From an uncultured Pelagibacteraceae bacterium (GTDB lineage Bacteria; Pseudomonadota; Alphaproteobacteria; Pelagibacterales; Pelagibacteraceae), in the NCBI GenBank assembly GCA_902557775.1, contig CACEBD010000001.1:124001-188000 (forward strand): 64,000 nt of DNA, read 5' to 3'. The notes under the pieces are model-generated. The model made no database searches and was not told the DNA's origin. It saw nothing but the letters and a program-made list of their open reading frames with translations. This document shows, in pieces, positions 1-64,000 of this stretch. The position numbers and the translations under genes are program-made. Numbering within the stretch: position 1 is the stretch's first letter; every line of letters begins with the position of its first letter.

Positions 1-546
1 GCCATGTCAACTGCCGATGGTTTAGTTCTTGCGATATCAAATGCGTTATCACACGACATTTATTACAAGATCATAAATCCAAAAGCGGAGACATCTAAAA
101 GACTATTAGTTGCTCGTACACTTCTAGTAATAATCGGAGCTGCTGGTGCTTACATAGCCTCTTTCAGGCTAACAAGTATCTTAGGTTCGGTTGCTTGGGC
201 ATTCGACTTTGCAATGTCAGGTTTATTCTTCCCACTTGTACTTGGTGTATGGTGGAAGAGAGCTACTAGAGAAGGTGCAATCGCTGGTATATTGGCGGGA
301 ATTATTTCAGGAACAGTTTACTTAACGTGGGTGTTCCCTAAATTCTCAGTTCCAATATGGGGCGGTGTAAATACTCCTTTCTTAGGTATTGACCACTTAA
401 GATTTGGTTTAATTGGAGCACCAATTTGTTTAGTTGTAATGGTGGTAGTCAGTTTAATGACTAAAGAACCAAGTCCAGCTACACAAAAATTAGTAGACGA
501 TACAAGAATACCAACAGGTAAGGCTATTCTTGGTAAGCAACACTAA
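1..546 (+). CDS. Sodium:solute symporter (SSS family), C-terminal fragment
   Basis: The reading frame is open from the first base, so the gene starts outside the window and only the last 181 or so residues are seen. The opening AMSTADGLVLAISNALSHD matches the conserved segment of SSS-family transporters in which a helix ends with an 'LSTADG..L..SN..SHD' pattern, as in acetate/cation symporters. At least four hydrophobic membrane segments follow (about residues 35-55, 65-85, 90-112 and 135-152), ending in a short polar cytoplasmic tail. The role is sodium-driven uptake of a small solute; the substrate cannot be told from this fragment. A strong hairpin terminator follows directly, so this is the last gene of its transcript. 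Confidence 0.85.
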   Translation, partial: AMSTADGLVLAISNALSHDIYYKIINPKAETSKRLLVARTLLVIIGAAGAYIASFRLTSILGSVAWAFDFAMSGLFFPLVLGVWWKRATREGAIAGILAGIISGTVYLTWVFPKFSVPIWGGVNTPFLGIDHLRFGLIGAPICLVVMVVVSLMTKEPSPATQKLVDDTRIPTGKAILGKQH

Positions 547-569
547 TTAACAATTATTTAAAATTAAAA

Positions 570-597
570 GGGGCGATTTATTCGCCCCTTTTTTTTT
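570..597 (+). terminator. Intrinsic terminator after the symporter gene
   Basis: A perfect 7-bp GC-rich stem (GGGGCGA at 570-576 pairing with TCGCCCC at 582-588) with a 5-base loop is followed by nine T residues. This is one of only two strong Rho-independent terminators seen in the window. Confidence 0.93.
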
Positions 598-622
598 ACC
601 CAAATCATGATACTTTAGAAAT

Positions 623-958
623 ATGATACCTACTTGGGCTATAGTTCTAGACTATATATTAGGAACAATTATGTGGACCTTAATAGGTAGAGCTTTTATG
701 AATATTTTTCAAAGAGAAGACTCTCAGTTTTTCTTTATGAGAGTATTTGTAAAATATACTAATCCTATAATTAATTTGTTCAAATTTATCACGCCTAGTT
801 TCTTATTTGGTCCTTTTATAGCTTTGTATGTTGCTTGGTTTTTCTACCTATTTAGATTTTATGCCATGCCTTATATTTTAGGTTATGACGTCTGGGGAAT
901 GCTTGCATTTCCATTAGAAAGTGATTTTTCAAGACAATTATATCAACTGTTTAATTAA
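623..958 (+). CDS. Small integral membrane protein, possibly YggT-like
   Basis: The 111-residue product has a hydrophobic N-terminal helix (about 5-25), a polar stretch with REDSQ, a segment reading KYTNPIINLFKFITP, and one or two further hydrophobic helices (about 58-90). The 'TNPIINLFKFITP' segment and the two-membrane-block layout resemble YggT-family proteins, where a similar 'P.L...R...P' loop separates the helices, but I see no decisive motif. It stands alone between the symporter terminator and rpe, 43 bases upstream of rpe, and may share a transcript with rpe. Function is not known. Composition is normal for the window. Confidence 0.6.
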   Translation: MIPTWAIVLDYILGTIMWTLIGRAFMNIFQREDSQFFFMRVFVKYTNPIINLFKFITPSFLFGPFIALYVAWFFYLFRFYAMPYILGYDVWGMLAFPLESDFSRQLYQLFN

Positions 959-1001
959 GCTTATTTTTTGACAAAGTTTTGGATTAAAATATAAGTAAAG
1001 A

Positions 1002-1664
1002 ATGAGTAACTCGATTAAAATTTCACCATCTATTCTATCAGCTGATTTCAGTAAATTGGGTAGTGAGGTTATTTCTTTAGAAAAAGCTGGTGCAGACTAT
1101 ATACACATAGATGTAATGGATGGACATTTTGTTCCAAATTTGACTATAGGGCCTGAAGTTATAAAAAAACTTCGTCCCCTAACGAAGAAAACATTTGATG
1201 TTCATCTAATGATTTCACCAGTAGATAACTTTATTAAAGACTTTGCTGATGCAGGATCAGACATTATTACTTTTCATCCTGAAGCTACTCGAGATATTTC
1301 AAAAACAATAGATTTAATTAAGAATGAGAAAAAAAAAGTTGGAATTTCGCTTAAACCAAAATCAAAAATAGACTTAATCGAAAATTATTTAAGTGAGATA
1401 GACTTAGTACTTATTATGAGTGTTGAGCCAGGGTTTGGTGGACAAAAATTTATGCCTGAAGTTTTAAGTAAAACTAAAACTTTAAAAAAAATGATTAAAG
1501 AAAAAAATTTAAATGTAGATATTGAAATTGATGGTGGAATTAATTTTGAAAATTGTACTCTAGCTAAAGAGGCTGGTGCAAATATTCTTGTTTCTGGTTC
1601 AACTATATTTAGAGAAAACCAAGGTGACTTGAAAAAAAATATAGAAATTTTAAGAAAAAATTAG
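1002..1664 (+). CDS. rpe: Ribulose-phosphate 3-epimerase
   Basis: This 220-residue TIM-barrel enzyme interconverts ribulose 5-phosphate and xylulose 5-phosphate in the pentose phosphate pathway. Family motifs are all present in order: ISPSILSADF (about 7-16), HIDVMDGHFVPNLTIGP (about 35-51, metal-binding His and Asp), DVHLMI (about 66), MSVEPGFGGQKF (about 139-150) and EIDGGI (about 175, second catalytic Asp). Length equals the usual family length. The stop codon is only 3 bases from the ATG of the heparinase-like gene, so the two are almost certainly cotranscribed with purH behind them. Confidence 0.97.
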   Translation: MSNSIKISPSILSADFSKLGSEVISLEKAGADYIHIDVMDGHFVPNLTIGPEVIKKLRPLTKKTFDVHLMISPVDNFIKDFADAGSDIITFHPEATRDISKTIDLIKNEKKKVGISLKPKSKIDLIENYLSEIDLVLIMSVEPGFGGQKFMPEVLSKTKTLKKMIKEKNLNVDIEIDGGINFENCTLAKEAGANILVSGSTIFRENQGDLKKNIEILRKN

Positions 1665-1667
1665 TAG

Positions 1668-3305
1668 ATGTTTGGCTTAAAAGGTGCCTATTTTTATTTA
1701 ATTGCTCTTCAAATAACTATTATCAAATTTTTTAAGAAAATATATTTTACTTCGAACTATTACAATAAATCTTTGTTATCAAAGATACCTGTACAGGTTT
1801 ACTATAATCCCAATCCATTTTTATTATCAATAATATCTCCATATAAGAGGGGATCTTTTAAAATAAGTGAAATTAATCCTAACGATTTTTGGTTAAGTCA
1901 TAAAAACAATTTTGATCATCACAATTTTTTGTGGCTAAGTTTAATCGATAGAAAAGTAGATGGAAAAAATATTCAAAAAATTATTTTTTTATGGATGCTT
2001 AAATATTCTAATTTTAAAAGAAAAATTTGGGAAACTTCTACTCTATGTACAAGAATTATTAGCTGGATGCTTAATATTGATATAATAATATCGAATGGCA
2101 CCTTTGAGTTTAAAAAGAAATTTTTTCAAAATATAATTTTACAATGTAATCATTTAAAAAAAAATATTAAATTTGAGAAAAATTCATTACATAAATTAAA
2201 AATTCTTACAGCTTTAATATTATCAGGAATAATTTTCAAGGAATATGAGGAAAATTATAGTATTGGTATTAAAGAACTAGAAAAATTTGTAAAATCAAAT
2301 TTTGATGTAGACGGTTTTCCATTAACCAGAAGCACGGACGATCTAATTTTTTTTACTAAATATTTGTTATTGTGTTATGAAAATATTAAAGATGCTCATC
2401 AATATATGCCGGAGTTTCTAGATGAAATAATTAAAAAAAATCTAGAGTGTATTAAGTTTTTTAAAACACCCAATAATCAAACTCCTCTATTCAATGGTGC
2501 GTCTGAAAATGATTTAAACTATTTTAATAAATACTTAGAAAAAATAAGATTAACTAAAAAGGAAAAAAAAAATACTATCGGAGGAATTTTCTCTGCTAAA
2601 TCAAAAAACCAAATTTTATATCTAGACATTGGTGAGCCTCCAAAAAAAAGTTTTTCAAAAAACTACCAATCAGGCCCTCTTTCTTTTGAGTATTATTTAG
2701 ACGGTACGAAGATTATTACCAATTGTGGTTTTGGTGGCAATATTTCTCCCAAAGCAGAACTTTTAAGTAAATTAACCGCAAGCCAATCTACTTTAACAAT
2801 AAATGACACTAGCGTAACGAAATTTGAAAAAAATAAGTTACTCAATAATATCTTTGGAAATTCAATAAAAAATACTTTTAAAACAAATGAATTAAAATAT
2901 GTAGATGATAAAAATATGCATGGCTGCTCTATTATCCATAACGGCTACGAAAAGGACTTTAGTTGTATTCATAAAAGAGAGATATATCTTGACCATGAAG
3001 CCAATAAACTGAAAGGAATAGATCACATTTTTAAAAAAAGTGATGGCCTGCCAATCAGATACGTTTTTCGATTTCACTTAAATCCAGAGCTTGAGGCCGT
3101 TAAAACTATGAGTGGAAACAGTGCATTAATACAGGTTACCAAGAATAAATCTTTGGTTTTTACTATTAAGGATGAAAATCTTGAGATGGAAAAAAGTATT
3201 TATCTTGGAGGAAAAAAAATATTAGATAATACTTGTATAACTATTTCTGGTAATTTAGTTAATAAAGATAAATCTTTTTATTGGGAAATTAAAAAAAAAA
3301 TTTAA
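1668..3305 (+). CDS. Heparinase II/III family protein
   Basis: The 545-residue product has an alpha-helical N-terminal half (toroid-like, about 60-290) and a beta-rich C-terminal half starting near GPLSFEYYLDGTKIITNCGFG (about 337-357). That last segment matches the start of the heparinase II/III C-terminal domain, in which a Tyr/His region precedes 'N.G'. In alphaproteobacteria a gene of this family commonly sits immediately before purH, as here (spacing 1 base), which supports the call. The members of this family are polysaccharide lyases or relatives, but the substrate here is unknown, and an envelope or capsule glycan role is only inferred. No clear signal peptide is visible, although residues 8-22 are hydrophobic. 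Confidence 0.8.
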   Translation: MFGLKGAYFYLIALQITIIKFFKKIYFTSNYYNKSLLSKIPVQVYYNPNPFLLSIISPYKRGSFKISEINPNDFWLSHKNNFDHHNFLWLSLIDRKVDGKNIQKIIFLWMLKYSNFKRKIWETSTLCTRIISWMLNIDIIISNGTFEFKKKFFQNIILQCNHLKKNIKFEKNSLHKLKILTALILSGIIFKEYEENYSIGIKELEKFVKSNFDVDGFPLTRSTDDLIFFTKYLLLCYENIKDAHQYMPEFLDEIIKKNLECIKFFKTPNNQTPLFNGASENDLNYFNKYLEKIRLTKKEKKNTIGGIFSAKSKNQILYLDIGEPPKKSFSKNYQSGPLSFEYYLDGTKIITNCGFGGNISPKAELLSKLTASQSTLTINDTSVTKFEKNKLLNNIFGNSIKNTFKTNELKYVDDKNMHGCSIIHNGYEKDFSCIHKREIYLDHEANKLKGIDHIFKKSDGLPIRYVFRFHLNPELEAVKTMSGNSALIQVTKNKSLVFTIKDENLEMEKSIYLGGKKILDNTCITISGNLVNKDKSFYWEIKKKI

Positions 3306-3306
3306 G

Positions 3307-4857
3307 ATGAACTTAAAAATTAAAAACGCTTTAGTATCTATTTCCGATAAAGATAAAATAATACCTTTATTAAATATTTTTAAAAAACATAAAATTAATA
3401 TTTTAAGTTCAGGTGGAACATACAAATTTATAAAAAAACTTGGATTTAAATGTACTGAGTTGTCTAAGTATACTGGTTTTAAGGAAATGTTAGACGGGAG
3501 GGTAAAAACTCTTCACCCAAAAATACATGCGGGAATATTACACGATAGACAAAATAAAAGACATAGAAATGAAATGTCAAAAAATAAATTTCCGTCAATT
3601 GACTTAATTATTGTAAACTTCTATCCATTTCAAAAAATAGTAAGTAATACTAAAAACTCAAAAAAAATTATTGAAAATATCGATATTGGTGGTCCAACAA
3701 TGGTTAGAGCCGCCGCTAAAAATTTTAAAAATGTTACAATAATTACAAATAAAAATGATTATTCCCTTTTAATTAAAGAATTAGAAAAATTTTCTGGAAA
3801 GACGAGTCTAAAATTCAGAGAATTTATGTCATCTAAAGCGTTTGGATTAACTGCATACTATGACGCAATGATTGCAAATTGGTTTAACAAAAAATTGAGC
3901 ATCCATTTTCCAGAAAGAAAAACAATTTTCGGGCGAAAATTAAAAACACTAAGGTATGGTGAAAATCCACATCAAGAGAGTTCAATTTACGTCAACGATT
4001 ACAATGATCAGAAGTTAAGTTTTGATCAATTGCAAGGAAAAGAATTAAGTTATAATAATTATAATGATATATTTGCTTCTTTAGATATTCTCGGGTCTAT
4101 AAAAGGGAAATTTGGGACAGTAATTATTAAGCATGCAAACCCTTGCGGGGTCGCAGAACATAAAAATGCATTAGAGTCATTTAAAAGTGCTTTTGCTTGT
4201 GACCCAGTTAGTGCTTTTGGAGGAGTGGTTGCTTGTAACTACAAATTAAATGCAAAAATAACCTCCGAAATTACAAAAAATTTCTCAGAGGTAATTTTGG
4301 CTAAAGGGTTTGATAAAGATTCTCTTAAAATATTTAAAAAGAGAAAAAATTTAAGAGTTATTGATATATCTAAATATAAGCATAAAAATATTTCTTCTAT
4401 TAAAGCATTTGATGGTTCATTTTTGATACAAAAAAAAGATCAAATGATTTTAGATAAGAAAAAGTTAAAGTGTGTAACAAAATTAAAACCTAACAAAAAA
4501 GAATTAGCTGAAATCGAATTTGCCTTTAAAATGTGTAAATATATTAAATCAAATGCAATTGTATTATGTAAAAACTTTTCTACTATCGGAATAGGAGCTG
4601 GACAACCTAGTAGATTAGATAGCTGTAAAATAGCCATTCAAAAAGCAAAAAAATTTTTACCAAGTAAAATTAAAAATTCTATTGCTGCATCGGATGCGTT
4701 TTTTCCTTTTGCAGACGGTATTAAAACTTTAATTAGATCAGGAGTAAAAATAATTATTCAACCTGGAGGATCGATACGAGATCAAGAGGTTATTAAAGTA
4801 GCCAATAAAGGAAAAATAAAGATGTTGTTTACTGGCATTAGACATTTTAATCATTAA
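3307..4857 (+). CDS. purH: Bifunctional AICAR formyltransferase / IMP cyclohydrolase
   Basis: PurH performs the last two steps of purine synthesis: formylation of AICAR and ring closure to IMP. The N-terminal MGS-like cyclohydrolase domain shows ALVSISDKDKI, LSSGGTYKFI and GRVKTLHPKIHAGIL (about residues 64-78). The C-terminal transformylase domain shows LRYGENPHQ (about 217-225), KHANPCGVA (about 275-283), DPVSAFGGVVA and a C-terminal DAFFPFADG followed by IIQPGGSIRDQEVI. At 516 residues it has the normal length. It is the last gene of the rpe-heparinase-purH cluster, and its TAA overlaps the stop of the convergent pterin dehydratase gene by four bases. Confidence 0.98.
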   Translation: MNLKIKNALVSISDKDKIIPLLNIFKKHKINILSSGGTYKFIKKLGFKCTELSKYTGFKEMLDGRVKTLHPKIHAGILHDRQNKRHRNEMSKNKFPSIDLIIVNFYPFQKIVSNTKNSKKIIENIDIGGPTMVRAAAKNFKNVTIITNKNDYSLLIKELEKFSGKTSLKFREFMSSKAFGLTAYYDAMIANWFNKKLSIHFPERKTIFGRKLKTLRYGENPHQESSIYVNDYNDQKLSFDQLQGKELSYNNYNDIFASLDILGSIKGKFGTVIIKHANPCGVAEHKNALESFKSAFACDPVSAFGGVVACNYKLNAKITSEITKNFSEVILAKGFDKDSLKIFKKRKNLRVIDISKYKHKNISSIKAFDGSFLIQKKDQMILDKKKLKCVTKLKPNKKELAEIEFAFKMCKYIKSNAIVLCKNFSTIGIGAGQPSRLDSCKIAIQKAKKFLPSKIKNSIAASDAFFPFADGIKTLIRSGVKIIIQPGGSIRDQEVIKVANKGKIKMLFTGIRHFNH

Positions 4858-5189
4858 ATTTTGTCTACTTTAGCTGCTAAAATAAAGTCACTTTCTGCTA
4901 AACCTTTAATTGCATGAGTAAGAATTTTTACTTTACAGTAACCCCATCCAAAAAAAATATCGGGATGATGATTTTCTTTTTCCGAAATATCTGAAACTTT
5001 ATTAACAAAGATCTGGCTATCCTTGAAATTTTTGAATTTAAATTCTTTAAATAAATAAAAACTTCCATCAGAATCACTTTTCACATCCCATCCATCAACT
5101 TTTTTAAGATACTTATGAATTTCACTCTTATCGAAAGGAGGTATGTCACCCTGACAAGGAACACATTTTTTTGAGGATAGATCGTTCAT
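4854..5189 (-). CDS. phhB: 4a-hydroxytetrahydrobiopterin (pterin-4a-carbinolamine) dehydratase
   Basis: This 111-residue protein carries the family signature ENHHPDIFFGWGYCKVKILTHAIKGL (about 72-97; written here only as its His-His-Pro-Asp core and the downstream Thr-His), together with the N-terminal 'CVPCQGDIPPF' pair of cysteines common in proteobacterial members. The known activity is dehydration of 4a-hydroxy-tetrahydropterin to recycle the cofactor of aromatic amino acid hydroxylases. No hydroxylase is nearby, and in bacteria lacking one the family is thought to act in molybdopterin or general pterin metabolism. Its start overlaps the fkbM stop by 4 bases, so it is translated from the tRNA-Gly/fkbM side. 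Confidence 0.92.
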   Translation of the reverse strand: MNDLSSKKCVPCQGDIPPFDKSEIHKYLKKVDGWDVKSDSDGSFYLFKEFKFKNFKDSQIFVNKVSDISEKENHHPDIFFGWGYCKVKILTHAIKGLAESDFILAAKVDKI

Positions 5190-6097
5190 CTTAGATAATC
5201 TTTATATGATTTGTTTTCTTTTTTAAATAAAAAATAATTTCCAATAGTATTATGAATTTTATCTAACTTATTAATTTCACTCAATATATCATCTACACTT
5301 AAGATTTTGCCATTATTACTATAAATCTCATATTCATTTTGAACAAGAAAGGCTTTGAGATAATCATAGTTAAACCTTTGATTCTGAGTTATATATCTTG
5401 AAAACTCAATTATAATTATTGGTTTATATTGCTGTATAATTTTTTTGGCGCCAGCTAGTACATCCAGATCGCTCCCTTCTACATCAATTTTAATAATTAA
5501 TGTTTCTTCATTTAATATCTCTTCACGTAAAACTGTGTCGAGTGTAATGGTATCTATTTTTATGGAATTTATTACTTTGTAATCTGAGGATATTATTGAA
5601 CTTTCCCAGTCTTTCTCGCTCTCTTTTAGTTCTACAATAGAATTATCTACATGCGATACTGCTTTGTTAAAATATTTTATGTTATTAAACTTATTTAAAT
5701 CAATATTTTTTTTAAACTCTTTAAATGTATCTGGTGAGGCTTCTATAGATATAACTTTATTTTTATTTGATAATGAACAAACGAATAAAGAGTAAAAACC
5801 AAAATTAGAACCACAATCTATCAAAAAAATACTTGATTTTTTGGAAACTTCTTTAATGAAGTTAATTTCAGCTTTATCAAAGAAATCACACTTCTGTAGT
5901 ATTGAATATGAGGCTTTTGTTTTTTTGTTATCAGAAAAGAGATAAAAATCATAAATTTTTACTAATAAAGGCTTATTAAAAAATTGTCTTAAAGCTCTAT
6001 AAAAAAGATAATAAAATATATTTCTCTTAAAAAATCTTATGTCCCGATTATTTATGTAATTCTGAAAGATTTTTGTAGCTAAATTTTGGTTTTTCAC
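5186..6097 (-). CDS. FkbM-family SAM-dependent methyltransferase
   Basis: The 303-residue product shows a Rossmann methyltransferase: FLIDCGSNFGFYSLF (motif I, about 90-104), VISIEASPDTFKEFKKN (motif post I), and TLDTVLREEI..LIIKIDVEGSDLDVLAGA, the typical FkbM 'KIDVEG.E..VL.GA' signature at about 198-217. FkbM proteins methylate sugars or other hydroxyl groups of surface or secondary metabolites; the substrate here is unknown. The start is a GTG only 10 bases downstream of the tRNA-Gly CCA end on the same strand, so it may be read through from the tRNA promoter. In SAR11 such genes are typical of variable regions, and the position directly behind a tRNA fits a possible acquired gene. Codon use looks like that of its neighbours. 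Confidence 0.88.
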   Translation of the reverse strand: MKNQNLATKIFQNYINNRDIRFFKRNIFYYLFYRALRQFFNKPLLVKIYDFYLFSDNKKTKASYSILQKCDFFDKAEINFIKEVSKKSSIFLIDCGSNFGFYSLFVCSLSNKNKVISIEASPDTFKEFKKNIDLNKFNNIKYFNKAVSHVDNSIVELKESEKDWESSIISSDYKVINSIKIDTITLDTVLREEILNEETLIIKIDVEGSDLDVLAGAKKIIQQYKPIIIIEFSRYITQNQRFNYDYLKAFLVQNEYEIYSNNGKILSVDDILSEINKLDKIHNTIGNYFLFKKENKSYKDYLR

Positions 6098-6107
6098 ATT
6101 AAGTAAT

Positions 6108-6182
6108 TGGAGCGGGCAAAGGGGTTCGAACCCTCGACCTTCTCGTTGGCAACGAGACGCTCTACCACTGAGCTATGCCCGC
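6108..6182 (-). tRNA. tRNA-Gly (anticodon GCC)
   Basis: The minus strand folds as a complete 75-base tRNA with acceptor stem GCGGGCA/TGCCCGC, a D arm AGCTCAGTGGTAGAGC-type sequence, an anticodon arm TCTCG-TTGCCAA-CGAGA with GCC at positions 34-36, a TTCGAA-type T loop, and an encoded CCA at 6110-6108. It is the only tRNA I found in the window. Confidence 0.97.
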
Positions 6183-6275
6183 AATATAAATTAATTATAA
6201 TATACAGTATCTACAGTGGTCAACCTAAATAAAATGTCGCTATCGATTATAAGAAATATTTACTATAATGTTTTG

Positions 6276-6893
6276 ATGAAATCTTTTCCAAATATAATTC
6301 CTATCTTTCCTTTAAGTGGAGTGATCTACTTTCCTAAAACAAATTTACCATTAAATATTTTCGAACAACGATATTTAGATCTTGTTAATGATGCATACAA
6401 TAAAGATAAACTTATGGGGATGGTGCAATCTCAAAAAAGAGGTGATGAGGTTTATAAAGTTGGATGTCTTGGAAAAATTAGTGATCTTCAAAAAAGCAAG
6501 GATGGGAGAATTTTGATCAATCTTACAGGCATTACTAGATTTGAAATATTGCAGGAAGTAAAGAATAACAAGAGGTATCGTGAATTTAAAGTAAACTACA
6601 AAAATTTTGAAATTGATCTAAAAAGTGTAGCTGAAAAACAAAGTTCAGAAATACTGATGGACAAGGCCAAAATTTTTTTTAAAAAAAACGGATTGTTATT
6701 AAATTGGAAAGAGTTTGAAAAGTTAGACGAAATGCAAAAAATAGATACCTTATCAATGATTTCTCCAATAACGAATGAGGAAAAACAAAAATTGTTAGAA
6801 GCATTCTCAATCAATGACAAGATTAAAACTTTAGAAGATATTATTAGTTTCTACTTACACGATGTAAATTTTAATAATCAAACGATTCAATAA
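6276..6893 (+). CDS. LON substrate-binding (N-terminal Lon-like) domain protein
   Basis: Residues starting IIPIFPLSGVIYFPKTNLPLNIFEQRYLDLV are the hallmark of the LON N-terminal (PUA-like) domain, followed by GMVQSQKRGDEVYKVGCLGKI and LTGITRFEI. No ATPase or peptidase domain follows, so this is one of the free-standing LON-domain proteins common in alphaproteobacteria; the role is uncertain (a substrate-binding or adaptor function is often proposed). I chose the ATG at 6276 (205 residues) because family members begin directly with the 'P.IPIFPL' strand; an upstream GTG at 6216 or ATG at 6234 would add 20 or 14 unconserved residues. It is divergent from tRNA-Gly and convergent with rho. Confidence 0.85.
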   Translation: MKSFPNIIPIFPLSGVIYFPKTNLPLNIFEQRYLDLVNDAYNKDKLMGMVQSQKRGDEVYKVGCLGKISDLQKSKDGRILINLTGITRFEILQEVKNNKRYREFKVNYKNFEIDLKSVAEKQSSEILMDKAKIFFKKNGLLLNWKEFEKLDEMQKIDTLSMISPITNEEKQKLLEAFSINDKIKTLEDIISFYLHDVNFNNQTIQ

Positions 6894-6896
6894 ATT

Positions 6897-8171
6897 TTAG
6901 TTAGAAGATTTGTTCATTGAATCAAAAAAATCAGAATTGTTTTTTGTATTTTTAAGTTTTGATATCAAAAACTCTATACCATCCATTGTTCCCATTGGGC
7001 TTATTATTCGTCTTAAAACATTCATTTTAGATAATTCATCTTTTTCAAAAAGCAACTCTTCTCTTCTCGTGCCTGATCTAGTGATATCAAGAGCAGGATA
7101 GATTCTTTTATCTGCAACTTTTCTATCTAGAATTAGTTCTGAATTACCAGTGCCTTTGAATTCCTCAAATATTACTTCATCCATCCTGCTTCCTGTATCT
7201 ATTAATGCAGTTGAAATTATTGTTAATGAACCACCCTCTTCCACATTTCTTGCTGCTCCAAAGAATCTCTTCGGTCTTTGAAGAGCGTTAGCATCGACTC
7301 CGCCGGTTAAAACTTTTCCTGAACTTGGTATCACTGCATTGTATGCTCTTCCTAATCTTGTTATTGAATCTAGTAAAATTACAACGTCTTTCTTATGTTC
7401 AACTAATCTTTTGGCTTTTTCTATTACCATTTCAGCAACGGCAACGTGTCTTGAAGCGGGCTCATCAAATGTTGAGGCAACTACTTCACCCTTAACAGAT
7501 CTTTGCATGTCAGTAACTTCCTCTGGTCTTTCATCTATTAACAAAACCATTAAATAGCATTCTGGATGATTTGCTGTAATTGATTGAGCTATATTTTGAA
7601 GTATGATTGTTTTACCTGCGCGAGGCGGGGATACAATTAATGATCTTTGACCTTTACCGATCGGACTTACAAGATCGATAAGCCTTGCTGTATTGTCGGG
7701 TTTTTTTTCTACTTTGTTAGTTTCTACCTCTAACTTAATTCTTTCGTTAGGATATAACGGTGTTAAATTGTCAAAAGCAATTTTATTTTTTCCTTTGTCT
7801 GGCTCATCAAAATTAATTTTATTTACTTTTAATAAAGCAAAATATCTTTCAGCATCTTTTGGTCCTCTAATTTCACCCTCTACTGAGTCACCTGTTCTTA
7901 AACCAAACCTTCTAATTTGGCTTGGGCTTACGTAAATATCGTCTGGTCCTGGAAGATAATTAGACTCTATTGCTCTCAAGAAACCAAAGCCATCTTGCAG
8001 CACTTCGAGCACACCTGTGGCTGTAATTTGCTCATTTTTTTCGGCCAATTTTTTTAATATTGCAAAAAGTATTTCTTGTTTTCTAAGTGTACTGGGGTTT
8101 TCAATACCTAATTTTTCAGCTTCGCTAATAAGCTCTGCAGGATTTTTTTGCTTTAATTCTTGTAAGTTCAT
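6897..8171 (-). CDS. rho: Transcription termination factor Rho
   Basis: Rho is the hexameric RNA-dependent ATPase that ends transcription at many sites. At 424 residues it has the usual length. The N-terminal SAP-like helix domain ([21 protein letters not shown], 1-20) and the cold-shock-like RNA-binding domain ([14 protein letters not shown] about 57-70; [24 protein letters not shown]) are followed by the ATPase core with Walker [13 protein letters not shown] (about 180-191), Walker [17 protein letters not shown] and the conserved [23 protein letters not shown]-type region. With few intrinsic terminators in this genome, Rho presumably does most of the termination. Its place near hemE and the putative origin is conserved in alphaproteobacteria. 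Confidence 0.98.
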
Positions 8172-8204
8172 GTGATTATTTGAGAGTTTAAGGAAAGTAA
8201 TTAA

Positions 8205-8233
8205 AATATAAGGCTTTTTAAAAAAAATTCAAG
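8205..8233 (-). promoter_or_regulatory. Predicted promoter of rho, possibly heat-shock (RpoH) type
   Basis: On the minus strand a CTTGAA box (8233-8228) is separated from CTTATAT (8212-8206) so that 17 bases lie between CTTG and CTTAT. This fits the alphaproteobacterial RpoH consensus CTTG-N17/18-CYTATNT. The same bases can be read as a weaker sigma-70 promoter, TTGAAT and TATATT 16 bases apart, so the sigma assignment is open. The start of rho lies about 34 bases downstream. Confidence 0.4.
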
Positions 8234-8282
8234 TCTGAGATTGCTTTAAATTTTTAAAAAAAAGGGCTAAATTAAGCTTATT

Positions 8283-8696
8283 ATGGATTTAAATGAGAAA
8301 GAGTTTAAAGCTTTTGGAAAGAGCATGGAATATCTATCATTATATTATGGAATATTTCTAATTTTATGGGGCTTAATAATCAGTTTTATATCTAGCAGTT
8401 CTTCAATGACTTCATATATTCCAACGTTTATAGGGTTATTAATTACTATTTTTTCTTCTTTATCTTTATTTTTTCCTAACAAAAAAAAAATTTATATGCA
8501 CATAGTGGTTTTATTTGGTTTAATTACTGCACTTGGTGGATTAGATTTTTTAAGAGGGCTTATAAATGGGAGCGCTTTTATTAATTTTTGGGCAGACTTA
8601 ACTAAAATTATAATGCTTATTACCGGAAGTTACTTTGTTTACCTTTGTGTTAAATCGTTCATATTTGCGAGAAAAATAAAAGAGGAAACTGAGTAA
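8283..8696 (+). CDS. Unknown four-helix membrane protein
   Basis: I do not recognise this 137-residue protein. It has four predicted membrane helices: about 20-37 (GIFLILWGLIISFI), 44-64 (ser-rich loop SSSSS before it), 71-88 (IVVLFGLITALGGLDFL) and 104-127, with charged ends (MDLNEKEFKAF; KIKEETE). It occupies the spot between rho and the heme genes where many alphaproteobacteria carry hemJ, a four-helix protoporphyrinogen oxidase, but it lacks HemJ's conserved histidines and 'W..KA.H' start, so I do not call it that. It is divergent from rho (111-base gap) and convergent with hemG (1-base gap). Confidence 0.65.
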   Translation: MDLNEKEFKAFGKSMEYLSLYYGIFLILWGLIISFISSSSSMTSYIPTFIGLLITIFSSLSLFFPNKKKIYMHIVVLFGLITALGGLDFLRGLINGSAFINFWADLTKIIMLITGSYFVYLCVKSFIFARKIKEETE

Positions 8697-8697
8697 A

Positions 8698-9219
8698 TTA
8701 CATTTCATCTAATTCTTGCGAAAATATTTTTACACCTTCCCAATCTGTAAATTCATATACATTTCTAATGTCTGTTGGTCCACCAGTGATAAACATTATT
8801 AATCTTATTATACTTCTATTTAAGAGTGTAAGACTCGGATAATCTATTTTTCCCGCAAAGACGCCAAGTTTATTAGGTTGCCAATTAGTATTTTTTAAAA
8901 ATTTTTGAATATATGGATTAGTGCTTGGGGTGCTTTTTTCTGGTTTGCGCGCTACTACATTAACTGAGAAAAATGCGCTTTTTCTATTTTTGAGAGCATC
9001 TTTATTTTTTTCTATAAATTTATAAACCATGGGATTATGCCGTCCATATCTTATACTGGCACCAATAATTATTCGGTCATACTTTATAATCTTTTTTTCA
9101 AACGCCTCGTTCAAATTAATTATTTCCGTAGATTTTTTATAGATAGAATTATTTTTAATTGACTCGCAAATTTTTTTAGTTTGTCCGTCAGTCGTGGAAT
9201 AAATAATAAGTGAATTCAT
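8698..9219 (-). CDS. hemG: Protoporphyrinogen oxidase, flavodoxin-like HemG
   Basis: The 173-residue protein has a flavodoxin fold opening with LIIYSTTDGQTKKI (3-16, FMN phosphate loop) and continues with IIIGASIRYGRHNP (about 50-63), FFSVNVVARKPEKSTPSTNPY (about 82-102, the long HemG insert) and a C-terminal FITGGPTDI and YEFTDWE. These match HemG, the quinone-linked enzyme oxidising protoporphyrinogen IX in the penultimate step of heme synthesis. It is the third gene of the hemE-hemH-hemG operon, 6 bases after hemH. HemG is best known from gammaproteobacteria; most alphaproteobacteria use HemJ, so its presence here is notable. Confidence 0.88.
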   Translation of the reverse strand: MNSLIIYSTTDGQTKKICESIKNNSIYKKSTEIINLNEAFEKKIIKYDRIIIGASIRYGRHNPMVYKFIEKNKDALKNRKSAFFSVNVVARKPEKSTPSTNPYIQKFLKNTNWQPNKLGVFAGKIDYPSLTLLNRSIIRLIMFITGGPTDIRNVYEFTDWEGVKIFSQELDEM

Positions 9220-9225
9220 CTGTAA

Positions 9226-10221
9226 TTAATGCGTGTACTTATCAATAATGTGTTGAAAGAGGCTTATATGTTGATCATCATCATTAAGACACGGAATTAA
9301 ATCAAAATTTTTTCCTCCATTTTCTAAAAAGCTCTCTCTTGCTTGAATATTTATTTCCTCGAGTGTCTCGACGCAATCCGATGCAAAACCTGGGCATATA
9401 ACAAGTAAATTTTTAATTCCATTTTTAGGAAGATCTTCTATTGTCTTATCAGTGTAAGGAGTCAACCACTCTTGGGGCCCAAATCTCGATTGAAAAGTTG
9501 TCTTGATCTGGACTTTATCAAATTTTTCTTTCATCAGTCTGGTAGTTTTTTGACAATAACATTGGTAAGGATCTCCTTTATCAAAATAAGATTTAGGTAT
9601 CCCGTGATAGGAAGCAATTATTAGTTCTGGTTTCCAATTAATCTCACTAATTTTTTTTTCAATACTTTCTATCAATGCTTCTATGTATTTTGGTTCACTT
9701 TCATAGTGGGGAATTATCTGTAGACTAGGTTGCCACCTCATGCCCATCAAAGATCTATAAACCTCATCACAAACGGTTGCTGTTGTTGCCGCTGCGTATT
9801 GTGGGTATAAAGGTAAAATTATAATATTTTCACAACCTTCATCTTTAAGTTTATAAAGACGTGAGCTTATACTAGGATTTCCATATCTCATTGCAAAATC
9901 AACGATTATTTTTTCACTTCCTATTCTATCATGGAGCTTTTCAGCTTGGCTTCTTGTGAAATATAATAATGGTGACTCGTTGGTATCTTTTCTCCATATT
10001 TTTTTGTAAGCATGCGATGTTTTGGAGGGTCTAAAAGTTAATATAATAAGATTTAGAATTATTTGCCATAAAATCGGATTAACTTCTATCACTCTTCTGT
10101 CGGATAAAAATTCTTTTAAATATTTTCTTATATCCCACCAGCTTGTTGAGTCTGGGGTACCCAAATTTATTATTAAAACTCCAGTCTTGCCAAATTTCAC
10201 ATCTGGATGATTTTTATCCAT
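9226..10221 (-). CDS. hemH: Ferrochelatase
   Basis: HemH inserts iron into protoporphyrin IX, the last step of heme synthesis, at the inner membrane. The 331-residue sequence begins GVLIINLGTPDSTSWWDIRKYLKEFLSDRRVIE (motifs at about 14-46) and contains ILPLYPQYAAATTATV (about 135-150), IASYHGIPKSYFDKGDPYQCYCQ with the catalytic His at about 205, and PGFASDCVETLEEI (about 278-291) with the conserved Glu. Length is normal. Its start overlaps the end of hemE by 8 bases, indicating translational coupling within the heme operon. Confidence 0.97.
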   Translation of the reverse strand: MDKNHPDVKFGKTGVLIINLGTPDSTSWWDIRKYLKEFLSDRRVIEVNPILWQIILNLIILTFRPSKTSHAYKKIWRKDTNESPLLYFTRSQAEKLHDRIGSEKIIVDFAMRYGNPSISSRLYKLKDEGCENIIILPLYPQYAAATTATVCDEVYRSLMGMRWQPSLQIIPHYESEPKYIEALIESIEKKISEINWKPELIIASYHGIPKSYFDKGDPYQCYCQKTTRLMKEKFDKVQIKTTFQSRFGPQEWLTPYTDKTIEDLPKNGIKNLLVICPGFASDCVETLEEINIQARESFLENGGKNFDLIPCLNDDDQHISLFQHIIDKYTH

Positions 10222-11224
10222 TAAAATTCCTATAAAATTTTATTAATTTGTCCACTTTATCAGGGTCTGTTTCAGGAAGTAAACCGTGACCTAAGTTGAA
10301 AATATAAGGTGTATCTTTAAAAGTTTGAATGTATTTCGTCGCTGCTTTAAAAATTTCATCGTCCGGTCTAAATAATATTTTTGGATCTAGGCCACCCTGA
10401 ATAACTACATTTTTTAAATTTTTTTTCGCCCACACAGGATTAATTTCTGAGTCCAAACTAATGCAATCAGGTTTTACAATTTCTTTGAATTCTTTATACC
10501 TATCTCTAATACCTTTAGGAAAACAGATATTAGGAATGCCTAAGTTTTTACAAAACTTCACAATTTCTAAATTTGGTAAAAAACAATAATTATTAATGTC
10601 TTTTTCTGGAATTAATCCTGCCCAAGAATCAAATATTTGAACAACATCTGCGCCTGCATCGATTTGCTTTTTAATATGTATACATAAATATTTATTCAAA
10701 TCACTAATAATTTGATCTATTTTTAAATTTTTATCATTCAACTTACTTAGACTTATTTCATTTTTATCATTTTTTAATTTAAGCATATAAATAAGTAAAG
10801 TCCATGGTGCACCAATAAATGATATCAAAGATTTATCCTTATCTAGATTTTCTCTAGTAATTTTAATTGCTTCATAGATATTTTTTAATTTTTTAGTAAA
10901 CTTTTTTTCATCGTTCTCCTTGAAATTTTTGAAATTAAATTTGCTTAGCTCGGGGCCATAGTTTTTAATGAATTTGACTTCTTGCCCTAAAGCATATGGT
11001 ACCATTAAAATATCAGAAAATATTATCGCTGAGTCGACGTCAAATCTTTTGATAGGTTGAAGTGTCAATTCCGAACAAAGTTTACTGTTAAGACATAATT
11101 CAATAAAATTTTTATTTTGTGATCTAATTTTTTTAAATTCAGGCAGGTAACGTCCTGCTTGTCTCATAAGCCAAACAGATTTACAAGTTTTTTTATTTAT
11201 TAAAATTTTTTTAAGATTGCTCAT
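10214..11224 (-). CDS. hemE: Uroporphyrinogen decarboxylase
   Basis: HemE removes four carboxyl groups from uroporphyrinogen III to give coproporphyrinogen III. The 336-residue sequence has the family signature VWLMRQAGRYLPEFKKIR (about 18-35), FSDILMVPYALGQEV (about 69-83) with the catalytic Asp, FIGAPWTLLIYML (about 135-147), VQIFDSWAGLIPE and a C-terminal YIFNLGHGLLPETDPDKV. It heads the minus-strand heme operon and its start faces the putative replication origin. The hemE-origin adjacency is a classic alphaproteobacterial arrangement. Confidence 0.98.
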   Translation of the reverse strand: MSNLKKILINKKTCKSVWLMRQAGRYLPEFKKIRSQNKNFIELCLNSKLCSELTLQPIKRFDVDSAIIFSDILMVPYALGQEVKFIKNYGPELSKFNFKNFKENDEKKFTKKLKNIYEAIKITRENLDKDKSLISFIGAPWTLLIYMLKLKNDKNEISLSKLNDKNLKIDQIISDLNKYLCIHIKKQIDAGADVVQIFDSWAGLIPEKDINNYCFLPNLEIVKFCKNLGIPNICFPKGIRDRYKEFKEIVKPDCISLDSEINPVWAKKNLKNVVIQGGLDPKILFRPDDEIFKAATKYIQTFKDTPYIFNLGHGLLPETDPDKVDKLIKFYRNFNG

Positions 11225-11290
11225 TATAATAGTAAAAGTTTTTTAAAAATTTAATTATTAGTAGGCGCTGTTTAATGCTCATATAACTTT

Positions 11291-11310
11291 TTATACATAA
11301 CTTATACATA
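11291..11310 (+). repeat. Pair of DnaA-box-like 9-mers
   Basis: TTATACATA occurs twice with starts 11 bases apart. Each differs from the DnaA consensus TTATNCACA at one position (C to T at position 8). Helical phasing of the pair suits cooperative DnaA binding. Confidence 0.5.
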
Positions 11311-11408
11311 GAGAATTTAATAATTCTTTTTAAAAAAACCAGTATTTACTGAGTTTATTAGCGAAATAAACATCAGTTAAACAACATTATTAACAGCGAA
11401 CAAATTGT

Positions 11409-11438
11409 TTAATTAATGTTAATTAGTGTTAATTATAT
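11409..11438 (+). repeat. Three tandem AT-rich 10-mers in the putative origin
   Basis: TTAATTAATG, TTAATTAGTG and TTAATTATAT follow each other without a gap, so TTAA recurs every 10 bases. This could be an unwinding element or a binding array. The spacing resembles, but is one base shorter than, the TTAA-N7-TTAA site of CtrA, which controls the Caulobacter origin. Confidence 0.75.
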
Positions 11439-11498
11439 TTCTCTAATTGTTAACTTTGGTGGAAAAAAGGTATTTATTATTAATTTATTAACAAATTT

Positions 11499-12317
11499 AT
11501 GAACGAAAAATACAATGTATATCTTGTGTCTGACTCAACGGGTGAAACCTTAGATAGAATTTTTTTATCATTAAAATCACAATTTGCAAACTTTGATTAT
11601 GAAAAAAAAGAATTCGCATTTGTGAGAACTGAACAGCAAATTGATAAAATAATAAAAGAGTGTAATAAATCAGAAAACTCACTTATTTTATATACAATAG
11701 TAGAAACAAAGCTTGCTAAATATATAGCAAAACAAAGCGAAATAAATGATGTTCCGTGTTTTGGAATTTTAGGTAATTTAATATTAAGCTTTTCGAAGCT
11801 TTTAAATCAGAAAGCAATACACAAACCAAGCGCGCAACATGTTCTTGATGATGATTATTATAAAAGAATAGAGGCTATTCAATTTACAATGACCCATGAT
11901 GATGGAAAAAAAGTAGACGACATAAATAATGCAGATCTCATTCTTTTAGGAGTAAGCAGAACAAGCAAAACACCTACGTCAATTTACTTAGCTAACAGAG
12001 GATACAAAACAATAAATATTCCATTAGTTCCTGATCGAAGGCTCCCTGAAAACCTTATATCTAATACAAAAGCATGCATAATTGGTCTTATAGCAGATCC
12101 AGAAAGATTAGCAGATATTAGAAGAAACAGAGTCGCAATAATGAAAGATCACAAAATAAAAGAGTATACTGAATTGGAATATATTAAAAAAGAAGTAAAT
12201 GAGTCTAAAAACCTTTTTAAAAGAAACAACTGGCCAATCATTGACGTGACAAGAAGATCAGTAGAGGAAACAGCTGCTTCGATCTTAAAAATTATAGAAA
12301 TTAAAAAAATTAGATGA
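11499..12317 (+). CDS. DUF299 kinase/pyrophosphorylase (PEP synthase or PPDK regulatory protein)
   Basis: The 272-residue sequence matches the bifunctional regulators that phosphorylate and dephosphorylate a Thr of PEP synthase or pyruvate,phosphate dikinase. It begins YNVYLVSDSTGETLDRIFLSL and carries the P-loop LILLGVSRTSKTPTSIYLANRGYK (about 148-171) and the C-terminal DVTRRSVEETAASIL. The RP001-type gene beside the Rickettsia and Caulobacter origins is of this family. It is the first of five overlapping genes (maf, aroE, coaE, dnaQ follow), and its stop overlaps the maf start by ATGA. Confidence 0.95.
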   Translation: MNEKYNVYLVSDSTGETLDRIFLSLKSQFANFDYEKKEFAFVRTEQQIDKIIKECNKSENSLILYTIVETKLAKYIAKQSEINDVPCFGILGNLILSFSKLLNQKAIHKPSAQHVLDDDYYKRIEAIQFTMTHDDGKKVDDINNADLILLGVSRTSKTPTSIYLANRGYKTINIPLVPDRRLPENLISNTKACIIGLIADPERLADIRRNRVAIMKDHKIKEYTELEYIKKEVNESKNLFKRNNWPIIDVTRRSVEETAASILKIIEIKKIR

Positions 12318-12898
12318 AGATTATTTTAGCATCAAAAAGTGGTGTCAGAAAACAAATTTTAGACAATTATAACATTGATTGCGATGTAGAAGTCTCAAAT
12401 GTTGATGAAGATCAAGTAAAAAACTCTCTTTTAGCTGAAGGAGCAAATCCTCTATTAATTTCAAAAAATTTAGCAGAAATTAAATCTATTAAAGTGAGTA
12501 ATAGAAATCCAGACAGGCTTGTGCTAGGAGCAGATAGCGTGGTTTCACTTAATAATGAATTAATAAATAAACCGAGATCCAGAGAGGAAGCTTTGGAGAT
12601 TTTAAAAAAACTCAATAATTCAAAACACAATCTTATTAGCTCTGTGTGTATTGCCAAAAATGGAGCTATGATCTGGAATCATACGGATTCTTCCGAACTA
12701 AAGATGAAAAATTTCTCAGAAAGCCAGCTTTTGAAATACCTTGAAAAAATTGATACAAAAACATTATTAAATTATGGTGTATACCAAATCGAGTCAGGGG
12801 GATTAGAGCTATTCGATTACGTTAAAGGAGACCGTAATTCTATAATGGGTCTCCCGATAAAGGAAATTGAGAATTATATTAGACAGTACAAAAAATGA
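12314..12898 (+). CDS. maf: Maf-family nucleotide pyrophosphatase
   Basis: Maf proteins hydrolyse non-canonical or modified nucleoside triphosphates. The 194-residue sequence shows ILASKSGVRKQILD (3-16), LVLGADSVVSLNNELINKPRSREEALEILKKL (about 66-97, catalytic Asp in GADSVV) and a C-terminal YQIESGGLELFDYVKGDRNSIMGLP. Length is normal. It overlaps both neighbours by four bases (ATGA), so it is translationally coupled within the origin-proximal operon. Confidence 0.95.
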   Translation: MKIILASKSGVRKQILDNYNIDCDVEVSNVDEDQVKNSLLAEGANPLLISKNLAEIKSIKVSNRNPDRLVLGADSVVSLNNELINKPRSREEALEILKKLNNSKHNLISSVCIAKNGAMIWNHTDSSELKMKNFSESQLLKYLEKIDTKTLLNYGVYQIESGGLELFDYVKGDRNSIMGLPIKEIENYIRQYKK

Positions 12899-13716
12899 CA
12901 AAAAAATTTGGAATTATAGGCAATCCTATAAAACATTCTCTATCACCCCTGCTTCATAATTATTGGTTTGATAAATATAAAATTGATGCAAAGTACTCAA
13001 TTATTGAGGTTCAAGATGATAACTTTTCTAATGTTATTAGTGATTTAAAAAATGAGAAGATTAGCGGTATAAACATTACTTTACCATATAAACAAAAAAT
13101 TGTTCCGCATCTTGATATGCTTGTAAACGATGCAGAAATCACAAGTTCAGTGAATACATTGTATCTTAATAATAATGGAAAATTAGTTGGAGATAATACA
13201 GATGTTTTTGGTTTGCAGGCTGCCTATTTAAAGGAGGTTGATAATGCTGAATCAAAGAAAGCTTTGATTATAGGAGCTGGTGGTGTCTCTCCTTCTGTTA
13301 TTCTTTCTTTGATAAAATCAGGTCTGAAAAATATTTCTATTACTAATAGAACTAAAGAAAAATGCTTTTTCTTAAAAAATAAATTTAAAATTTTAAATAT
13401 TGTTGATTGGAAACTTCTTAAAGAGGAAATAAAAAAATATGATATTTTAATAAACGCTACAAGCTTGGGTTTAAAAAACGGGGAAGACTTTGACTTTAAT
13501 TTTGAAAATACAAAAAACAATCTTATTTATATAGACACAATTTACAACCCATTAGAGACTAGAACCTTAAAATATCTCAAGGAAAAAGATGTTAAAGTTT
13601 TTAATGGACTAGACATGTTCATTTACCAAGGTCAGAAGTCTTTCTATTTATGGAACAAAATAAATCCTGAAATAGATCAAAAATTAATAGAGATATTATT
13701 GTCAAAATTAAAATGA
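12895..13716 (+). CDS. aroE: Shikimate dehydrogenase
   Basis: AroE reduces 3-dehydroshikimate to shikimate with NADPH in aromatic amino acid synthesis. The 273-residue sequence has the substrate-binding GNPIKHSLSPLLHNYWF (8-24), INITLPYKQKIVP (about 60-72, catalytic Lys), DNTDVFGL (about 100), the NADP loop LIIGAGGVSPSVI (about 124-136), NATSLG and a C-terminal GLDMFIYQGQKSF. Note the glycine-rich loop GAGGVS in place of the commoner GAGGAA. It overlaps maf and coaE by four bases each. Confidence 0.96.
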   Translation: MTKKFGIIGNPIKHSLSPLLHNYWFDKYKIDAKYSIIEVQDDNFSNVISDLKNEKISGINITLPYKQKIVPHLDMLVNDAEITSSVNTLYLNNNGKLVGDNTDVFGLQAAYLKEVDNAESKKALIIGAGGVSPSVILSLIKSGLKNISITNRTKEKCFFLKNKFKILNIVDWKLLKEEIKKYDILINATSLGLKNGEDFDFNFENTKNNLIYIDTIYNPLETRTLKYLKEKDVKVFNGLDMFIYQGQKSFYLWNKINPEIDQKLIEILLSKLK

Positions 13717-14279
13717 GGAAAATTGGAATAACTGGTTCTTTAGCTTCAGGAAAAACAACGGCCAGCAAAATCTTGTCGTCTAGGAAAGGACCCCTTTTTA
13801 GCGCAGACAAAATTGTTAAAAATTTATATAGCAAAAAAAAATTTAAGAAAATTGTCTCAAGAGAATTTGGAATTAAGAACTACTCTAACATTAAAAAAAT
13901 TATAAAACAAAAGATTGTATTAAATAGTAAAAATATTATTAAGCTTGAAAAAATTATTCATCCCTTAGTCAGAAAAGAAATGTACAAGTTTTTAAATAAA
14001 AATAAAAAAAAGAAATTTACTTTTTTTGAAATACCATTGCTGATTGAAAGTAAATTAATGAAAAATTTTGATGTTATTATTTTTATTAAAGCCAAAAGAC
14101 GTATAAGAATGCAAAGATTTAAGAAAAAGGGAGGAAACGAAAAAATATTCAATATATTAAATAAAAAACAATTTACTGATAAGAAAAAAATCAAATATTG
14201 TAATCATGTAGTTGTTAACGACAAAAATTTAAAGATTTTAAAAAAAAATTTATTGGATATATTTAAAAAATATGAATGA
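13713..14279 (+). CDS. coaE: Dephospho-CoA kinase
   Basis: CoaE catalyses the final step of coenzyme A synthesis. The 188-residue protein has the P-loop GITGSLASGKTTASKIL (5-21), followed by FSADKIVKNLY (conserved Asp), IIHPLVRKEM (about 81-90), FFEIPLLIESKL and a Lys/Arg-rich lid region. The sequence is unusually lysine-rich even for this genome. It overlaps aroE by four bases and dnaQ by eight. Confidence 0.95.
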   Translation: MRKIGITGSLASGKTTASKILSSRKGPLFSADKIVKNLYSKKKFKKIVSREFGIKNYSNIKKIIKQKIVLNSKNIIKLEKIIHPLVRKEMYKFLNKNKKKKFTFFEIPLLIESKLMKNFDVIIFIKAKRRIRMQRFKKKGGNEKIFNILNKKQFTDKKKIKYCNHVVVNDKNLKILKKNLLDIFKKYE

Positions 14280-14931
14280 AATTTTCTTAGATACAGAGAC
14301 TACAGGTTTATCATTTAAAGACGGTCATAGATTAGTAGAAGTAGCATGTGTAGAAACCAAGGATTTGATTCCTACCGGCGAGGTGTTCCATAAACTAGTG
14401 AACCCTCAAAGAGATGTGCCAGAGGAGGCTTTCAAAATTCATGGATTTTCAACAGAGTTTTTAAGTAATAAAGAAACATTTGATAAAATAGCAGATGAAT
14501 TATTAAGTTTTATCAAGGGGAAGAAAATTATAATTCATAACGCCTATTTTGATCTGAGTTTTTTAAACGGAGAGCTTCATACAATTCAAAAAGCGCTAGT
14601 AGATAAAAATTTAGTCATTGATTCATTAGAATTAGCTAGAAATAAATTTCCAGGGACTTCAAACTCTCTGGATTCATTATGTAAAAAGTTTAATATTGAT
14701 CTCTCAAAAAGAACAAAACATAATGCTCTATTAGATTGTGAATTACTTAGAGAAGTATACATAAATCTTTTAGATGCTAAAGAACCAAAATTCAATCTTT
14801 CATTAAATAATTCTGAACAAAATTTTATAAAAAATAAAAGTTATAATAAAGAAGTTTTAAAAATAAAAGAGTCAGAAATTAAAATGCATGATGATTTTAT
14901 AAAACGAGAGCTTAAAAAAAATTTTTATTGA
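14272..14931 (+). CDS. dnaQ: DNA polymerase III epsilon subunit (3'-5' proofreading exonuclease)
   Basis: The 219-residue DEDDh exonuclease shows Exo I FLDTETTGLS (4-13), Exo II IIHNAYFDLSFLN (about 86-98) and Exo III KHNALLDCELL (about 148-158) with the catalytic His and Asp. A C-terminal tail past residue 185 probably binds the polymerase alpha subunit. The start overlaps coaE by eight bases. It is the last gene of the operon running from the origin, in the same order as Caulobacter (DUF299, maf, aroE, coaE, dnaQ), and its end overlaps the convergent secB by seven bases. Confidence 0.96.
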   Translation: MNEIFLDTETTGLSFKDGHRLVEVACVETKDLIPTGEVFHKLVNPQRDVPEEAFKIHGFSTEFLSNKETFDKIADELLSFIKGKKIIIHNAYFDLSFLNGELHTIQKALVDKNLVIDSLELARNKFPGTSNSLDSLCKKFNIDLSKRTKHNALLDCELLREVYINLLDAKEPKFNLSLNNSEQNFIKNKSYNKEVLKIKESEIKMHDDFIKRELKKNFY

Positions 14932-15344
14932 GCTTTCCTCATTTCGTAAAGTTTCTTAAAATCAATATTCTCGCTAATTTTTATATCTTTAAAACCTGAA
15001 TTTTCAAATAAGTTTATGAAAATTTTTCTTAATTCTCCGTAAATTTGAGATGGCACTTTTATAAGAACAATACTTTCTATTTCATTTTTATCTATATTTT
15101 CATTTGATAGTTCAACTATTGTTGCAAAAACTATTTTAGTATTTATCTTTTCAAAATCATCAGTAGTTGGTGACAAGGTTAAAGAAGTTAAAACTTCAAT
15201 TATATTTTGTTTTATTTGATTACTTTTAAGATCTATATTTATTTTATAATTTGAAATATTTTTTGAAAGTAAAAAAAAAGTTTTAGGGTTAGGAATACTA
15301 AAATTTAAATCTTTAATATATTTTCCAATTATTTTATAGTTCAT
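14925..15344 (-). CDS. secB: Protein-export chaperone SecB-like
   Basis: The 139-residue product fits SecB, the tetrameric chaperone that delivers unfolded precursors to SecA. Recognisable parts are YIKDLNFSIPNP (about 8-19), a central beta-rich stretch, and FATIVELSNENIDKNEIESIVLIKVPSQIYGELRKIFINLFENSGF (about 72-117), where SecB has the 'L....P..LFP..R..I......GGF' segment. The motif is divergent, lacking the usual proline-rich 'CP..LFPYAR', so client or SecA binding may differ. Its place next to dnaQ is conserved with Caulobacter. It overlaps fxsA by 11 bases. Confidence 0.8.
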   Translation of the reverse strand: MNYKIIGKYIKDLNFSIPNPKTFFLLSKNISNYKINIDLKSNQIKQNIIEVLTSLTLSPTTDDFEKINTKIVFATIVELSNENIDKNEIESIVLIKVPSQIYGELRKIFINLFENSGFKDIKISENIDFKKLYEMRKAQ

Positions 15345-15753
15345 CTTTATCTTTATCGATTATTTCACCATCAATAGTGTTTGTACGGCTTAAATCATTA
15401 CCATTTTTTTTATTCTTAAAAAAAATCTTAAACAAGATATTTCTAGTGAACGGGATTAATAGTATAAATCCAATTAAATCAGTAAAAAATCCTGGAACTA
15501 TCAGTAAAACTGCCGCAAACGCGATTGAGGCACCAGTAATAAATTGTTGTATTGGAGCTTTGTTTTGGTAAATGTCTATTATTCCAGATCTCAAGGTTTG
15601 AATCCCCTGAATTTTTGCATAATATATACCTACAATTGCTGTAAAAAATATCAGCCCCAATGTGTTTAAAGCACCGATATGTCCCCCAATTTTGATCATT
15701 AAAAATATCTCTATAGCCGGTAAGGCAATAAAAATAAGGAAAAATGTGTTCAT
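15334..15753 (-). CDS. fxsA: FxsA family membrane protein
   Basis: The 139-residue protein has the FxsA layout: an N-terminal helix FFLIFIALPAIEIFLMIKIGGHIGA (4-28), a second with IFFTAIVGIYYAKIQGIQTLRSG (about 35-57) and a C-terminal hairpin FAAVLLIVPGFFTDLIGFILLIP (about 78-100), then a cytoplasmic tail. Overproduced FxsA in E. coli alleviates exclusion of phage T7 by the F plasmid; its normal role is unknown. It is upstream of and overlaps secB, and diverges from the Tim44-like gene with 44 bases between the starts. Confidence 0.92.
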   Translation of the reverse strand: MNTFFLIFIALPAIEIFLMIKIGGHIGALNTLGLIFFTAIVGIYYAKIQGIQTLRSGIIDIYQNKAPIQQFITGASIAFAAVLLIVPGFFTDLIGFILLIPFTRNILFKIFFKNKKNGNDLSRTNTIDGEIIDKDKDEL

Positions 15754-15797
15754 TTGTCAGATACAAAATTATATTATTCATGTATATTTATCAAACA

Positions 15798-16400
15798 ATG
15801 AGTAACAGTTTTGGATATTTAGACATAATTTTACTTGGAATGATCGCTGGATTTATAATTTTGCGACTTAGAAGCATATTGGGCAGAAAAACTGGTCATG
15901 ATTCCAAAGTATATCCTGATTTTTCTGAAAAAAAATTTAGCATACCGCAAAAGGAAACTAAACCTAAAAAACAAAACTTAGAAGTTTTAGAAGGCAATGA
16001 TAAAAAAGAATTTTTAAGAGGGGCTGAAATAGCTTACGAAAGTATCTTAACTTCTTTTGCTGCAGGAGATCTTATTAAATTGAAAGCTTTACTTGCGTCA
16101 AACATGTTCTCAAATTTTTCAGAGGCTATCAAGGCTAGAAATAAAAACAATATAAAATCGGATTTCACTTTCATTGGAGTTAAAGAGTCATCAGTTGAAA
16201 AATATGAAAAAGTTAAAGATAATTTATTTGCTACTGTAAAATTTGTTGCTGAAGTAATTTCTGTCAAAAAAGATAAAGACAATAAAATTATTGAAGGAAA
16301 TCCAGATAAAATTAAATTTGTCACAGATAGTTGGAAATTTACGAAAAATATTAACAACAAGAGCCCAAACTGGTACCTAGCTGAAATTATCAGTCAGTGA
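15798..16400 (+). CDS. Tim44-like domain protein (TimA family)
   Basis: I chose the ATG at 15798 (200 residues) because the product then starts MSNSFGYLDIILLGMIAGFIILRLRSILGRKTG, the typical N-terminal membrane anchor followed by basic 'LGR.TG' of alphaproteobacterial Tim44-like proteins. The C-terminal Tim44/mba1-type domain spans about residues 75-198 (FLRGAEIAYESILTSFAAGDL; WKFTKNINNKSPNWYLAEI). It is thought to act at the inner membrane, related to mitochondrial import motor components, but the bacterial role is uncertain. The stop overlaps the GTG of the Smr gene by four bases. Confidence 0.88.
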   Translation: MSNSFGYLDIILLGMIAGFIILRLRSILGRKTGHDSKVYPDFSEKKFSIPQKETKPKKQNLEVLEGNDKKEFLRGAEIAYESILTSFAAGDLIKLKALLASNMFSNFSEAIKARNKNNIKSDFTFIGVKESSVEKYEKVKDNLFATVKFVAEVISVKKDKDNKIIEGNPDKIKFVTDSWKFTKNINNKSPNWYLAEIISQ

Positions 16401-16813
16401 CCAAAAAAAAAGACCTTTCTCGAGAAGATGTTAAAGTTTGGGAAGAGTATACAAAAAACCCTACAGACGTTTATGATAAAGAAAGAGGCTTAAAAGTTAG
16501 TAAAAGAAGCAAACGTTTCAAATTTGATCTTCATGGTTTTTCCCTTGAAGAAGCAAATATAAAAGTAAAAGAGCTAATATTTTCTTGCATAACTAATAAT
16601 TATAGAGAGATATTATTTATAACTGGAAAAGGGATACATTCTACAAATGATCAAAACATTTATAGTTCAAAAGACTTAGGAAAGTTAAAATTTTCTGTGC
16701 CTGAATTCATTAAATCTAACCAAGAGTTAACTAGACTTATAATATCTATAGAAGAAGCTGATATTAAAGATGGTGGCGAAGGTGCTATCTTGATAAAACT
16801 TAAAAATTTATAA
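16397..16813 (+). CDS. Smr domain protein
   Basis: This 138-residue protein begins at a GTG overlapping the Tim44-like stop. The Smr domain is seen as [19 protein letters not shown] (about 43-61, with the LDLHG signature as FDLHG), [11 protein letters not shown] (about 75-85, the TGKG motif) and the C-terminal [11 protein letters not shown]. Smr domains are nicking endonucleases or RNA-binding modules; small alphaproteobacterial Smr proteins next to Tim44-like genes have no settled role. The end overlaps the convergent hslU by six bases. Confidence 0.92.
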
Positions 16814-18184
16814 TATAAATTTTGACAGATCTGTATCTTTGACCAAATTGCCTAAATTATCCTGCACAAATTTCTTATCTACAGTTATGGTTTCTCCAGC
16901 TTTATCTGCAGCATCAAAACTTATATCATCTAAAACTTTCTCAATAATAGTGTGAAGTCTCCTTGCGCCAATATTTTCAACTGAAGAATTTACTTCAGCA
17001 GAAATTTTTGCAAGCATATCTATCCCGTCTTCAGAAAATTCAAGATTTACATCCTCTGTTTTTAGTAAAGCTTTATATTGTTTGATTAAACTATTGTCTG
17101 GCTCTTTTAAAATTCTTTTAAAATCTTCCTCGTTTAGAGCATTTAATTCAACTCTAATAGGTAATCTACCTTGTAATTCAGGTAATAGATCTGAAGGTTT
17201 TGCTAGTTGAAAAGCACCTGATGCAATAAATAAGATGTGGTCGGTTTTAATTGGGCCGTGTTTTGTACTTACTGTTGTACCTTCTATAAGAGGTAATAAA
17301 TCTCTTTGTACTCCTTCTCTAGAAACATCGCCACCTACTCTGTCGCTTCTTGCTGAAACTTTATCGATCTCATCTAAGAATATTATACCATTTTCCTCTG
17401 TGGCTTTTTTCGCCTCCTTAATAATCTTATCTTCCTCAATCATTTTGTCAGACTCTTGAGCTACTAATATCCCATGAGACTCTTTAACAGTCATTTTTTT
17501 CTTTTTACCTTTTTTGTTACCCATAGATTTGCCAAGGATATCTCCTAGATTTACCATACCAACATTTCCTCCGGGCATACCAGGTATTTCAAAGCTTTGT
17601 AATCCAGAGGATGTATCCTGCACTTCTATTTCGATTTCGTTATTGTCCAAGTCTCCATTTCTTAGTCTTTTTCTAAAACTTTCTCTTGTAGCAACACTTG
17701 CTTTATTCCCAACTAAAGCATCTAAAACCTTTTCCTCTGCTTTTAATTCAGCCTTAGCTTTAACTTCTTTTCTTTTTCTCTCTCTTTCCATCGCTATTGC
17801 AATTTCAATCAAATCTCTGACTATCTGCTCAACATCTCTGCCTACATATCCTACTTCAGTAAATCTTGTTGCCTCAACTTTTATAAAAGGGGCTTCAGCT
17901 AATCTGGAAAGTCTTCTTGATATTTCGGTTTTACCTACCCCTGTCGGACCTATCATAAGTATGTTTTTTGGTAACACTTCGTCTCTCATTTCATCAGTAA
18001 GAGCCTGTCTTCTCCATCTATTTCTTAAAGCAACGGCAACAGCTTTTTTTGCTTCTTTTTGACCGATTACATATCTATCTAGTTCTGAAACTATTTCTCT
18101 TGGGGAAAGTGCGCTGACTTTTGAGCTGTCAGATTTAGATCCTTTAACTAGTTTTAAATTTGTTTCTTTTTTAGATTTAGACAT
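16808..18184 (-). CDS. hslU: HslU ATPase subunit of the HslVU protease
   Basis: HslU is the AAA+ unfoldase that feeds substrates to HslV. The 458-residue protein shows [34 protein letters not shown] (about 25-58), Walker [17 protein letters not shown] (about 76-91), an intermediate I-domain (about 115-250, with a [15 protein letters not shown] stretch), Walker [15 protein letters not shown] (about 262-275) and the C-terminal [19 protein letters not shown]. The very C-terminus DLSKFIL ends in the hydrophobic tail that inserts into HslV. It begins immediately after hslV with no intergenic base. Confidence 0.98.
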
Positions 18185-18724
18185 TTAAATTTTTTCCATT
18201 GTTACGTTATTGTTCGTAAACACGCAGATGTCTGATGCTACTTTTAAAGCTTTTTTTGCTATCTCTTCTGCTTTCATATCAGTCTCGATTAATACCTTTG
18301 CAGCTGCAAGGGCATAGTTTCCTCCTGAACCAATTCCTATTATTCCGTCTTCTGGCTCTAATACATCACCAGTTCCAGATATTATAAAGCTGTGATTTTT
18401 ATCTGCTACTGCCATTAATGCTTCTAATCTTCTCAAAAACTTATCACTTCTCCAATCTTTGGCCAATTCTACAGCTGCTCTTTGTAAGTTGCCGGCATGC
18501 TTTTCTAATTTTGCTTCGAGTCTTTCAAATAAAGTTAGAGCGTCTGCAGTTGAGCCGGCAAATCCTGCGATTACTCCTCTGCTCTCAATTTTTCTAACCT
18601 TCTTGGCTTTGCTTTTTAAAACTGTATTTCCAAGACTGACTTGACCGTCGCCTGCTACAATGGTCTCCCCACCCTTTCTAAGTAGGACAATTGTAGTACC
18701 GTGCCATTTTTCAGCTGTATTCAT
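18185..18724 (-). CDS. hslV: HslV peptidase subunit of the HslVU protease
   Basis: This 179-residue threonine protease has a nine-residue propeptide ending WHG, after which Thr10 of [23 protein letters not shown] becomes the N-terminal nucleophile; this WHGTT start is typical of alphaproteobacterial HslV. Further signatures are [25 protein letters not shown] (about 50-74) and [18 protein letters not shown] (about 129-146). It is first in the hslVU operon and diverges from hisB across a 96-base gap. HslVU degrades misfolded and regulatory proteins and is usually heat-inducible. Confidence 0.98.
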
Positions 18725-18820
18725 GAAGTTATATGTGGAGATTATTTTGAGATCTTCAATAGTGATTTATTGATAAAATGGCCATTTAAATATATATCAA
18801 AGGTAAATCAGGCATAGTTT

Positions 18821-19411
18821 ATGAGTAGAAAAGCAAAAATTACCAGAAAAACAAAAGAGACCAGTATTTCTGTCGCGGTTAATCTAGACGGAAAAGGAAA
18901 GTATAAAATTAAAACTGGAATAGGTTTTTTAGACCACATGTTGGAGCAACTATCAAAGCATTCTCTTATAGACTTAGATGTTAAAGCAAAAGGTGACACG
19001 CATATAGATTTACACCACACTACTGAAGATACAGGTATAGCTATTGGTGAAGCTATTAAAAAAGCAGCAGGTAATCGAAAAGGAATTACACGATATGCAT
19101 CAACAATGATTCCTATGGATGAAACTCTAAGCCGAGTTTCAATAGATGTATCGAATAGACCTTATTTAATCTGGAAAGTAAATCTACCAGTTGAGAAACT
19201 TGGTGAGATGGATACAGAATTATTTAAAGAGTGGTTCCAAGCATTTTCACAATCAGCTGGAGTTACTTTACACATAGAAAATATTTACGGTGAAAATAGT
19301 CACCACAAGATTGAGTCGTGTTACAAAGGTTTAGCTAGATCATTAAAAGATGCTTTAGCGATAGATAAAAGAATAAAAAACTCGGTACCTTCGACAAAAG
19401 GCTCTATTTAA
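18821..19411 (+). CDS. hisB: Imidazoleglycerol-phosphate dehydratase (monofunctional)
   Basis: HisB dehydrates imidazoleglycerol phosphate in histidine synthesis using a manganese cluster. The 196-residue protein shows [30 protein letters not shown] (about 30-59), [13 protein letters not shown] (about 66-78) and [15 protein letters not shown] (about 160-174), the paired His-rich metal sites. No phosphatase domain is fused, as is usual outside enterobacteria. It heads a compact his operon (hisB, H, A, F, E). Confidence 0.98.
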
Positions 19412-19416
19412 AATTG

Positions 19417-20043
19417 ATGAACGTCACAATTGTTGACTACCAATCGGGCAATATAAGCTCTGTCATAAATTCTTTTACAGAGGTGGCTAAAGGTAAAGTT
19501 AATATAGAGATAACCTCAGATATAAAAAAAATTAAATCCAGTGACAAAATTGTTTTACCAGGACAAGGATCATTTAAAAGCTGTGTAAACTCTCTTAATA
19601 GTATTAACGGATTAGTTGATACGCTTAAAGAATTCGCAATAACAAATAAGAAGCCTTTATTAGGTATTTGCGTGGGCTTACAAATGTTTGCTGATATTGG
19701 TTATGAAGAAGCAGAAACAAGGGGATTAGGTTGGATTGCAGGGAAAGTTTCTAAAATTGATAATCAAAAAGGGAAATTTAAACTTCCGCACATCGGTTGG
19801 AATGAAATTGAAATTCAAAAGGAAAGTAAAATATTTAAAGACATAAAAAATAAATCTCATATGTATTTCGTACACAGTTACGAGTTTATCCCCGAAGACA
19901 AAGCAGTCATTTCAGCAACAACAGACTATTCCTCAAAAATTGTATGTGCAGTTGAGAAAGATAACTTGTTTGGAACACAGTTTCACCCTGAGAAGAGTGA
20001 TAAAATCGGATTAAAAATAATTAATAACTTTTTAAAATTATAA
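19417..20043 (+). CDS. hisH: Imidazole glycerol phosphate synthase, glutaminase subunit
   Basis: HisH is the glutamine amidotransferase that supplies ammonia to HisF. The 208-residue sequence shows VTIVDYQSGNISSV (2-15), VLPGQGSFKSC, the nucleophile elbow LLGICVGLQMFAD with Cys at about 83, and the C-terminal GTQFHPEKS with catalytic His and Glu at about 187-189. I chose ATG 19417; a TTG three bases earlier is also in frame. It is 5 bases from hisB and its TAA overlaps the hisA ATG by one base. Confidence 0.98.
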   Translation: MNVTIVDYQSGNISSVINSFTEVAKGKVNIEITSDIKKIKSSDKIVLPGQGSFKSCVNSLNSINGLVDTLKEFAITNKKPLLGICVGLQMFADIGYEEAETRGLGWIAGKVSKIDNQKGKFKLPHIGWNEIEIQKESKIFKDIKNKSHMYFVHSYEFIPEDKAVISATTDYSSKIVCAVEKDNLFGTQFHPEKSDKIGLKIINNFLKL

Positions 20044-20768
20044 TGAAAATATTCCCTGCTATAGACATAAAAGATCGGAAATGTGTAAGATTAATTAAAG
20101 GAGATTTTGAAAATAAAACTGAATATGAAACTTCACCAGTTGATCAAGCAGCTAAATATAAAGATCATGGTTTTAAAAACTTGCATATCGTTGATCTAGA
20201 CGGAGCTTTAACTGGTAAAACAGTCAATTTAGATATTATTGAAGAGATAATAAGCAAATACGATTTTAAAATCGAGATAGGCGGTGGTGTAAGAAAAACA
20301 GAAAGCATTAAGCAATATATCGATGCTGGTGTAGAAAAAGTAATTTTGGGTAGCGGCGCGATTAAGAATAAAGAATTTTTAAAAGACTCTTGTGAAAAGT
20401 TTAAAGGTCAAATTGCGTTAGGTTTAGATGCAAAAGATGGAAATCTCTCTGTGTCAGGTTGGAAAGAAAATTTAAATGTTAAAACCATAGACTTTCTCAA
20501 AGAAGTAAATAACTATGGAGTAAGCAGAATAATTTATACGGATATTAACAGAGATGGAATGAAAACTAGTCCTAACTTTGACGAGACTGTAAAGATTGCA
20601 GAACTATCTAATTGTCCTGTTGTGATTTCAGGAGGTGTTTCTTCAATAAATGATATTAAGAAAGCTAGAGAATTAAATAATAAAAAAATTGAAGGTATCA
20701 TTGTTGGCAAAGCTATTTATGATGGTGATATTAAGCTTGATGAGTTAGCAAAGGAAATTAATGCTTAA
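20043..20768 (+). CDS. hisA: ProFAR isomerase
   Basis: HisA is the (beta-alpha)8 barrel that performs the Amadori isomerisation of ProFAR to PRFAR. The 241-residue protein begins [22 protein letters not shown] (catalytic Asp8), has [30 protein letters not shown] (about 77-106), YTDINRDGM (about 165-173, catalytic Asp) and VVISGGVSS. Length is normal. It overlaps hisF by eight bases. Confidence 0.98.
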
Positions 20769-21519
20769 AAATAGAATTATACCTTGCCTTGATGTTAAAG
20801 ACGGAAGAGTTGTTAAAGGTATAAACTTTGTTGAATTAAAAGATGCTGGAGATCCAGTTGAACAAGCTAAGATTTATAGTGACGGAGGCGCTGACGAGAT
20901 TTGTTTTCTTGATATTACAGCTTCAAATGAAAATAGAGAAACGATTATTGATATTGTTAGAAAAACTGCGAAAGAATGTTTTGTTCCTTTAACTGTTGGA
21001 GGTGGAGTTAGAACCATTCAAAATATTACCGATTTATTGTTAGCTGGTGCAGATAAAGTCTCCATTAATACTTCCGCTGTAAAGAATGTCGACTTTGTTA
21101 AGGAAGCTTCAAAAAAATTTGGATCTCAATGTATTGTTGTTGCGATCGATGCAAAAAAAGTTTCTGAAAATAAATGGGAAGTGTTTACACACGGTGGAAG
21201 AAATAAAACTGGTATCAATGCAGTGGATTTTGCTAAAAAAGTAGAAGAAAATGGAGCTGGAGAAATTTTGTTAACTTCGATGGATAAAGATGGAACTAAA
21301 TCTGGCTACGATGTTGATTTACTAAAAACAATTACAAATAGTACTAATATTCCGGTGATAGCTTCCGGAGGAGTTGGAAGTCTAGATCACTTATATGATG
21401 GCATAGTTAAAGGTGGAGCAAGTGCAGTTTTAGCGGCTTCTATTTTTCATTATGGCGAATACAAAATCAAAGATGCTAAAGAATATTTGAATTCTAAAAA
21501 TGTATCAGTAAGGTTATAA
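20761..21519 (+). CDS. hisF: Imidazole glycerol phosphate synthase, cyclase subunit
   Basis: HisF joins PRFAR and ammonia from HisH to make imidazole glycerol phosphate and AICAR. The 252-residue barrel shows [19 protein letters not shown] (4-22, catalytic Asp11), [28 protein letters not shown] (about 78-105), [16 protein letters not shown] (about 170-185, catalytic Asp) and PVIASGGVG. The AICAR by-product links to purH earlier in this window. hisE follows one base after the stop. Confidence 0.98.
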
Positions 21520-21520
21520 A

Positions 21521-21793
21521 ATGTTTGAAAACTTAGAACAGTTAATTAAAACAATCAGGGAGAGAAAAAATTCTTCTCCAGATAAATCTTATACTAATAA
21601 ACTTTTGAACAATAAAAACCTAAGTGTTTCAAAAGTAAAAGAAGAAATAGGCGAATTAATAGAATCTGTGGAAAAAAATTCAAATAAGGTACACGAAGCT
21701 GCAGATGTGGTTTATCATTTGATGGTTTACTTAGAGGCTAACAACATAAAAATTGAAGATGTGATGACCGAACTAAAAAAAAGACAGAAATGA
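21521..21793 (+). CDS. hisE: Phosphoribosyl-ATP pyrophosphatase
   Basis: HisE hydrolyses phosphoribosyl-ATP to phosphoribosyl-AMP in the second step of histidine synthesis. The 90-residue all-alpha protein shows SYTNKLL, KVKEEIGELIESV (about 39-51) and HEAADVVYHLMVYLEANNI (about 58-76), the EE..E and EAADV.YH metal-binding signatures. Its stop overlaps the following HIT gene by ATGA. hisI, hisG and hisD are not in the window. Confidence 0.95.
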   Translation: MFENLEQLIKTIRERKNSSPDKSYTNKLLNNKNLSVSKVKEEIGELIESVEKNSNKVHEAADVVYHLMVYLEANNIKIEDVMTELKKRQK

Positions 21794-22146
21794 GTTACGA
21801 CAAAAATAATATATTTGCTAAAATTCTAAGGGGAGAAATTCCGTGTAAAAAAGTTTATGAAAATGATCACGTTTTAGCTTTTCATGATATTAATCCTCAA
21901 AAGAAAGTTCATGTTTTAGTTATTCCTAAAGGTGAATACGTAGATCTTAATGATTTCAACAGCAAAGCCTCAGATATAGAAATTGTAGAGTTAAACAAAG
22001 CAGTTACGCATGTTGCAAACTTAGTGGGCGCAAAAGATAAAGGATATCGAGCTTTAACTAATATTGGAAGTGACGGCGGTCAAGAAGTTCCTCATTTACA
22101 CTATCATATATTTGCAGGTGAAAAGGTCGGAAAGATGGTCAGCTGA
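21790..22146 (+). CDS. HIT family hydrolase (HinT-like)
   Basis: The 118-residue protein has the complete HinT layout: NIFAKILRGEIPCKKVYENDHVLAFHDINPQKKVHVLVIPK (about 7-47) and the catalytic triad motif HLHYHIFAG (about 102-110; H-phi-H-phi-H). HinT enzymes cleave AMP or GMP from phosphoramidates such as lysyl-AMP. It is coupled to hisE upstream (ATGA) and to the GNAT gene downstream (TGATG). The placement after hisE is recurrent in alphaproteobacteria, without a demonstrated link to histidine. Confidence 0.95.
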   Translation: MSYDKNNIFAKILRGEIPCKKVYENDHVLAFHDINPQKKVHVLVIPKGEYVDLNDFNSKASDIEIVELNKAVTHVANLVGAKDKGYRALTNIGSDGGQEVPHLHYHIFAGEKVGKMVS

Positions 22147-22652
22147 TGGTTTCAAGAGTAAAAAGATATTTTTTGGAAATTAAAGATTTTTCAAAAACAG
22201 TTGATTTAAATCTGCCAGTAAATTTTCAAATTATTTTGGATGATAAACATAATTTCCATTTAAACAGATTTTTCTACAAACAAATAGGTGTAGACCACTA
22301 TTGGAGAGATAGATTACTTTGGTCTGATAGTGAGTGGGTAAAGTATGTTACAAATAAAAATTTAGAAACACATGTTCTAAAAAAAGGTGAGGATCTAGTA
22401 GGATATTACGAACAAGAATATCATCCTGGGTCAAATGAAGTAGAGCTTATCAATCTAGGGATACTAAAAGAATTCAGAGGTTTAAAGCTTGGCTCAACGC
22501 TTGTAAATCATGCTATAGCAAGTGCATCAAGAAAAAATCCTCAAAGAATGTGGGTCCATACTTGTAGTCTAGACCACAAACATGCATTACAAAATTATAA
22601 ATCTAAAGGTTTTGAAATATTTAAAGAGGAAGAGATTGATTTTGTAGCTTAG
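22146..22652 (+). CDS. GNAT family N-acetyltransferase
   Basis: This 168-residue protein carries a GNAT fold: GYYEQEYHPGSNEVELINLGILKEFRGLKLGSTLVNHAI contains the beta4-loop acetyl-CoA signature (RGLKLGS at about 115-121), followed by RMWVHTCSLDHKHALQNYKSKGFEIF, the beta5-alpha4-beta6 end. The target is not known. It is the last gene of the his-HIT cluster and shares its stop region (TTAG) with convergent lolA. Confidence 0.88.
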   Translation: MVSRVKRYFLEIKDFSKTVDLNLPVNFQIILDDKHNFHLNRFFYKQIGVDHYWRDRLLWSDSEWVKYVTNKNLETHVLKKGEDLVGYYEQEYHPGSNEVELINLGILKEFRGLKLGSTLVNHAIASASRKNPQRMWVHTCSLDHKHALQNYKSKGFEIFKEEEIDFVA

Positions 22653-23218
22653 TTTATTTCGGGGACTTTAAAGGTACCTTTTTTAAAAACATCATTTTTA
22701 GCAACAATTTTTAGAGAGAAATTTATAATATTGTTATATTGATCTTTAATCTCCCATCCTTTCAAGTCAAGATTTTTTTTGTCAAAAAAAACTGTAATTT
22801 CGTTTTCACCAAAATAAGCAAGTTTAATTATTTGATCATTCACTTCTAATTCTCCGGATTTAATAATTTCTAAAAGTTTATCTTTATATAAAATATTTAA
22901 GAATGGAGATTTTGAAATAGGATAATGGTAAGTTTTATTATACCTTTTTTGTGTAATTGCTAACCTCTTATTATTAATAACTAGTTCTTTTTTCTTTTTA
23001 TCAAAGTAATTACACTTTAATTTTCCTGGAAACTCTAAAAGACAACTACCTTTTTCTATTTTTTCATTAATTAACTGATCAAATGTAAACTCTAAAGAGT
23101 TTAAGCTATTTAACTGAGTAACTATTTGATCTTTTTCACTAGCTAATAAACTCGTTGTTATTAATAGAAAAAACGAGATTAAAAATGTTTTTTTAAAGAA
23201 CTTCACGTTTACCAACAT
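22649..23218 (-). CDS. lolA: Outer-membrane lipoprotein carrier protein LolA-like
   Basis: The 189-residue product has a signal peptide (KFFKKTFLISFFLLITTSLLAS, about 6-27) and a LolA-like beta-sheet body with SLEFTFDQLINEKIEKGSCLLEFPGKLKCNY (about 45-75), typical of LolA where 'G.....P..F.W.Y' lies. It shuttles lipoproteins across the periplasm. An in-frame GTG at 23206 would give a more standard signal peptide and shorten the overlap with ftsK, which ends at 23193. The ftsK-lolA pairing is common in alphaproteobacteria. Confidence 0.85.
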   Translation of the reverse strand: MLVNVKFFKKTFLISFFLLITTSLLASEKDQIVTQLNSLNSLEFTFDQLINEKIEKGSCLLEFPGKLKCNYFDKKKKELVINNKRLAITQKRYNKTYHYPISKSPFLNILYKDKLLEIIKSGELEVNDQIIKLAYFGENEITVFFDKKNLDLKGWEIKDQYNNIINFSLKIVAKNDVFKKGTFKVPEIN

Positions 23219-25274
23219 GATTTGCTTTACTTACAATACCTTTTTCTTCCATCATATCAATAATTCTAGCAGCTCTGTTATATCCGATCTGTAATTTTCT
23301 CTGTAAGAAACTTGTAGAGGCTTTTCCCTCGGCTTTAATAATTTCTACAGCCTGATTGAACAATTCATCCTCATCAACGTCATTTCCGGGGGTTAATGAG
23401 CTTTCATTCGTTTCTTGAGAAGTAATTTCTTCCATATAATCTGGCTCTCCTTGCGCCCTTAATGAGTTTGTAATTTTCTCAATTTCTTGTTCAGAAACAT
23501 AAGGACCGTGAATTCTAATTATTCTGTTTGCTGATGACATGAATAACATGTCTCCTTTACCAAGTAATTGTTCAGCACCCTGCTCCCCCAAAATTGTTCT
23601 ACTATCAATCTTGGAACTTACTTGGAAAGATATTCTTGTCGGGAAATTTGCTTTTATTGTACCTGTTATTACATCAACACTTGGTCTTTGCGTAGCCATG
23701 ATGATATGGATGCCTGCAGCTCTTGCCATTTGTGATAATTTTTGAATGTAGTTTTCAATTTCTTTTCCAGCTACGAGCATTAAGTCTGACATCTCGTCAA
23801 CGACTACAACGATGTAAGGCATTTTAAGTTTGTGCTTAGCATTATAACCATCAATATTTCTTACTCCTACCTTGCTCATTAATTTATATCTGCTGTTCAT
23901 TTCTTTGACTGTCCAAGATAAAGCTGATGTAGCTTTTTTAGCATCAGTAATAACTGGAGTTAATAAATGAGGTATTCCTTCATAAGTAGAAAGCTCTAAC
24001 ATTTTTGGATCAATCAAAATAAATTTACAAAGATCTGGACTTAGTTTGTAAAGCAGTGAAACGATTATAGTATTAATACAAACAGACTTACCTGAGCCAG
24101 TTGTACCTGCTATTAAAAGATGAGGCATTGATGTTAAATCACCAATAATCGGCATTCCCGAAATACTTTTACCTAGCGCTATGGGAAGTCTTACATCTTT
24201 CTTTTGAAATTTATCATAAGAAATAATTTCTCTTAGTGATACGCCCTCTCTTTCTTCGTTTGGAATTTCAATTCCAACGGTGTTTTTTCCCGGGATTACT
24301 GAAACTCTTGTAGAAGTCGAACTCGTATTTCTAGCTAAATCCTCTGATAAATTAATTATTTTCGATACTTTTACACCAGGTGCTGGTTCAAATTCATAAA
24401 GGTTTACTACAGGACCATTATTAATTGTTTTAATTTTTCCATCTATACCAAAATCTAATAATATTTTTTCCATAAAGTCAGCATTTGGACTATTTTTATT
24501 TCCATCAGAACTAAGTTTAGATAAGTTTTTTTTTAAATAATTTATATCTGGTAATTTATATTTAGTTTTCGTAGTAACTTGCTCTGTTTTAGAACTTGTG
24601 TCAGTGTCAAACAAAAAAGATTGCTGTGGTTTTTCTAAAGTCTGTGGCTGATCTTCAATATTAATTTTACTAAAATCTGGCTCAATACTTTCTAAAGGTT
24701 TTCTTCTAAAAAGTGAAATAATCACCGAGAATACTTTTTTGTAATTTATATCAGCTGAAAATGAGAAAAAAATTATTGTTAATAAAAGCAGTCCATAAAT
24801 TGAATATGTATTATCAATCCACGGAGCCCAAGTATTAATAAAGTTATATGTAATTTTTCCAACAAAACCTGAATTACCGTTATCAATTAACCAAAATGAA
24901 TTATTAAATGTTAAATAAATAAAAACTGTACCTACAGTCAAATAAGCTACAACTAAAAATAATTTTAAAATTATTCTTCTTAACTCTTTTTTTATTATCA
25001 AATTTAACCCCCAAAATAAAAAGTTAAGTGACAATAAAAAGGAGGCTAATCCAAAACTTTGTAATAAGAAATCTGCGATACTGCTTCCATAAATCCCAAA
25101 AAAATTTTGGATTTCAAAACTTCTATCTCCATAAACAAATGAGGGATCTTCAGGAGAATATGTTGTAAAGGCAATTGCAAGTGCGACACTTGATAAAACT
25201 AAGATTAAACCTAGCAATTCAAAGGTTCGCTTTTTCAAAAAATTTGTTACACTATTTAAAAAGTTTGTATTCAT
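23193..25274 (-). CDS. ftsK: DNA translocase FtsK/SpoIIIE
   Basis: FtsK pumps chromosome ends through the division septum and activates dimer resolution. The 693-residue protein has four N-terminal membrane helices (about 16-38, 60-88, 100-122 and 152-172), a short linker (about 190-270, much shorter than in E. coli), then the motor with Walker A IAGTTGSGKSVCINTI (about 390-405), Walker B IVVVVDEMSDLM (about 500) and the C-terminal gamma winged helix SFLQRKLQIGYNRAARIIDMMEEKGIVSK (about 652-680) that reads KOPS. I chose the ATG at 25274; a GTG three bases earlier is also in frame. It lies about 13 kb from the putative origin. Confidence 0.97.
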   Translation of the reverse strand: MNTNFLNSVTNFLKKRTFELLGLILVLSSVALAIAFTTYSPEDPSFVYGDRSFEIQNFFGIYGSSIADFLLQSFGLASFLLSLNFLFWGLNLIIKKELRRIILKLFLVVAYLTVGTVFIYLTFNNSFWLIDNGNSGFVGKITYNFINTWAPWIDNTYSIYGLLLLTIIFFSFSADINYKKVFSVIISLFRRKPLESIEPDFSKINIEDQPQTLEKPQQSFLFDTDTSSKTEQVTTKTKYKLPDINYLKKNLSKLSSDGNKNSPNADFMEKILLDFGIDGKIKTINNGPVVNLYEFEPAPGVKVSKIINLSEDLARNTSSTSTRVSVIPGKNTVGIEIPNEEREGVSLREIISYDKFQKKDVRLPIALGKSISGMPIIGDLTSMPHLLIAGTTGSGKSVCINTIIVSLLYKLSPDLCKFILIDPKMLELSTYEGIPHLLTPVITDAKKATSALSWTVKEMNSRYKLMSKVGVRNIDGYNAKHKLKMPYIVVVVDEMSDLMLVAGKEIENYIQKLSQMARAAGIHIIMATQRPSVDVITGTIKANFPTRISFQVSSKIDSRTILGEQGAEQLLGKGDMLFMSSANRIIRIHGPYVSEQEIEKITNSLRAQGEPDYMEEITSQETNESSLTPGNDVDEDELFNQAVEIIKAEGKASTSFLQRKLQIGYNRAARIIDMMEEKGIVSKANHVGKREVL

Positions 25275-25329
25275 CACGAATCGATTACGTACTTTTTACC
25301 ATTTTTATGAAAGTGTTAAAAATTGTTAT

Positions 25330-26439
25330 ATGATAAAACAGAAAATTTGCATTGTCGGAGACGGTCTATCAGGCTTAATGACAGCCGTAGTTTTAGCTAA
25401 ATTACCGGGTATAGAGGTAAACTTAATAGCTAAAAAAGGCCGAAAAAATGGAGATAAAAGGACTACTGCCATTTCAGATTCAAATTATAAGTTCGTCAAT
25501 CAAAATATTACTAGCTTAGAACAAAAGTTATTCTGGCCTTCAAAAAAAATTGAGCTTTTTTATGAAACTGCAAAAGAAAAAATAAATTTTTTAAATCTTA
25601 ACGAAGTAAATTCCAATCTTATGTATGTTTTCGAAAATGACAAAGTTAAAAGTTTATTATTGAAAGAAATTTCAAAAAATAAAATTAAATTAATAAGAAA
25701 GGATACAAAAAGCTTAGATGAGTTAAAAAATTATGATTTAACTATTCTTTGTTTAGGCAGACAATCTAAAATTTACAATAATATAACAAAAATTAGATCT
25801 ATAAAGAAAGATTATAAAGAAATAGCTATAACAGGATATGTAAAACATAATTTTAAGACACTCAACACAAGCCAATTCTTTTTAAAAGAAGGTCCGTTAG
25901 CTATATTACCTTTTTCAAAAAATTACTTCTCTTTTGTTTGGAGTGTAAAAAAATATTTTTTTGAAAATAATTCAAGAAAAATTACGACTTTAGTTAAAAA
26001 TAAAATAGTAGAAATATTAAAGAGTAAACAAGATATCACTATTAGCAATATTCAGTCGTATCCCATCTCTCTTAATTTAAGACGACAGTATCATCAAAAA
26101 AATATATTAATTCTTGGAGAGGGTTTGCACACTATTCATCCTGTAGCTGGACAAGGTTTTAATCTTGTTCTTAGGGATATTAAAAAATTAAAAGAAATTA
26201 TTAAATATTATGTAGAGCTAGGTATATCTATAAAAAATAGTTATGCGTTAAATGACTTTTATAATAGTAGAAAACCCGAAAATACTATTATGAGTTTAGG
26301 TGTTGATGCTACTCATAGCTTTTTTAAACAAAATAAATATTTAGATCCCTTTAAAGAAATAATTGTAAAAAATATTAAGAACAATGAGATATTAAAAAAA
26401 TTCAGTAAAATAATCTCTAATCGAGGTTTATCATTATAA
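25330..26439 (+). CDS. FAD-dependent ubiquinone-biosynthesis hydroxylase (UbiH/UbiF/COQ6 family)
   Basis: The 369-residue flavoprotein has the dinucleotide-binding ICIVGDGLSGLMTAVVLAKL (6-25), the family motif KRTTAISDSN (about 43-52), and the second FAD motif GEGLHTIHPVAGQGFNLVLRDI (about 261-282). These define the aromatic-ring hydroxylases that add hydroxyl groups in ubiquinone synthesis; which ring position is modified cannot be told. The N-terminal glycine loop GDGLSG departs slightly from the usual GGG.AG. It is divergent from ftsK and leads into mnmE 4 bases later. Confidence 0.9.
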   Translation: MIKQKICIVGDGLSGLMTAVVLAKLPGIEVNLIAKKGRKNGDKRTTAISDSNYKFVNQNITSLEQKLFWPSKKIELFYETAKEKINFLNLNEVNSNLMYVFENDKVKSLLLKEISKNKIKLIRKDTKSLDELKNYDLTILCLGRQSKIYNNITKIRSIKKDYKEIAITGYVKHNFKTLNTSQFFLKEGPLAILPFSKNYFSFVWSVKKYFFENNSRKITTLVKNKIVEILKSKQDITISNIQSYPISLNLRRQYHQKNILILGEGLHTIHPVAGQGFNLVLRDIKKLKEIIKYYVELGISIKNSYALNDFYNSRKPENTIMSLGVDATHSFFKQNKYLDPFKEIIVKNIKNNEILKKFSKIISNRGLSL

Positions 26440-26443
26440 TTCA

Positions 26444-27772
26444 ATGAACATTTATGCTTTATCTTCGGGTAGAGGACCCTCCGGAATAGCTATCGTTAGA
26501 ATATCAGGCAGTGAAACACTTAAGATTTGTCAAAATTTGACTAAGTCTGAAGATATAAAGTCGAACGAAGTTAATTTTTGTAAGTTCTATGACCCTAACA
26601 ACGGCAATGTAATAGATCCGGAGGCTCTATTATTGTGGTTTCCAGGGCCAAATAGCTATACTGGCCAAGATTTAGCAGAATTACAAATTCATGGCAGCAA
26701 TGCAGTTATAAACGCCTTATTGAGAGTTCTGTCAGAGCAAAAAAACTGCAGATTAGCCGAACCAGGTGAGTTCACTAAAATTGCATTTCAAAATGATAAA
26801 ATCGATTTGTTAAAAGCAGAAAGTATAGGAGACCTAATCCACTCCGAGACGGAACTACAAAGACAACAAGCAGTTAAATTAGTTCAGGGAAATGTATCAA
26901 ATTATTATAATGACTTGAGGGAAAAAATAATAAAATCACTTGCTTTTATAGAAGCTAAAATTGATTTTGCAGAAGAAGATCTTCCAGAAAAAGTATTAAA
27001 AGACGCCCACAAATCAATTAAAGAAATTCATTCAGAAATTACAAAAATTATTGAAGATAACAAAGTTGGAGAAAAAATTAGAGACGGTTTCAGAGTTTCA
27101 ATTACAGGAGAAGTTAATGCCGGGAAATCATCATTATTAAATTTACTTTCAAAAAGAGAAGTAGCTATTGTTTCAGATGAAGCTGGAACAACAAGAGATG
27201 TTATAGAAACTTATCTAAATTTAGATGGTTACCCTGTAATTCTGGCTGATACTGCTGGTATAAGAGAAGCTAAAAACGAAGTTGAAAAAAAAGGTATTTC
27301 TTTAGCTTTAGGTAAATCAAAAGAAGCAGATTTAAATATAGTAGTCATCGATAATTCATCAAAAAAAATTAATCAAGAAATACAAAGTATGATTAATAAA
27401 GATACTATAATTCTCTTAAATAAATCAGATGTCTCAGATAAGCAAAATCACAAATTTAATGTTGATACAGTTTTAGCTTCAGTAAAAAGTAATAAAAATA
27501 TTGATAAATTAATTAATTTGGTTAAAGCTAAATTAAGTAAAAAATTTTCATCGAATAATAGCGCTTTAATTACTAGAGAGAGGCATAGAGTTAAGCTTAA
27601 TGATTGTCTAAAAGAAATTGATAAGTTTCTTAAAAAGGATCAAAACAAAGACCTCGAATTAGCAGCAGAAGACCTAAGAATGGCCACAAGGCATTTAGGC
27701 TGTATCGTTGGCAAGGTAGATGTTGAAGAAATACTTGGATCTATATTTAAAGACTTCTGTATCGGTAAATAA
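26444..27772 (+). CDS. mnmE: tRNA modification GTPase MnmE
   Basis: MnmE, with MnmG, makes the 5-carboxymethylaminomethyl group of wobble U34. The 442-residue protein begins NIYALSSGRGPSGIAIVRISG and has the folate-binding N domain, a helical domain interrupted by a G domain with GEVNAGKSSLLN (about 222-233; Walker A), DEAGTTRDVIE (about 243-253), DTAGIREA (about 269), NKSD (about 328) and the C-terminal catalytic CIGK motif at 439-442. Length is normal. mnmE-mnmG-rsmG-parA-parB is a conserved origin-proximal cluster. Confidence 0.98.
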   Translation: MNIYALSSGRGPSGIAIVRISGSETLKICQNLTKSEDIKSNEVNFCKFYDPNNGNVIDPEALLLWFPGPNSYTGQDLAELQIHGSNAVINALLRVLSEQKNCRLAEPGEFTKIAFQNDKIDLLKAESIGDLIHSETELQRQQAVKLVQGNVSNYYNDLREKIIKSLAFIEAKIDFAEEDLPEKVLKDAHKSIKEIHSEITKIIEDNKVGEKIRDGFRVSITGEVNAGKSSLLNLLSKREVAIVSDEAGTTRDVIETYLNLDGYPVILADTAGIREAKNEVEKKGISLALGKSKEADLNIVVIDNSSKKINQEIQSMINKDTIILLNKSDVSDKQNHKFNVDTVLASVKSNKNIDKLINLVKAKLSKKFSSNNSALITRERHRVKLNDCLKEIDKFLKKDQNKDLELAAEDLRMATRHLGCIVGKVDVEEILGSIFKDFCIGK

Positions 27773-27814
27773 AATACTACTTGTATTCTTAATCTAGACG
27801 TTTACATTCACAAC

Positions 27815-29683
27815 ATGACAAAACAAAGCTATGATGTAGTGGTTATAGGTGGAGGACATGCCGGATGTGAGGCAGCAGCAGCTTCCGCTAGAATGGGCGT
27901 AAATACTGCTCTTTTTACTCATAAAATAGAGACTATTGGCGAAATGTCATGTAATCCCGCTATAGGAGGTCTTGGTAAAGGGCATCTTGTAAGAGAAATT
28001 GATGCTTTAGATGGTGTGATGGGTGTAGTAGCTGATAAATCAGGTATTCAATTTAGATTATTAAATAGAAGTCGTGGCCCAGCTGTGCAAGGACCAAGGA
28101 CTCAATCAGACAGAGCTCTTTATAAAGAGAATATGCAAAAGATTTTATTAAATTATGAAAATTTAAAAGTTGTAGCTGATCCAGTAGTAAAATTTTTATT
28201 TGATAATAACAAAGTTATAGGATTTATTTGTCAGAGTGGTAAAGAAATAAGATCTAAAGAACTAATACTTACTACGGGAACTTTTTTGAATGGTTTAATA
28301 CATATAGGTGAAACACAGATACCAGCTGGTCGGTATGATGAAAAACCATCTACCGGTTTAAGTGAACAACTTGCAAAATTTGAAATGCAAATTGGAAGAT
28401 TAAAAACCGGAACACCTCCAAGACTGGATGGTGATACAATTGATTATGATGACTTAGAAATGCAGCCTGCTGATGATGATCATTACTATTTCTCTTTCTT
28501 GACGAACAAGATTAACAATAAGCAGATTAAATGTGGGATGACTTACACAAATAATGATGTTCATAAAATCATCAGTGAAAACATTTCAAGAAGCGCAATG
28601 TATTCAGGAAAAATAAAGGGAGTAGGGCCTAGGTATTGTCCATCTATTGAGGATAAAATTGTTAAGTTTAAGGAAAAAGAAAAACACCAAATATTCCTAG
28701 AACCAGAGGGATTAAAGGACAATACTATTTACCCAAATGGTATATCAACCTCCCTTCCAGAGGAGATACAGCTTAAAATATTGAGTAAAATAAAGGGTTT
28801 AGAACATGTTAAGATGAAGAGGGCAGGATACGCAATTGAGTATGATTATGTGGATCCAAGGGAGTTAAAAGCAACCTTAGAAACCAAAAAAATTAATTCA
28901 TTATTTCTTGCTGGACAAATAAATGGAACTACAGGGTATGAAGAAGCTGCAGCTCAAGGTTTGATAGCAGGGATTAATGCTGCTTTAAAAATTCGAAATC
29001 AAGAGGAGTTTATTTTAGATCGATCAACTTCATATATTGGTGTTATGATTGATGACCTCATTACTAAAGGAGTAACAGAACCTTATAGAATGTTTACATC
29101 TAGAGCCGAATATAGACTAACTTTAAGAGCCGATAATGCTGATCAAAGACTAACTGACTTTGGTATCAATCTAAATTTAGTGAAGTTCGAAAGAAAAAAT
29201 ATATTTAATGAAAAGAAAAAAAATATTTTGGCTCTTAATTCAATTTTAAAAAATAATTATTTATCACCTAATCAAGCTAAGAAATATGATATTAAAATTG
29301 CCATGGATGGAGTAAAAAGATCTTGCTTAGAGATTATGGGCCAGCGAAAAGTAAATATGACAAAAATAAGGCATGTGTTTCCTGACATTCCAAGTTTTCC
29401 AAGGCATATAGAAAACCAAGTTGTAACAGATGCTCATTATATGGGTTATCTCGACAGACAAGATAGAGATATAGAGTCTTTTAAGAAAGACGAGTCCGTT
29501 ATTATACCTGAGGGTATAGATTATGAAAAACTGAGTGGCCTATCTAATGAGATTAAGAGCAAGCTTCTTCAGGTGAAACCTAAAACTCTAGGCCAAGCTA
29601 TTCGTATTGATGGCGTTACGCCTGCAGCTGTAATTATTCTTCTTTCACACATTAAAAAACTTAGATATAAAGCCACTGCTTAA
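27815..29683 (+). CDS. mnmG: tRNA U34 carboxymethylaminomethyl synthase MnmG
   Basis: The 622-residue partner of MnmE has FAD-binding [21 protein letters not shown] (about 8-28), [22 protein letters not shown] (about 47-68), [12 protein letters not shown] (about 151-162), [27 protein letters not shown] (about 271-284), [24 protein letters not shown] (about 368-391) and the C-terminal helical MnmE-binding domain. All family signatures are intact and length is typical. The following rsmG starts at the last base of the stop codon. Confidence 0.99.
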
Positions 29684-30297
29684 TGCAGCAGCTTGAAGTC
29701 ATAAATATTCTCAAAAAGAGCCTTAATTTTAGCGATCATTCAATTGAAAAGCTTAAAATGTTCACAAAACTAGTTTTAAAAGAAAATCAAAATTATAATT
29801 TAATCGCTAAAAGCACCGAGAGTCAAATTTGGCATAGACATGTACTTGACTCAGCTCAATTGGTTAAGTTTATTGATTTTAACGTCAATTCTATGGCTGA
29901 TCTTGGTACAGGCGCAGGATTTCCGGGTCTAGTAGTTGAAATATTCAATAAAAATAAGGCTTTTCACGTGAAATTGTATGAAAAGTCACCAGTCAAAAGA
30001 AGGTTCTTAATGCGTGCAATTGATGAATTAAGTTTAAATGCAGAGGTTTTAGGAGATGTCAGAGATCAAGTTATAGACTCCGAGATTATCATCTGCCGTG
30101 CTTTTAAAAAATTAGACAAAATAATACAAGTTTCACGTGAAATTGCAAAAAAGCCTTATAAATTAATGATTCTGAAAGGTCAAAATGCACAGGAAGAAAT
30201 AAATAATTCTTTTAAAACAAAAAAATACCCTTATAAATTAGAAACCAGCATGACAAATAAAGATTCAAAAATAATTTTGATGGAAATTAATAATTAA
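29683..30297 (+). CDS. rsmG: 16S rRNA G527 N7-methyltransferase
   Basis: RsmG methylates G527 of 16S rRNA. The 204-residue SAM enzyme shows NYNLIAKSTESQIWHRHVLDSAQL (about 38-61), MADLGTGAGFPGLVVEI (motif I, about 71-87) and EKSPVKRRFLMRAIDELSL. Two parS-like palindromes are embedded in its coding sequence (near 29967 and 30136), so part of this gene appears to be doing double duty as a ParB-binding site. parA starts immediately after the stop. Confidence 0.97.
   Translation: MQQLEVINILKKSLNFSDHSIEKLKMFTKLVLKENQNYNLIAKSTESQIWHRHVLDSAQLVKFIDFNVNSMADLGTGAGFPGLVVEIFNKNKAFHVKLYEKSPVKRRFLMRAIDELSLNAEVLGDVRDQVIDSEIIICRAFKKLDKIIQVSREIAKKPYKLMILKGQNAQEEINNSFKTKKYPYKLETSMTNKDSKIILMEINN
29960..29975. 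promoter_or_regulatory. parS: parS-like centromere site 1 (inside rsmG)
   Basis: The 12-base palindrome TTTCACGTGAAA at 29962-29973 is the core of the bacterial parS consensus TGTTTCACGTGAAACA. The outer two bases on each side do not match (12 of 16 identical). It lies 1.1 kb upstream of parB and about 18.5 kb from the putative origin. Confidence 0.75.
30129..30144. promoter_or_regulatory. parS: parS-like centromere site 2 (inside rsmG)
   Basis: A second TTTCACGTGAAA (30131-30142) lies 169 bases from the first and matches parS at 13 of 16 bases (G at the second position also fits). Two perfect 12-base palindromes this close together, directly before parA and parB, are very unlikely by chance. 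Confidence 0.85.
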
Positions 30298-31095
30298 ATG
30301 TCATCACCTACAACAATAGCGATCATAAATCAGAAAGGTGGAGTGGGTAAAACAACCACAGTAATAAACCTAGCAGCTTCTCTGTCCATTTTGGGTCAAA
30401 ATAATTTAGTTGTAGATTTAGATCCACAAGGAAATGCAACAACGGGTTTAGGAAAAAGTAACAGCGACGAGACTAAAAATATTTATAATCTTCTAATAAA
30501 AAAAATTAGCATTAATGATGTAATACAAAAAACTGAAATTGAAAATTTGGATATAATTGGTTCTCACGTAAACTTATCTGGGCTTGAAGTTGAAACAGCT
30601 AACGACTCTAATAGAGCATTTGTACTAAAAGAAATTCTCTCTGCTGAGAGGAAAGGTTTACTCGAAAATTATGATAATATATTTATAGACTGTCCACCAT
30701 CATTAAGTCTTTTAACAATAATGGCTTTAGTAGCATCAGATGAGTTGCTGGTACCATTACAAACTGAGTTTTTTGCACTAGAAGGCATAACACAACTTGT
30801 TAAAACAATAGATAGAATAAAAGAAAATTTGAATCCAACTTTATCTATCAGAGGGATTTTATTAACGATGTTTGATAAAAGGAATAAATTGTCGTCTCAA
30901 GTAGATAAAGAGGCGAGGAATTATTTTAAAGAAAAAGTTTATCAAACTGTAATTCAAAGAAATGTTAGATTGTCAGAGGCTCCATCTCATGGATTGCCGT
31001 GTGTTATTTATGACAAAAATTGCGTTGGAAGTAAGTCATACTTTAAACTTGCTGAAGAGTTTATGAAAAACGGCCACATAGAAAGTGCAGCATGA
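30298..31095 (+). CDS. parA: Chromosome partitioning ATPase ParA
   Basis: ParA is the nucleoid-bound ATPase that moves ParB-parS complexes. The 265-residue protein begins TIAIINQKGGVGKTTTVINLAASL with the deviant Walker A KGGVGKTT (15-22), has VDLDPQGNATTGLG (about 41-54), IFIDCPPSLSLLTIMALVASDELLVPLQ (Walker B, about 130-157) and a C-terminal SEAPSHGLP (about 228-236). Length is normal for chromosomal ParA/Soj. It overlaps parB by ATGA and is divergent from no gene, continuing the mnmE-mnmG-rsmG run. Confidence 0.98.
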   Translation: MSSPTTIAIINQKGGVGKTTTVINLAASLSILGQNNLVVDLDPQGNATTGLGKSNSDETKNIYNLLIKKISINDVIQKTEIENLDIIGSHVNLSGLEVETANDSNRAFVLKEILSAERKGLLENYDNIFIDCPPSLSLLTIMALVASDELLVPLQTEFFALEGITQLVKTIDRIKENLNPTLSIRGILLTMFDKRNKLSSQVDKEARNYFKEKVYQTVIQRNVRLSEAPSHGLPCVIYDKNCVGSKSYFKLAEEFMKNGHIESAA

Positions 31096-31946
31096 GCACC
31101 GGAAAAAAAAAGGGTCTAGGCAGAGGATTATCAGCTTTATTTGGAGATCAAAAAAACGTCGAAAAACCTCAAGAATCGAAGCAATCAAATTTAATATCAA
31201 TAAGCGATTTAAGTAGAAACCCTTATCAACCTCGGCAGAGTTTTAGCGAGGATAAGCTCGATGAATTAGCAAATTCTATAAAAAAGAATGGGATTATTCA
31301 GCCTATAGCTGTTAGGCGAAGCAAGATAGGAGATGGTAAATATGAAATAATTGCAGGTGAAAGAAGATGGCTTGCCGCTCAACGTGCCGGACTGCATGAA
31401 ATACCAGTCACAGTTTTAGATTTAAGTGATGTTGAATCTTTAGAAGTTGCTATAGTTGAAAATATTCAACGTGATGATCTTAATCCAATTGAGGAGGCGC
31501 GTGGTTATAAAAGATTAAATGAGGAATTTAAATATGACCATGAAAGCATTTCAAAATTAATGTCAAAAAGTAGAAGTCACATAAGCAATACAATGAGATT
31601 ATTAACTTTACCAAGCGATGTTATAGCTATGTTAGAAGAGGGTTCGCTAACTTCAGGCCAAGCTAGACCATTAATTGGTATTTCTAATGCATCATCAATA
31701 GCAGAAGAAATTGTTTCCAAAAATTATAGTGCCAGAAAAGTTGAGTATCTAATTAGAAATAAGAAAGACGGTAAAGGAGAAAAGAAAATAGACACTAATA
31801 TTTTAAAGACCCAGGAGCGTATTGAAAAAATTCTCGGACTTAAAGTCAACATAATTAATAAGAAAAGCAATTCAGGAAGAATAATAATAGAGTACAAAGA
31901 TCTAGATCAATTTGAGCTAGTTTCAGATCTTTTAACTAAGAGTTAG
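31092..31946 (+). CDS. parB: Chromosome partitioning DNA-binding CTPase ParB
   Basis: ParB binds parS and spreads along DNA using CTP. The 284-residue protein begins KKKGLGRGLSALFGD (the ParA-stimulating N-terminus, 5-19), then ISDLSRNPYQPRQSF (about 37-51), IQPIAVRRS, IAGERRWLAAQRAGL (about 91-105, CTP-binding GERR), VENIQRDDLNPIEEARGYKRL (about 125-145) and the helix-turn-helix LMSKSRSHISNTMRLLTLP (about 156-174). The end overlaps convergent holA by 11 bases. Matching parS sites lie inside rsmG just upstream. Confidence 0.98.
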   Translation: MSTGKKKGLGRGLSALFGDQKNVEKPQESKQSNLISISDLSRNPYQPRQSFSEDKLDELANSIKKNGIIQPIAVRRSKIGDGKYEIIAGERRWLAAQRAGLHEIPVTVLDLSDVESLEVAIVENIQRDDLNPIEEARGYKRLNEEFKYDHESISKLMSKSRSHISNTMRLLTLPSDVIAMLEEGSLTSGQARPLIGISNASSIAEEIVSKNYSARKVEYLIRNKKDGKGEKKIDTNILKTQERIEKILGLKVNIINKKSNSGRIIIEYKDLDQFELVSDLLTKS

Positions 31947-32928
31947 CTTGATTACAGATATCCACGATTAAATTTTTAAGCAAAATGTTCTTATCAATTA
32001 AGCTGTTAGATTTAATTTTGAGCTCAAGATCATGTGTTTTATTTAACATATCTCTAATTTTATCTGAGCGCCATTTTTTGGCTTGAGCCAATACATTAGG
32101 TTTATCTTTCCAGAATATTGGAGGTTTTAGATCGGAAATCGATTTTTCAAGATTTTTGTTATTTTCATTTTTTTTATTGATCTCTAAAAGTTTTGTAAGT
32201 CTGAGATTAATTTGATTTAAATAAAAAATATTCTTATCTGCCTCAATAATTGTATCTCTAAGCATTTTATTTGTTCTTACCTTATCACCTTTTAAAGCCT
32301 CATCTTTTAAGATACTAAAATCATCATTTACCGATGAATCAAGAAGTTCATTTAATGAGTTAGTTTCTATTTTTTTATTTTGATAAAATGAATAAATTTT
32401 ATTTATTTCATTATCGAGTTTTACTCTGTCTAAATTACTTTTATCTACAATAATATTTAAATTTTCTGGCGTTAATCCTGTGAAACCTCTAAGTTTTTCA
32501 AAAATCAATTTTTTGATAGTTAGTTCATTATCATTATAACATGCAATACATGCATAATTATCAGATTTTTCAAAGTTATTTCTTAACTTTGATTTTTTGT
32601 CTAAATTATCAGCAAATAAAAAAATTTTTTGATTTGAATTAAATTCACGCACTTCATCAATAAGTTCATAAATTTTATCGTCTGCCTGGTAAATTAAAAT
32701 AATCTTATCTTTTTGAAACAAAGAATCTTCAGTAATTTCGTTTAATAGTAATTGATTATTTTTCTTAATTTCCTCTTGATGAAATATAAGAATCTCAGCT
32801 AGATTGTAAGTCGATTTAATTTCATTTTTAAAAGAATTTTTAAGACCGAAATTTTCGCCATAAAATAAAATTATTTTTTGCCTGATTTCATTTGTATTTC
32901 CTTCTACTTTATAACTTTTATAGATCAT
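31936..32928 (-). CDS. holA: DNA polymerase III delta subunit
   Basis: HolA opens the sliding clamp within the clamp loader. The 330-residue protein fits the divergent delta family: an N-terminal RecA-like fold starting QKIILFYGENFGLKNSFKNEIK (about 17-38), a middle region KIFLFADNLDKKSKLRNNFEK (about 100-120) and a C-terminal helical domain with FWKDKPNVLAQAKKW (about 272-286), typical of delta where 'p.vf.....q...W' lies. It follows lptE in the leuS-lptE-holA operon conserved in proteobacteria and overlaps lptE by 11 bases. Confidence 0.9.
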   Translation of the reverse strand: MIYKSYKVEGNTNEIRQKIILFYGENFGLKNSFKNEIKSTYNLAEILIFHQEEIKKNNQLLLNEITEDSLFQKDKIILIYQADDKIYELIDEVREFNSNQKIFLFADNLDKKSKLRNNFEKSDNYACIACYNDNELTIKKLIFEKLRGFTGLTPENLNIIVDKSNLDRVKLDNEINKIYSFYQNKKIETNSLNELLDSSVNDDFSILKDEALKGDKVRTNKMLRDTIIEADKNIFYLNQINLRLTKLLEINKKNENNKNLEKSISDLKPPIFWKDKPNVLAQAKKWRSDKIRDMLNKTHDLELKIKSNSLIDKNILLKNLIVDICNQANS

Positions 32929-33394
32929 TTATAAGTATGATTAGTCTAGAAAGAATGTTTTCAGAAATTTTTTCTGCTAAAAACTTTTCTAAGTTATCTT
33001 GGTTATTGATTGTTTCTGCTTGATTTGAAACAACATCATAATCTCCATTTGATGAAATCTGAATTATTTCTGAAACATTTTTATTAATAAAATTCACTTT
33101 AACTGTAGAAACTATAATAATTTCATATTTCGTAATTTGGTTGTTAATATTTTTTTCTTTAATATTTTTTGTCTTTACAGTTTTAAGATCGATGATAATT
33201 TCATTTTCTTCTTGATTATTTGTGATTTTATTTCTTAATTGATTTTTAATTAAAAAATTAATTTTGTTATCTCCGGTTGAATTTAACTCAACAATATTAA
33301 ATTTAGCTAAACTAGACTTATCAAGAACTTTATATCCACAGTTAGATAAAAGCCCAATAGATAAAATTAAAATTAAAAAAGTTTTTATTTTCAT
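32918..33394 (-). CDS. lptE: LPS-assembly lipoprotein LptE-like
   Basis: The 158-residue protein has a lipoprotein signal [24 protein letters not shown] with lipobox LSNC (Cys at about 19), then the 'CGY.' start and beta-rich body of LptE, which plugs the LptD pore to insert LPS in the outer membrane. Sequence conservation in this family is low, so position between leuS and holA is the main support. I chose the ATG at 33394, which overlaps the leuS TGA by one base; a TTG precedes it. Confidence 0.82.
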   Translation of the reverse strand: MKIKTFLILILSIGLLSNCGYKVLDKSSLAKFNIVELNSTGDNKINFLIKNQLRNKITNNQEENEIIIDLKTVKTKNIKEKNINNQITKYEIIIVSTVKVNFINKNVSEIIQISSNGDYDVVSNQAETINNQDNLEKFLAEKISENILSRLIILINDL

Positions 33395-35907
33395 CAATTA
33401 GTAATTATGTAATTTATGATTTTATTTTTTACAAATATTTTTTTAATAACTTTTTTATTTTCAATATATTTCTTTGCTTTAGAATTATCTAACACTAACT
33501 TATCTATTTCTTTTTCAGAAAAATCCTTTTTTACTGAAATAATGTCTCTTGTTTTCCCATTAATTTGCACTGCTAAATTTATTTCCTTTAAAATGTTTTT
33601 TTCCACAGTGGGCCATTTATTAGGTGTTTTGCAATTCGCCAATTCAAGACATTCATGAGCTAAATGCGGTGTAAAAGGTATCATAAGCTTCATTACCTCT
33701 ATAATACTTTCCTTTAATAGTTTGTCGCTAATCTTTTTTTCTAAATTTTCTTTAAAAAAATTATATATTTCATAAAATTGTGCAATCGATACGTTGAACC
33801 TAAAGTTTTTAATTGATGAGTCAATTTTATTTACATAGTTTTTAATTCCTAGGGTAAATTTTTTCTCCTGTTCTTTGTCTGAACTACCGTCACTTTTATT
33901 CTTAATTACAAAATTTAAATTCCAAATCTTTTGTAAAAATTTATTCGCTGATGCTACACCTGCATCAGACCATTGAATATCTTTTTCGGGTGGACTGTCA
34001 GATAAAATAAACCACCTCACAGCGTCTGCGCCATACTGTTTAATCATTGTTTCAGGGTCAATAGTATTTTTTTTAGATTTTGACATTGACTCAGGGGGGC
34101 CAACTATGACTTTAGTTTTATCTTTTCTTTTAATTACGTTTTTATTGTCTTTTCGTTCCACTTCCTCTGGGTATAACCACTCTCCATTAAGATCTTTATA
34201 AGACTCATGGCAAACCATTCCTTGAGTAAAAAGATTTTTAAATGGTTCATTAATGTTAATGTTTTTATTAAATTTATTAATACCTTTAGTAAAAAATCTT
34301 GAATATAACAAATGGAGTATCGCATGCTCTATTCCACCAATATATTGATCGACTGGCATCCAGTAATTGATTTTTTTTTCATCAAAAGGACCATTCTTGT
34401 ATTTTGGAGAGCAAAATCGCATAAAATACCAAGATGAGTCAACGAAAGTATCAAGAGTATCCGTTTCCCTAGTTGCCTTTTTCCCAGTAGATTTTTGCGT
34501 GGTCATTTTCCAATTTGGATGAGACTCCAAAGGATTTCCTTGAGTAGAAAGGTCAATGTCATCTGGTAATACTACTGGTAGCTCACTTTTATCAACTGGT
34601 ACAATCGTTCCGTCCTCTAGATAAATCATTGGGATTGGACACCCCCAATATCTTTGCCTTGAAATACCCCAATCTTTTAATCGATATAAAGTTTTTTTTG
34701 ATCCAATTCCTCTTTTTTCTATTTCGTTAATAATTTTTGATTTTGCATCGTCAACTTTAAGGCCGTTGAGAAAGTCAGAGTTTATCAACTTGCCATTCCC
34801 AATGAATGCCTCAATTAATTCTTTTTTATCATCATTATCTGAAACAACTTTGATAATTTCAAGATTATATTTTTTCGCAAATTCAAAATCTCTTTGATCA
34901 TGAGCTGGGCAACCAAAGATCGCGCCCGTTCCATAGTCCATCAAAACAAAATTAGCAAAATAAATTGGTATTTTTTTTCCTTTAATAAAAGGGTGTTTTA
35001 CAAATAATTTTGTGTTGAATCCAAGTTTTTCTGCGTTAGCAATTGCTTCTTCTGTTGTGCCTGATTTATTGCACTCATTTTTGAATTCTAAAAATGATTT
35101 ATTTTGATTGAACTTTTTGTTAAATGGGTGATCAACGGATAGAGCAACAAAGCTAGCACCAAAAATAGTATCAGGCCTGGTTGTAAAAACTTTTACAGAA
35201 TCTGAGGTATTCTCGATTTCAAAATTTAATTCACATCCAAAAGATTTTCCTATCCAATTTGCTTGCATTAACTTAACTTTGTCAGGCCACCCTTCTAATT
35301 TTGTTAAGTCCTCTAAAAGGCTTTCAGAAAACTTAGTTATATTAAAAAACCATTGAGACAATTTCTTTCTCTCAACTATAGCATTAGATCTCCACCCCCT
35401 GCCATTAATTACTTGCTCATTAGCAAGAACAGATTTCTCTATAGGATCCCAATTTACATAGGTTTCCTTTCGCGAAACTAAACCTTGATTGTAAAAGTCA
35501 ATGAATATTGATTGTTGATGTTTATAATATTCTTTATCACATGTCGAAATTTCTAAATCCCAATCAATTGATAAACCCAAAAGTTTTAATTGATCTTTCA
35601 TTATTTTTATATTTTTATTAGTCCAGTCTTTTGGGTGTAAATTGTTAAGTTTGGAAGCATTTTCTGCAGGTAAGCCAAAAGCATCCCAACCCATTGGATG
35701 AAGAACATTAAAACCATTTAAATATTTATACCTAGCTATCACGTCTCCAATTGTATAATTTCTCACGTGACCCATGTGAATTTTACCTGAAGGATAAGGA
35801 AACATTTCTAAACAATAAAATTTTTCACCTTTTGGATTTGATAATTTTAATGAGGAAAATTTCTTTTGCCATTTTTTTTCAATAGCTTGAAAATTAACTC
35901 TTTCCAT
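33394..35907 (-). CDS. leuS: Leucyl-tRNA synthetase
   Basis: LeuRS charges tRNA-Leu. The 837-residue class I enzyme shows [22 protein letters not shown] with the HIGH motif as HMGH (44-47), the editing domain with [16 protein letters not shown] (about 243-258) and [19 protein letters not shown] (about 327-345), [19 protein letters not shown] (about 528-546) and the KMSKS loop as MSKSKKNTI (about 607-615), then anticodon-binding and C-terminal domains. Length is somewhat under the E. coli enzyme (860). The DUF3576 lipoprotein gene lies 8 bases upstream. Confidence 0.98.
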
Positions 35908-35915
35908 TTATTTTG

Positions 35916-36458
35916 TTAGTTCTTTTTTTTGCTATCTTTTTGTAAAAGGCTAGCTTTTTTTATTATTGAACTTCTAAGTTCCTGACTGATAGAAGAATTT
36001 TCTAGAATATTAATCGTACAAGAAGTTAAGTCACTTTTACAATTTTTTTTATGCACAATAATTTTGAGACTGTCGCTTCTTATTTCGTTTGAAAGAAATC
36101 TAATTGTAATCTTTATTGAATCCTTGTTAGAATTATTATTGTCTGAATACCAGTCTGATATAATTATTCCTCCAGAATAATCTACCGTTGTCATTGGAAG
36201 AAAATCTAAAATTTCAAGAGATGCTCTCCACATTGGATTAGAAGTACTAAATTCATAATTTGTACCCCTTCCGCCTCGAGCTAATCCACCTAAATTCACA
36301 CCTCTACCTTCTTCAACATTTTTTTTAGCTCTATCGGTGCCTTTTGTTGGATTGTCTCTAGCAGGTGAGTATTTAAAAAAACCATTACAAGAATTAAGAG
36401 CAGTCATCATAAAAATACTTATGATCACTAAAATTTTTTTTGATAAACTACTTTTCAT
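35916..36458 (-). CDS. DUF3576 family lipoprotein
   Basis: I chose the ATG at 36458 (180 residues), which gives MKSSLSKKILVIISIFMMTALNSC, a lipoprotein signal with lipobox LNSC (Cys at about 24); an upstream start at 36515 would add 19 residues. The body has ARGGRGTNYEFSTSNPMWRASLEILDFLPMTTVDYSGGIIISDWYSD (about 60-106), which is the DUF3576 signature of alphaproteobacterial lipoproteins, including the 'L.F.P...D..GG.I.TDWY' core. Function is unknown; the conserved place before leuS suggests a link with the outer membrane, as with lptE. It faces the porin gene across 248 bases. Confidence 0.85.
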   Translation of the reverse strand: MKSSLSKKILVIISIFMMTALNSCNGFFKYSPARDNPTKGTDRAKKNVEEGRGVNLGGLARGGRGTNYEFSTSNPMWRASLEILDFLPMTTVDYSGGIIISDWYSDNNNSNKDSIKITIRFLSNEIRSDSLKIIVHKKNCKSDLTSCTINILENSSISQELRSSIIKKASLLQKDSKKKN

Positions 36459-36669
36459 ACTTCTAAAATATCCCTGATTACAAGCTTTAGTTGATAAAAA
36501 AATTATAACGCCCATTATAATCTAATTTAAATCCTTATTGTCAAAAAATTCAATAAAATCAACACTTTTTAATTGTTGTAAAATTACCACACCTAAAGGA
36601 ATAATTAAGCTTTTAAGTCCCAAAAAACCCTATTTTACCTATCTTTTTGTATATTCGGCAAGATTAATT

Positions 36670-36689
36670 TTTATAAATTAATTTATAAA
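36670..36689. repeat. 20-base perfect palindrome in the porin leader
   Basis: TTTATAAA arms (36670-36677 and 36682-36689) flank TTAA, giving a perfect inverted repeat that ends 17 bases before the porin ATG, followed by a good ribosome site AAAAGGA (36695-36701). It may be an operator, a leader hairpin stabilising an abundant mRNA, or an AT-rich coincidence. Confidence 0.5.
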
Positions 36690-36706
36690 TTAACAAAAGG
36701 AAAAAC

Positions 36707-37816
36707 ATGAAAACATTAAAAGTATTGTTAGTAGCACTAACAGCTTTATCTTTTTCAGTAGCAAACGCTGGTGAGTTATCAATCACTGGTTCTGCTAAAG
36801 CTTCTTACGCTATAGGATCATCAGATGGTGCATCAGGTAAGGTAGAAGCTGACAAAGGTTTAGGTGTCACTAACGAATTTAGTTTATCAGCGACAGGTGA
36901 GTTGGATAACGGAATGACTTGGTCATATGCTCAAGACATTGACGGTGCAACTGTACAAGATGATGCTAAATTAACATTAACAGGCGGTTTCGGTACTGTT
37001 GGTGTATTTATTTCTGAAGGTGGTTTAGATACAGATAACACTGCATCTCAATCAGTAATTTCAAGACCGTCAGACACTTCATACAATGAAGGTATGGTGG
37101 ATACTTGGGACATCAGTGGTATGAATACACTTCAATATCACACGCCAGCTGGTTTAATACCTTTCGGTATCACAGCTAAAATAGCTTACGCTCCATCTAT
37201 GACAAGTGGTGTTAACGACTACAAAGCAGCAGGTGGTGCTAATGCAGTAACACAAGTAAATCCAGGTACTGGTGCAAGCTTCTGGAATACAGCAGCTGCT
37301 CCATTAACACAAACTATAGCTAATATGGGTGACTCTGCAACTCACTACCAAGTGACAATTGCTGAAATCCCAATGTTAGAAGGTTTAACAATTGGAGCTG
37401 ACTACTTAGATATATCTGGTCAATTGAACTCAACAGCACAAGAAGCTGAATCAGGTTCATACTACGCAACTTATGCAGTAGGTCCAGTATCATTAGGTTA
37501 CAGCAAAAGTTACTTAGCAACAGCAATGAAGACACACGCTTCTGCTAACTATTTAGAGTCTTTAGAAGCAACTAAAATGTCTGCAGCTGTGAACGTAAAC
37601 GATGAACTTTCTATCTCTTATGAGCAAGAAAAATCAGAGCCAACGTTAAAAACTTCATCAACTACTATGTATGATCTTGAGTCAACAGGACTTCAAGCAG
37701 CTTACACAATGGGTGGTATGACTTTAGCGATTGCTATGAACGATCACGAAAACGTTCAATACTCAGATTCAAAAGATGTTAAAGATACTGTATTTTCAGT
37801 AGCTATGGCATTTTAA
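36707..37816 (+). CDS. Outer-membrane porin (major SAR11-type porin)
   Basis: The 369-residue protein has a clear signal peptide MKTLKVLLVALTALSFSVANA with cleavage after ANA (21), then GELSITGSAKASYAIGSSDG, alternating beta strands, and a C-terminal strand TVFSVAMAF ending in Phe, the outer-membrane assembly signal. It matches the gram-negative porin family (16-strand type expected). It is the only gene here with a strong Shine-Dalgarno site plus strong terminator and more balanced, GC-richer codon use (alanine and glycine GCT/GGT codons), all signs of high expression. It mediates passive uptake of small solutes. Confidence 0.95.
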   Translation: MKTLKVLLVALTALSFSVANAGELSITGSAKASYAIGSSDGASGKVEADKGLGVTNEFSLSATGELDNGMTWSYAQDIDGATVQDDAKLTLTGGFGTVGVFISEGGLDTDNTASQSVISRPSDTSYNEGMVDTWDISGMNTLQYHTPAGLIPFGITAKIAYAPSMTSGVNDYKAAGGANAVTQVNPGTGASFWNTAAAPLTQTIANMGDSATHYQVTIAEIPMLEGLTIGADYLDISGQLNSTAQEAESGSYYATYAVGPVSLGYSKSYLATAMKTHASANYLESLEATKMSAAVNVNDELSISYEQEKSEPTLKTSSTTMYDLESTGLQAAYTMGGMTLAIAMNDHENVQYSDSKDVKDTVFSVAMAF

Positions 37817-37834
37817 TAATCTAGTATTTTAAAT

Positions 37835-38410
37835 TTAAAAAAGCCGGTTAACTATGTTAGCCGGCTTTTTTTTTAGTTCTGATAAAATAGCAATTGATTT
37901 ACAGTTAATGTGTTTTAAATAGTTCAATTTCTCGATCTTTATACCACCCAAAGCAACAAAATTTTTTGAAATCTTTTTACAGAAAATGTTGAACTTTATT
38001 ATGCCTAAATGCGGAGCTTTATCATCATAATCTACCTTAAACAGCTTAGATAATAAGATATAATTACATCCTTGGAGAACTTTTAATTTTATCTCTTTCA
38101 TGCTATGAGCTGACCCGATAATTGAAAAATTATTTTTTTTAAAATGAAGTGTCTTAAGATCTTTATTAAAGGCCGAAACATAAAGTCCATCAGCTTTTAT
38201 TGCAATAGCTAGTTTAGTATCGTTTGCAATAAAAAGATTAATTTGTTTTAATTTACATTGTTTTCTAAATTTTTTAACATCATTAATATTTTCTGATTTT
38301 TTAAAATTTCTGTAAATAATGTTAAACTTATTATGTTTTTTTATATTTCTTAAATTCAAATCTTTGATACTCTCAATTATTAAAAAATATTTTTTTTTAA
38401 AAGCAAACAT
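37835..38410 (-). CDS. Thiamine-phosphate synthase / TenI-like barrel protein (divergent)
   Basis: With the ATG at 38410 the product has 191 residues. It shows the ThiE/TenI pattern in divergent form: FIANDTKLAIAIKADGLYVSAFN (about 66-88, where ThiE has 'NDr.dlA...gADGvHlGq.D'), IIGSAHSMKEIKLKVLQGCNYILLSKLFKV (about 100-129) and FVALGGIKIEKLNYL (about 154-168). The usual His of DGvHlGQ is replaced by Tyr and several phosphate-binding residues are missing, so enzyme activity is uncertain. SAR11 depends on exogenous pyrimidine for thiamine, so a thiamine role is plausible but inferred. The gene ends inside the porin terminator and its start codon abuts that of the YggS gene. Confidence 0.78.
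   Translation of the reverse strand: MFAFKKKYFLIIESIKDLNLRNIKKHNKFNIIYRNFKKSENINDVKKFRKQCKLKQINLFIANDTKLAIAIKADGLYVSAFNKDLKTLHFKKNNFSIIGSAHSMKEIKLKVLQGCNYILLSKLFKVDYDDKAPHLGIIKFNIFCKKISKNFVALGGIKIEKLNYLKHINCKSIAILSELKKKPANIVNRLF
37841..37874. terminator. Strong terminator after the porin, probably bidirectional
   Basis: GCCGGTTAAC (37843-37852) pairs with GTTAGCCGGC (37856-37865) around a 3-base loop, followed by nine T residues on the plus strand and, on the minus strand, by T residues at 37842-37837. The minus-strand arm codes for the last residues of the convergent TenI-like gene, so that gene ends inside the terminator. Confidence 0.93.
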
Positions 38411-39061
38411 ATGAACACCATAATTCAAAGATTTAATAAAATAAAATCTAATATAACATCTATCAAACCTATTAGGCCTGTTAATATTGTTGCAGTAAGT
38501 AAAACTTTTGCACTAAATCATATTCAGCCTTTGATAGACTACGGTCATAAACATTTTGGTGAGAATAAAGTACAAGAGGCATTTTCTAAGTGGAGCGAAC
38601 TGAAAAATAGCAATAATTCATTAAACCTCCATATGGTAGGAAAATTACAAAGTAATAAAGCAAAAAAAGCTGTCGAGATATTCGATTACATTCACTCACT
38701 TGATAATCAAAAACTTGCTGACATACTGTCAAAGGAAGAACAAAATTTAGGTAAAAAGCTTAAATATTTTATTCAAGTTAATATCGGTAACGAACTACAG
38801 AAATCAGGCGTGCAAGCACAAGAATTAGACAATTTTTATAATTATTGCATTAAAGAAAAAAACCTTAATGTTATAGGTTTAATGGTTATTCCACCTAACG
38901 ATAACAATACAAATAAATATTTTAAAATTTTAGACGAATTAAATAACTCTCTATCTTTAAAAGAGTTAAGTATGGGGATGTCAGCAGACTACTATGAAGC
39001 GATTAAAAATAATGCAACGTTTGTAAGGATTGGAAGCTTAATTTTCGGAAATAGGGGTTAA
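38411..39061 (+). CDS. YggS-family pyridoxal-phosphate homeostasis protein
   Basis: The 216-residue TIM-barrel protein has VNIVAVSKTF (about 24-33, PLP-binding Lys), YGHKHFGENKVQEAFSKW (about 44-61), LHMVGKLQSNKAKKAVEIFDYIHSLDN (about 71-97), FIQVNIGNELQKSGV (about 119-133) and the C-terminal LSMGMSADYYEAIKNNATFVRIGSLIFG, all PLPBP signatures. It controls free PLP and amino acid balance and has no known catalytic activity. Its ATG touches the start codon of the divergent TenI-like gene, and its stop overlaps the L,D-transpeptidase stop (TTAA). Confidence 0.96.
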   Translation: MNTIIQRFNKIKSNITSIKPIRPVNIVAVSKTFALNHIQPLIDYGHKHFGENKVQEAFSKWSELKNSNNSLNLHMVGKLQSNKAKKAVEIFDYIHSLDNQKLADILSKEEQNLGKKLKYFIQVNIGNELQKSGVQAQELDNFYNYCIKEKNLNVIGLMVIPPNDNNTNKYFKILDELNNSLSLKELSMGMSADYYEAIKNNATFVRIGSLIFGNRG

Positions 39062-39549
39062 ACTATTTTTACTTTTGTACTTTTTGAAATCAACATAACT
39101 AGTTTTTTAATATGAGATTTGTTTATAGCAATGCAGCCTTGCGTTGATGAATAATTTTTTTTTGAAATATGTAAAAATATAGCACTTCCTTTGTTCCTAA
39201 CTACAGGTTTCATATTATAATTTAAAACCACAACAACATCGTAGATGTTATCTTTTCTAAATAGTTTTTCAAATGTGGGATTAAAGGGATATTTTATAAG
39301 TCTATTGTAACTTTTAGAATTCGGATCATTACACCAACCCATATTTTTTTTTATTGGGAAAGTTTTAATTTTTGTTCTTAAATTTTTTATTCTGTCTTTT
39401 CTTATGAAGATTTTTGTAATCTTATAAATACCTTTAGGAGTAATTAAGTCTCCCTCTTTTAATTTAATTCCTATTCCCCTTTTACCAACTGCACATTTTA
39501 CTTTATAGTTCCCGTAGGATAATATCTTATTTTTAATTATTATATGCAC
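39058..39549 (-). CDS. L,D-transpeptidase (YkuD) family protein without signal peptide
   Basis: The 163-residue sequence shows GDLITPKGIYKI (about 33-44), MGWCNDPNSKSYNRLIKYP (about 70-88, the 'W..dp....YN' segment of the COG3786 subfamily) and the catalytic FLHISKKNYSSTQGCIAI with His at about 127 and Cys at about 138. Such enzymes cross-link or edit peptidoglycan, but no N-terminal signal or membrane segment is visible, so export is unexplained. The start is GTG and overlaps the divergent regulator gene by six bases. Confidence 0.87.
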   Translation of the reverse strand: MHIIIKNKILSYGNYKVKCAVGKRGIGIKLKEGDLITPKGIYKITKIFIRKDRIKNLRTKIKTFPIKKNMGWCNDPNSKSYNRLIKYPFNPTFEKLFRKDNIYDVVVVLNYNMKPVVRNKGSAIFLHISKKNYSSTQGCIAINKSHIKKLVMLISKSTKVKIV

Positions 39550-40170
39550 AAACTAAATGTTTTGATTATTGGACCATCCCATTTTATAAGTACTTTAAAC
39601 GAACTTAAGACTTTTTTAAAGTTTAACTTATTTTCTAACGAAAATAAGTTAACCGTTATGATTCCTGATAATATAGATGTATTAATTTGTCATAATCAAG
39701 ATATCCAAAATTTTAAAAAGATAAATAATTTAGATAAATTGCAAATTATAAAAATATTGGCTTTAAATTCAAAAGATAAATTAATTGAAAACTTTGATCA
39801 CGTTATAAATCTTCCTACAACTTTGAATGATTTAAATAAAGTTGTTGAACAAGCTGCCATTAAAAAAAAATTTCATCAGAATTCTTCTATTAAAGTAAAA
39901 GGTTATCTATTGGATAAAAATGAGAAAAAATTAATTAAAAATGATAAATCAATTATTTTGACTGAAAAAGAAGTTCAACTTATAGAACTCTTTTCAAAAA
40001 AAAACAAACCGCTATCAAAAAATTTAATTTTATCTACAGTTTGGCACTACTCATCAGAGGCAGATACGCATACCGTTGAAACTCATATATATAGATTAAG
40101 AAAGAAAATAAACAATTTATTTAAAGATGAAAATTTCATAGTTAATACAAAAGATGGTTATAAGCTTTGA
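39544..40170 (+). CDS. OmpR-type winged-helix regulator with degenerate receiver
   Basis: The 208-residue protein has an OmpR/PhoB C-terminal DNA-binding domain: LTEKEVQLIELFSKKNKPLSKNLILSTVWHYSSEADTHTVETHIYRLRKKI (about 139-189) and the final VNTKDGYKL. The N-terminal 110 residues look like a receiver fold (LNVLIIGPSHF; DVLICHNQDI; ILALNSKD), but the phosphoacceptor aspartate is not where expected (CHNQ). It is probably a phosphorylation-independent transcription regulator. The target is unknown. A 35-residue ArfA-like gene overlaps its stop by 4 bases. Confidence 0.85.
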   Translation: MHKLNVLIIGPSHFISTLNELKTFLKFNLFSNENKLTVMIPDNIDVLICHNQDIQNFKKINNLDKLQIIKILALNSKDKLIENFDHVINLPTTLNDLNKVVEQAAIKKKFHQNSSIKVKGYLLDKNEKKLIKNDKSIILTEKEVQLIELFSKKNKPLSKNLILSTVWHYSSEADTHTVETHIYRLRKKINNLFKDENFIVNTKDGYKL

Positions 40171-40274
40171 AAAAAAGAAATAAAATAGCTGTAGATCTTT
40201 TTTCGAAAAAATATCGAAAAAGAGTAATTAAACCTAAGAAAGGTAAGGGAAGTTTTAAAAGAAAAAAGAAATAA
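40167..40274 (+). CDS. arfA: ArfA-like alternative ribosome-rescue factor (35 residues)
   Basis: A TTG-started frame overlapping the preceding stop (TTGA) codes for 35 residues: MKKRNKIAVDLFSKKYRKRV followed by IKPKKGKGSFKRKKK. The second half lines up with the core of E. coli ArfA (RQRVEKNKKGKGSYMRKGK) with the same spacing of Arg, Val, the KKGKGS block, an aromatic, and R-K. ArfA recruits release factor 2 to free ribosomes stalled on non-stop mRNAs when trans-translation fails. It has no hydrophobic segment and is highly basic. The gene ends one base before the convergent PfkB gene. The similarity is strong but short, so a ribosome-associated basic peptide of other function remains possible. 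Confidence 0.7.
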   Translation: MKKRNKIAVDLFSKKYRKRVIKPKKGKGSFKRKKK

Positions 40275-41204
40275 TTAACTTAATCTTGCACCTATTGTTT
40301 GAATTACTTTTGAAGACATTTCAGTTCCTTTTTCTAAACTTTCCATCAGCGATGTTCCGTTAATATGTCCGTGGAGAAAACCGCTTGCAAATAAATCTCC
40401 AGCTCCAGTTAAATCTACTAGCCTAATATCCTTTTTAGCATTGCATTCCACTACAACGTCATCATTTATTGCTATCGCCCCTTTATCACCTCGTGTTACG
40501 ACTAAAAGTTTTTTTGTACTTTTAGAAAATTCAATTACATCTTCAATTTTTTTAGTATTTATTAAAGACATAATTTCCTGCTCATTTGCAAAAGTGATAT
40601 CTAAATTATTTTTTACTAACTCAAGAAAACTAGACTTATGTCTCTTTACGCAAAATAAATCTGAAAGTGACATCGCAACTTTATTAGAATTATTTATTGC
40701 CTTATCAAAGGCTTTTCGGGGTTCTCCTTCATCCCATAAATAACCTTCAAGAAAAAGTATTTCACTATTTTTAATGGCACTAACATCAATATCTCGCTCA
40801 TTAATTTTTCCTGCTGTTCCTAAAAAAGTAACCATTGTTCTCTCAGAGTCAGGCGTAATTAAAATTAGGCAAGTACCAGTTGGAACCGTTTCTTTCTTTT
40901 TTGAATAAAAATACTTTACGTTCTCTTTTTTCAATCCATCTTCGTATTTAGCACCTAACTCGTCATCATTTATTTTACCAATAAAACCTACTTCATTTCC
41001 TAATTGCGAAAGACCAACAATAGAATTGGCAACCGATCCACCAGATATCGTTTCCTCAATTTTGAGACTTAAAAGTAATTTTTTAAACTCATTTTCATCT
41101 ACTAATTTCATAGTGCTTTTAGTTAAAAAATTTTGTTCAATAAAATTTTCATTTACTTTGCAAATGACGTCTACTATTGCGTTCCCTATACCAAGAATTT
41201 TCAT
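40275..41204 (-). CDS. PfkB-family kinase (adenosine/ribokinase-like)
   Basis: The 309-residue kinase begins ILGIGNAIVDVICKV (3-17), has GGSVANSIVGLSQLG (about 55-69, substrate-binding GG), GFIGKINDDELG (about 73-84), the adenine-loop VTRGDKGAIAI (about 233-243) and the catalytic DLTGAGDLFASGFLHG (about 263-278, catalytic Asp in GAGD). Alphaproteobacterial relatives are annotated as adenosine kinase or sugar kinase; the substrate is not settled. It is the last gene of the minus-strand run grpE-dnaK-dnaJ-small membrane protein-dapB-nth, four bases after nth. Confidence 0.88.
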   Translation of the reverse strand: MKILGIGNAIVDVICKVNENFIEQNFLTKSTMKLVDENEFKKLLLSLKIEETISGGSVANSIVGLSQLGNEVGFIGKINDDELGAKYEDGLKKENVKYFYSKKKETVPTGTCLILITPDSERTMVTFLGTAGKINERDIDVSAIKNSEILFLEGYLWDEGEPRKAFDKAINNSNKVAMSLSDLFCVKRHKSSFLELVKNNLDITFANEQEIMSLINTKKIEDVIEFSKSTKKLLVVTRGDKGAIAINDDVVVECNAKKDIRLVDLTGAGDLFASGFLHGHINGTSLMESLEKGTEMSSKVIQTIGARLS

Positions 41205-41208
41205 AATT

Positions 41209-41862
41209 TTAAGCTTTTTTAGTTTTAATTGGCCTTCTTCTATTTGGATAGCACCTTTTGCAAATTTTACAAGTTATTCCATGACAATCTCTTGCTTTAC
41301 AATACTCTCTACCGTACCAAATAATTTGAAGATGCAATTTGTTCCAATATTTTTTCGGAAAGATTTGTTTTAAATCCTTTTCAGTTTGCACAACATTTTT
41401 TCCACTCGTAAGACCCCATCTTTGTGCAAGCCTATGAATGTGAGTATCAACTGGAAAAGCCGGATATCCAAAACCTTGAGACATTACCACACTAGCTGTT
41501 TTATGTCCCACACCAGGTAATTGTTCTAGCTCTTCATATGTTTTAGGTACTTGACCATCGTATTTCTCAACTAATGTTTTAGATAAATAAAAAATACTTT
41601 TGGCTTTAACTCTAAATATTCCAATTTGTTTAATTAATCTCTCAATTTTTTTTCTTCCTAATTTTACAAAGTGATGAGGCTTGTAATATTTTGGATAAAT
41701 GTTTTTTGTCACATTATTTACATTGACGTCGGTACATTGCGCTGAGAGAAGCACAGATATTAAAAGTGTAAAAGTATTTTTGTAATTAAGTGGAATAGGA
41801 ACCTTTGGATAAGTCTTATTTAATAAACTAATGATGATCTTAGATTTTTCCTTATTATTCAC
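41209..41862 (-). CDS. nth: Endonuclease III with altered [4Fe-4S] cysteine spacing
   Basis: The 217-residue glycosylase removes oxidised pyrimidines from DNA. It has LLSAQCTDVNVNNVTKNIYPKYY (about 36-58), the helix-hairpin-helix ELEQLPGVGHKTASVVMSQGFG (about 107-128, catalytic Lys in GHKTA) and PVDTHIHRLAQRWGL (catalytic Asp). The C-terminal cluster reads C-x4-C-x4-C-x2-C-x2-C (about 187-203) rather than the canonical C-x6-C-x2-C-x5-C: the first, third and last positions agree with the standard frame, the second is Gly, and extra Cys sit at 6 and 14. It starts with GTG overlapping the dapB stop by four bases. Confidence 0.95.
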   Translation of the reverse strand: MNNKEKSKIIISLLNKTYPKVPIPLNYKNTFTLLISVLLSAQCTDVNVNNVTKNIYPKYYKPHHFVKLGRKKIERLIKQIGIFRVKAKSIFYLSKTLVEKYDGQVPKTYEELEQLPGVGHKTASVVMSQGFGYPAFPVDTHIHRLAQRWGLTSGKNVVQTEKDLKQIFPKKYWNKLHLQIIWYGREYCKARDCHGITCKICKRCYPNRRRPIKTKKA

Positions 41863-42635
41863 TTAAAGTTTAAAAGATCTCTCATGGAGTAGAGGCCTGC
41901 TTTTCTATTGATCAACCATTTTGCTGCCTCCAGCGCACCTTCAGAGTAAAGAGCTCTATCAAATGACTCGTGATTTAGGGTAACTATTTCTTTACCGTTT
42001 GAAAAAGCTACCTCATGTTCCCCGATCACCTCTCCTTTTCTAATTGAATTAAAGTTTATTTTTTTTCCATATGGAAATGATTTCTTGTTCAAATATTTCT
42101 TACCAATTAAACTGTAAAAATCCTTGTTTTTTCCTAAAGCAACTCCTCTTCCTAACATCAACGCGGTACCTGATGGATAATCTTTTTTACGTTTGTGATG
42201 AACTTCATAAACTTTACTTAAAAAATTTTTCCCCAAGGATCTAGATGCTACTTCAGTTAGAAACGTAAGTAAATTTACGCCTAAGCTCATATTCCCAGCT
42301 TTAAGTATTGGAATTTTTTTTGAAAATTTCTTTATTAAATTTTCCTCTCTTTTTGTAAAACCTGTTGTTCCAATCACAACTTTTTTCTTTTGTTTTGATG
42401 CAATTTTTAAAATTTCTAATGTGCATTTAGGTACTGTAAAATCAATAATTATATTCGCTTTTTTGAAAGAGTTAATTGAGTTTAGTTCAGGCTTAATTCC
42501 ATAAACTTTTTTATTTATTTTTCTATTTTCAGTTAATGAGACAATTTTAAAAAATCTATTTTTCTTCACAGACTTAATGAGTTGTTGGCCCATTCTTCCC
42601 ATGCATCCTGATATTGCTAAGTTAATTTTTTTCAT
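41859..42635 (-). CDS. dapB: 4-hydroxy-tetrahydrodipicolinate reductase
   Basis: DapB makes tetrahydrodipicolinate for lysine and peptidoglycan. The 258-residue sequence shows LAISGCMGRMGQQLIKSV (5-22, NAD(P)-binding GxxGxMG), VVIGTTGFTKREENLI (about 92-107), AGNMSLGVNLL (about 118-128), VYEVHHKRKKDYPSGTALMLG (about 142-162, catalytic HH..K and SGTA) and GEVIGEHEV. Length is normal. Its ATG overlaps the stop of the upstream 55-residue membrane protein by one base (TAATG). Confidence 0.97.
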   Translation of the reverse strand: MKKINLAISGCMGRMGQQLIKSVKKNRFFKIVSLTENRKINKKVYGIKPELNSINSFKKANIIIDFTVPKCTLEILKIASKQKKKVVIGTTGFTKREENLIKKFSKKIPILKAGNMSLGVNLLTFLTEVASRSLGKNFLSKVYEVHHKRKKDYPSGTALMLGRGVALGKNKDFYSLIGKKYLNKKSFPYGKKINFNSIRKGEVIGEHEVAFSNGKEIVTLNHESFDRALYSEGALEAAKWLINRKAGLYSMRDLLNFK

Positions 42636-42802
42636 TATTTAATAAAATAAATAGCTACAATAATCACTAGCACAATTATAGTCCAGATAGATAAATTATT
42701 TAAAAATTGTTTAAGCTTATTATTAGTGGATAAAAAACCAGGCAAGACCAAAGCGAGAACCGCAATTAGAAATATTGCAGATATTATTTGATCAGTTTCC
42801 AT
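42635..42802 (-). CDS. 55-residue two-helix membrane protein between dnaJ and dapB
   Basis: An ATG-started frame on the minus strand codes for 55 residues: a short N-terminus METDQ, a hydrophobic helix IISAIFLIAVLALVLPGFL (6-24), a polar turn STNNKLKQFLNNL (25-37), and a second helix SIWTIIVLVIIVAIYFIK (38-55). Its start follows dnaJ by 5 bases and its TAA overlaps the dapB ATG (TAATG), so it fits exactly in the only space between two coupled genes. I do not recognise a family. A hairpin-like membrane peptide of unknown role is the most that can be said. Confidence 0.72.
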   Translation of the reverse strand: METDQIISAIFLIAVLALVLPGFLSTNNKLKQFLNNLSIWTIIVLVIIVAIYFIK

Positions 42803-42807
42803 TTAAT

Positions 42808-43932
42808 TTAAGTTTTTTTCCAAAATTTCTTAGCTTTTTCAAAAAAGTTTTTAATAACCGGGTCCGGTTTATTGGTTTCGATTTCATTAAATTCCTCTAA
42901 AATCTCTTTTTGCCTTTTAGAAAGCGAGGTCGGTACTTGGGTAACAACTCTTATATAAAGATCGCCAAATAAACTTCTTCTAAGAATAGGCATACCTTTG
43001 CCTTTTAATCTGAACTGTTTCCCATGTTGAGTTCCTGCAGGAATCTTAATTTTAGATTTACCACCGTCAATCGAAGGTACTTCTACTGATGTCCCTAATG
43101 TTGCATCTGAAAAAGAAATAGGTAATTCATAATATAAATTTTCCTCAGATCTTTTAAAAATATTGTGATTATCTATAGATATGAATAAGTATAAATCCCC
43201 GTTTAAACCGCCTTTTGATCCTGCTTCACCCTTACCGGAAAGCCTTATTCTAGTACCGTCATCAACTCCTTTTGGAATTTTTACTGTTACGTTTTCATTG
43301 GCTTGCATTTTTCCATTCCCGCTACAACTCTTACATGGTGATCCAATCATTTCACCATATCCGCTGCATTGAGGACAAGTTTGTTGAACTGTAAAAAAAC
43401 CTTGGTTTGTTCTTACCTTACCTCTTCCAGAACAGTAATCACATCTTATTGGTTTAGAACCTTTTGCTGCTCCACTCCCCGAGCAAGATTTACAAGTTTT
43501 GTAAGTAGTATATCTTACGTTTTTTTCGGTACCTTTGTAAGCATCTTCAAGGCTAATACTAACATCATACCTTAAATCATCACCTCTGTTGCTTGTTCTC
43601 CTTGAAGAACCTCCACCAAAGTCGCTGAAAAAATCTTCAAAGATATCTGAAAATGATGAACTATCAAAACCTCCAAAACCTTGGAAGCCACTTGCGCCAC
43701 CACCACCTTCAAATGCTGCATGACCAAATTGATCATAGTTTGCTTTTCTTTTATCGTCTGAAAGTATGTGATAAGCCTCACTAGCTTCTTTAAACTTTTC
43801 TTCCGAAGCTTTGTCGCCTTTATTTTTGTCTGGATGGTATTTTAGTGCTAATTTTCTGTAAGCTTTCTTGATATCGTCTTTTGAAGCTCCTCGCGGAATA
43901 CCTAAGACATCATAACAATCTCTTTTAGCCAC
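42808..43932 (-). CDS. dnaJ: Chaperone DnaJ
   Basis: DnaJ stimulates DnaK ATPase and delivers unfolded proteins. The 374-residue protein shows the J domain with YHPDKNKG (HPD at about 33-35), a Gly/Phe-rich stretch (about 75-115), four zinc motifs of type CxxCxGxG ([32 protein letters not shown], about 145-210) and the C-terminal substrate domain. It follows dnaK by 23 bases on the minus strand. Confidence 0.98.
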
Positions 43933-43955
43933 AGGACGTCTCCTTATTTTCTATC

Positions 43956-45881
43956 TTAGGCGCTTTTTTCTTTATCTTCTTTCACGTCTTCAAAATCTGC
44001 ATCAACAACATTATCTTTTTCACTAGGTTTTGTATCTTTTGGTCCACCATCCCCTTTGTCATTATCATTAGGTTTCTGTTGACTTTTGTATACTGCTTCT
44101 CCCAGTTTCATTGAAACTTGAATTAAACTTTGTGTTTTTTTCTTTATATCCTCAACATCCGTTCCTTCTAAAGATTTTTTGAGTTCAGCTATGCTACTCT
44201 CAATAGCCTTTTTCTCCTCAGCTGAAACTTTGTCTCCGTGTTCTTTTAAACTTTTTTCTGTTGAGAAAACTAAACTATCCGCCTGGTTTCTTGCATCTAC
44301 AGTCTCTCTTTTCTTTTTATCTGCTTCTTTATTAGCTTCAGCATCTTTAACCATTTTCTGAATTTCATCTTCAGATAAACCTCCAGATGCTTGGATTTGT
44401 ATTTTTTGTTCTTTCCCTGTACCTTTATCTTTGGCTGAAACACTTACTATTCCATTAGCGTCAATATCAAATGTCACCTCAATTTGCGGCGTACCTCTAG
44501 GTGCTGGAGGAATACCAACTAATTCGAAATTTCCTAAAATTTTGTTATCCGCAGCCATTTCTCTCTCACCTTGTAAGACTCTTATAGAAACTGCAGGTTG
44601 ATTATCTTCGGCTGTGGAAAAAACCTGACTTTTTTTTGTTGGAATTGTAGTATTTTTTTCAATTAATTTAGTTGATACTCCCCCAAGAGTTTCAATACCA
44701 AGTGATAAAGGAGTTACGTCTAAAAGTAATACATCTTTAACGTCTCCTTGAAGCACCCCACCTTGAATAGCAGCACCCATTGCAACTACTTCATCAGGAT
44801 TAACACTTTTATTCGGCTCTTTTCCGAAAAAATTCTTAACTGTTTCAATTATTTTCGGCATTCTTGTCATTCCACCAACAAGAACTACTTCATTAATCTC
44901 TGCAGCTGAAAAACCAGAGTCTTTTAAAGCTGTTTTACAAGGTTCTAGAGTTCTATCAACTAAACTTTGCACTAAAGCTTCAAGTTTAGCCCTAGTGAAC
45001 TTTAGATTTAAATGTTTAGGTCCAGACTTATCCGCAGTAATAAATGGTAAATTAATCTCTGTTTGAGCAGCTGACGAAAGTTCAATTTTAGCTTTTTCGG
45101 CCGCCTCTTTTAACCTTTGAAGAGCCAACTTGTCAGTTTTTAAATCAATACCGTTATCTTTTTTAAATTCAGTAGCGAGATATTCTACAATAGCGTCATC
45201 AAAATCTTCTCCACCTAAAAAAGTATCACCATTTGTAGATTTTACTTCAAATACGCCATCACCAATTTCTAAAATTGAAATATCAAATGTTCCACCACCT
45301 AAATCATACACGGCAATTTTTTTACCACCTTTTTTATCTAAACCATAAGCAAGGGAGGCTGCAGTGGGCTCATTTATAATTCTTAAAACTTCTAAACCAG
45401 CGATTTTACCTGCGTCTTTTGTAGCTTGTCTTTGAGAATCGTTAAAATAAGCTGGTACAGTAATAACCGCTTTTGTTACAGCTTGGCCTAAATACTTTTC
45501 TGCTGTTTCTTTCATTTTTTGCAATACAAAAGCAGAAATTTGTGCTGGTGAATATTTTTTTCCTTTACCTTCAACCCATGCATCACCATTTTCTGATTTT
45601 ACGATTTTATAAGGAACTTTTGAAATATCTTTCTGAACCGAAGGACCGTCAAATTTCCTCCCGATTAGTCTTTTAACCGCAAAGATAGTATCCCCTGCGT
45701 TAGTTACGGCCTGCCTTTTTGCTGGTTGACCAACTAGTTTTTCACTATTTTCTAAAAAGGCAACAACTGAAGGTGTTGTTCTTGCGCCTTCAACGTTTTC
45801 AAGAACCTTCGCCTGTGAACCGTCCATAATGGCTACACAAGAATTTGTTGTTCCTAGATCAATTCCAATTACTTTACTCAT
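43956..45881 (-). CDS. dnaK: Chaperone DnaK (Hsp70)
   Basis: This 641-residue Hsp70 has the ATPase signatures [17 protein letters not shown] (5-21), [18 protein letters not shown] (about 190-207) and [13 protein letters not shown] (about 335-347), a substrate-binding domain from about 390, and an acidic Gly/Lys-rich C-terminal tail ending KEDKEKSA. Length is standard. It is preceded by a good ribosome site (AAAGGAA) and a heat-shock-type promoter that overlaps the end of grpE. grpE, dnaK and dnaJ together form the minus-strand chaperone cluster. Confidence 0.99.
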
Positions 45882-45906
45882 TTATTTTGTTCCTTTTATT
45901 GATTTC

Positions 45907-45935
45907 TATATGGGTGTTTTTTTTCCTTCTACAAG
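45907..45935 (-). promoter_or_regulatory. Predicted heat-shock (RpoH) promoter of dnaK
   Basis: On the minus strand CTTGTAG (45935-45929) and CCCATATA (45914-45907) leave 17 bases between CTTG and CCC, matching the sigma-32 pattern (-35 CTTGAAA at 5 of 7, -10 CCCATNTA complete). The expected start lies about 18-20 bases upstream of the dnaK ATG. The -35 box touches the grpE stop codon. SAR11 genomes encode RpoH as one of only two sigma factors. Confidence 0.6.
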
Positions 45936-45936
45936 G

Positions 45937-46518
45937 TTAATTCTTGTCTTTTTTTTCACTTTTTTCCTCATTTTTTGAACTCTTTTTTTTTGCAACCCCT
46001 ACTAATGCTGGTCTTAACAACCTGTCTCCCAACATGTAGCCACATTGAATTTCTTGAACTATAGTTCCAACCTCAGATTTGTCATCCTCAATTTCTGCCA
46101 TTGCTTGATGAAGGTTAGGGTCAAACTTTTTTCCCTTAGCTTGAATTTTCTTAATTCTATTTCTTTCAAATATTGAAACCAAGTCCTTTTCAGTAATTGA
46201 GATATAATCTAAAAATTTTTCTAAATCTTTATTTTTTTTTAAAATTTCATCATTTTTTATAGCATTTTTTGCTCTCTCTAAATTATCAAGAATAGCAAGA
46301 CTTTCTTTTGCAAAATTAAAAGAACCAAAATCAAAAGCATCTTTAATTTCTTTTTCAAACCTTCTTCTTTGATTTTCAATTTCAGCCAAAGATCTAAGAA
46401 GTTTATCCTCAGTATCTTTCAATTTTTGGTCTACAGTAAGTTCCACCTTATTTTCTTTGGAGAAATCTTTCTTTTTATCTTCAGTTTTATCTAAATTTTT
46501 TTCGTTATTCTCTGACAT
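45937..46518 (-). CDS. grpE: Nucleotide exchange factor GrpE
   Basis: GrpE releases ADP from DnaK. The 193-residue protein has a charged N-terminal extension (KDFSKENKVELTV), a long coiled coil (LKDTEDKLLRSLAEIENQRRRFEKEIKDAFDFGSFNFAKESLAILDNLERA, about 31-82) and the C-terminal beta wing with KKFDPNLHQAMAEIEDDKSEVGTIVQEIQCGYMLGDRLLRPALVGVAKK (about 127-176), a strong family match. It is upstream of dnaK by 55 bases and faces rdgB across 43 bases; no separate heat-shock promoter is evident before it. Confidence 0.97.
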   Translation of the reverse strand: MSENNEKNLDKTEDKKKDFSKENKVELTVDQKLKDTEDKLLRSLAEIENQRRRFEKEIKDAFDFGSFNFAKESLAILDNLERAKNAIKNDEILKKNKDLEKFLDYISITEKDLVSIFERNRIKKIQAKGKKFDPNLHQAMAEIEDDKSEVGTIVQEIQCGYMLGDRLLRPALVGVAKKKSSKNEEKSEKKDKN

Positions 46519-46561
46519 CTGATTGCTATATAGTAAATATTTATTAAATTACTAGGTAGAA

Positions 46562-47140
46562 ATGAAAAAAATATTAATTGGCACCCATAATAAAGGAAAA
46601 TTCAAGGAAATATCATTTTTGATATCAAGAAAATTTCGTAAGATTAATCCTATTAATCTTAAAATTCCCAGTCCAAAAGAGACGGGAAAAACCTTTATTT
46701 CAAATTCTAAGCTCAAAGCAAATTTTTTTTCAAAATATGTTGATTACCCGGTGATATCTGATGACTCTGGATTATGTATAAAGGCTCTAAATCAAAAACC
46801 TGGTGTTTATTCAGCAAGACTTGCAAAAAAACACGGTGGTTTTCTAAAGGCCATGAAGTACATATTAAAAAAGATGAAGAGCAAAAAAAATAGGTCTGCA
46901 ACTTTTGTGTGCAGTCTTTCTTTGAAATATCCAAAAAAAAAAACGATTAATGTCACTGGAAGGTTGAAAGGGACTATTTCAAAGAAAATTTTGGGCAAAA
47001 ACGGTTTCGGTTATGACCCAATATTTGTTCCAAGTAATTATAAAAAAACTTTTGGAGAAATGATAAAATCGAGAAAAATTAAAATTGACCACAGGTATAT
47101 TGCATTTAAAATGTTAAAGAAAAAAATTAAAACTTTATAA
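46562..47140 (+). CDS. rdgB: dITP/XTP pyrophosphatase (RdgB/Ham1)
   Basis: The 192-residue enzyme removes non-canonical purine nucleotides. It shows ILIGTHNKGKFKEI (4-17), VISDDSGLCIKALNQKPGVYSARL (about 62-85), and FGYDPIFVPSNYKKTFGEM (about 142-160), all Ham1 signatures with the catalytic Asp in DDSGL. It is lysine-rich, like the nearby coaE. It overlaps the convergent LppC-like gene by 14 bases. Confidence 0.97.
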   Translation: MKKILIGTHNKGKFKEISFLISRKFRKINPINLKIPSPKETGKTFISNSKLKANFFSKYVDYPVISDDSGLCIKALNQKPGVYSARLAKKHGGFLKAMKYILKKMKSKKNRSATFVCSLSLKYPKKKTINVTGRLKGTISKKILGKNGFGYDPIFVPSNYKKTFGEMIKSRKIKIDHRYIAFKMLKKKIKTL

Positions 47141-48281
47141 ATTTATCTATATCTGTTTTATAAATAGCTAATTCTTGAGTAACTTTTTTGTCTTTGAAAC
47201 TAAATGTACCAATTTTACCTTTAATTTTATTTTTAAAAGAAAAATCATTTATAGAATTTATCTCTCCATTAGTTTTCCAAGCATAGTAAATTAATCCCAA
47301 TGCGTCATAAGTTAGAATTGTAATTTCATTAGGATATTTTTTAAATTTTTTGAAGTAGGTTTGATTATATTTTTTGAATTCTTTATAATTTACAGACGGA
47401 TAATACAAATTTCTAATTGTATTTTCGTAAAATATACTTTCATCAAACCATTGATTAACTGTGGTAAATAAAACTTTATCTTGGTTAACATCAGTATATA
47501 CCAAAGATGTTAAAACACTTTTCAAATTGTTTCCAAAATCTATTATGATTACAGAGTCAAAATTTACCTCACCTAACGTGTATAATTGATTCAATTTTTC
47601 AAGTTGTTTAATTGATTGCTCATCCTCTTTATCTTCATACATTTTTTTTCTCATATCTAAATTTTTTTTTCTTTGAGAGTAATTAGTTAGAATTTCTATT
47701 TCACCTGTAAGAACTTCTGGATTTGAACTATACTTAAAAACTTTTGAATTTTGCAAATTAAGTTTTTTCAACTTTGTTTCAATTAATTTTGAATATTGAT
47801 TCTTAGGAAACATAATTACCGTTTTGGTTTTTTTTTGTTTTTTTACAAATTTAGATAAAGCTAAAAGCTGTGACTCTAGGCTTATTCCAATACTTATAAT
47901 ATTATCATTGAATTCAGGATTAATATTAGATGGAGATATAAAAATTATATCACTAAATTTTTTTACATTTTTAAAATCTTCATAATTAATCGGTCCAATA
48001 ATTATGTTAGCTCCTTGAGATCTAATGTCTCTGATAGCATCTTCAATTTTTTCTTTGTTATTGAACCCAGAGTCTCTAGGTATAATAAAAACGCTTTTAT
48101 CATCTATTTCATCAAGAGCAAGTTGCAGAGAGTATAAAAGTGAGTTTCCTAATTCTTTATATTCCCCACTTAAGGGCGCCAAAAGACCGATTTTTAAAAT
48201 CTGCTTATTTTCATTACTTAAAAGATTAGAATTAAAAAAAATAATTATATAAGATAGGAAAATTATAAAATTTTTTTTCAT
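47127..48281 (-). CDS. Penicillin-binding-protein activator LppC/LpoA-like (periplasmic-binding fold)
   Basis: The 384-residue protein has an N-terminal signal (FIIFLSYIIIFFNSNLLSN, about 4-22) and a type I periplasmic-binding fold starting LKIGLLAPLSGEYKELGNSLLYSLQLALDEIDD (about 29-61), GANIIIGPINYEDFKNVKKFSDIIFISPSN (about 90-119), with a second lobe reading INDFSFKNKIKGKIGTFSFKDKKV near the end. Alphaproteobacterial LppC-type proteins share this layout and are adjacent to rsmI, as here. In E. coli LpoA activates PBP1A. No lipobox Cys is seen, so it may be a soluble periplasmic protein. Only 3 bases separate its start from the rsmI start. Confidence 0.8.
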   Translation of the reverse strand: MKKNFIIFLSYIIIFFNSNLLSNENKQILKIGLLAPLSGEYKELGNSLLYSLQLALDEIDDKSVFIIPRDSGFNNKEKIEDAIRDIRSQGANIIIGPINYEDFKNVKKFSDIIFISPSNINPEFNDNIISIGISLESQLLALSKFVKKQKKTKTVIMFPKNQYSKLIETKLKKLNLQNSKVFKYSSNPEVLTGEIEILTNYSQRKKNLDMRKKMYEDKEDEQSIKQLEKLNQLYTLGEVNFDSVIIIDFGNNLKSVLTSLVYTDVNQDKVLFTTVNQWFDESIFYENTIRNLYYPSVNYKEFKKYNQTYFKKFKKYPNEITILTYDALGLIYYAWKTNGEINSINDFSFKNKIKGKIGTFSFKDKKVTQELAIYKTDIDKFIKF

Positions 48282-48284
48282 AAA

Positions 48285-49124
48285 ATGAATTTTTCTAAAA
48301 ATAGTTTATATATTGTTTCCACACCTATTGGAAATTTAGAAGATATTACACTTAGAGCCATTAAAGTATTAGAAAATTCTGACATGATTTTGTGCGAAGA
48401 TACAAGAAGATCTATAAAACTGCTTAATCATTTAAAAATTAAAAAAAAATTAGTTTCGTACCATAAGTTTAATGAAAAAAAACAAATGTATAGAATTATA
48501 GAACAAATTAAAATGGGCAAAATTTTGTCTCTTATTTCAGATGCAGGAACACCACTATTATCAGATCCAGGGAAATTACTCTTAAATGAGTGTATTAAAA
48601 AAAAAATTGACATAATTCCTGTTCCTGGTGTTTCATCTATTACAACAGCTATGAGCGTATCAGGTTTCGATGATAAATTTCTTTTTTATGGATTTTTACC
48701 TAAAACAGAAAATGAATTAAACAAAGTTTTATCCTCGCTTTCTTCTCAAATTTATTCACAGATTTTTTTTGTTCCAGCGATAAAAATAAATTTTTATCTT
48801 AAGAAATTAAAGATTCATTTTGCAGGAAGAAAAATAATGATAGCAAGAGAAATAACGAAGATGCACGAGACTTTTTTTAGAGAAAATATCAACAATGTAA
48901 AGATGTTTAAAAATCAATTAAAAGGAGAACTTACTGTTGTTGTTTCTGAAGGCAAAGTTAAAGATAAAAAATTAGATAAAAAAAAGATTTATTCAGTGGC
49001 AAAAAAATACTTAAAAAAATATACTTTGAAAGATACAGTTGATATTATTTTTGAAAAAGAAAATATCAATAAAAAAGAGATTTATAAATTGTGTCTATCA
49101 ATAAAAAATGAAAAAAATATTTAG
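48285..49124 (+). CDS. rsmI: 16S rRNA C1402 2'-O-methyltransferase
   Basis: RsmI methylates the ribose of C1402 in 16S rRNA. The 279-residue tetrapyrrole-methylase-fold protein shows SLYIVSTPIGNLEDITLRAIKVL (6-28), LCEDTRRSIKLLNHL (about 35-49), SLISDAGTPLLSDPGKLL (about 83-100) and VPGVSSITTAMSVSGF (about 113-128). The yraN gene that usually follows in proteobacteria is not present; instead the BON lipoprotein gene overlaps its end by 17 bases. Confidence 0.97.
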   Translation: MNFSKNSLYIVSTPIGNLEDITLRAIKVLENSDMILCEDTRRSIKLLNHLKIKKKLVSYHKFNEKKQMYRIIEQIKMGKILSLISDAGTPLLSDPGKLLLNECIKKKIDIIPVPGVSSITTAMSVSGFDDKFLFYGFLPKTENELNKVLSSLSSQIYSQIFFVPAIKINFYLKKLKIHFAGRKIMIAREITKMHETFFRENINNVKMFKNQLKGELTVVVSEGKVKDKKLDKKKIYSVAKKYLKKYTLKDTVDIIFEKENINKKEIYKLCLSIKNEKNI

Positions 49125-49686
49125 CATCCTATTAATTCTAACTTTGACTTCTTGTAGCAGTGTTGGAAAATTTGGTACTGGAGTAGATATTACCTTTGAT
49201 CCAAGGACTATTGGAATGCAAATTGACGATACGATAATGCAAAAAAATCTCTCAGCAAGATTAGCTTTATCAGATAAAAAATATTTTTTATCCATACAGT
49301 CGGAGGTACTAGATGGTAGAATTTTTTTATCAGGAAAAGTAGATAATGCTGAAGAAAAAATTAAAATTACTAAAATGGCTTGGGAAACAAAAGGTGTAAG
49401 ATCTGTAAAAAATGCAATAACAATCAAAGGACAATCCAATTTTAAAAACACAGCAAAAGATATTTTAATCACTAGTCAGTTAAGAACTGCTTTAATTTTA
49501 AACAAAAAAACAAAAGCAAGAAATTACACATTAGAGACTATAAACCAAAATATATATATTTTTGGTATTGCTATGGATAGAGATGAGAAGCAGCAAGTAA
49601 TTAATGAAGCTAGTAAAATTTATGATGTAAAAGAAATTTACCCTTCAATTTATTTAGCAACTGAATTAAGTAGAAATAAACTTTAG
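49108..49686 (+). CDS. BON-domain lipoprotein
   Basis: The 192-residue protein has a lipoprotein signal MKKIFSILLILTLTSCSSVG with lipobox LTSC (Cys at 16) and two BON domains, about 46-118 (SVQSEVLDGRIFLSGKVDNAEEKIKITKMAWETKGVRSVKNAITIKG) and about 122-188 (LETINQNIYIFGIAMDRDEKQQVINEASKIYDVKEIYPSI). BON lipoproteins (OsmY/DolP type) act at the outer membrane or in envelope stability. It overlaps rsmI by 17 bases and shares its stop (TTAG) with convergent maeB. Confidence 0.9.
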   Translation: MKKIFSILLILTLTSCSSVGKFGTGVDITFDPRTIGMQIDDTIMQKNLSARLALSDKKYFLSIQSEVLDGRIFLSGKVDNAEEKIKITKMAWETKGVRSVKNAITIKGQSNFKNTAKDILITSQLRTALILNKKTKARNYTLETINQNIYIFGIAMDRDEKQQVINEASKIYDVKEIYPSIYLATELSRNKL

Positions 49687-51965
49687 TTAGAATAATCTAT
49701 TACATCTGAAGAGAATGCAGCAATTGATGCTAAATTAAGAATTTCAGAAGTAGTAGCTCTTAAAGGCGCCACCTCAATTGGAGAACCTAACCCGATAAGC
49801 AATGGTCCAATTAATTTTCCACCTCCAAACACTTTCATTAGTTTGGTAGATATAGCTGCACTATGTAGTGCTGGCATAATTAAAATGTTCGCGTTTCCTA
49901 CAATCTTTGAAAAAGGATAAATTTCCCTATAAATTGGGTTTAAAGCAACATCTGGCTGCATTTCCCCGTCAAAATCAAAATCCACTTTCTCTTTTTTTAA
50001 TAACTCAATCGCGGTTCTAACGTGCTTTGTATTTTTTGAAATTGGTTTGCCAAATGTAGAGTGAGATAAGAAGGCAACCTTTGGATCAAATCCAAAAAGT
50101 CTTGCAACTCGAACACATGATTTTGAAACTTTAACCAATCTTTCCGGCGATGGAAAATCTTGTACATTTGTGTCCGCAACTAAAATAGTTTTTCCCTTTA
50201 AGGTAATCATTGTCATACCAAAAATTTCTTCTCCTGGTCTGGCATCTGTTACTTTTTTTAATTTTTCAATTGAGGCTGCATAATGCCTTATATTGCCTGT
50301 AACCATTGCATCCGCATCCTTACAAGCAATCATTGATGCTCCCCAAGCAATTCGATCATTTCTTACTAATCGGTCAACATCTCTCTCTAATTGACCTTCG
50401 CGTTGAAGTCTTTTGTAAAGATGCTTGACATATTTTTCTCTTTTCTCTTTATGTGTGGAATTAACAATCTTAATATTATAATTTTCATCTAATCCAATAT
50501 TTTTAAGCTGATCTTTAATTCTTTTTTCAGCACCTATCAAAATCGGTGTACCTAATTTATTTCTTCCAAATTCAATCGCTGCTTTAAGCATATTCTCGTC
50601 TTCTCCTTCAGCAAAAATAACTCTTTTAGGGTTTTTCCTGACTTTAGCGTTAATTCCTTGCATTAAAGACATTGTAGGATCAAGACGGTTGGTTAATTGA
50701 TCTTTGTAAATTTCTAAGTCAGAAATATCTTTTCTTGCTACCCCACTATTCATTGCAGCCTCAGCAACCGCTGCTGGGATTACACTGATCAATCTGGGAT
50801 CAAACGTTGAAGGAATTATATATTCCTTACCATACCGTGGTCTATCACCTCCATAAGCGGTGGCAACTTCATCAGGAACACTTTCACGCGCAAGAAGTGC
50901 TATCGCCTTAGCAGCCGCTACTTTCATATCCTCATTGATCTCTTTTGCTCTAACATCTAATGCACCCCTAAAGATATAAGGGAATCCAATTAAATTATTT
51001 ACTTGATTAGGGTAATCTGACCTACCTGTTGCAATTATTGCATCTGATCTAGTTTCCAGAATTAGCTCAGGTTTAATTTCGGGATCGGGATTAGCACACG
51101 CAAATATTATAGGATTTTTTGCCATTGACTTTATCATATCTTTTGAAACTACATCTTTAGCGGACAAGCCTAAGAAAACATCAGCACCCTGCATTGCTTC
51201 ATCTAAAGTTCTGACTTTAGTATCAATAGCGTGAGCTGATTTAAATTGATCTATATTTTTACGTCCTTTATAAATAACTCCTTTACTGTCACACATAATA
51301 AGATTTTCACTTTTAACACCTGAGCTTTTAAATAGATTTGCACACGCTTGTGCTGAAGCACCAGCTCCATTAATTACGACTTTGACTTTACTAATATTTT
51401 TTTTTGAAATATCCAAAGCGTTAATCAAAGCCGCAGTGGTAATAATCGCAGTTCCATGTTGGTCGTCATGAAAAATTGGAATGTCCAAAAGTTCTTTTAA
51501 TTTTTGTTCAATAATAAAACAATCAGGGGCAGCAATATCTTCAAGATTTATTCCTCCAAAGGTTCCTGCAATATTTCTTATTGTTTCGATAATTGATTTG
51601 GTGTCATTACTGTTAATTTCAATATCAATAGAGTCAATGTCGGCAAATCTTTTGAACAAAACAGATTTTCCTTCCATCACAGGTTTAGACGCTAAAGAGC
51701 CTAAATTACCCAAACCTAAAATTGCTGATCCATTACTAATCACGGCAACTAAATTTCCTTTGCTAGTAAAGTCGTAAGCTAAATCGGGATTCTTAGCTAT
51801 CTCTTTGACTGGTGCTGCAACCCCCGGAGAGTAAGCAAGTGAAAGATCTCTTTTTGTAGTTAAAGGTTTACTGGAATTGATCTCAATTTTGCCTGACTTT
51901 CCTTTTATATGAAAATCTAGTGCCTCTTTATCTGAATAATGATCAATTTCTGTTTTCTTTGGCAT
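49683..51965 (-). CDS. maeB: Malic enzyme fused to a phosphotransacetylase-like domain
   Basis: The 760-residue protein converts malate to pyruvate with NADP. The N-terminal malic enzyme (about 1-430) shows LSLAYSPGVAAPVKEIAKNP (about 42-61), FHDDQHGTAIITTAALINAL (about 162-181), VVINGAGASAQACANLF (about 193-209) and NPDPEIKPE. From about 440 a PTA_PTB-type domain follows (FAEGEDENMLKAAIEF, MTGNIRHYAAS, FLSHSTFGKP, GNANILIMPALHSAAISTKLM). In MaeB-type enzymes this domain is regulatory (acetyl-CoA). A 70-base gap separates its start from divergent murJ. Confidence 0.97.
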   Translation of the reverse strand: MPKKTEIDHYSDKEALDFHIKGKSGKIEINSSKPLTTKRDLSLAYSPGVAAPVKEIAKNPDLAYDFTSKGNLVAVISNGSAILGLGNLGSLASKPVMEGKSVLFKRFADIDSIDIEINSNDTKSIIETIRNIAGTFGGINLEDIAAPDCFIIEQKLKELLDIPIFHDDQHGTAIITTAALINALDISKKNISKVKVVINGAGASAQACANLFKSSGVKSENLIMCDSKGVIYKGRKNIDQFKSAHAIDTKVRTLDEAMQGADVFLGLSAKDVVSKDMIKSMAKNPIIFACANPDPEIKPELILETRSDAIIATGRSDYPNQVNNLIGFPYIFRGALDVRAKEINEDMKVAAAKAIALLARESVPDEVATAYGGDRPRYGKEYIIPSTFDPRLISVIPAAVAEAAMNSGVARKDISDLEIYKDQLTNRLDPTMSLMQGINAKVRKNPKRVIFAEGEDENMLKAAIEFGRNKLGTPILIGAEKRIKDQLKNIGLDENYNIKIVNSTHKEKREKYVKHLYKRLQREGQLERDVDRLVRNDRIAWGASMIACKDADAMVTGNIRHYAASIEKLKKVTDARPGEEIFGMTMITLKGKTILVADTNVQDFPSPERLVKVSKSCVRVARLFGFDPKVAFLSHSTFGKPISKNTKHVRTAIELLKKEKVDFDFDGEMQPDVALNPIYREIYPFSKIVGNANILIMPALHSAAISTKLMKVFGGGKLIGPLLIGLGSPIEVAPLRATTSEILNLASIAAFSSDVIDYSN

Positions 51966-52035
51966 TTATTTTTATGAGTATGTAATATAAAGAAAATTAA
52001 TTCACTATAAATTTATGGCTTAATTTTGAATATTT

Positions 52036-53562
52036 ATGAACTTGCTTTCCTCTACATCAATATTTAGTTTTTTTACTCTTTTAAGCAGAGTTTTAGGCTA
52101 TCTTAGGGATTTTTTTATAGCTATTTTTTTGGGGGCTTCAATTTTTGCTGATGCATTTTTTGTTGCTTTTAGACTGCCAAACACCTTTAGACGTTTATTC
52201 GCTGAGGGTACATTCAATGCAGCTTTTGTTCCTAGCTACACTTCTGAAAAATTAGAAAGTAAAAAAAAAGGACAAATTTTTGCTAACAGTGTATTTAATC
52301 TATTATTATTAGTTCTAGTTATATTAGTAACTATTGTAGAAATTTTTACACCTTTTTTTGTTTACATAATTGCACCTGGCTTCATTGAGAACAAAATTAA
52401 GTTCGACTTAGCAGTGGAATTTACTAGAATTACATTTCCATTTTTATTATTTGTAAGTTTATCTTCCTTTTTTTCTGGAATTTTAAATTCAAATAATAAA
52501 TTTGGAGCAGCTGCGGCTGCTCCAATAATTTTAAACATAATTTTAATTTTTAGTATCATAATTTCATATTACAAAGGTTTTAACATAGCAAAACAACTTT
52601 CGTATGGGGTCACTTTAGCTGGCGTACTTCAACTAATATTTTTAATTAATATAGCTTCTAAATTTTACAAACCAGAAATAAATTTTAATCTAAAGATTTC
52701 TAATAAAGTGAAATTTTTTTTTAAAAAATTACTTCCTAGTATTTTTTCTTCAGGAGTAACTCAAATTAATATTTTAGTTGGTACCATAATAGCTTCTTTT
52801 CAAACTGGCGCAGTCTCTTATCTATATTATGCAGATAGAATTTATCAAATAAACTTAGCGATCGCAGGTATAGCCGTTGGTACTGTATCTCTTCCAGCTC
52901 TTTCTAAAGCTTTTAAGATAAAAGATCTTTCAAAAGTTTCAAGCATTCAAAACAAATCTATAGAACTATCCTTATTATTTTCAATTCCAGCTAGCATTGG
53001 TCTGGTCATTGCTGCAGAAGAAATAGTGAGTGCTTTATTTGGCTATGGATCATTTACTACAAAAGATATTGAAATGACATCTATGGCATTAATGTTTTTT
53101 GGTTATGGAGTAGTAGCTTTTGCTTTAATAAAGATTTTAGCAAATTTTTTTTTCGCTAGAAACAATACAAAAACACCATTTTATATTTCCACATTTGTAG
53201 TTGTGCTTAATATTTTGATAAGCGTTATATTTTTTAATTCTTTAGGCTTCATTATTATCCCAATAGCAACTTCTATCTCAACTTGGGTTGGAATAATTGT
53301 TTATGTGTATTTACTCGATCATGACCACATTTTAATTTTACAAAAGAAACTATATTATAATATTTTAAAAATACTAATTTCGTCGATCATTATGTTTTTT
53401 GTATTAAAATTAGGCTTAGAGAAATATTCTAATTATCTTGAGTATGAATACACTTATAAATCTGTTTATTTAATATCTATTGTAGGTTTCGCAGGTGCCG
53501 TTTATTTGTTATCTTGTTATCTATTTGGTTTATTAAAAATTAAAAATTTTAAAACTAATTAA
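52036..53562 (+). CDS. murJ: Lipid II flippase MurJ
   Basis: MurJ moves lipid II across the inner membrane for peptidoglycan synthesis. The 508-residue protein has about 14 hydrophobic helices and the family signatures LLSRVLGYLRDFFIAIFLGAS (about 16-36), DAFFVAFRLPNTFRRLFAEGTFNAAFVP (about 39-66), ITFPFLLFVSLSSFFSGILNS and LSYGVTLAGVLQL. The Arg-rich 'F..P...RRLFAEG' loop is intact. trpS starts immediately after the stop. Confidence 0.97.
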   Translation: MNLLSSTSIFSFFTLLSRVLGYLRDFFIAIFLGASIFADAFFVAFRLPNTFRRLFAEGTFNAAFVPSYTSEKLESKKKGQIFANSVFNLLLLVLVILVTIVEIFTPFFVYIIAPGFIENKIKFDLAVEFTRITFPFLLFVSLSSFFSGILNSNNKFGAAAAAPIILNIILIFSIIISYYKGFNIAKQLSYGVTLAGVLQLIFLINIASKFYKPEINFNLKISNKVKFFFKKLLPSIFSSGVTQINILVGTIIASFQTGAVSYLYYADRIYQINLAIAGIAVGTVSLPALSKAFKIKDLSKVSSIQNKSIELSLLFSIPASIGLVIAAEEIVSALFGYGSFTTKDIEMTSMALMFFGYGVVAFALIKILANFFFARNNTKTPFYISTFVVVLNILISVIFFNSLGFIIIPIATSISTWVGIIVYVYLLDHDHILILQKKLYYNILKILISSIIMFFVLKLGLEKYSNYLEYEYTYKSVYLISIVGFAGAVYLLSCYLFGLLKIKNFKTN

Positions 53563-54567
53563 ATGAGTAAAAAAAAATTAGCATTTTCTGGAGTTCAACC
53601 AACAGGGAATTTACATTTAGGAAATTATTTAGGCGCATTGAAAAACTTTGTATCTTTGCAAAAAGAAATGGAATGTATTTACTGTGTTGTAGATTTACAT
53701 GCTATAACTGTTTTTCAAAAACCTGAGGAGCTACGAAATAATGTTTTAGAGACTGTTGCCAGTTTTTTAGCAACAGGTCTTGACTCAGAAAAAAGTATCA
53801 TATTCAATCAGTCTGCAGTTTCTGGACATGCAGAGTTAGCTTGGATATTAAATTGTGTATCAAGAATGGGGTGGTTAAACAGAATGACACAATTTAAAGA
53901 TAAAGCTGGTGCTGATAAAGAAAAGGCCAGTGTTGGCTTATATATTTACCCGAATTTAATGGCCGCTGATATTCTTCTTTATAAAGCAACCCATGTTCCT
54001 GTAGGAGCAGATCAAAAACAGCATTTAGAGCTTTCTAGAGATATTGCACAAAAATTTAACAATGATTTTAATTGTAAAAACTTTTTTCCTCTACCAGAAG
54101 CATTAATTCCAAAAAATGTTTCAAGAATTATGAGTCTTAGGGATGGTACAAAAAAAATGAGCAAGTCTGAGGAGTCAGATTACTCTAGAATAAATTTAAA
54201 AGACACTGCAGATGAAATAAACAAAAAAATTAAAAAAGCAAAATCTGACTCAGAACAAATACCAGATAATTTAAAAAGCTTAGAAAAAAAACCTGAGGCT
54301 CTAAATCTTTTAAATATTTACTCAGAAATTTCAAGAAACAGTCTTGATAAAGTACTAATAGAAATGTCAGGTAAAGAATATTCTTATTTGAAAACTAAGC
54401 TAGCTGAGGTTTTAGTTGAAACAATTGCTCCTGTTGGAAAGGAAATTAAAAAATTATTAGGTGATAGGTCACACCTTGAGCAAATTTTGAAGAAAGGTAA
54501 GCAAAAAGCCAATATTATTGCTGAGGAAAACCTAAAAAATATACGTGAAAAAGTTGGATTGATATAA
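53563..54567 (+). CDS. trpS: Tryptophanyl-tRNA synthetase
   Basis: The 334-residue class I synthetase has [23 protein letters not shown] (8-30) with the HIGH motif as HLGN, VDLHAIT (about 43), [38 protein letters not shown] (about 128-165) and the KMSKS loop as [14 protein letters not shown] (about 200-213). Length matches the family. murJ precedes without a gap and the NifU-like gene follows after 12 bases. Confidence 0.98.
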
Positions 54568-54579
54568 TATAAATTTTAT

Positions 54580-55128
54580 ATGATACAGACAGAGACTACA
54601 CCAAATCCTAACTCACTAAAGTTTCTTTCAGAAAAAATAATTTCTTCAATTGGAACAGAAGAGTTTCAGAAGAATAATGCAAAAGATTTGAAAAATTCAT
54701 TTATTAAAGAACTTTTGGAATTTAATGGAGTAGAATTAGTTCTTGTGTCAAAAAATTTTTTATCAGTAAAAAAAAATGACAAGACATCCTGGAATGAATT
54801 AAAACCTATGGTTATTTCTCATTTAAATCATTACTTTGAAAATAATGATGAACCAATACTTAAAGAGATAAAAAAAAATGAAGAAATGTTAAATGATGAA
54901 GACGAAACTATAAAAAAAATAATTGATGTATTAGATACTAAAATCAGACCTGCAGTTGCGAGAGATGGTGGCGATATTAAGTTTAAATCTTTTGATAACG
55001 GTGTAGTTAAGGTTGAGTTACAAGGAAGCTGCTCTGGTTGTCCAAGCTCTTTAATGACTTTAAAGCAAGGGGTTCAAAACCTTTTAAAGCACTACGTAAA
55101 AGAAGTTAACTCTGTTGAGGCAGTTTAA
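54580..55128 (+). CDS. NifU/NfuA-type iron-sulfur scaffold protein
   Basis: The 182-residue protein has an N-terminal Nfu_N domain starting MIQTETTPNPNSLKFLSEK (about 1-85) and a C-terminal NifU domain with VLDTKIRPAVARDGGDIKFKSFDNGVVKVELQGSCSGCPSSLMTLKQGVQNLL (about 122-174) carrying the CxxC (CSGC) that binds a cluster at the dimer interface. This is the eukaryote-like Nfu architecture (mitochondrial NFU1), usual in alphaproteobacteria. It delivers clusters to recipient proteins such as lipoyl synthase or aconitase. Confidence 0.96.
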   Translation: MIQTETTPNPNSLKFLSEKIISSIGTEEFQKNNAKDLKNSFIKELLEFNGVELVLVSKNFLSVKKNDKTSWNELKPMVISHLNHYFENNDEPILKEIKKNEEMLNDEDETIKKIIDVLDTKIRPAVARDGGDIKFKSFDNGVVKVELQGSCSGCPSSLMTLKQGVQNLLKHYVKEVNSVEAV

Positions 55129-55130
55129 AT

Positions 55131-56639
55131 ATGAAAAAAAAATTAAGTTATAGAGATAAATTATTAGAGCTTGCGTACATTTATAACGTAAAAGAAATTC
55201 AAGATTATACCAAACGTAGAAAAGATTTAACTACAGGTCAAATAGAATTAATTTTAAAAAAAAACAAAATTATCATTCCAAAAGAATTTAAAACTAATTT
55301 TTTAAAAGAGAATTTTGTTAAACCATTTACAAGGTTGAAATCAAGTATAGAAGATTACAAAGATGAAAAAATTAAAGATAAAAATCGATTTTTAAGAAGA
55401 GTTGAAAACTACAAATACGATTCATCTAGAAAAGTAAATCATGTATTAAATAATTTATGGAAAGGTATTGGCTCTGCAGGCCTTAATTTTTTAAACATCT
55501 TACCTAAGTTAGGTATAACTGTAGCAAAATTTTTTGGAGAACTTTTTACAGATGTATTTAACTCAATTTATAACCAACAAATTGATCAAAAAAGTGCAAG
55601 GAATGTGATAATTGGTTTTTTTGCAGTGGTTGGAATTTCAACAATTTTATACATTGGAGTAAATAGTTACAAAAATTTCGATTTTTCAGAAAAAAAAGTT
55701 GAAATAAAAAAACCCGATGTAAAAGTTAAGGAAGAAAATAAAAAACCTAAAGTGAAGTCTCAAAAAGAGGTGAAAAAACCTCAAAAAGAAATTGAGAAAA
55801 AAACTGAGAAACCACAATTAAAAGTTAAAAGAAATAATGTAGCAGAAGTTATTTTACCAGATTTAAATTTAAAGACGGAGACAGTTATTCAATTATTTAA
55901 AGACGTAGATTACGATTTAGGAAAAGTAAGAAATGAAAAATTAGTTAAACCTATATATTTTACTCAATTTCCAAGAGATTTGGATAACTTGCAAAGTGTG
56001 AAATTAAAGAAAGAAACTTTTATTAAGATAGTTTTACCGCTAATTGTGGCAGAGAATGAAAAAATTCTTGATGATAGAGAAAAATTGAAAATTTTATCTG
56101 AAAAAAAATTCACATCTGATTTAGAAAAGCAATGGCTGAGGCAAAAACTTTTAGAATACAAAGTTAAAAAAGGCAATTTAGATGAGTTGATGAGAAGAAT
56201 GGACATGATCCCCGTTTCTATTGCTTTGGCTCAAGCAGCTAAAGAAAGTGGATGGGGAACTTCAAGATTTGCATTAGAGGGAAATGCAATCTTTGGACAG
56301 TGGACTTGGGATGGTCAAGGTATAGCGCCTTTAAATAGAGACGGTGATAAAAACCACAAAATACTTAAATTTCCGATATTAAGAGCATCTGTAAAGGCTT
56401 ATAAAAATAATCTCAACACACATAAAAGCTATTTGAAATTCAGAGAAAAAAGAAGTTCTTTAAGAGAAAAAAATAAAAAAATCACTGGACTAGCTTTAAC
56501 AGGAACTCTAAAAAATTATGCTCAAACTGGATCTGAGTACACCAAGATTCTTAATCAAATTATTACTCAAAATAGATTATCTGATTTTGAACCTGTGAAA
56601 TTAGTAAATTCTGTAAAACAAGTAGAATTAAATTCTTAA
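55131..56639 (+). CDS. Membrane-anchored glucosaminidase-domain protein (Bax-like)
   Basis: The 502-residue protein has a basic N-terminal cytoplasmic region (about 1-155, with KRRKDLTTGQIELILKKN), one membrane helix NVIIGFFAVVGISTILYIGV (about 159-178), a Lys/Pro-rich linker (about 188-245) and a C-terminal glucosaminidase domain, about 335-490, with MDMIPVSIALAQAAKESGWGTSRFALEGNAIFGQWTWDGQGI; the catalytic Glu is in AKESGWG. E. coli Bax has the same catalytic type. It probably cleaves peptidoglycan in the periplasm. The N-terminal region resembles nothing I recognise. The gene follows NifU by 2 bases. Confidence 0.86.
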   Translation: MKKKLSYRDKLLELAYIYNVKEIQDYTKRRKDLTTGQIELILKKNKIIIPKEFKTNFLKENFVKPFTRLKSSIEDYKDEKIKDKNRFLRRVENYKYDSSRKVNHVLNNLWKGIGSAGLNFLNILPKLGITVAKFFGELFTDVFNSIYNQQIDQKSARNVIIGFFAVVGISTILYIGVNSYKNFDFSEKKVEIKKPDVKVKEENKKPKVKSQKEVKKPQKEIEKKTEKPQLKVKRNNVAEVILPDLNLKTETVIQLFKDVDYDLGKVRNEKLVKPIYFTQFPRDLDNLQSVKLKKETFIKIVLPLIVAENEKILDDREKLKILSEKKFTSDLEKQWLRQKLLEYKVKKGNLDELMRRMDMIPVSIALAQAAKESGWGTSRFALEGNAIFGQWTWDGQGIAPLNRDGDKNHKILKFPILRASVKAYKNNLNTHKSYLKFREKRSSLREKNKKITGLALTGTLKNYAQTGSEYTKILNQIITQNRLSDFEPVKLVNSVKQVELNS

Positions 56640-57695
56640 TTATTTATCGCTAACGACATATTGAATTCCTAACCATCTCCAAAAGTTATTTCTTTCTTTT
56701 AAAGAACAATTAATTCTTCCACGTTCACCTATAAATTTTTCAGCTATATAAATCTCCAAAATATTTTTTTCTGTAAAAGAAACTTTAGAATTTCTCCACT
56801 TATTGCCCTCATTTGAAAAACAATTAATTTGATTTATATTTTTAGTCTCCTCAAAAAACTTAATTTTAACAACTGGAGGATTCTTTGATTGCACAAGATA
56901 TTTATCTTCAGGTGTGATGCTTTCAAATTTTAAAGGAAGAGTTTTCATTAAAGTTTTAAATCTTTTTATTTCTCCATACTTTTCGTTGATTGGAAACCTA
57001 GGCAATTCAAACTTGTCCTTAGTCTCGTCGATTACTCCAGAGTGTTGTCCGAAAGCATATTTAAATCCTAAACTTTTTATTAAATTTTTAAATTCTGAAC
57101 TATATTCTCCAAATGGGTATGAAAAAAAATCTGAATTTTTACCTAATTTTTCCTCAAAAATTTTAATTGATTTTAAAATGTCACTTTCAATCACTTCTCT
57201 ACTTTCATCAACAAGATATTCATGAGAATGACTATGATTACCGATTTCAACAAAATCCTCTTTGTAAAGTTCACGTATTTGATCCCAGTTCATGTAGTTA
57301 AAAGCTCCAACCTCTCTGGTATTTACAAATAAAATAAAAGGAATTTGTTTTTGTTTAAGTATAGGCCAAGCATTTTTGTAAAAAGAAAGCAATCCATCGT
57401 CTACAGTAAACAAAATTTTTCTTTCTTTTTTCTTTTCGACTAGGCTTTGCTCAAATTCTTTAGGATGAATAAATTTTATTCCCTCATCCTCGATAATCTT
57501 AAGTTGTTCTTTAAAAACTTCTAATTGAATGTTTGTTGAGGGATATTTAGTTTCATTAAATCTGTGGTACATGATTGAAATAAGACCAAAATCATTGAAG
57601 TCATAATTGCTAGAACTATACACCTTTGATTGATTAGACTCAAAATTTATAATAAAAATTATTATGATTAAAAACTTTTTAATAATAAGTTGCAT
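56640..57695 (-). CDS. Polysaccharide deacetylase family protein
   Basis: The 351-residue product (ATG at 57695; a TTG two codons earlier is less likely) has a signal peptide MQLIIKKFLIIIIFIINF and a NodB-type domain: LISIMYHRF (about 41-49), RKILFTVDDGLLSFYKNAWPILKQ (about 92-115, catalytic Asp-Asp), EIGNHSHSHEYLVD (about 150-163, metal His-x-x-x-His) and FFSYPFGEYSSEFKNLIKSLGFKYAFGQHSG. A C-terminal beta-rich domain (about 260-351) follows. It may deacetylate peptidoglycan or an exopolysaccharide. It overlaps the divergent tsaB-like start by 32 bases. Confidence 0.88.
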   Translation of the reverse strand: MQLIIKKFLIIIIFIINFESNQSKVYSSSNYDFNDFGLISIMYHRFNETKYPSTNIQLEVFKEQLKIIEDEGIKFIHPKEFEQSLVEKKKERKILFTVDDGLLSFYKNAWPILKQKQIPFILFVNTREVGAFNYMNWDQIRELYKEDFVEIGNHSHSHEYLVDESREVIESDILKSIKIFEEKLGKNSDFFSYPFGEYSSEFKNLIKSLGFKYAFGQHSGVIDETKDKFELPRFPINEKYGEIKRFKTLMKTLPLKFESITPEDKYLVQSKNPPVVKIKFFEETKNINQINCFSNEGNKWRNSKVSFTEKNILEIYIAEKFIGERGRINCSLKERNNFWRWLGIQYVVSDK

Positions 57696-58041
57696 CGGCA
57701 AAGATGATAAATTAGGTTTAAGAATAAATAAAGATTTTTTTGTTCACAAACTAAACAATTATAAAAATGAAAAATTGGTGGGAGAAATATTTAGTCTTCT
57801 TAAAAGAGGGAAAACCAAACTAGATCAAAATTTTACCGTGATCGTTAATCAAGGCCCAGGCAGCTTTTCGGGGGTAAGAATTTCAATAGCGGTAGCAAAA
57901 GGTCTGGTGATTTCAAAAAATGTAAAATTATTTGGTTATAAAAATGAGGATTTAAAGGTATTTGATCAAGAAAACATCATAAAATTATTTGATGAAAAAT
58001 TGGTTGAAAAAAAATTGATTAAAGCCATCTATTTAAGTTAA
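57664..58041 (+). CDS. tsaB: Short TsaB-like protein (tRNA t6A synthesis), reduced to one domain
   Basis: The 125-residue protein contains the TsaB core FTVIVNQGPGSFSGVRISIAVAKGLVISKNVKLFGY (about 58-93; 'GPGSFTGLRIG...AKGLA' in the family), which is the TsaD-binding N-terminal domain. The usual N-terminal DTS is absent (LIISCIGKDDKLG) and the C-terminal half of the ~230-residue family is missing, stopping at LKAIYLS. Both ends are intact codons, so this looks like evolutionary reduction rather than a frameshift. The usual partner rimI is not next to it; fur follows 8 bases later. Confidence 0.75.
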   Translation: MIKNFLIISCIGKDDKLGLRINKDFFVHKLNNYKNEKLVGEIFSLLKRGKTKLDQNFTVIVNQGPGSFSGVRISIAVAKGLVISKNVKLFGYKNEDLKVFDQENIIKLFDEKLVEKKLIKAIYLS

Positions 58042-58049
58042 ATTAAGAT

Positions 58050-58469
58050 ATGAGTTTTATAGAAGAAAAGTGCAAACAAAAGGGCGTAAGATTAACGGAT
58101 CAGAGAAAAGTAATCGCAAAAGTCTTATCTGAGTCAAAAGAGGTTTACGGATCAAAAGATCATCCAGACGTTGACGAGCTTCATAAAAGAGTTTCAAATC
58201 TTGATGATAAAATAAGTATAGCTACGGTTTACAGAACCGTTAAACTTTTTGAAGAAGCTGGAATTTTAGTTAAACATGATTTTAAAGCAGGAAAAGCTCG
58301 GTACGAAATAAATGACGATCATAATCACTTAATTGATATTAACAGCGGGGAAATAGTAGAGTTTGTTGATAAAGATATTGAGGAACTTCAAAAAAAAATT
58401 GCAAAAAAATTAGGATATAATCTTGTAGATCATAAACTTGAATTATACGGTTCTAAGATTAAAAAATAA
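58050..58469 (+). CDS. fur: Fur-family metalloregulator (Mur subtype likely)
   Basis: The 139-residue protein has a winged-helix domain with GVRLTDQRKVIAKVL (about 11-25) and ISIATVYRTVKLFEEAGILVKHDF (about 54-77), then DHNHLIDINSGEIVEFVDKDIEEL (about 92-115). The CxxC zinc site of classical Fur is missing; alphaproteobacterial Mur proteins also lack it and read 'HHDHLIDV..G...EF', so a manganese- or iron-responsive Mur-like role is more likely than E. coli-type Fur. miaB starts 1 base later. Confidence 0.9.
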   Translation: MSFIEEKCKQKGVRLTDQRKVIAKVLSESKEVYGSKDHPDVDELHKRVSNLDDKISIATVYRTVKLFEEAGILVKHDFKAGKARYEINDDHNHLIDINSGEIVEFVDKDIEELQKKIAKKLGYNLVDHKLELYGSKIKK

Positions 58470-58470
58470 T

Positions 58471-59805
58471 TTGAAAAAAAAAATTTTTATAAAAACATTC
58501 GGGTGTCAAATGAATGAGTATGATAGCAACCGAATATTCGATCTAGCAAAAAAAATAAATTATCAAAAAACAGAAAGTATAGGAGAAGCTGATTGTTATG
58601 TGTTGAACACTTGTCACATAAGAGAAAAAGCGACTGAAAAAGTTTATCATGATATAGGAAGAGTAAAGAAAGAATTTAAAAATAGAAAAAAACCTATAGT
58701 AGTAGTAACTGGATGTGTAGCTCAGGCCGAAGGAGAAGTTTTATTAAAAAAAGAGAAATATATTGATGCAGTCATAGGCCCGCAGTCTTATCATAAGTTT
58801 AACAATACTTTAATAAAACTAGAAAAAAATACAAAAAAAATAAATTTTACAGAATTCGATGTAGCCGACAAATTTGATAATTTAAATATTATTAAAAATT
58901 CTGACAGTAATATTTCTACATTTATTACTATTCAGGAGGGATGTGATAAATTTTGTAAATTCTGTGTTGTCCCATATACAAGAGGACCTGAATACTCGAG
59001 ACCAGTTAAAGAAATACTAGAAGAGTGCAGAGTTGTCGTAGGTAACGGAGCTAGAGAAATTACTTTGCTAGGTCAAAATGTAAATGCATATAATTTTGAA
59101 GGAAAAAAACTATCAAATTTAATTTATGAAATTTCAAAAATTAACGAGCTTAAAAGAATTAGGTATACTACTTCTCACCCAGTAGATTTTTCTCAAGATT
59201 TGATAAATATTTATAACCAAACAGAAAAATTGATGCCATTAATTCATTTACCAGTTCAAAGTGGATCAAATAAGGTTTTAAGAAATATGAATAGAAAACA
59301 TACAATTGAGGAATATCTTAATTTGGTTGATATTCTAAAAAAAATTAATTCATCTATTAAATTTTCGAGTGATTTTATAATCGGTTACCCTGGAGAAACA
59401 GATAAAGACTTCAAAGATACATTAAATTTACTAAAAAAAGTCCAATTCATTAACTCTTACTCATTTATTTTTAGCCCAAGACCTGGTACACCTGCTTTCA
59501 AAATGAGTCAAATTGATCACAACACCTCAAAAAAAAGGCTGTTAATATTTCAAAAAACTGCTGAAGAAATAAAGATAAAATATAGAAAGAGTCTTTTTGG
59601 CAAAAAATTGAGAGTTTTATTTGAAAATAGATCGGGAAAATCTAATCAGTTTTTTGGTAGGGACGAGCACTCAAATTCTGTAATCGCAGAAAGTGACTTT
59701 AATTTAAAAGGTGAAATTAAAAATGTTCAAATAATTAATGGAAATCATAATACATTATTTGGTGAAGTTAACTCTAAAATCGGTCAAAATAATCATGCAG
59801 CATAA
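58471..59805 (+). CDS. miaB: tRNA ms2i6A37 methylthiotransferase
   Basis: MiaB adds the methylthio group to i6A37 of tRNAs. I chose the TTG at 58471, giving MKKKIFIKTFGCQMNEYDSNRI and 444 residues, the normal length, without overlapping fur; an upstream TTG at 58438 would add 11 residues. Cluster-binding Cys are in FGCQMN, NTCHIREKA and VVTGCVAQ; the radical-SAM motif GCDKFCKFCVVPYTRG sits at about 157-172; a C-terminal TRAM domain follows (VLFENRSGKSNQFFGRDEHSNSV). Confidence 0.97.
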   Translation: MKKKIFIKTFGCQMNEYDSNRIFDLAKKINYQKTESIGEADCYVLNTCHIREKATEKVYHDIGRVKKEFKNRKKPIVVVTGCVAQAEGEVLLKKEKYIDAVIGPQSYHKFNNTLIKLEKNTKKINFTEFDVADKFDNLNIIKNSDSNISTFITIQEGCDKFCKFCVVPYTRGPEYSRPVKEILEECRVVVGNGAREITLLGQNVNAYNFEGKKLSNLIYEISKINELKRIRYTTSHPVDFSQDLINIYNQTEKLMPLIHLPVQSGSNKVLRNMNRKHTIEEYLNLVDILKKINSSIKFSSDFIIGYPGETDKDFKDTLNLLKKVQFINSYSFIFSPRPGTPAFKMSQIDHNTSKKRLLIFQKTAEEIKIKYRKSLFGKKLRVLFENRSGKSNQFFGRDEHSNSVIAESDFNLKGEIKNVQIINGNHNTLFGEVNSKIGQNNHAA

Positions 59806-59807
59806 AT

Positions 59808-60812
59808 ATGTCTGAGATAAGTAAACTAGATCAAAATTTAATCATAAAAAAAATAGATAATAATACTGTTAATTTACAAATAATTGATAATGAAATGCTA
59901 ATGTCAATTGTAGGTCAATTTGATCAAAACTTAAAAAATCTTTCAAAATTAACTTCTACAGACGTTTTTTTTAGAGGAAATTCAATTACTTGCAAGGGAA
60001 ATAAAGAAAGTATTAACGTTTTTTGTGAAGCCATAAAATTTCTTATTGATAAATATTTTTTAACTAAAATAATTGAAAAAGAAGATATAATCTTATCAGT
60101 GAAAAAAAATACAGAAATAGAAACTTCAAATGTTAAATCATTTAACCAATTAATTAAAACACCAAGAAAAACAGTAATAGCTAGATCAGAAAAACAGTCT
60201 GCGTATATAAAAGCATTAAAAGAAAATGATATTATTATGTCACTTGGACCAGCAGGAACCGGTAAAAGCTTCTTAGCTGTCTCAGTTGGAGTTACTATGC
60301 TAATGGAAAAAAAAATTGATAGAGTGATATTATCACGGCCAGCTGTTGAGGCAGGAGAAAAATTAGGTTTTCTTCCCGGAGATATGAAAGAAAAAGTCGA
60401 TCCTTATTTAAGACCATTATACGATGCTCTTTATGAACTTTTTGGTGTTGACAAAATAGACAAAAAAATTGAATCAGGAGAAATAGAAATTGCACCTTTG
60501 GCGTTTATGAGAGGTAGGACATTAAAAAATTGCTTTGCAATACTAGATGAGGCTCAAAATGCTACCGAAACACAAATTAAGATGTTTTTAACAAGGATTG
60601 GTGAAAACTCAAAATTAGTTGTTAATGGAGACCCAACACAAATTGATTTAATTAATAAAACTCAATCAGGCTTAATAAAATCGAAAAATCTTCTTAAAAA
60701 TATTGATGAAATCAAAATTTTAGAATTTGATCATAACGATGTTGTTAGACATCCATTAGTTTCAAAAATTATTAGGGCTTACCAAAATAAAAGCACTGAT
60801 GATAAAGATTAA
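59808..60812 (+). CDS. PhoH-like ATPase
   Basis: The 334-residue protein has an N-terminal KH-like region (about 40-95, with FFRGNSITCKGN) and a PhoH ATPase with TPRKTVIARSEKQSAYIKAL (about 117-136), Walker A MSLGPAGTGKSFLAVSVGVT (about 144-163), VILSRPAVEAGEKLGFLPGDMKEKVDPYLRPLYDAL and Walker B CFAILDEAQNATETQIKMFLTRIGENSKLVVNGDPTQIDL (about 244-283). It is in the conserved miaB-phoH-ybeY-lnt cluster, implying a role in RNA or ribosome maturation. It overlaps ybeY by 14 bases. Confidence 0.96.
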   Translation: MSEISKLDQNLIIKKIDNNTVNLQIIDNEMLMSIVGQFDQNLKNLSKLTSTDVFFRGNSITCKGNKESINVFCEAIKFLIDKYFLTKIIEKEDIILSVKKNTEIETSNVKSFNQLIKTPRKTVIARSEKQSAYIKALKENDIIMSLGPAGTGKSFLAVSVGVTMLMEKKIDRVILSRPAVEAGEKLGFLPGDMKEKVDPYLRPLYDALYELFGVDKIDKKIESGEIEIAPLAFMRGRTLKNCFAILDEAQNATETQIKMFLTRIGENSKLVVNGDPTQIDLINKTQSGLIKSKNLLKNIDEIKILEFDHNDVVRHPLVSKIIRAYQNKSTDDKD

Positions 60813-61263
60813 TATCATTTCTAATAAAAAAACATGGTATCGCTATTTAAATAATCCAAGTAAGTTTATTCAAAATAAAACAAATAAGCTAAATAAAAAG
60901 ATTAAGATTTACAAAAAAAAGGTTATTTACTGTACCTTACTTTTAACAGGAGAAAAAGAAATTAAAAAACTTAACAAAAAGTTCAGAAAGAAAAATAAAT
61001 CAACTGATGTATTATCTTTTCCTTTCTACAGTAAGGTGGAATTAAATAAAAAATTAAAAAGAGAAAAAGAAATATATTTAGGCGATATTGTAATTAATAT
61101 TAGTGAAATTAAATCTAAGCAAAATAAAGAATTTTTTAAGATTGAGTTTAATAAACTTTGGATACATGGATTAGTTCATCTTTTTGGTTATGACCACAAG
61201 CGAAACAAAGATTTTAAAAATATGAACAGAATTGAAAAAAAATATCTTTCATATTTGGAATAA
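60799..61263 (+). CDS. ybeY: Endoribonuclease YbeY
   Basis: YbeY is a metal-dependent RNase needed for 16S rRNA 3'-end maturation and ribosome quality control. The 154-residue protein has STDVLSFPFY (about 70-79), GDIVINISE (about 95-103) and the zinc-binding HGLVHLFGYDHKRNKDFKNMN (about 129-149), a slightly relaxed form of H-G-x-L-H-L-x-G-Y-D-H. The N-terminal half is very lysine-rich. The stop is next to the lnt ATG. Confidence 0.96.
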   Translation: MIKINIISNKKTWYRYLNNPSKFIQNKTNKLNKKIKIYKKKVIYCTLLLTGEKEIKKLNKKFRKKNKSTDVLSFPFYSKVELNKKLKREKEIYLGDIVINISEIKSKQNKEFFKIEFNKLWIHGLVHLFGYDHKRNKDFKNMNRIEKKYLSYLE

Positions 61264-62826
61264 ATGTTTGAAAAATTTTTAAACAATCGGGGTCTAACAT
61301 TATTTGTAATTCCTTTTATATTAGGGTCTCTATGTGTTTTTTCATTCCAGCCCTTTAATTATACGATAATTAATTTTTTGGTATTACCAATATTATTTTA
61401 CTTAATTATTTTTATTAAGAAGAAATCAAAAAGTGTTTATAGAAAAAAACCTTATAAAAAAAACTTATTTATTTTTGGTACTGCTTTTGGTTACGGATAT
61501 TATTTAGCAGGAATTCATTGGATAACAAATTCATTAACCTTTGATGAAAGTTTCAAAATTTTGATTCCAATCGCTTTAATTCTAATTCCACTATTTCTAA
61601 GTCTATTTTTCTCAATTTTAATTTTAATTATTGGCCCATTATTAAATTTAAATGTTGCTTCGGTATTTTTATTTTCAGTAGGTCTAGCTTTATCTGATTA
61701 TATTAGATCAAAAATACTTACGGGATTTCCTTGGAATTTATGGGCATATAGTTATTCTTGGGCCACAGAAATAATACAAATATCAAATAAAATAGGTCTG
61801 TTTGCTTTTAATTTTTTAGCAATATCAATTTTCATAATACCTTCGATTCTTTTTTTTAAAATAAATTTAAGTAAAAAAATCATTTCGTTACTAATTATAC
61901 CATTAATATTTTTTATTTTGTTTATCTATGGAAATCATACAATCAATCAGAATAAAGAAAAATTATTAGTTAAAAAAGAAAAATTTAATATTAAAGTTAT
62001 CTCACCTAATTTTGAATTAAAATACGACCTAACAGAAAAGGAAATTACGAAAAGATTATATAGTCTCATTAGATATAGCGATCCAAACAAAAATCTAAAA
62101 ACTCTTTTTGTTTGGCCAGAGGGGGTTTTTAGTGGTTATAGCTATCGTGAAATATCAGAATTAAAAAAAATATTTCAAAAAAACTTCAGTAAACAACATT
62201 ACATTTTATTTGGAATTAATAAGATTAATGAAGAAGGAAATAATTATTATAATAGTTTAGTAATTGTTAATAATAACATGGAAATTATTCAGGAATATAA
62301 AAAACTAAAACTTGTTCCGTTTGGGGAATTTTTACCATTTGAGTCATTATTGGAAAAATTTGGTATCAAAAAAATTACAGAAGGTTACGGCTCTTTTTCA
62401 AAAGGAAATGAACAAAAAAATCTAAAATTTGAAAAATTAAACATTCTACCTTTAATTTGTTATGAAATTATTTTTCCAGAACTAATTCAATCATCAAATC
62501 AAAATACAAATCTGATTATAAATATTTCAGAAGACGGGTGGTTTGGAAAATCTATTGGTCCCTATCAACATTTTTCCAAGGGGATATTTAGAGCTATTGA
62601 ACAAGATACATTTCTGATTAGATCAGCCAATAAAGGGATAAGTGCAATTATTAACAATAAAGGAGAGATTGTAAAAAAATTATTACCTAGTGAGTCTGGG
62701 AATATTGAACTAGATGTTCCATTAACAAAAAATGATAGCAAAAATAAAAATGATTTAATATTTTTTATTCTTCTATTTACATATGTTTTAATCTTTTATA
62801 TTTACAGAGATAAATATGAAAAGTAA
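61264..62826 (+). CDS. lnt: Apolipoprotein N-acyltransferase
   Basis: Lnt adds the third acyl chain to lipoproteins at the inner membrane. The 520-residue protein has about six N-terminal membrane helices (to ~225), including [12 protein letters not shown] and [16 protein letters not shown], followed by the nitrilase-like domain with catalytic Glu in [10 protein letters not shown] (about 282), Lys in [16 protein letters not shown] (about 345-360) and Cys in [12 protein letters not shown] (about 399-410), then a final anchor helix. Its substrates in this window include LptE-, DUF3576- and BON-type lipoproteins. It overlaps metK by 11 bases. Confidence 0.97.
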
Positions 62827-63979
62827 CAATTATCATTTTACTAGCGAATCTGTTTCCGAAGGCCATCCTGATAAAGTTTGCGATAGAATATCCGATATGG
62901 TTGTTGACTCATATCTATCAAAAGATCCTGTTTCAAGAGTGGCTTGTGAAACATTGACTACAACAAATAAAGTAGTGTTAGCTGGTGAAACTCGTGGACC
63001 AAAAATTGATAAGGACGAACTAATTAGTAAAGTAAGAAATTGTATTAAAGATATTGGATATGATCAAAAAGGTTTTAGTTGGAAATCTGCAAACATAGAA
63101 ACATTTTTGCATGAACAATCTTCAGATATTGCAATGGGAGTTGACTCAAAAGATAACAAAGACGAAGGAGCTGGAGACCAAGGTATTATGTTTGGTTATG
63201 CATGTAAGGAAACCGAAGATCTTATGCCTGCGCCTATTTATTATTCACATAAAATTCTTAGACAGATGGCCGAAGATAGAAAGATTGGAAGCTTAAAGGG
63301 TATTGAGCCAGATTCTAAAAGTCAAGTAACCATGTTATACGAAGAGGAAAAACCAATTAAGGTCACTTCAGTTGTTATTTCTACTCAACACTCAAAAGAT
63401 TTAAATCAGGATCAGGTGAGAGATCTAATTATACCTTACATAAAGAAATCTATACCTTCAAATTATCTTGAAGAGCTTAAAGATGAAGAAATATATATAA
63501 ATCCTACTGGTCAATTTATCATTGGCGGTCCAGACGGTGATACTGGTTTGACTGGTAGAAAAATTATTGTTGATACCTATGGTGGAGCGGCACCACACGG
63601 AGGTGGCGCATTCTCAGGAAAGGACCCGACAAAAGTTGATAGATCAGCAGCCTATGCCTCAAGATATCTAGCAAAAAATATAGTTTCGTCAGGTATTTCA
63701 GACAAATGTTTAATTCAACTAGCTTATGCCATCGGTGTTTCTAAACCTCTTTCTGTATTTATCAAATTAGCGAATGGAGATGAGACAAAAATAGAAACAG
63801 TTAAAAAAATTATTGACCAGAACTTTGATCTTTCACCTAGAGGAATAAGAGAAATGTTAAAACTCAATAGACCAATATATGAAGTTACATCTGCTTATGG
63901 GCACTTTGGTAGAAAACCTACTGATAAAGGTGAATTTTCATGGGAAAAAACAGATAAAGTAGATTTATTTAAACGGTGA
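62816..63979 (+). CDS. metK: S-adenosylmethionine synthetase
   Basis: MetK makes SAM from methionine and ATP. The 387-residue protein shows [27 protein letters not shown] (7-33), [24 protein letters not shown] (about 121-144), and [29 protein letters not shown] (about 259-287), all complete, plus the C-terminal domain ending [22 protein letters not shown]. The start lies inside the lnt end (11-base overlap), so no leader or SAM riboswitch can precede it. The last 21 bases of the window contain no further recognisable gene. Confidence 0.98.
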
Positions 63980-64000
63980 TCTTGAAAAAACCTTAATTTT

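Follow-up and report, generated by a model that had tools for sequence, protein, structure and literature searches.

The 274-bp gap between the divergent genes hemE and PPSR (DUF299) in the 64,000-nucleotide stretch of SAR11 DNA analysed here (the window) is very probably, at a rough probability of 0.88, the single chromosomal replication origin of this bacterium and a homologue of the origins that lie between hemE and COG1806 in Caulobacter and Rickettsia. Judged from its sequence, it is an origin of the expected kind in a compact form, with weak candidate initiator-binding sites only. That the gap is oriC had been proposed in the original prediction, and the proposal is now supported by a switch in strand composition in a complete relative, by the symmetry of inversions, by the conservation of motifs and by the retention of these motifs where hemE has moved away. 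The evidence backs the location, the motif conservation and, through comparison with relatives, a module of trios and a box at the hemE end; we infer DnaA binding, the direction of unwinding and the cooperative action of weak sites.

The hemE/PPSR gap and its candidate DnaA boxes

No gap in the window is longer than this one (11225-11498), as originally stated, and the next longest measures 191 bp when ORFs of at least 60 amino acids are considered and 111 bp at a threshold of at least 40 (median 20 or 12 bp, respectively). On the 397-kb contig that carries the window (C1) it ranks fifth to sixth. Pfam confirmed hemE and the DUF299 gene as flanks, and the domains to the right follow the order that had been named (Kinase-PPPase (DUF299), Maf, AroE, CoaE, DnaQ-type exonuclease, SecB); the order maf-aroE-coaE-dnaQ-secB is also that of Caulobacter. 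To the left lie hemE (URO-D in Pfam), hemH, a flavodoxin-domain gene and rho. The features of the locus are as follows, with the basis for each in brackets.

10214-11224, minus strand: hemE, left flank (Pfam PF01208, E 1e-82)
11225-11498, no strand: proposed oriC, the whole hemE/PPSR intergenic region (gap length, conservation in 79 gaps, composition and inversion evidence)
11225-11255, no strand: putative AT-rich DNA-unwinding element (low duplex stability)
11256-11264, plus strand: DnaA-trio-like TAT-TAG-TAG, putative single-strand DnaA track (fixed-phase trios in g1, g5 and g6)
11265-11268, plus strand: GC cluster GCGC, between trios and box (GC-rich spacer across g1)
11269-11277, minus strand: trio-proximal candidate DnaA site, degenerate, TGTTTAATG on the plus strand (TGTT invariant in g1)
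11281-11287, plus strand: conserved ATATAAC (92% mean column identity, 79 genomes)
11291-11299, plus strand: candidate weak DnaA box TTATACATA, one mismatch (TTTATACA 95% conserved)
11302-11310, plus strand: candidate weak DnaA box TTATACATA, 11 bp from the first copy (94% conserved)
11353-11371, no strand: inverted repeat GTTTATT-AGCGA-AATAAAC (sequence; arms 88-95% conserved)
11387-11395, plus strand: candidate weak DnaA box TTATTAACA (TTAT[TC]AACA conserved in g1)
11409-11438, plus strand: array of 10-bp period with TGTTAATTA (reverse complement TAATTAACA), possible weak DnaA sites (95% conserved)
11485-11493, plus strand: candidate weak DnaA box TTATTAACA directly before PPSR (95% conserved)
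11499-12317, plus strand: PPSR kinase/pyrophosphorylase (DUF299/COG1806), right flank (Pfam PF03618, E 6e-92)

The motifs first reported for the gap are all present, namely the TTATACATA pair at 11-bp pitch, the two TTATTAACA copies, the tandem 10-mer array (units TTAATTAATG/TTAATTAGTG/TTAATTATAT) and a spaced inverted repeat (11365-11384 / 11405-11424, 85% complementary). The original prediction had also proposed a search for such repeats in other SAR11 genomes, and conserved blocks are indeed shared by 79 gaps. This set, labelled g1, comprises the window and 78 relatives found by their PPSR protein and titled Pelagibacteraceae or SAR11, of which a few distant members may belong to sister genera. 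Gap length (263-286 bp) and the motif blocks, at fixed spacing, are kept across the set although HemE identity is only about 50-85%. The blocks conserved in at least 75% per column are ATATAAC, two copies of TTTATACA, TTTATT, the TATAAACA arm, TGTTAATTA, TGTTA, TTATTA and TTTATTAACA. The AT content of the g1 gaps is above the genome average: their mean GC is 18%, compared with about 24-36% along the window.

On average a g1 gap contains 3.66 near-consensus DnaA boxes (0.74 in dinucleotide shuffles) and a gap of the sister genus g6 contains 4.40 (0.78 in shuffles), and TGTTAATTA occurs 1.00 times per g1 gap against 0.05 in shuffles. An exact consensus box is present in 76% of g6 gaps, while exact TTATNCACA was found in one of the 79 gaps of the window's group; on this comparison the window's genus has lost nearly all of its consensus boxes. 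The gap of the window has no exact TTATNCACA, in agreement with what had been noted, and holds four candidate boxes that each differ from it by one mismatch, a count at the top of the contig. For such near-consensus boxes the gap is the densest 280-bp window in the complete genome of a relative (G075) and joint densest on C1; TTATACATA by itself shows no enrichment across the window, with 3 copies where 1.3 are expected. A perfect TTATACACA stands in G075 at the site equivalent to the PPSR-end box (11485), and g6 has consensus boxes at the equivalent place; the sites in the gap are better read as low-affinity DnaA boxes. Of the two options first offered, non-canonical DnaA sites or a different recognition word, the former thus survives as low-affinity boxes, and the latter is not required because domain IV of DnaA keeps its canonical motif (RDHTT) in both G000 and G075.

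CtrA, which represses the origin in Caulobacter, was not found in 14 SAR11 genomes, the best match (35% identity) being typical of other response regulators. The query, a Caulobacter CtrA sequence, was validated by matches of 49-84% identity in most of 40 other alphaproteobacteria. No perfect CtrA site (TTAA-N7-TTAA) occurs in the window, and in g6 the motif is at shuffle level; g1 has some excess (0.76 against 0.22 in shuffles), which we attribute to the 10-mer array. Since SAR11 appears to lack CtrA, this regulator probably takes no part in initiation at the gap.

A candidate unwinding module at the hemE end

The hemE end of the gap, overlooked in the original prediction, reads TAT TAG TAG, GCGC and TGTTTAATG, with the trios 4 bp from the box, and is a likely unwinding module with the layout of a DnaA-trio/BUS element. 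The same trio phase and spacing recur in g1, g5 and g6, with an in-phase match in g4 too, and the spacer across g1 has a GC content of 62%, compared with 18% in the gap as a whole. Of 25 g6 gaps, 88% carry two or more clean trios, and in most g6 genomes the trio-proximal box is much closer to consensus than in the window; in 12 of the 25 it is TGTGAATAA, the minus-strand consensus box. The anchor used for the module favoured TAG upstream, and the block also stands out in an unanchored alignment. In the window the box is five mismatches from TTATCCACA and only three trios are clean, so that the module rests on comparison with relatives. Further afield, a related element of trios followed by [AT]T-N-[GC]C and TGTG-N-AT occurs in 7 of 26 gaps of other alphaproteobacteria (0.035 in shuffles), always on one strand, with 0 on the opposite strand.

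In the mechanism we propose, ATP-DnaA would bind cooperatively to the weak boxes (the 11291/11302 pair, 11387, the TGTTAATTA array and 11485) and be passed on to the site at 11269-11277 near hemE. Starting from this site, a DnaA filament would cross the GC cluster, extend along the TAT-TAG-TAG trios in single-stranded form and open the AT-rich DNA at 11225-11255, where helicase loading could follow.

The location could also be correct and unwinding occur elsewhere, at the TTATTAACA end beside PPSR or at the 10-mer array, with the hemE-end module non-functional in this genus. We regard this as unlikely, though it deserves serious weight. The degenerate box in the window would fit it, as would the lack of two clean contiguous trios in half of the g1 genomes; conservation is also higher at the PPSR-end box and in the 10-mer array than in the module. 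However, g1 keeps the TGTT (invariant or nearly so) and a highly conserved TAGG in the hemE-end block, the trio phase and GC spacer persist, and trios and boxes are clearer in other genera. The least stable 40 bp of the gap, moreover, are those starting at 11225, at the hemE end, and belong to the least stable 0.4% of contig C1.

A wider proposal can be put forward tentatively: the origin of this SAR11 genus may have lost all high-affinity DnaA boxes together with CtrA control, leaving 270 bp with low-affinity sites only, at which initiation would follow the level of ATP-DnaA alone. If true, this would be a streamlined origin in a very abundant marine lineage, SAR11 being among the ocean's most abundant bacterial groups.

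Position of the proposed origin in the chromosome

Between genera, here C1 and G075, gene order fits inversions whose centre of symmetry is no more than about 10 kb from the gap for 239 of 333 orthologues, whereas centres more than 30 kb from the gap fit only 152-165 of them. Symmetric inversions around the origin are a known pattern. The inversions of G075 relative to C1 are also nested around the near-origin point.

A distance of 577 kb separates hemE from PPSR in genus g4, where rho has become the left neighbour of PPSR (seen in G065). The gap beside PPSR (G065, L279:2308-2660; G064, L276) keeps the TTAT-TAG-GTCA-TGTTTATAA block and TTATAAACA sites, which are weak boxes, and the coarse skew minimum remains beside PPSR with hemE gone. 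These observations weigh against a reading of the gap as merely the divergent promoter or regulatory region of hemE and PPSR, conserved for transcription, with the origin elsewhere nearby. Such a reading can point to the divergence of both genes from the gap, to its AT-richness and to some promoter-like hexamers, but it is very improbable: promoter-like matches are only at shuffle level, no Rfam element matches the gap, its DnaA-box density is extreme genome-wide, and in g4 the block and weak boxes stayed by PPSR while the distant hemE has no boxes upstream.

The original prediction had looked to a GC-skew minimum at the gap. The window's own contig was uninformative here, as its skew is dominated by gene strand and has no clean minimum at the gap; in G075 the expectation was borne out in that the extremes fall near the gap and its antipode. 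The raw cumulative skew of G075 (gap at 66.8-67.1 kb) is lowest at 98 kb, a point 31 kb distant from the gap, and highest at 674 kb, 7 kb from the antipode of the gap (667 kb). With gene-strand effects removed via fourfold-degenerate sites and two switch points fitted, the best switch falls at 50-60 kb, the gap being 0.7 log units lower. Relative to a fit with no switch the gain is 39, whereas 100 permutations never gave more than 10. Fourfold-site GC skew in G075, though not in G062, is more negative in leading- than in lagging-strand genes. Normally G is in excess on the leading strand, and the sign seen here is the reverse, so that polarity is taken from the raw skew and from gene orientation: in G075, 64% of the coding sequence is directed away from the gap, as are all the highly expressed genes checked (rRNA, ribosomal-protein, rpoBC, tuf, recA and ftsZ). 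Sampled at one-third coverage, G062 and G065 each have a coarse skew minimum and a gene-strand optimum close to the gap, and their corrected skew switch is within permutation noise. In G075, parA and a single, near-perfect parS lie within 9 kb of the gap; a search for dif gave no convincing site. Contig C1 carries parA, yet no parS within two mismatches.

In each of the 12 genomes examined, 61-73 kb separate dnaA from the gap. The gene is found toward PPSR in four of them (G000, G062, G064 and G065), and toward hemE in G066 and in seven genomes of g6. An origin at dnaA, as in many other bacteria, is hardly credible here. In its favour, the raw skew minimum of G075 is about as far from dnaA (at 130 kb) as from the gap (at 67 kb). 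Against it, placing the corrected switch at dnaA makes the fit 7.5 log units poorer, dnaA swaps sides between genera, the inversion symmetry is not centred on it, and near-consensus boxes upstream of it number none in C1 and two in G075.

A second four-box cluster in the window (41690-41863) was considered as an origin and rejected. Its near-consensus boxes fall within an endonuclease III-like gene, named nth on sequence grounds, and the beginning of the ORF that follows, and the cluster is probably a product of chance.

Comparison with known origins

Read coverage of SAR11 indicates one origin and one terminus, and growth in this group has been estimated by origin-to-terminus read ratios (PMC9589681). 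One such growth method assigns dnaA-bearing fragments to the origin (PMC7852909), a placement that would err by 61-73 kb here. Within the literature searched, we found no paper that maps the SAR11 origin to the hemE/PPSR gap, and curated databases such as DoriC may list it. With an oriC defined to 274 bp, and with its candidate boxes and candidate unwinding site, the control of initiation would become testable in a streamlined, apparently CtrA-less alphaproteobacterium.

The hemE-end module resembles the basal unwinding system (BUS) of Bacillus subtilis and Helicobacter pylori, in which a box, a 4-bp GC-rich spacer, in-phase trios (3'-GAT-5') and AT-rich DNA follow one another (PMC6669920, PMC8287927, PMC8235120). 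A BUS element calls for three or more trios (3'-NAN-5') no farther than 16 bp from a DnaA box; the window has just three clean trios, and the published search rule, which allows two mismatches, would miss so degenerate a box.

Origins between hemE and COG1806 have been described for Caulobacter, Rickettsia and relatives (PMC1914354, citing Brassinga et al., 2002). The two genes are likewise divergent in all 26 gaps sampled across the class in which both are in the locus. The SAR11 gap differs from these 26 in being shorter (theirs span 330-902 bp), and from the Caulobacter and Rickettsia origins in that the window's genus has almost no consensus boxes and CtrA was not found. With the Caulobacter crescentus Cori and the Rickettsia origin it shares the same flanking genes, their divergent arrangement, an AT-rich gap and, as candidates, DnaA-type boxes (PMC1914354).
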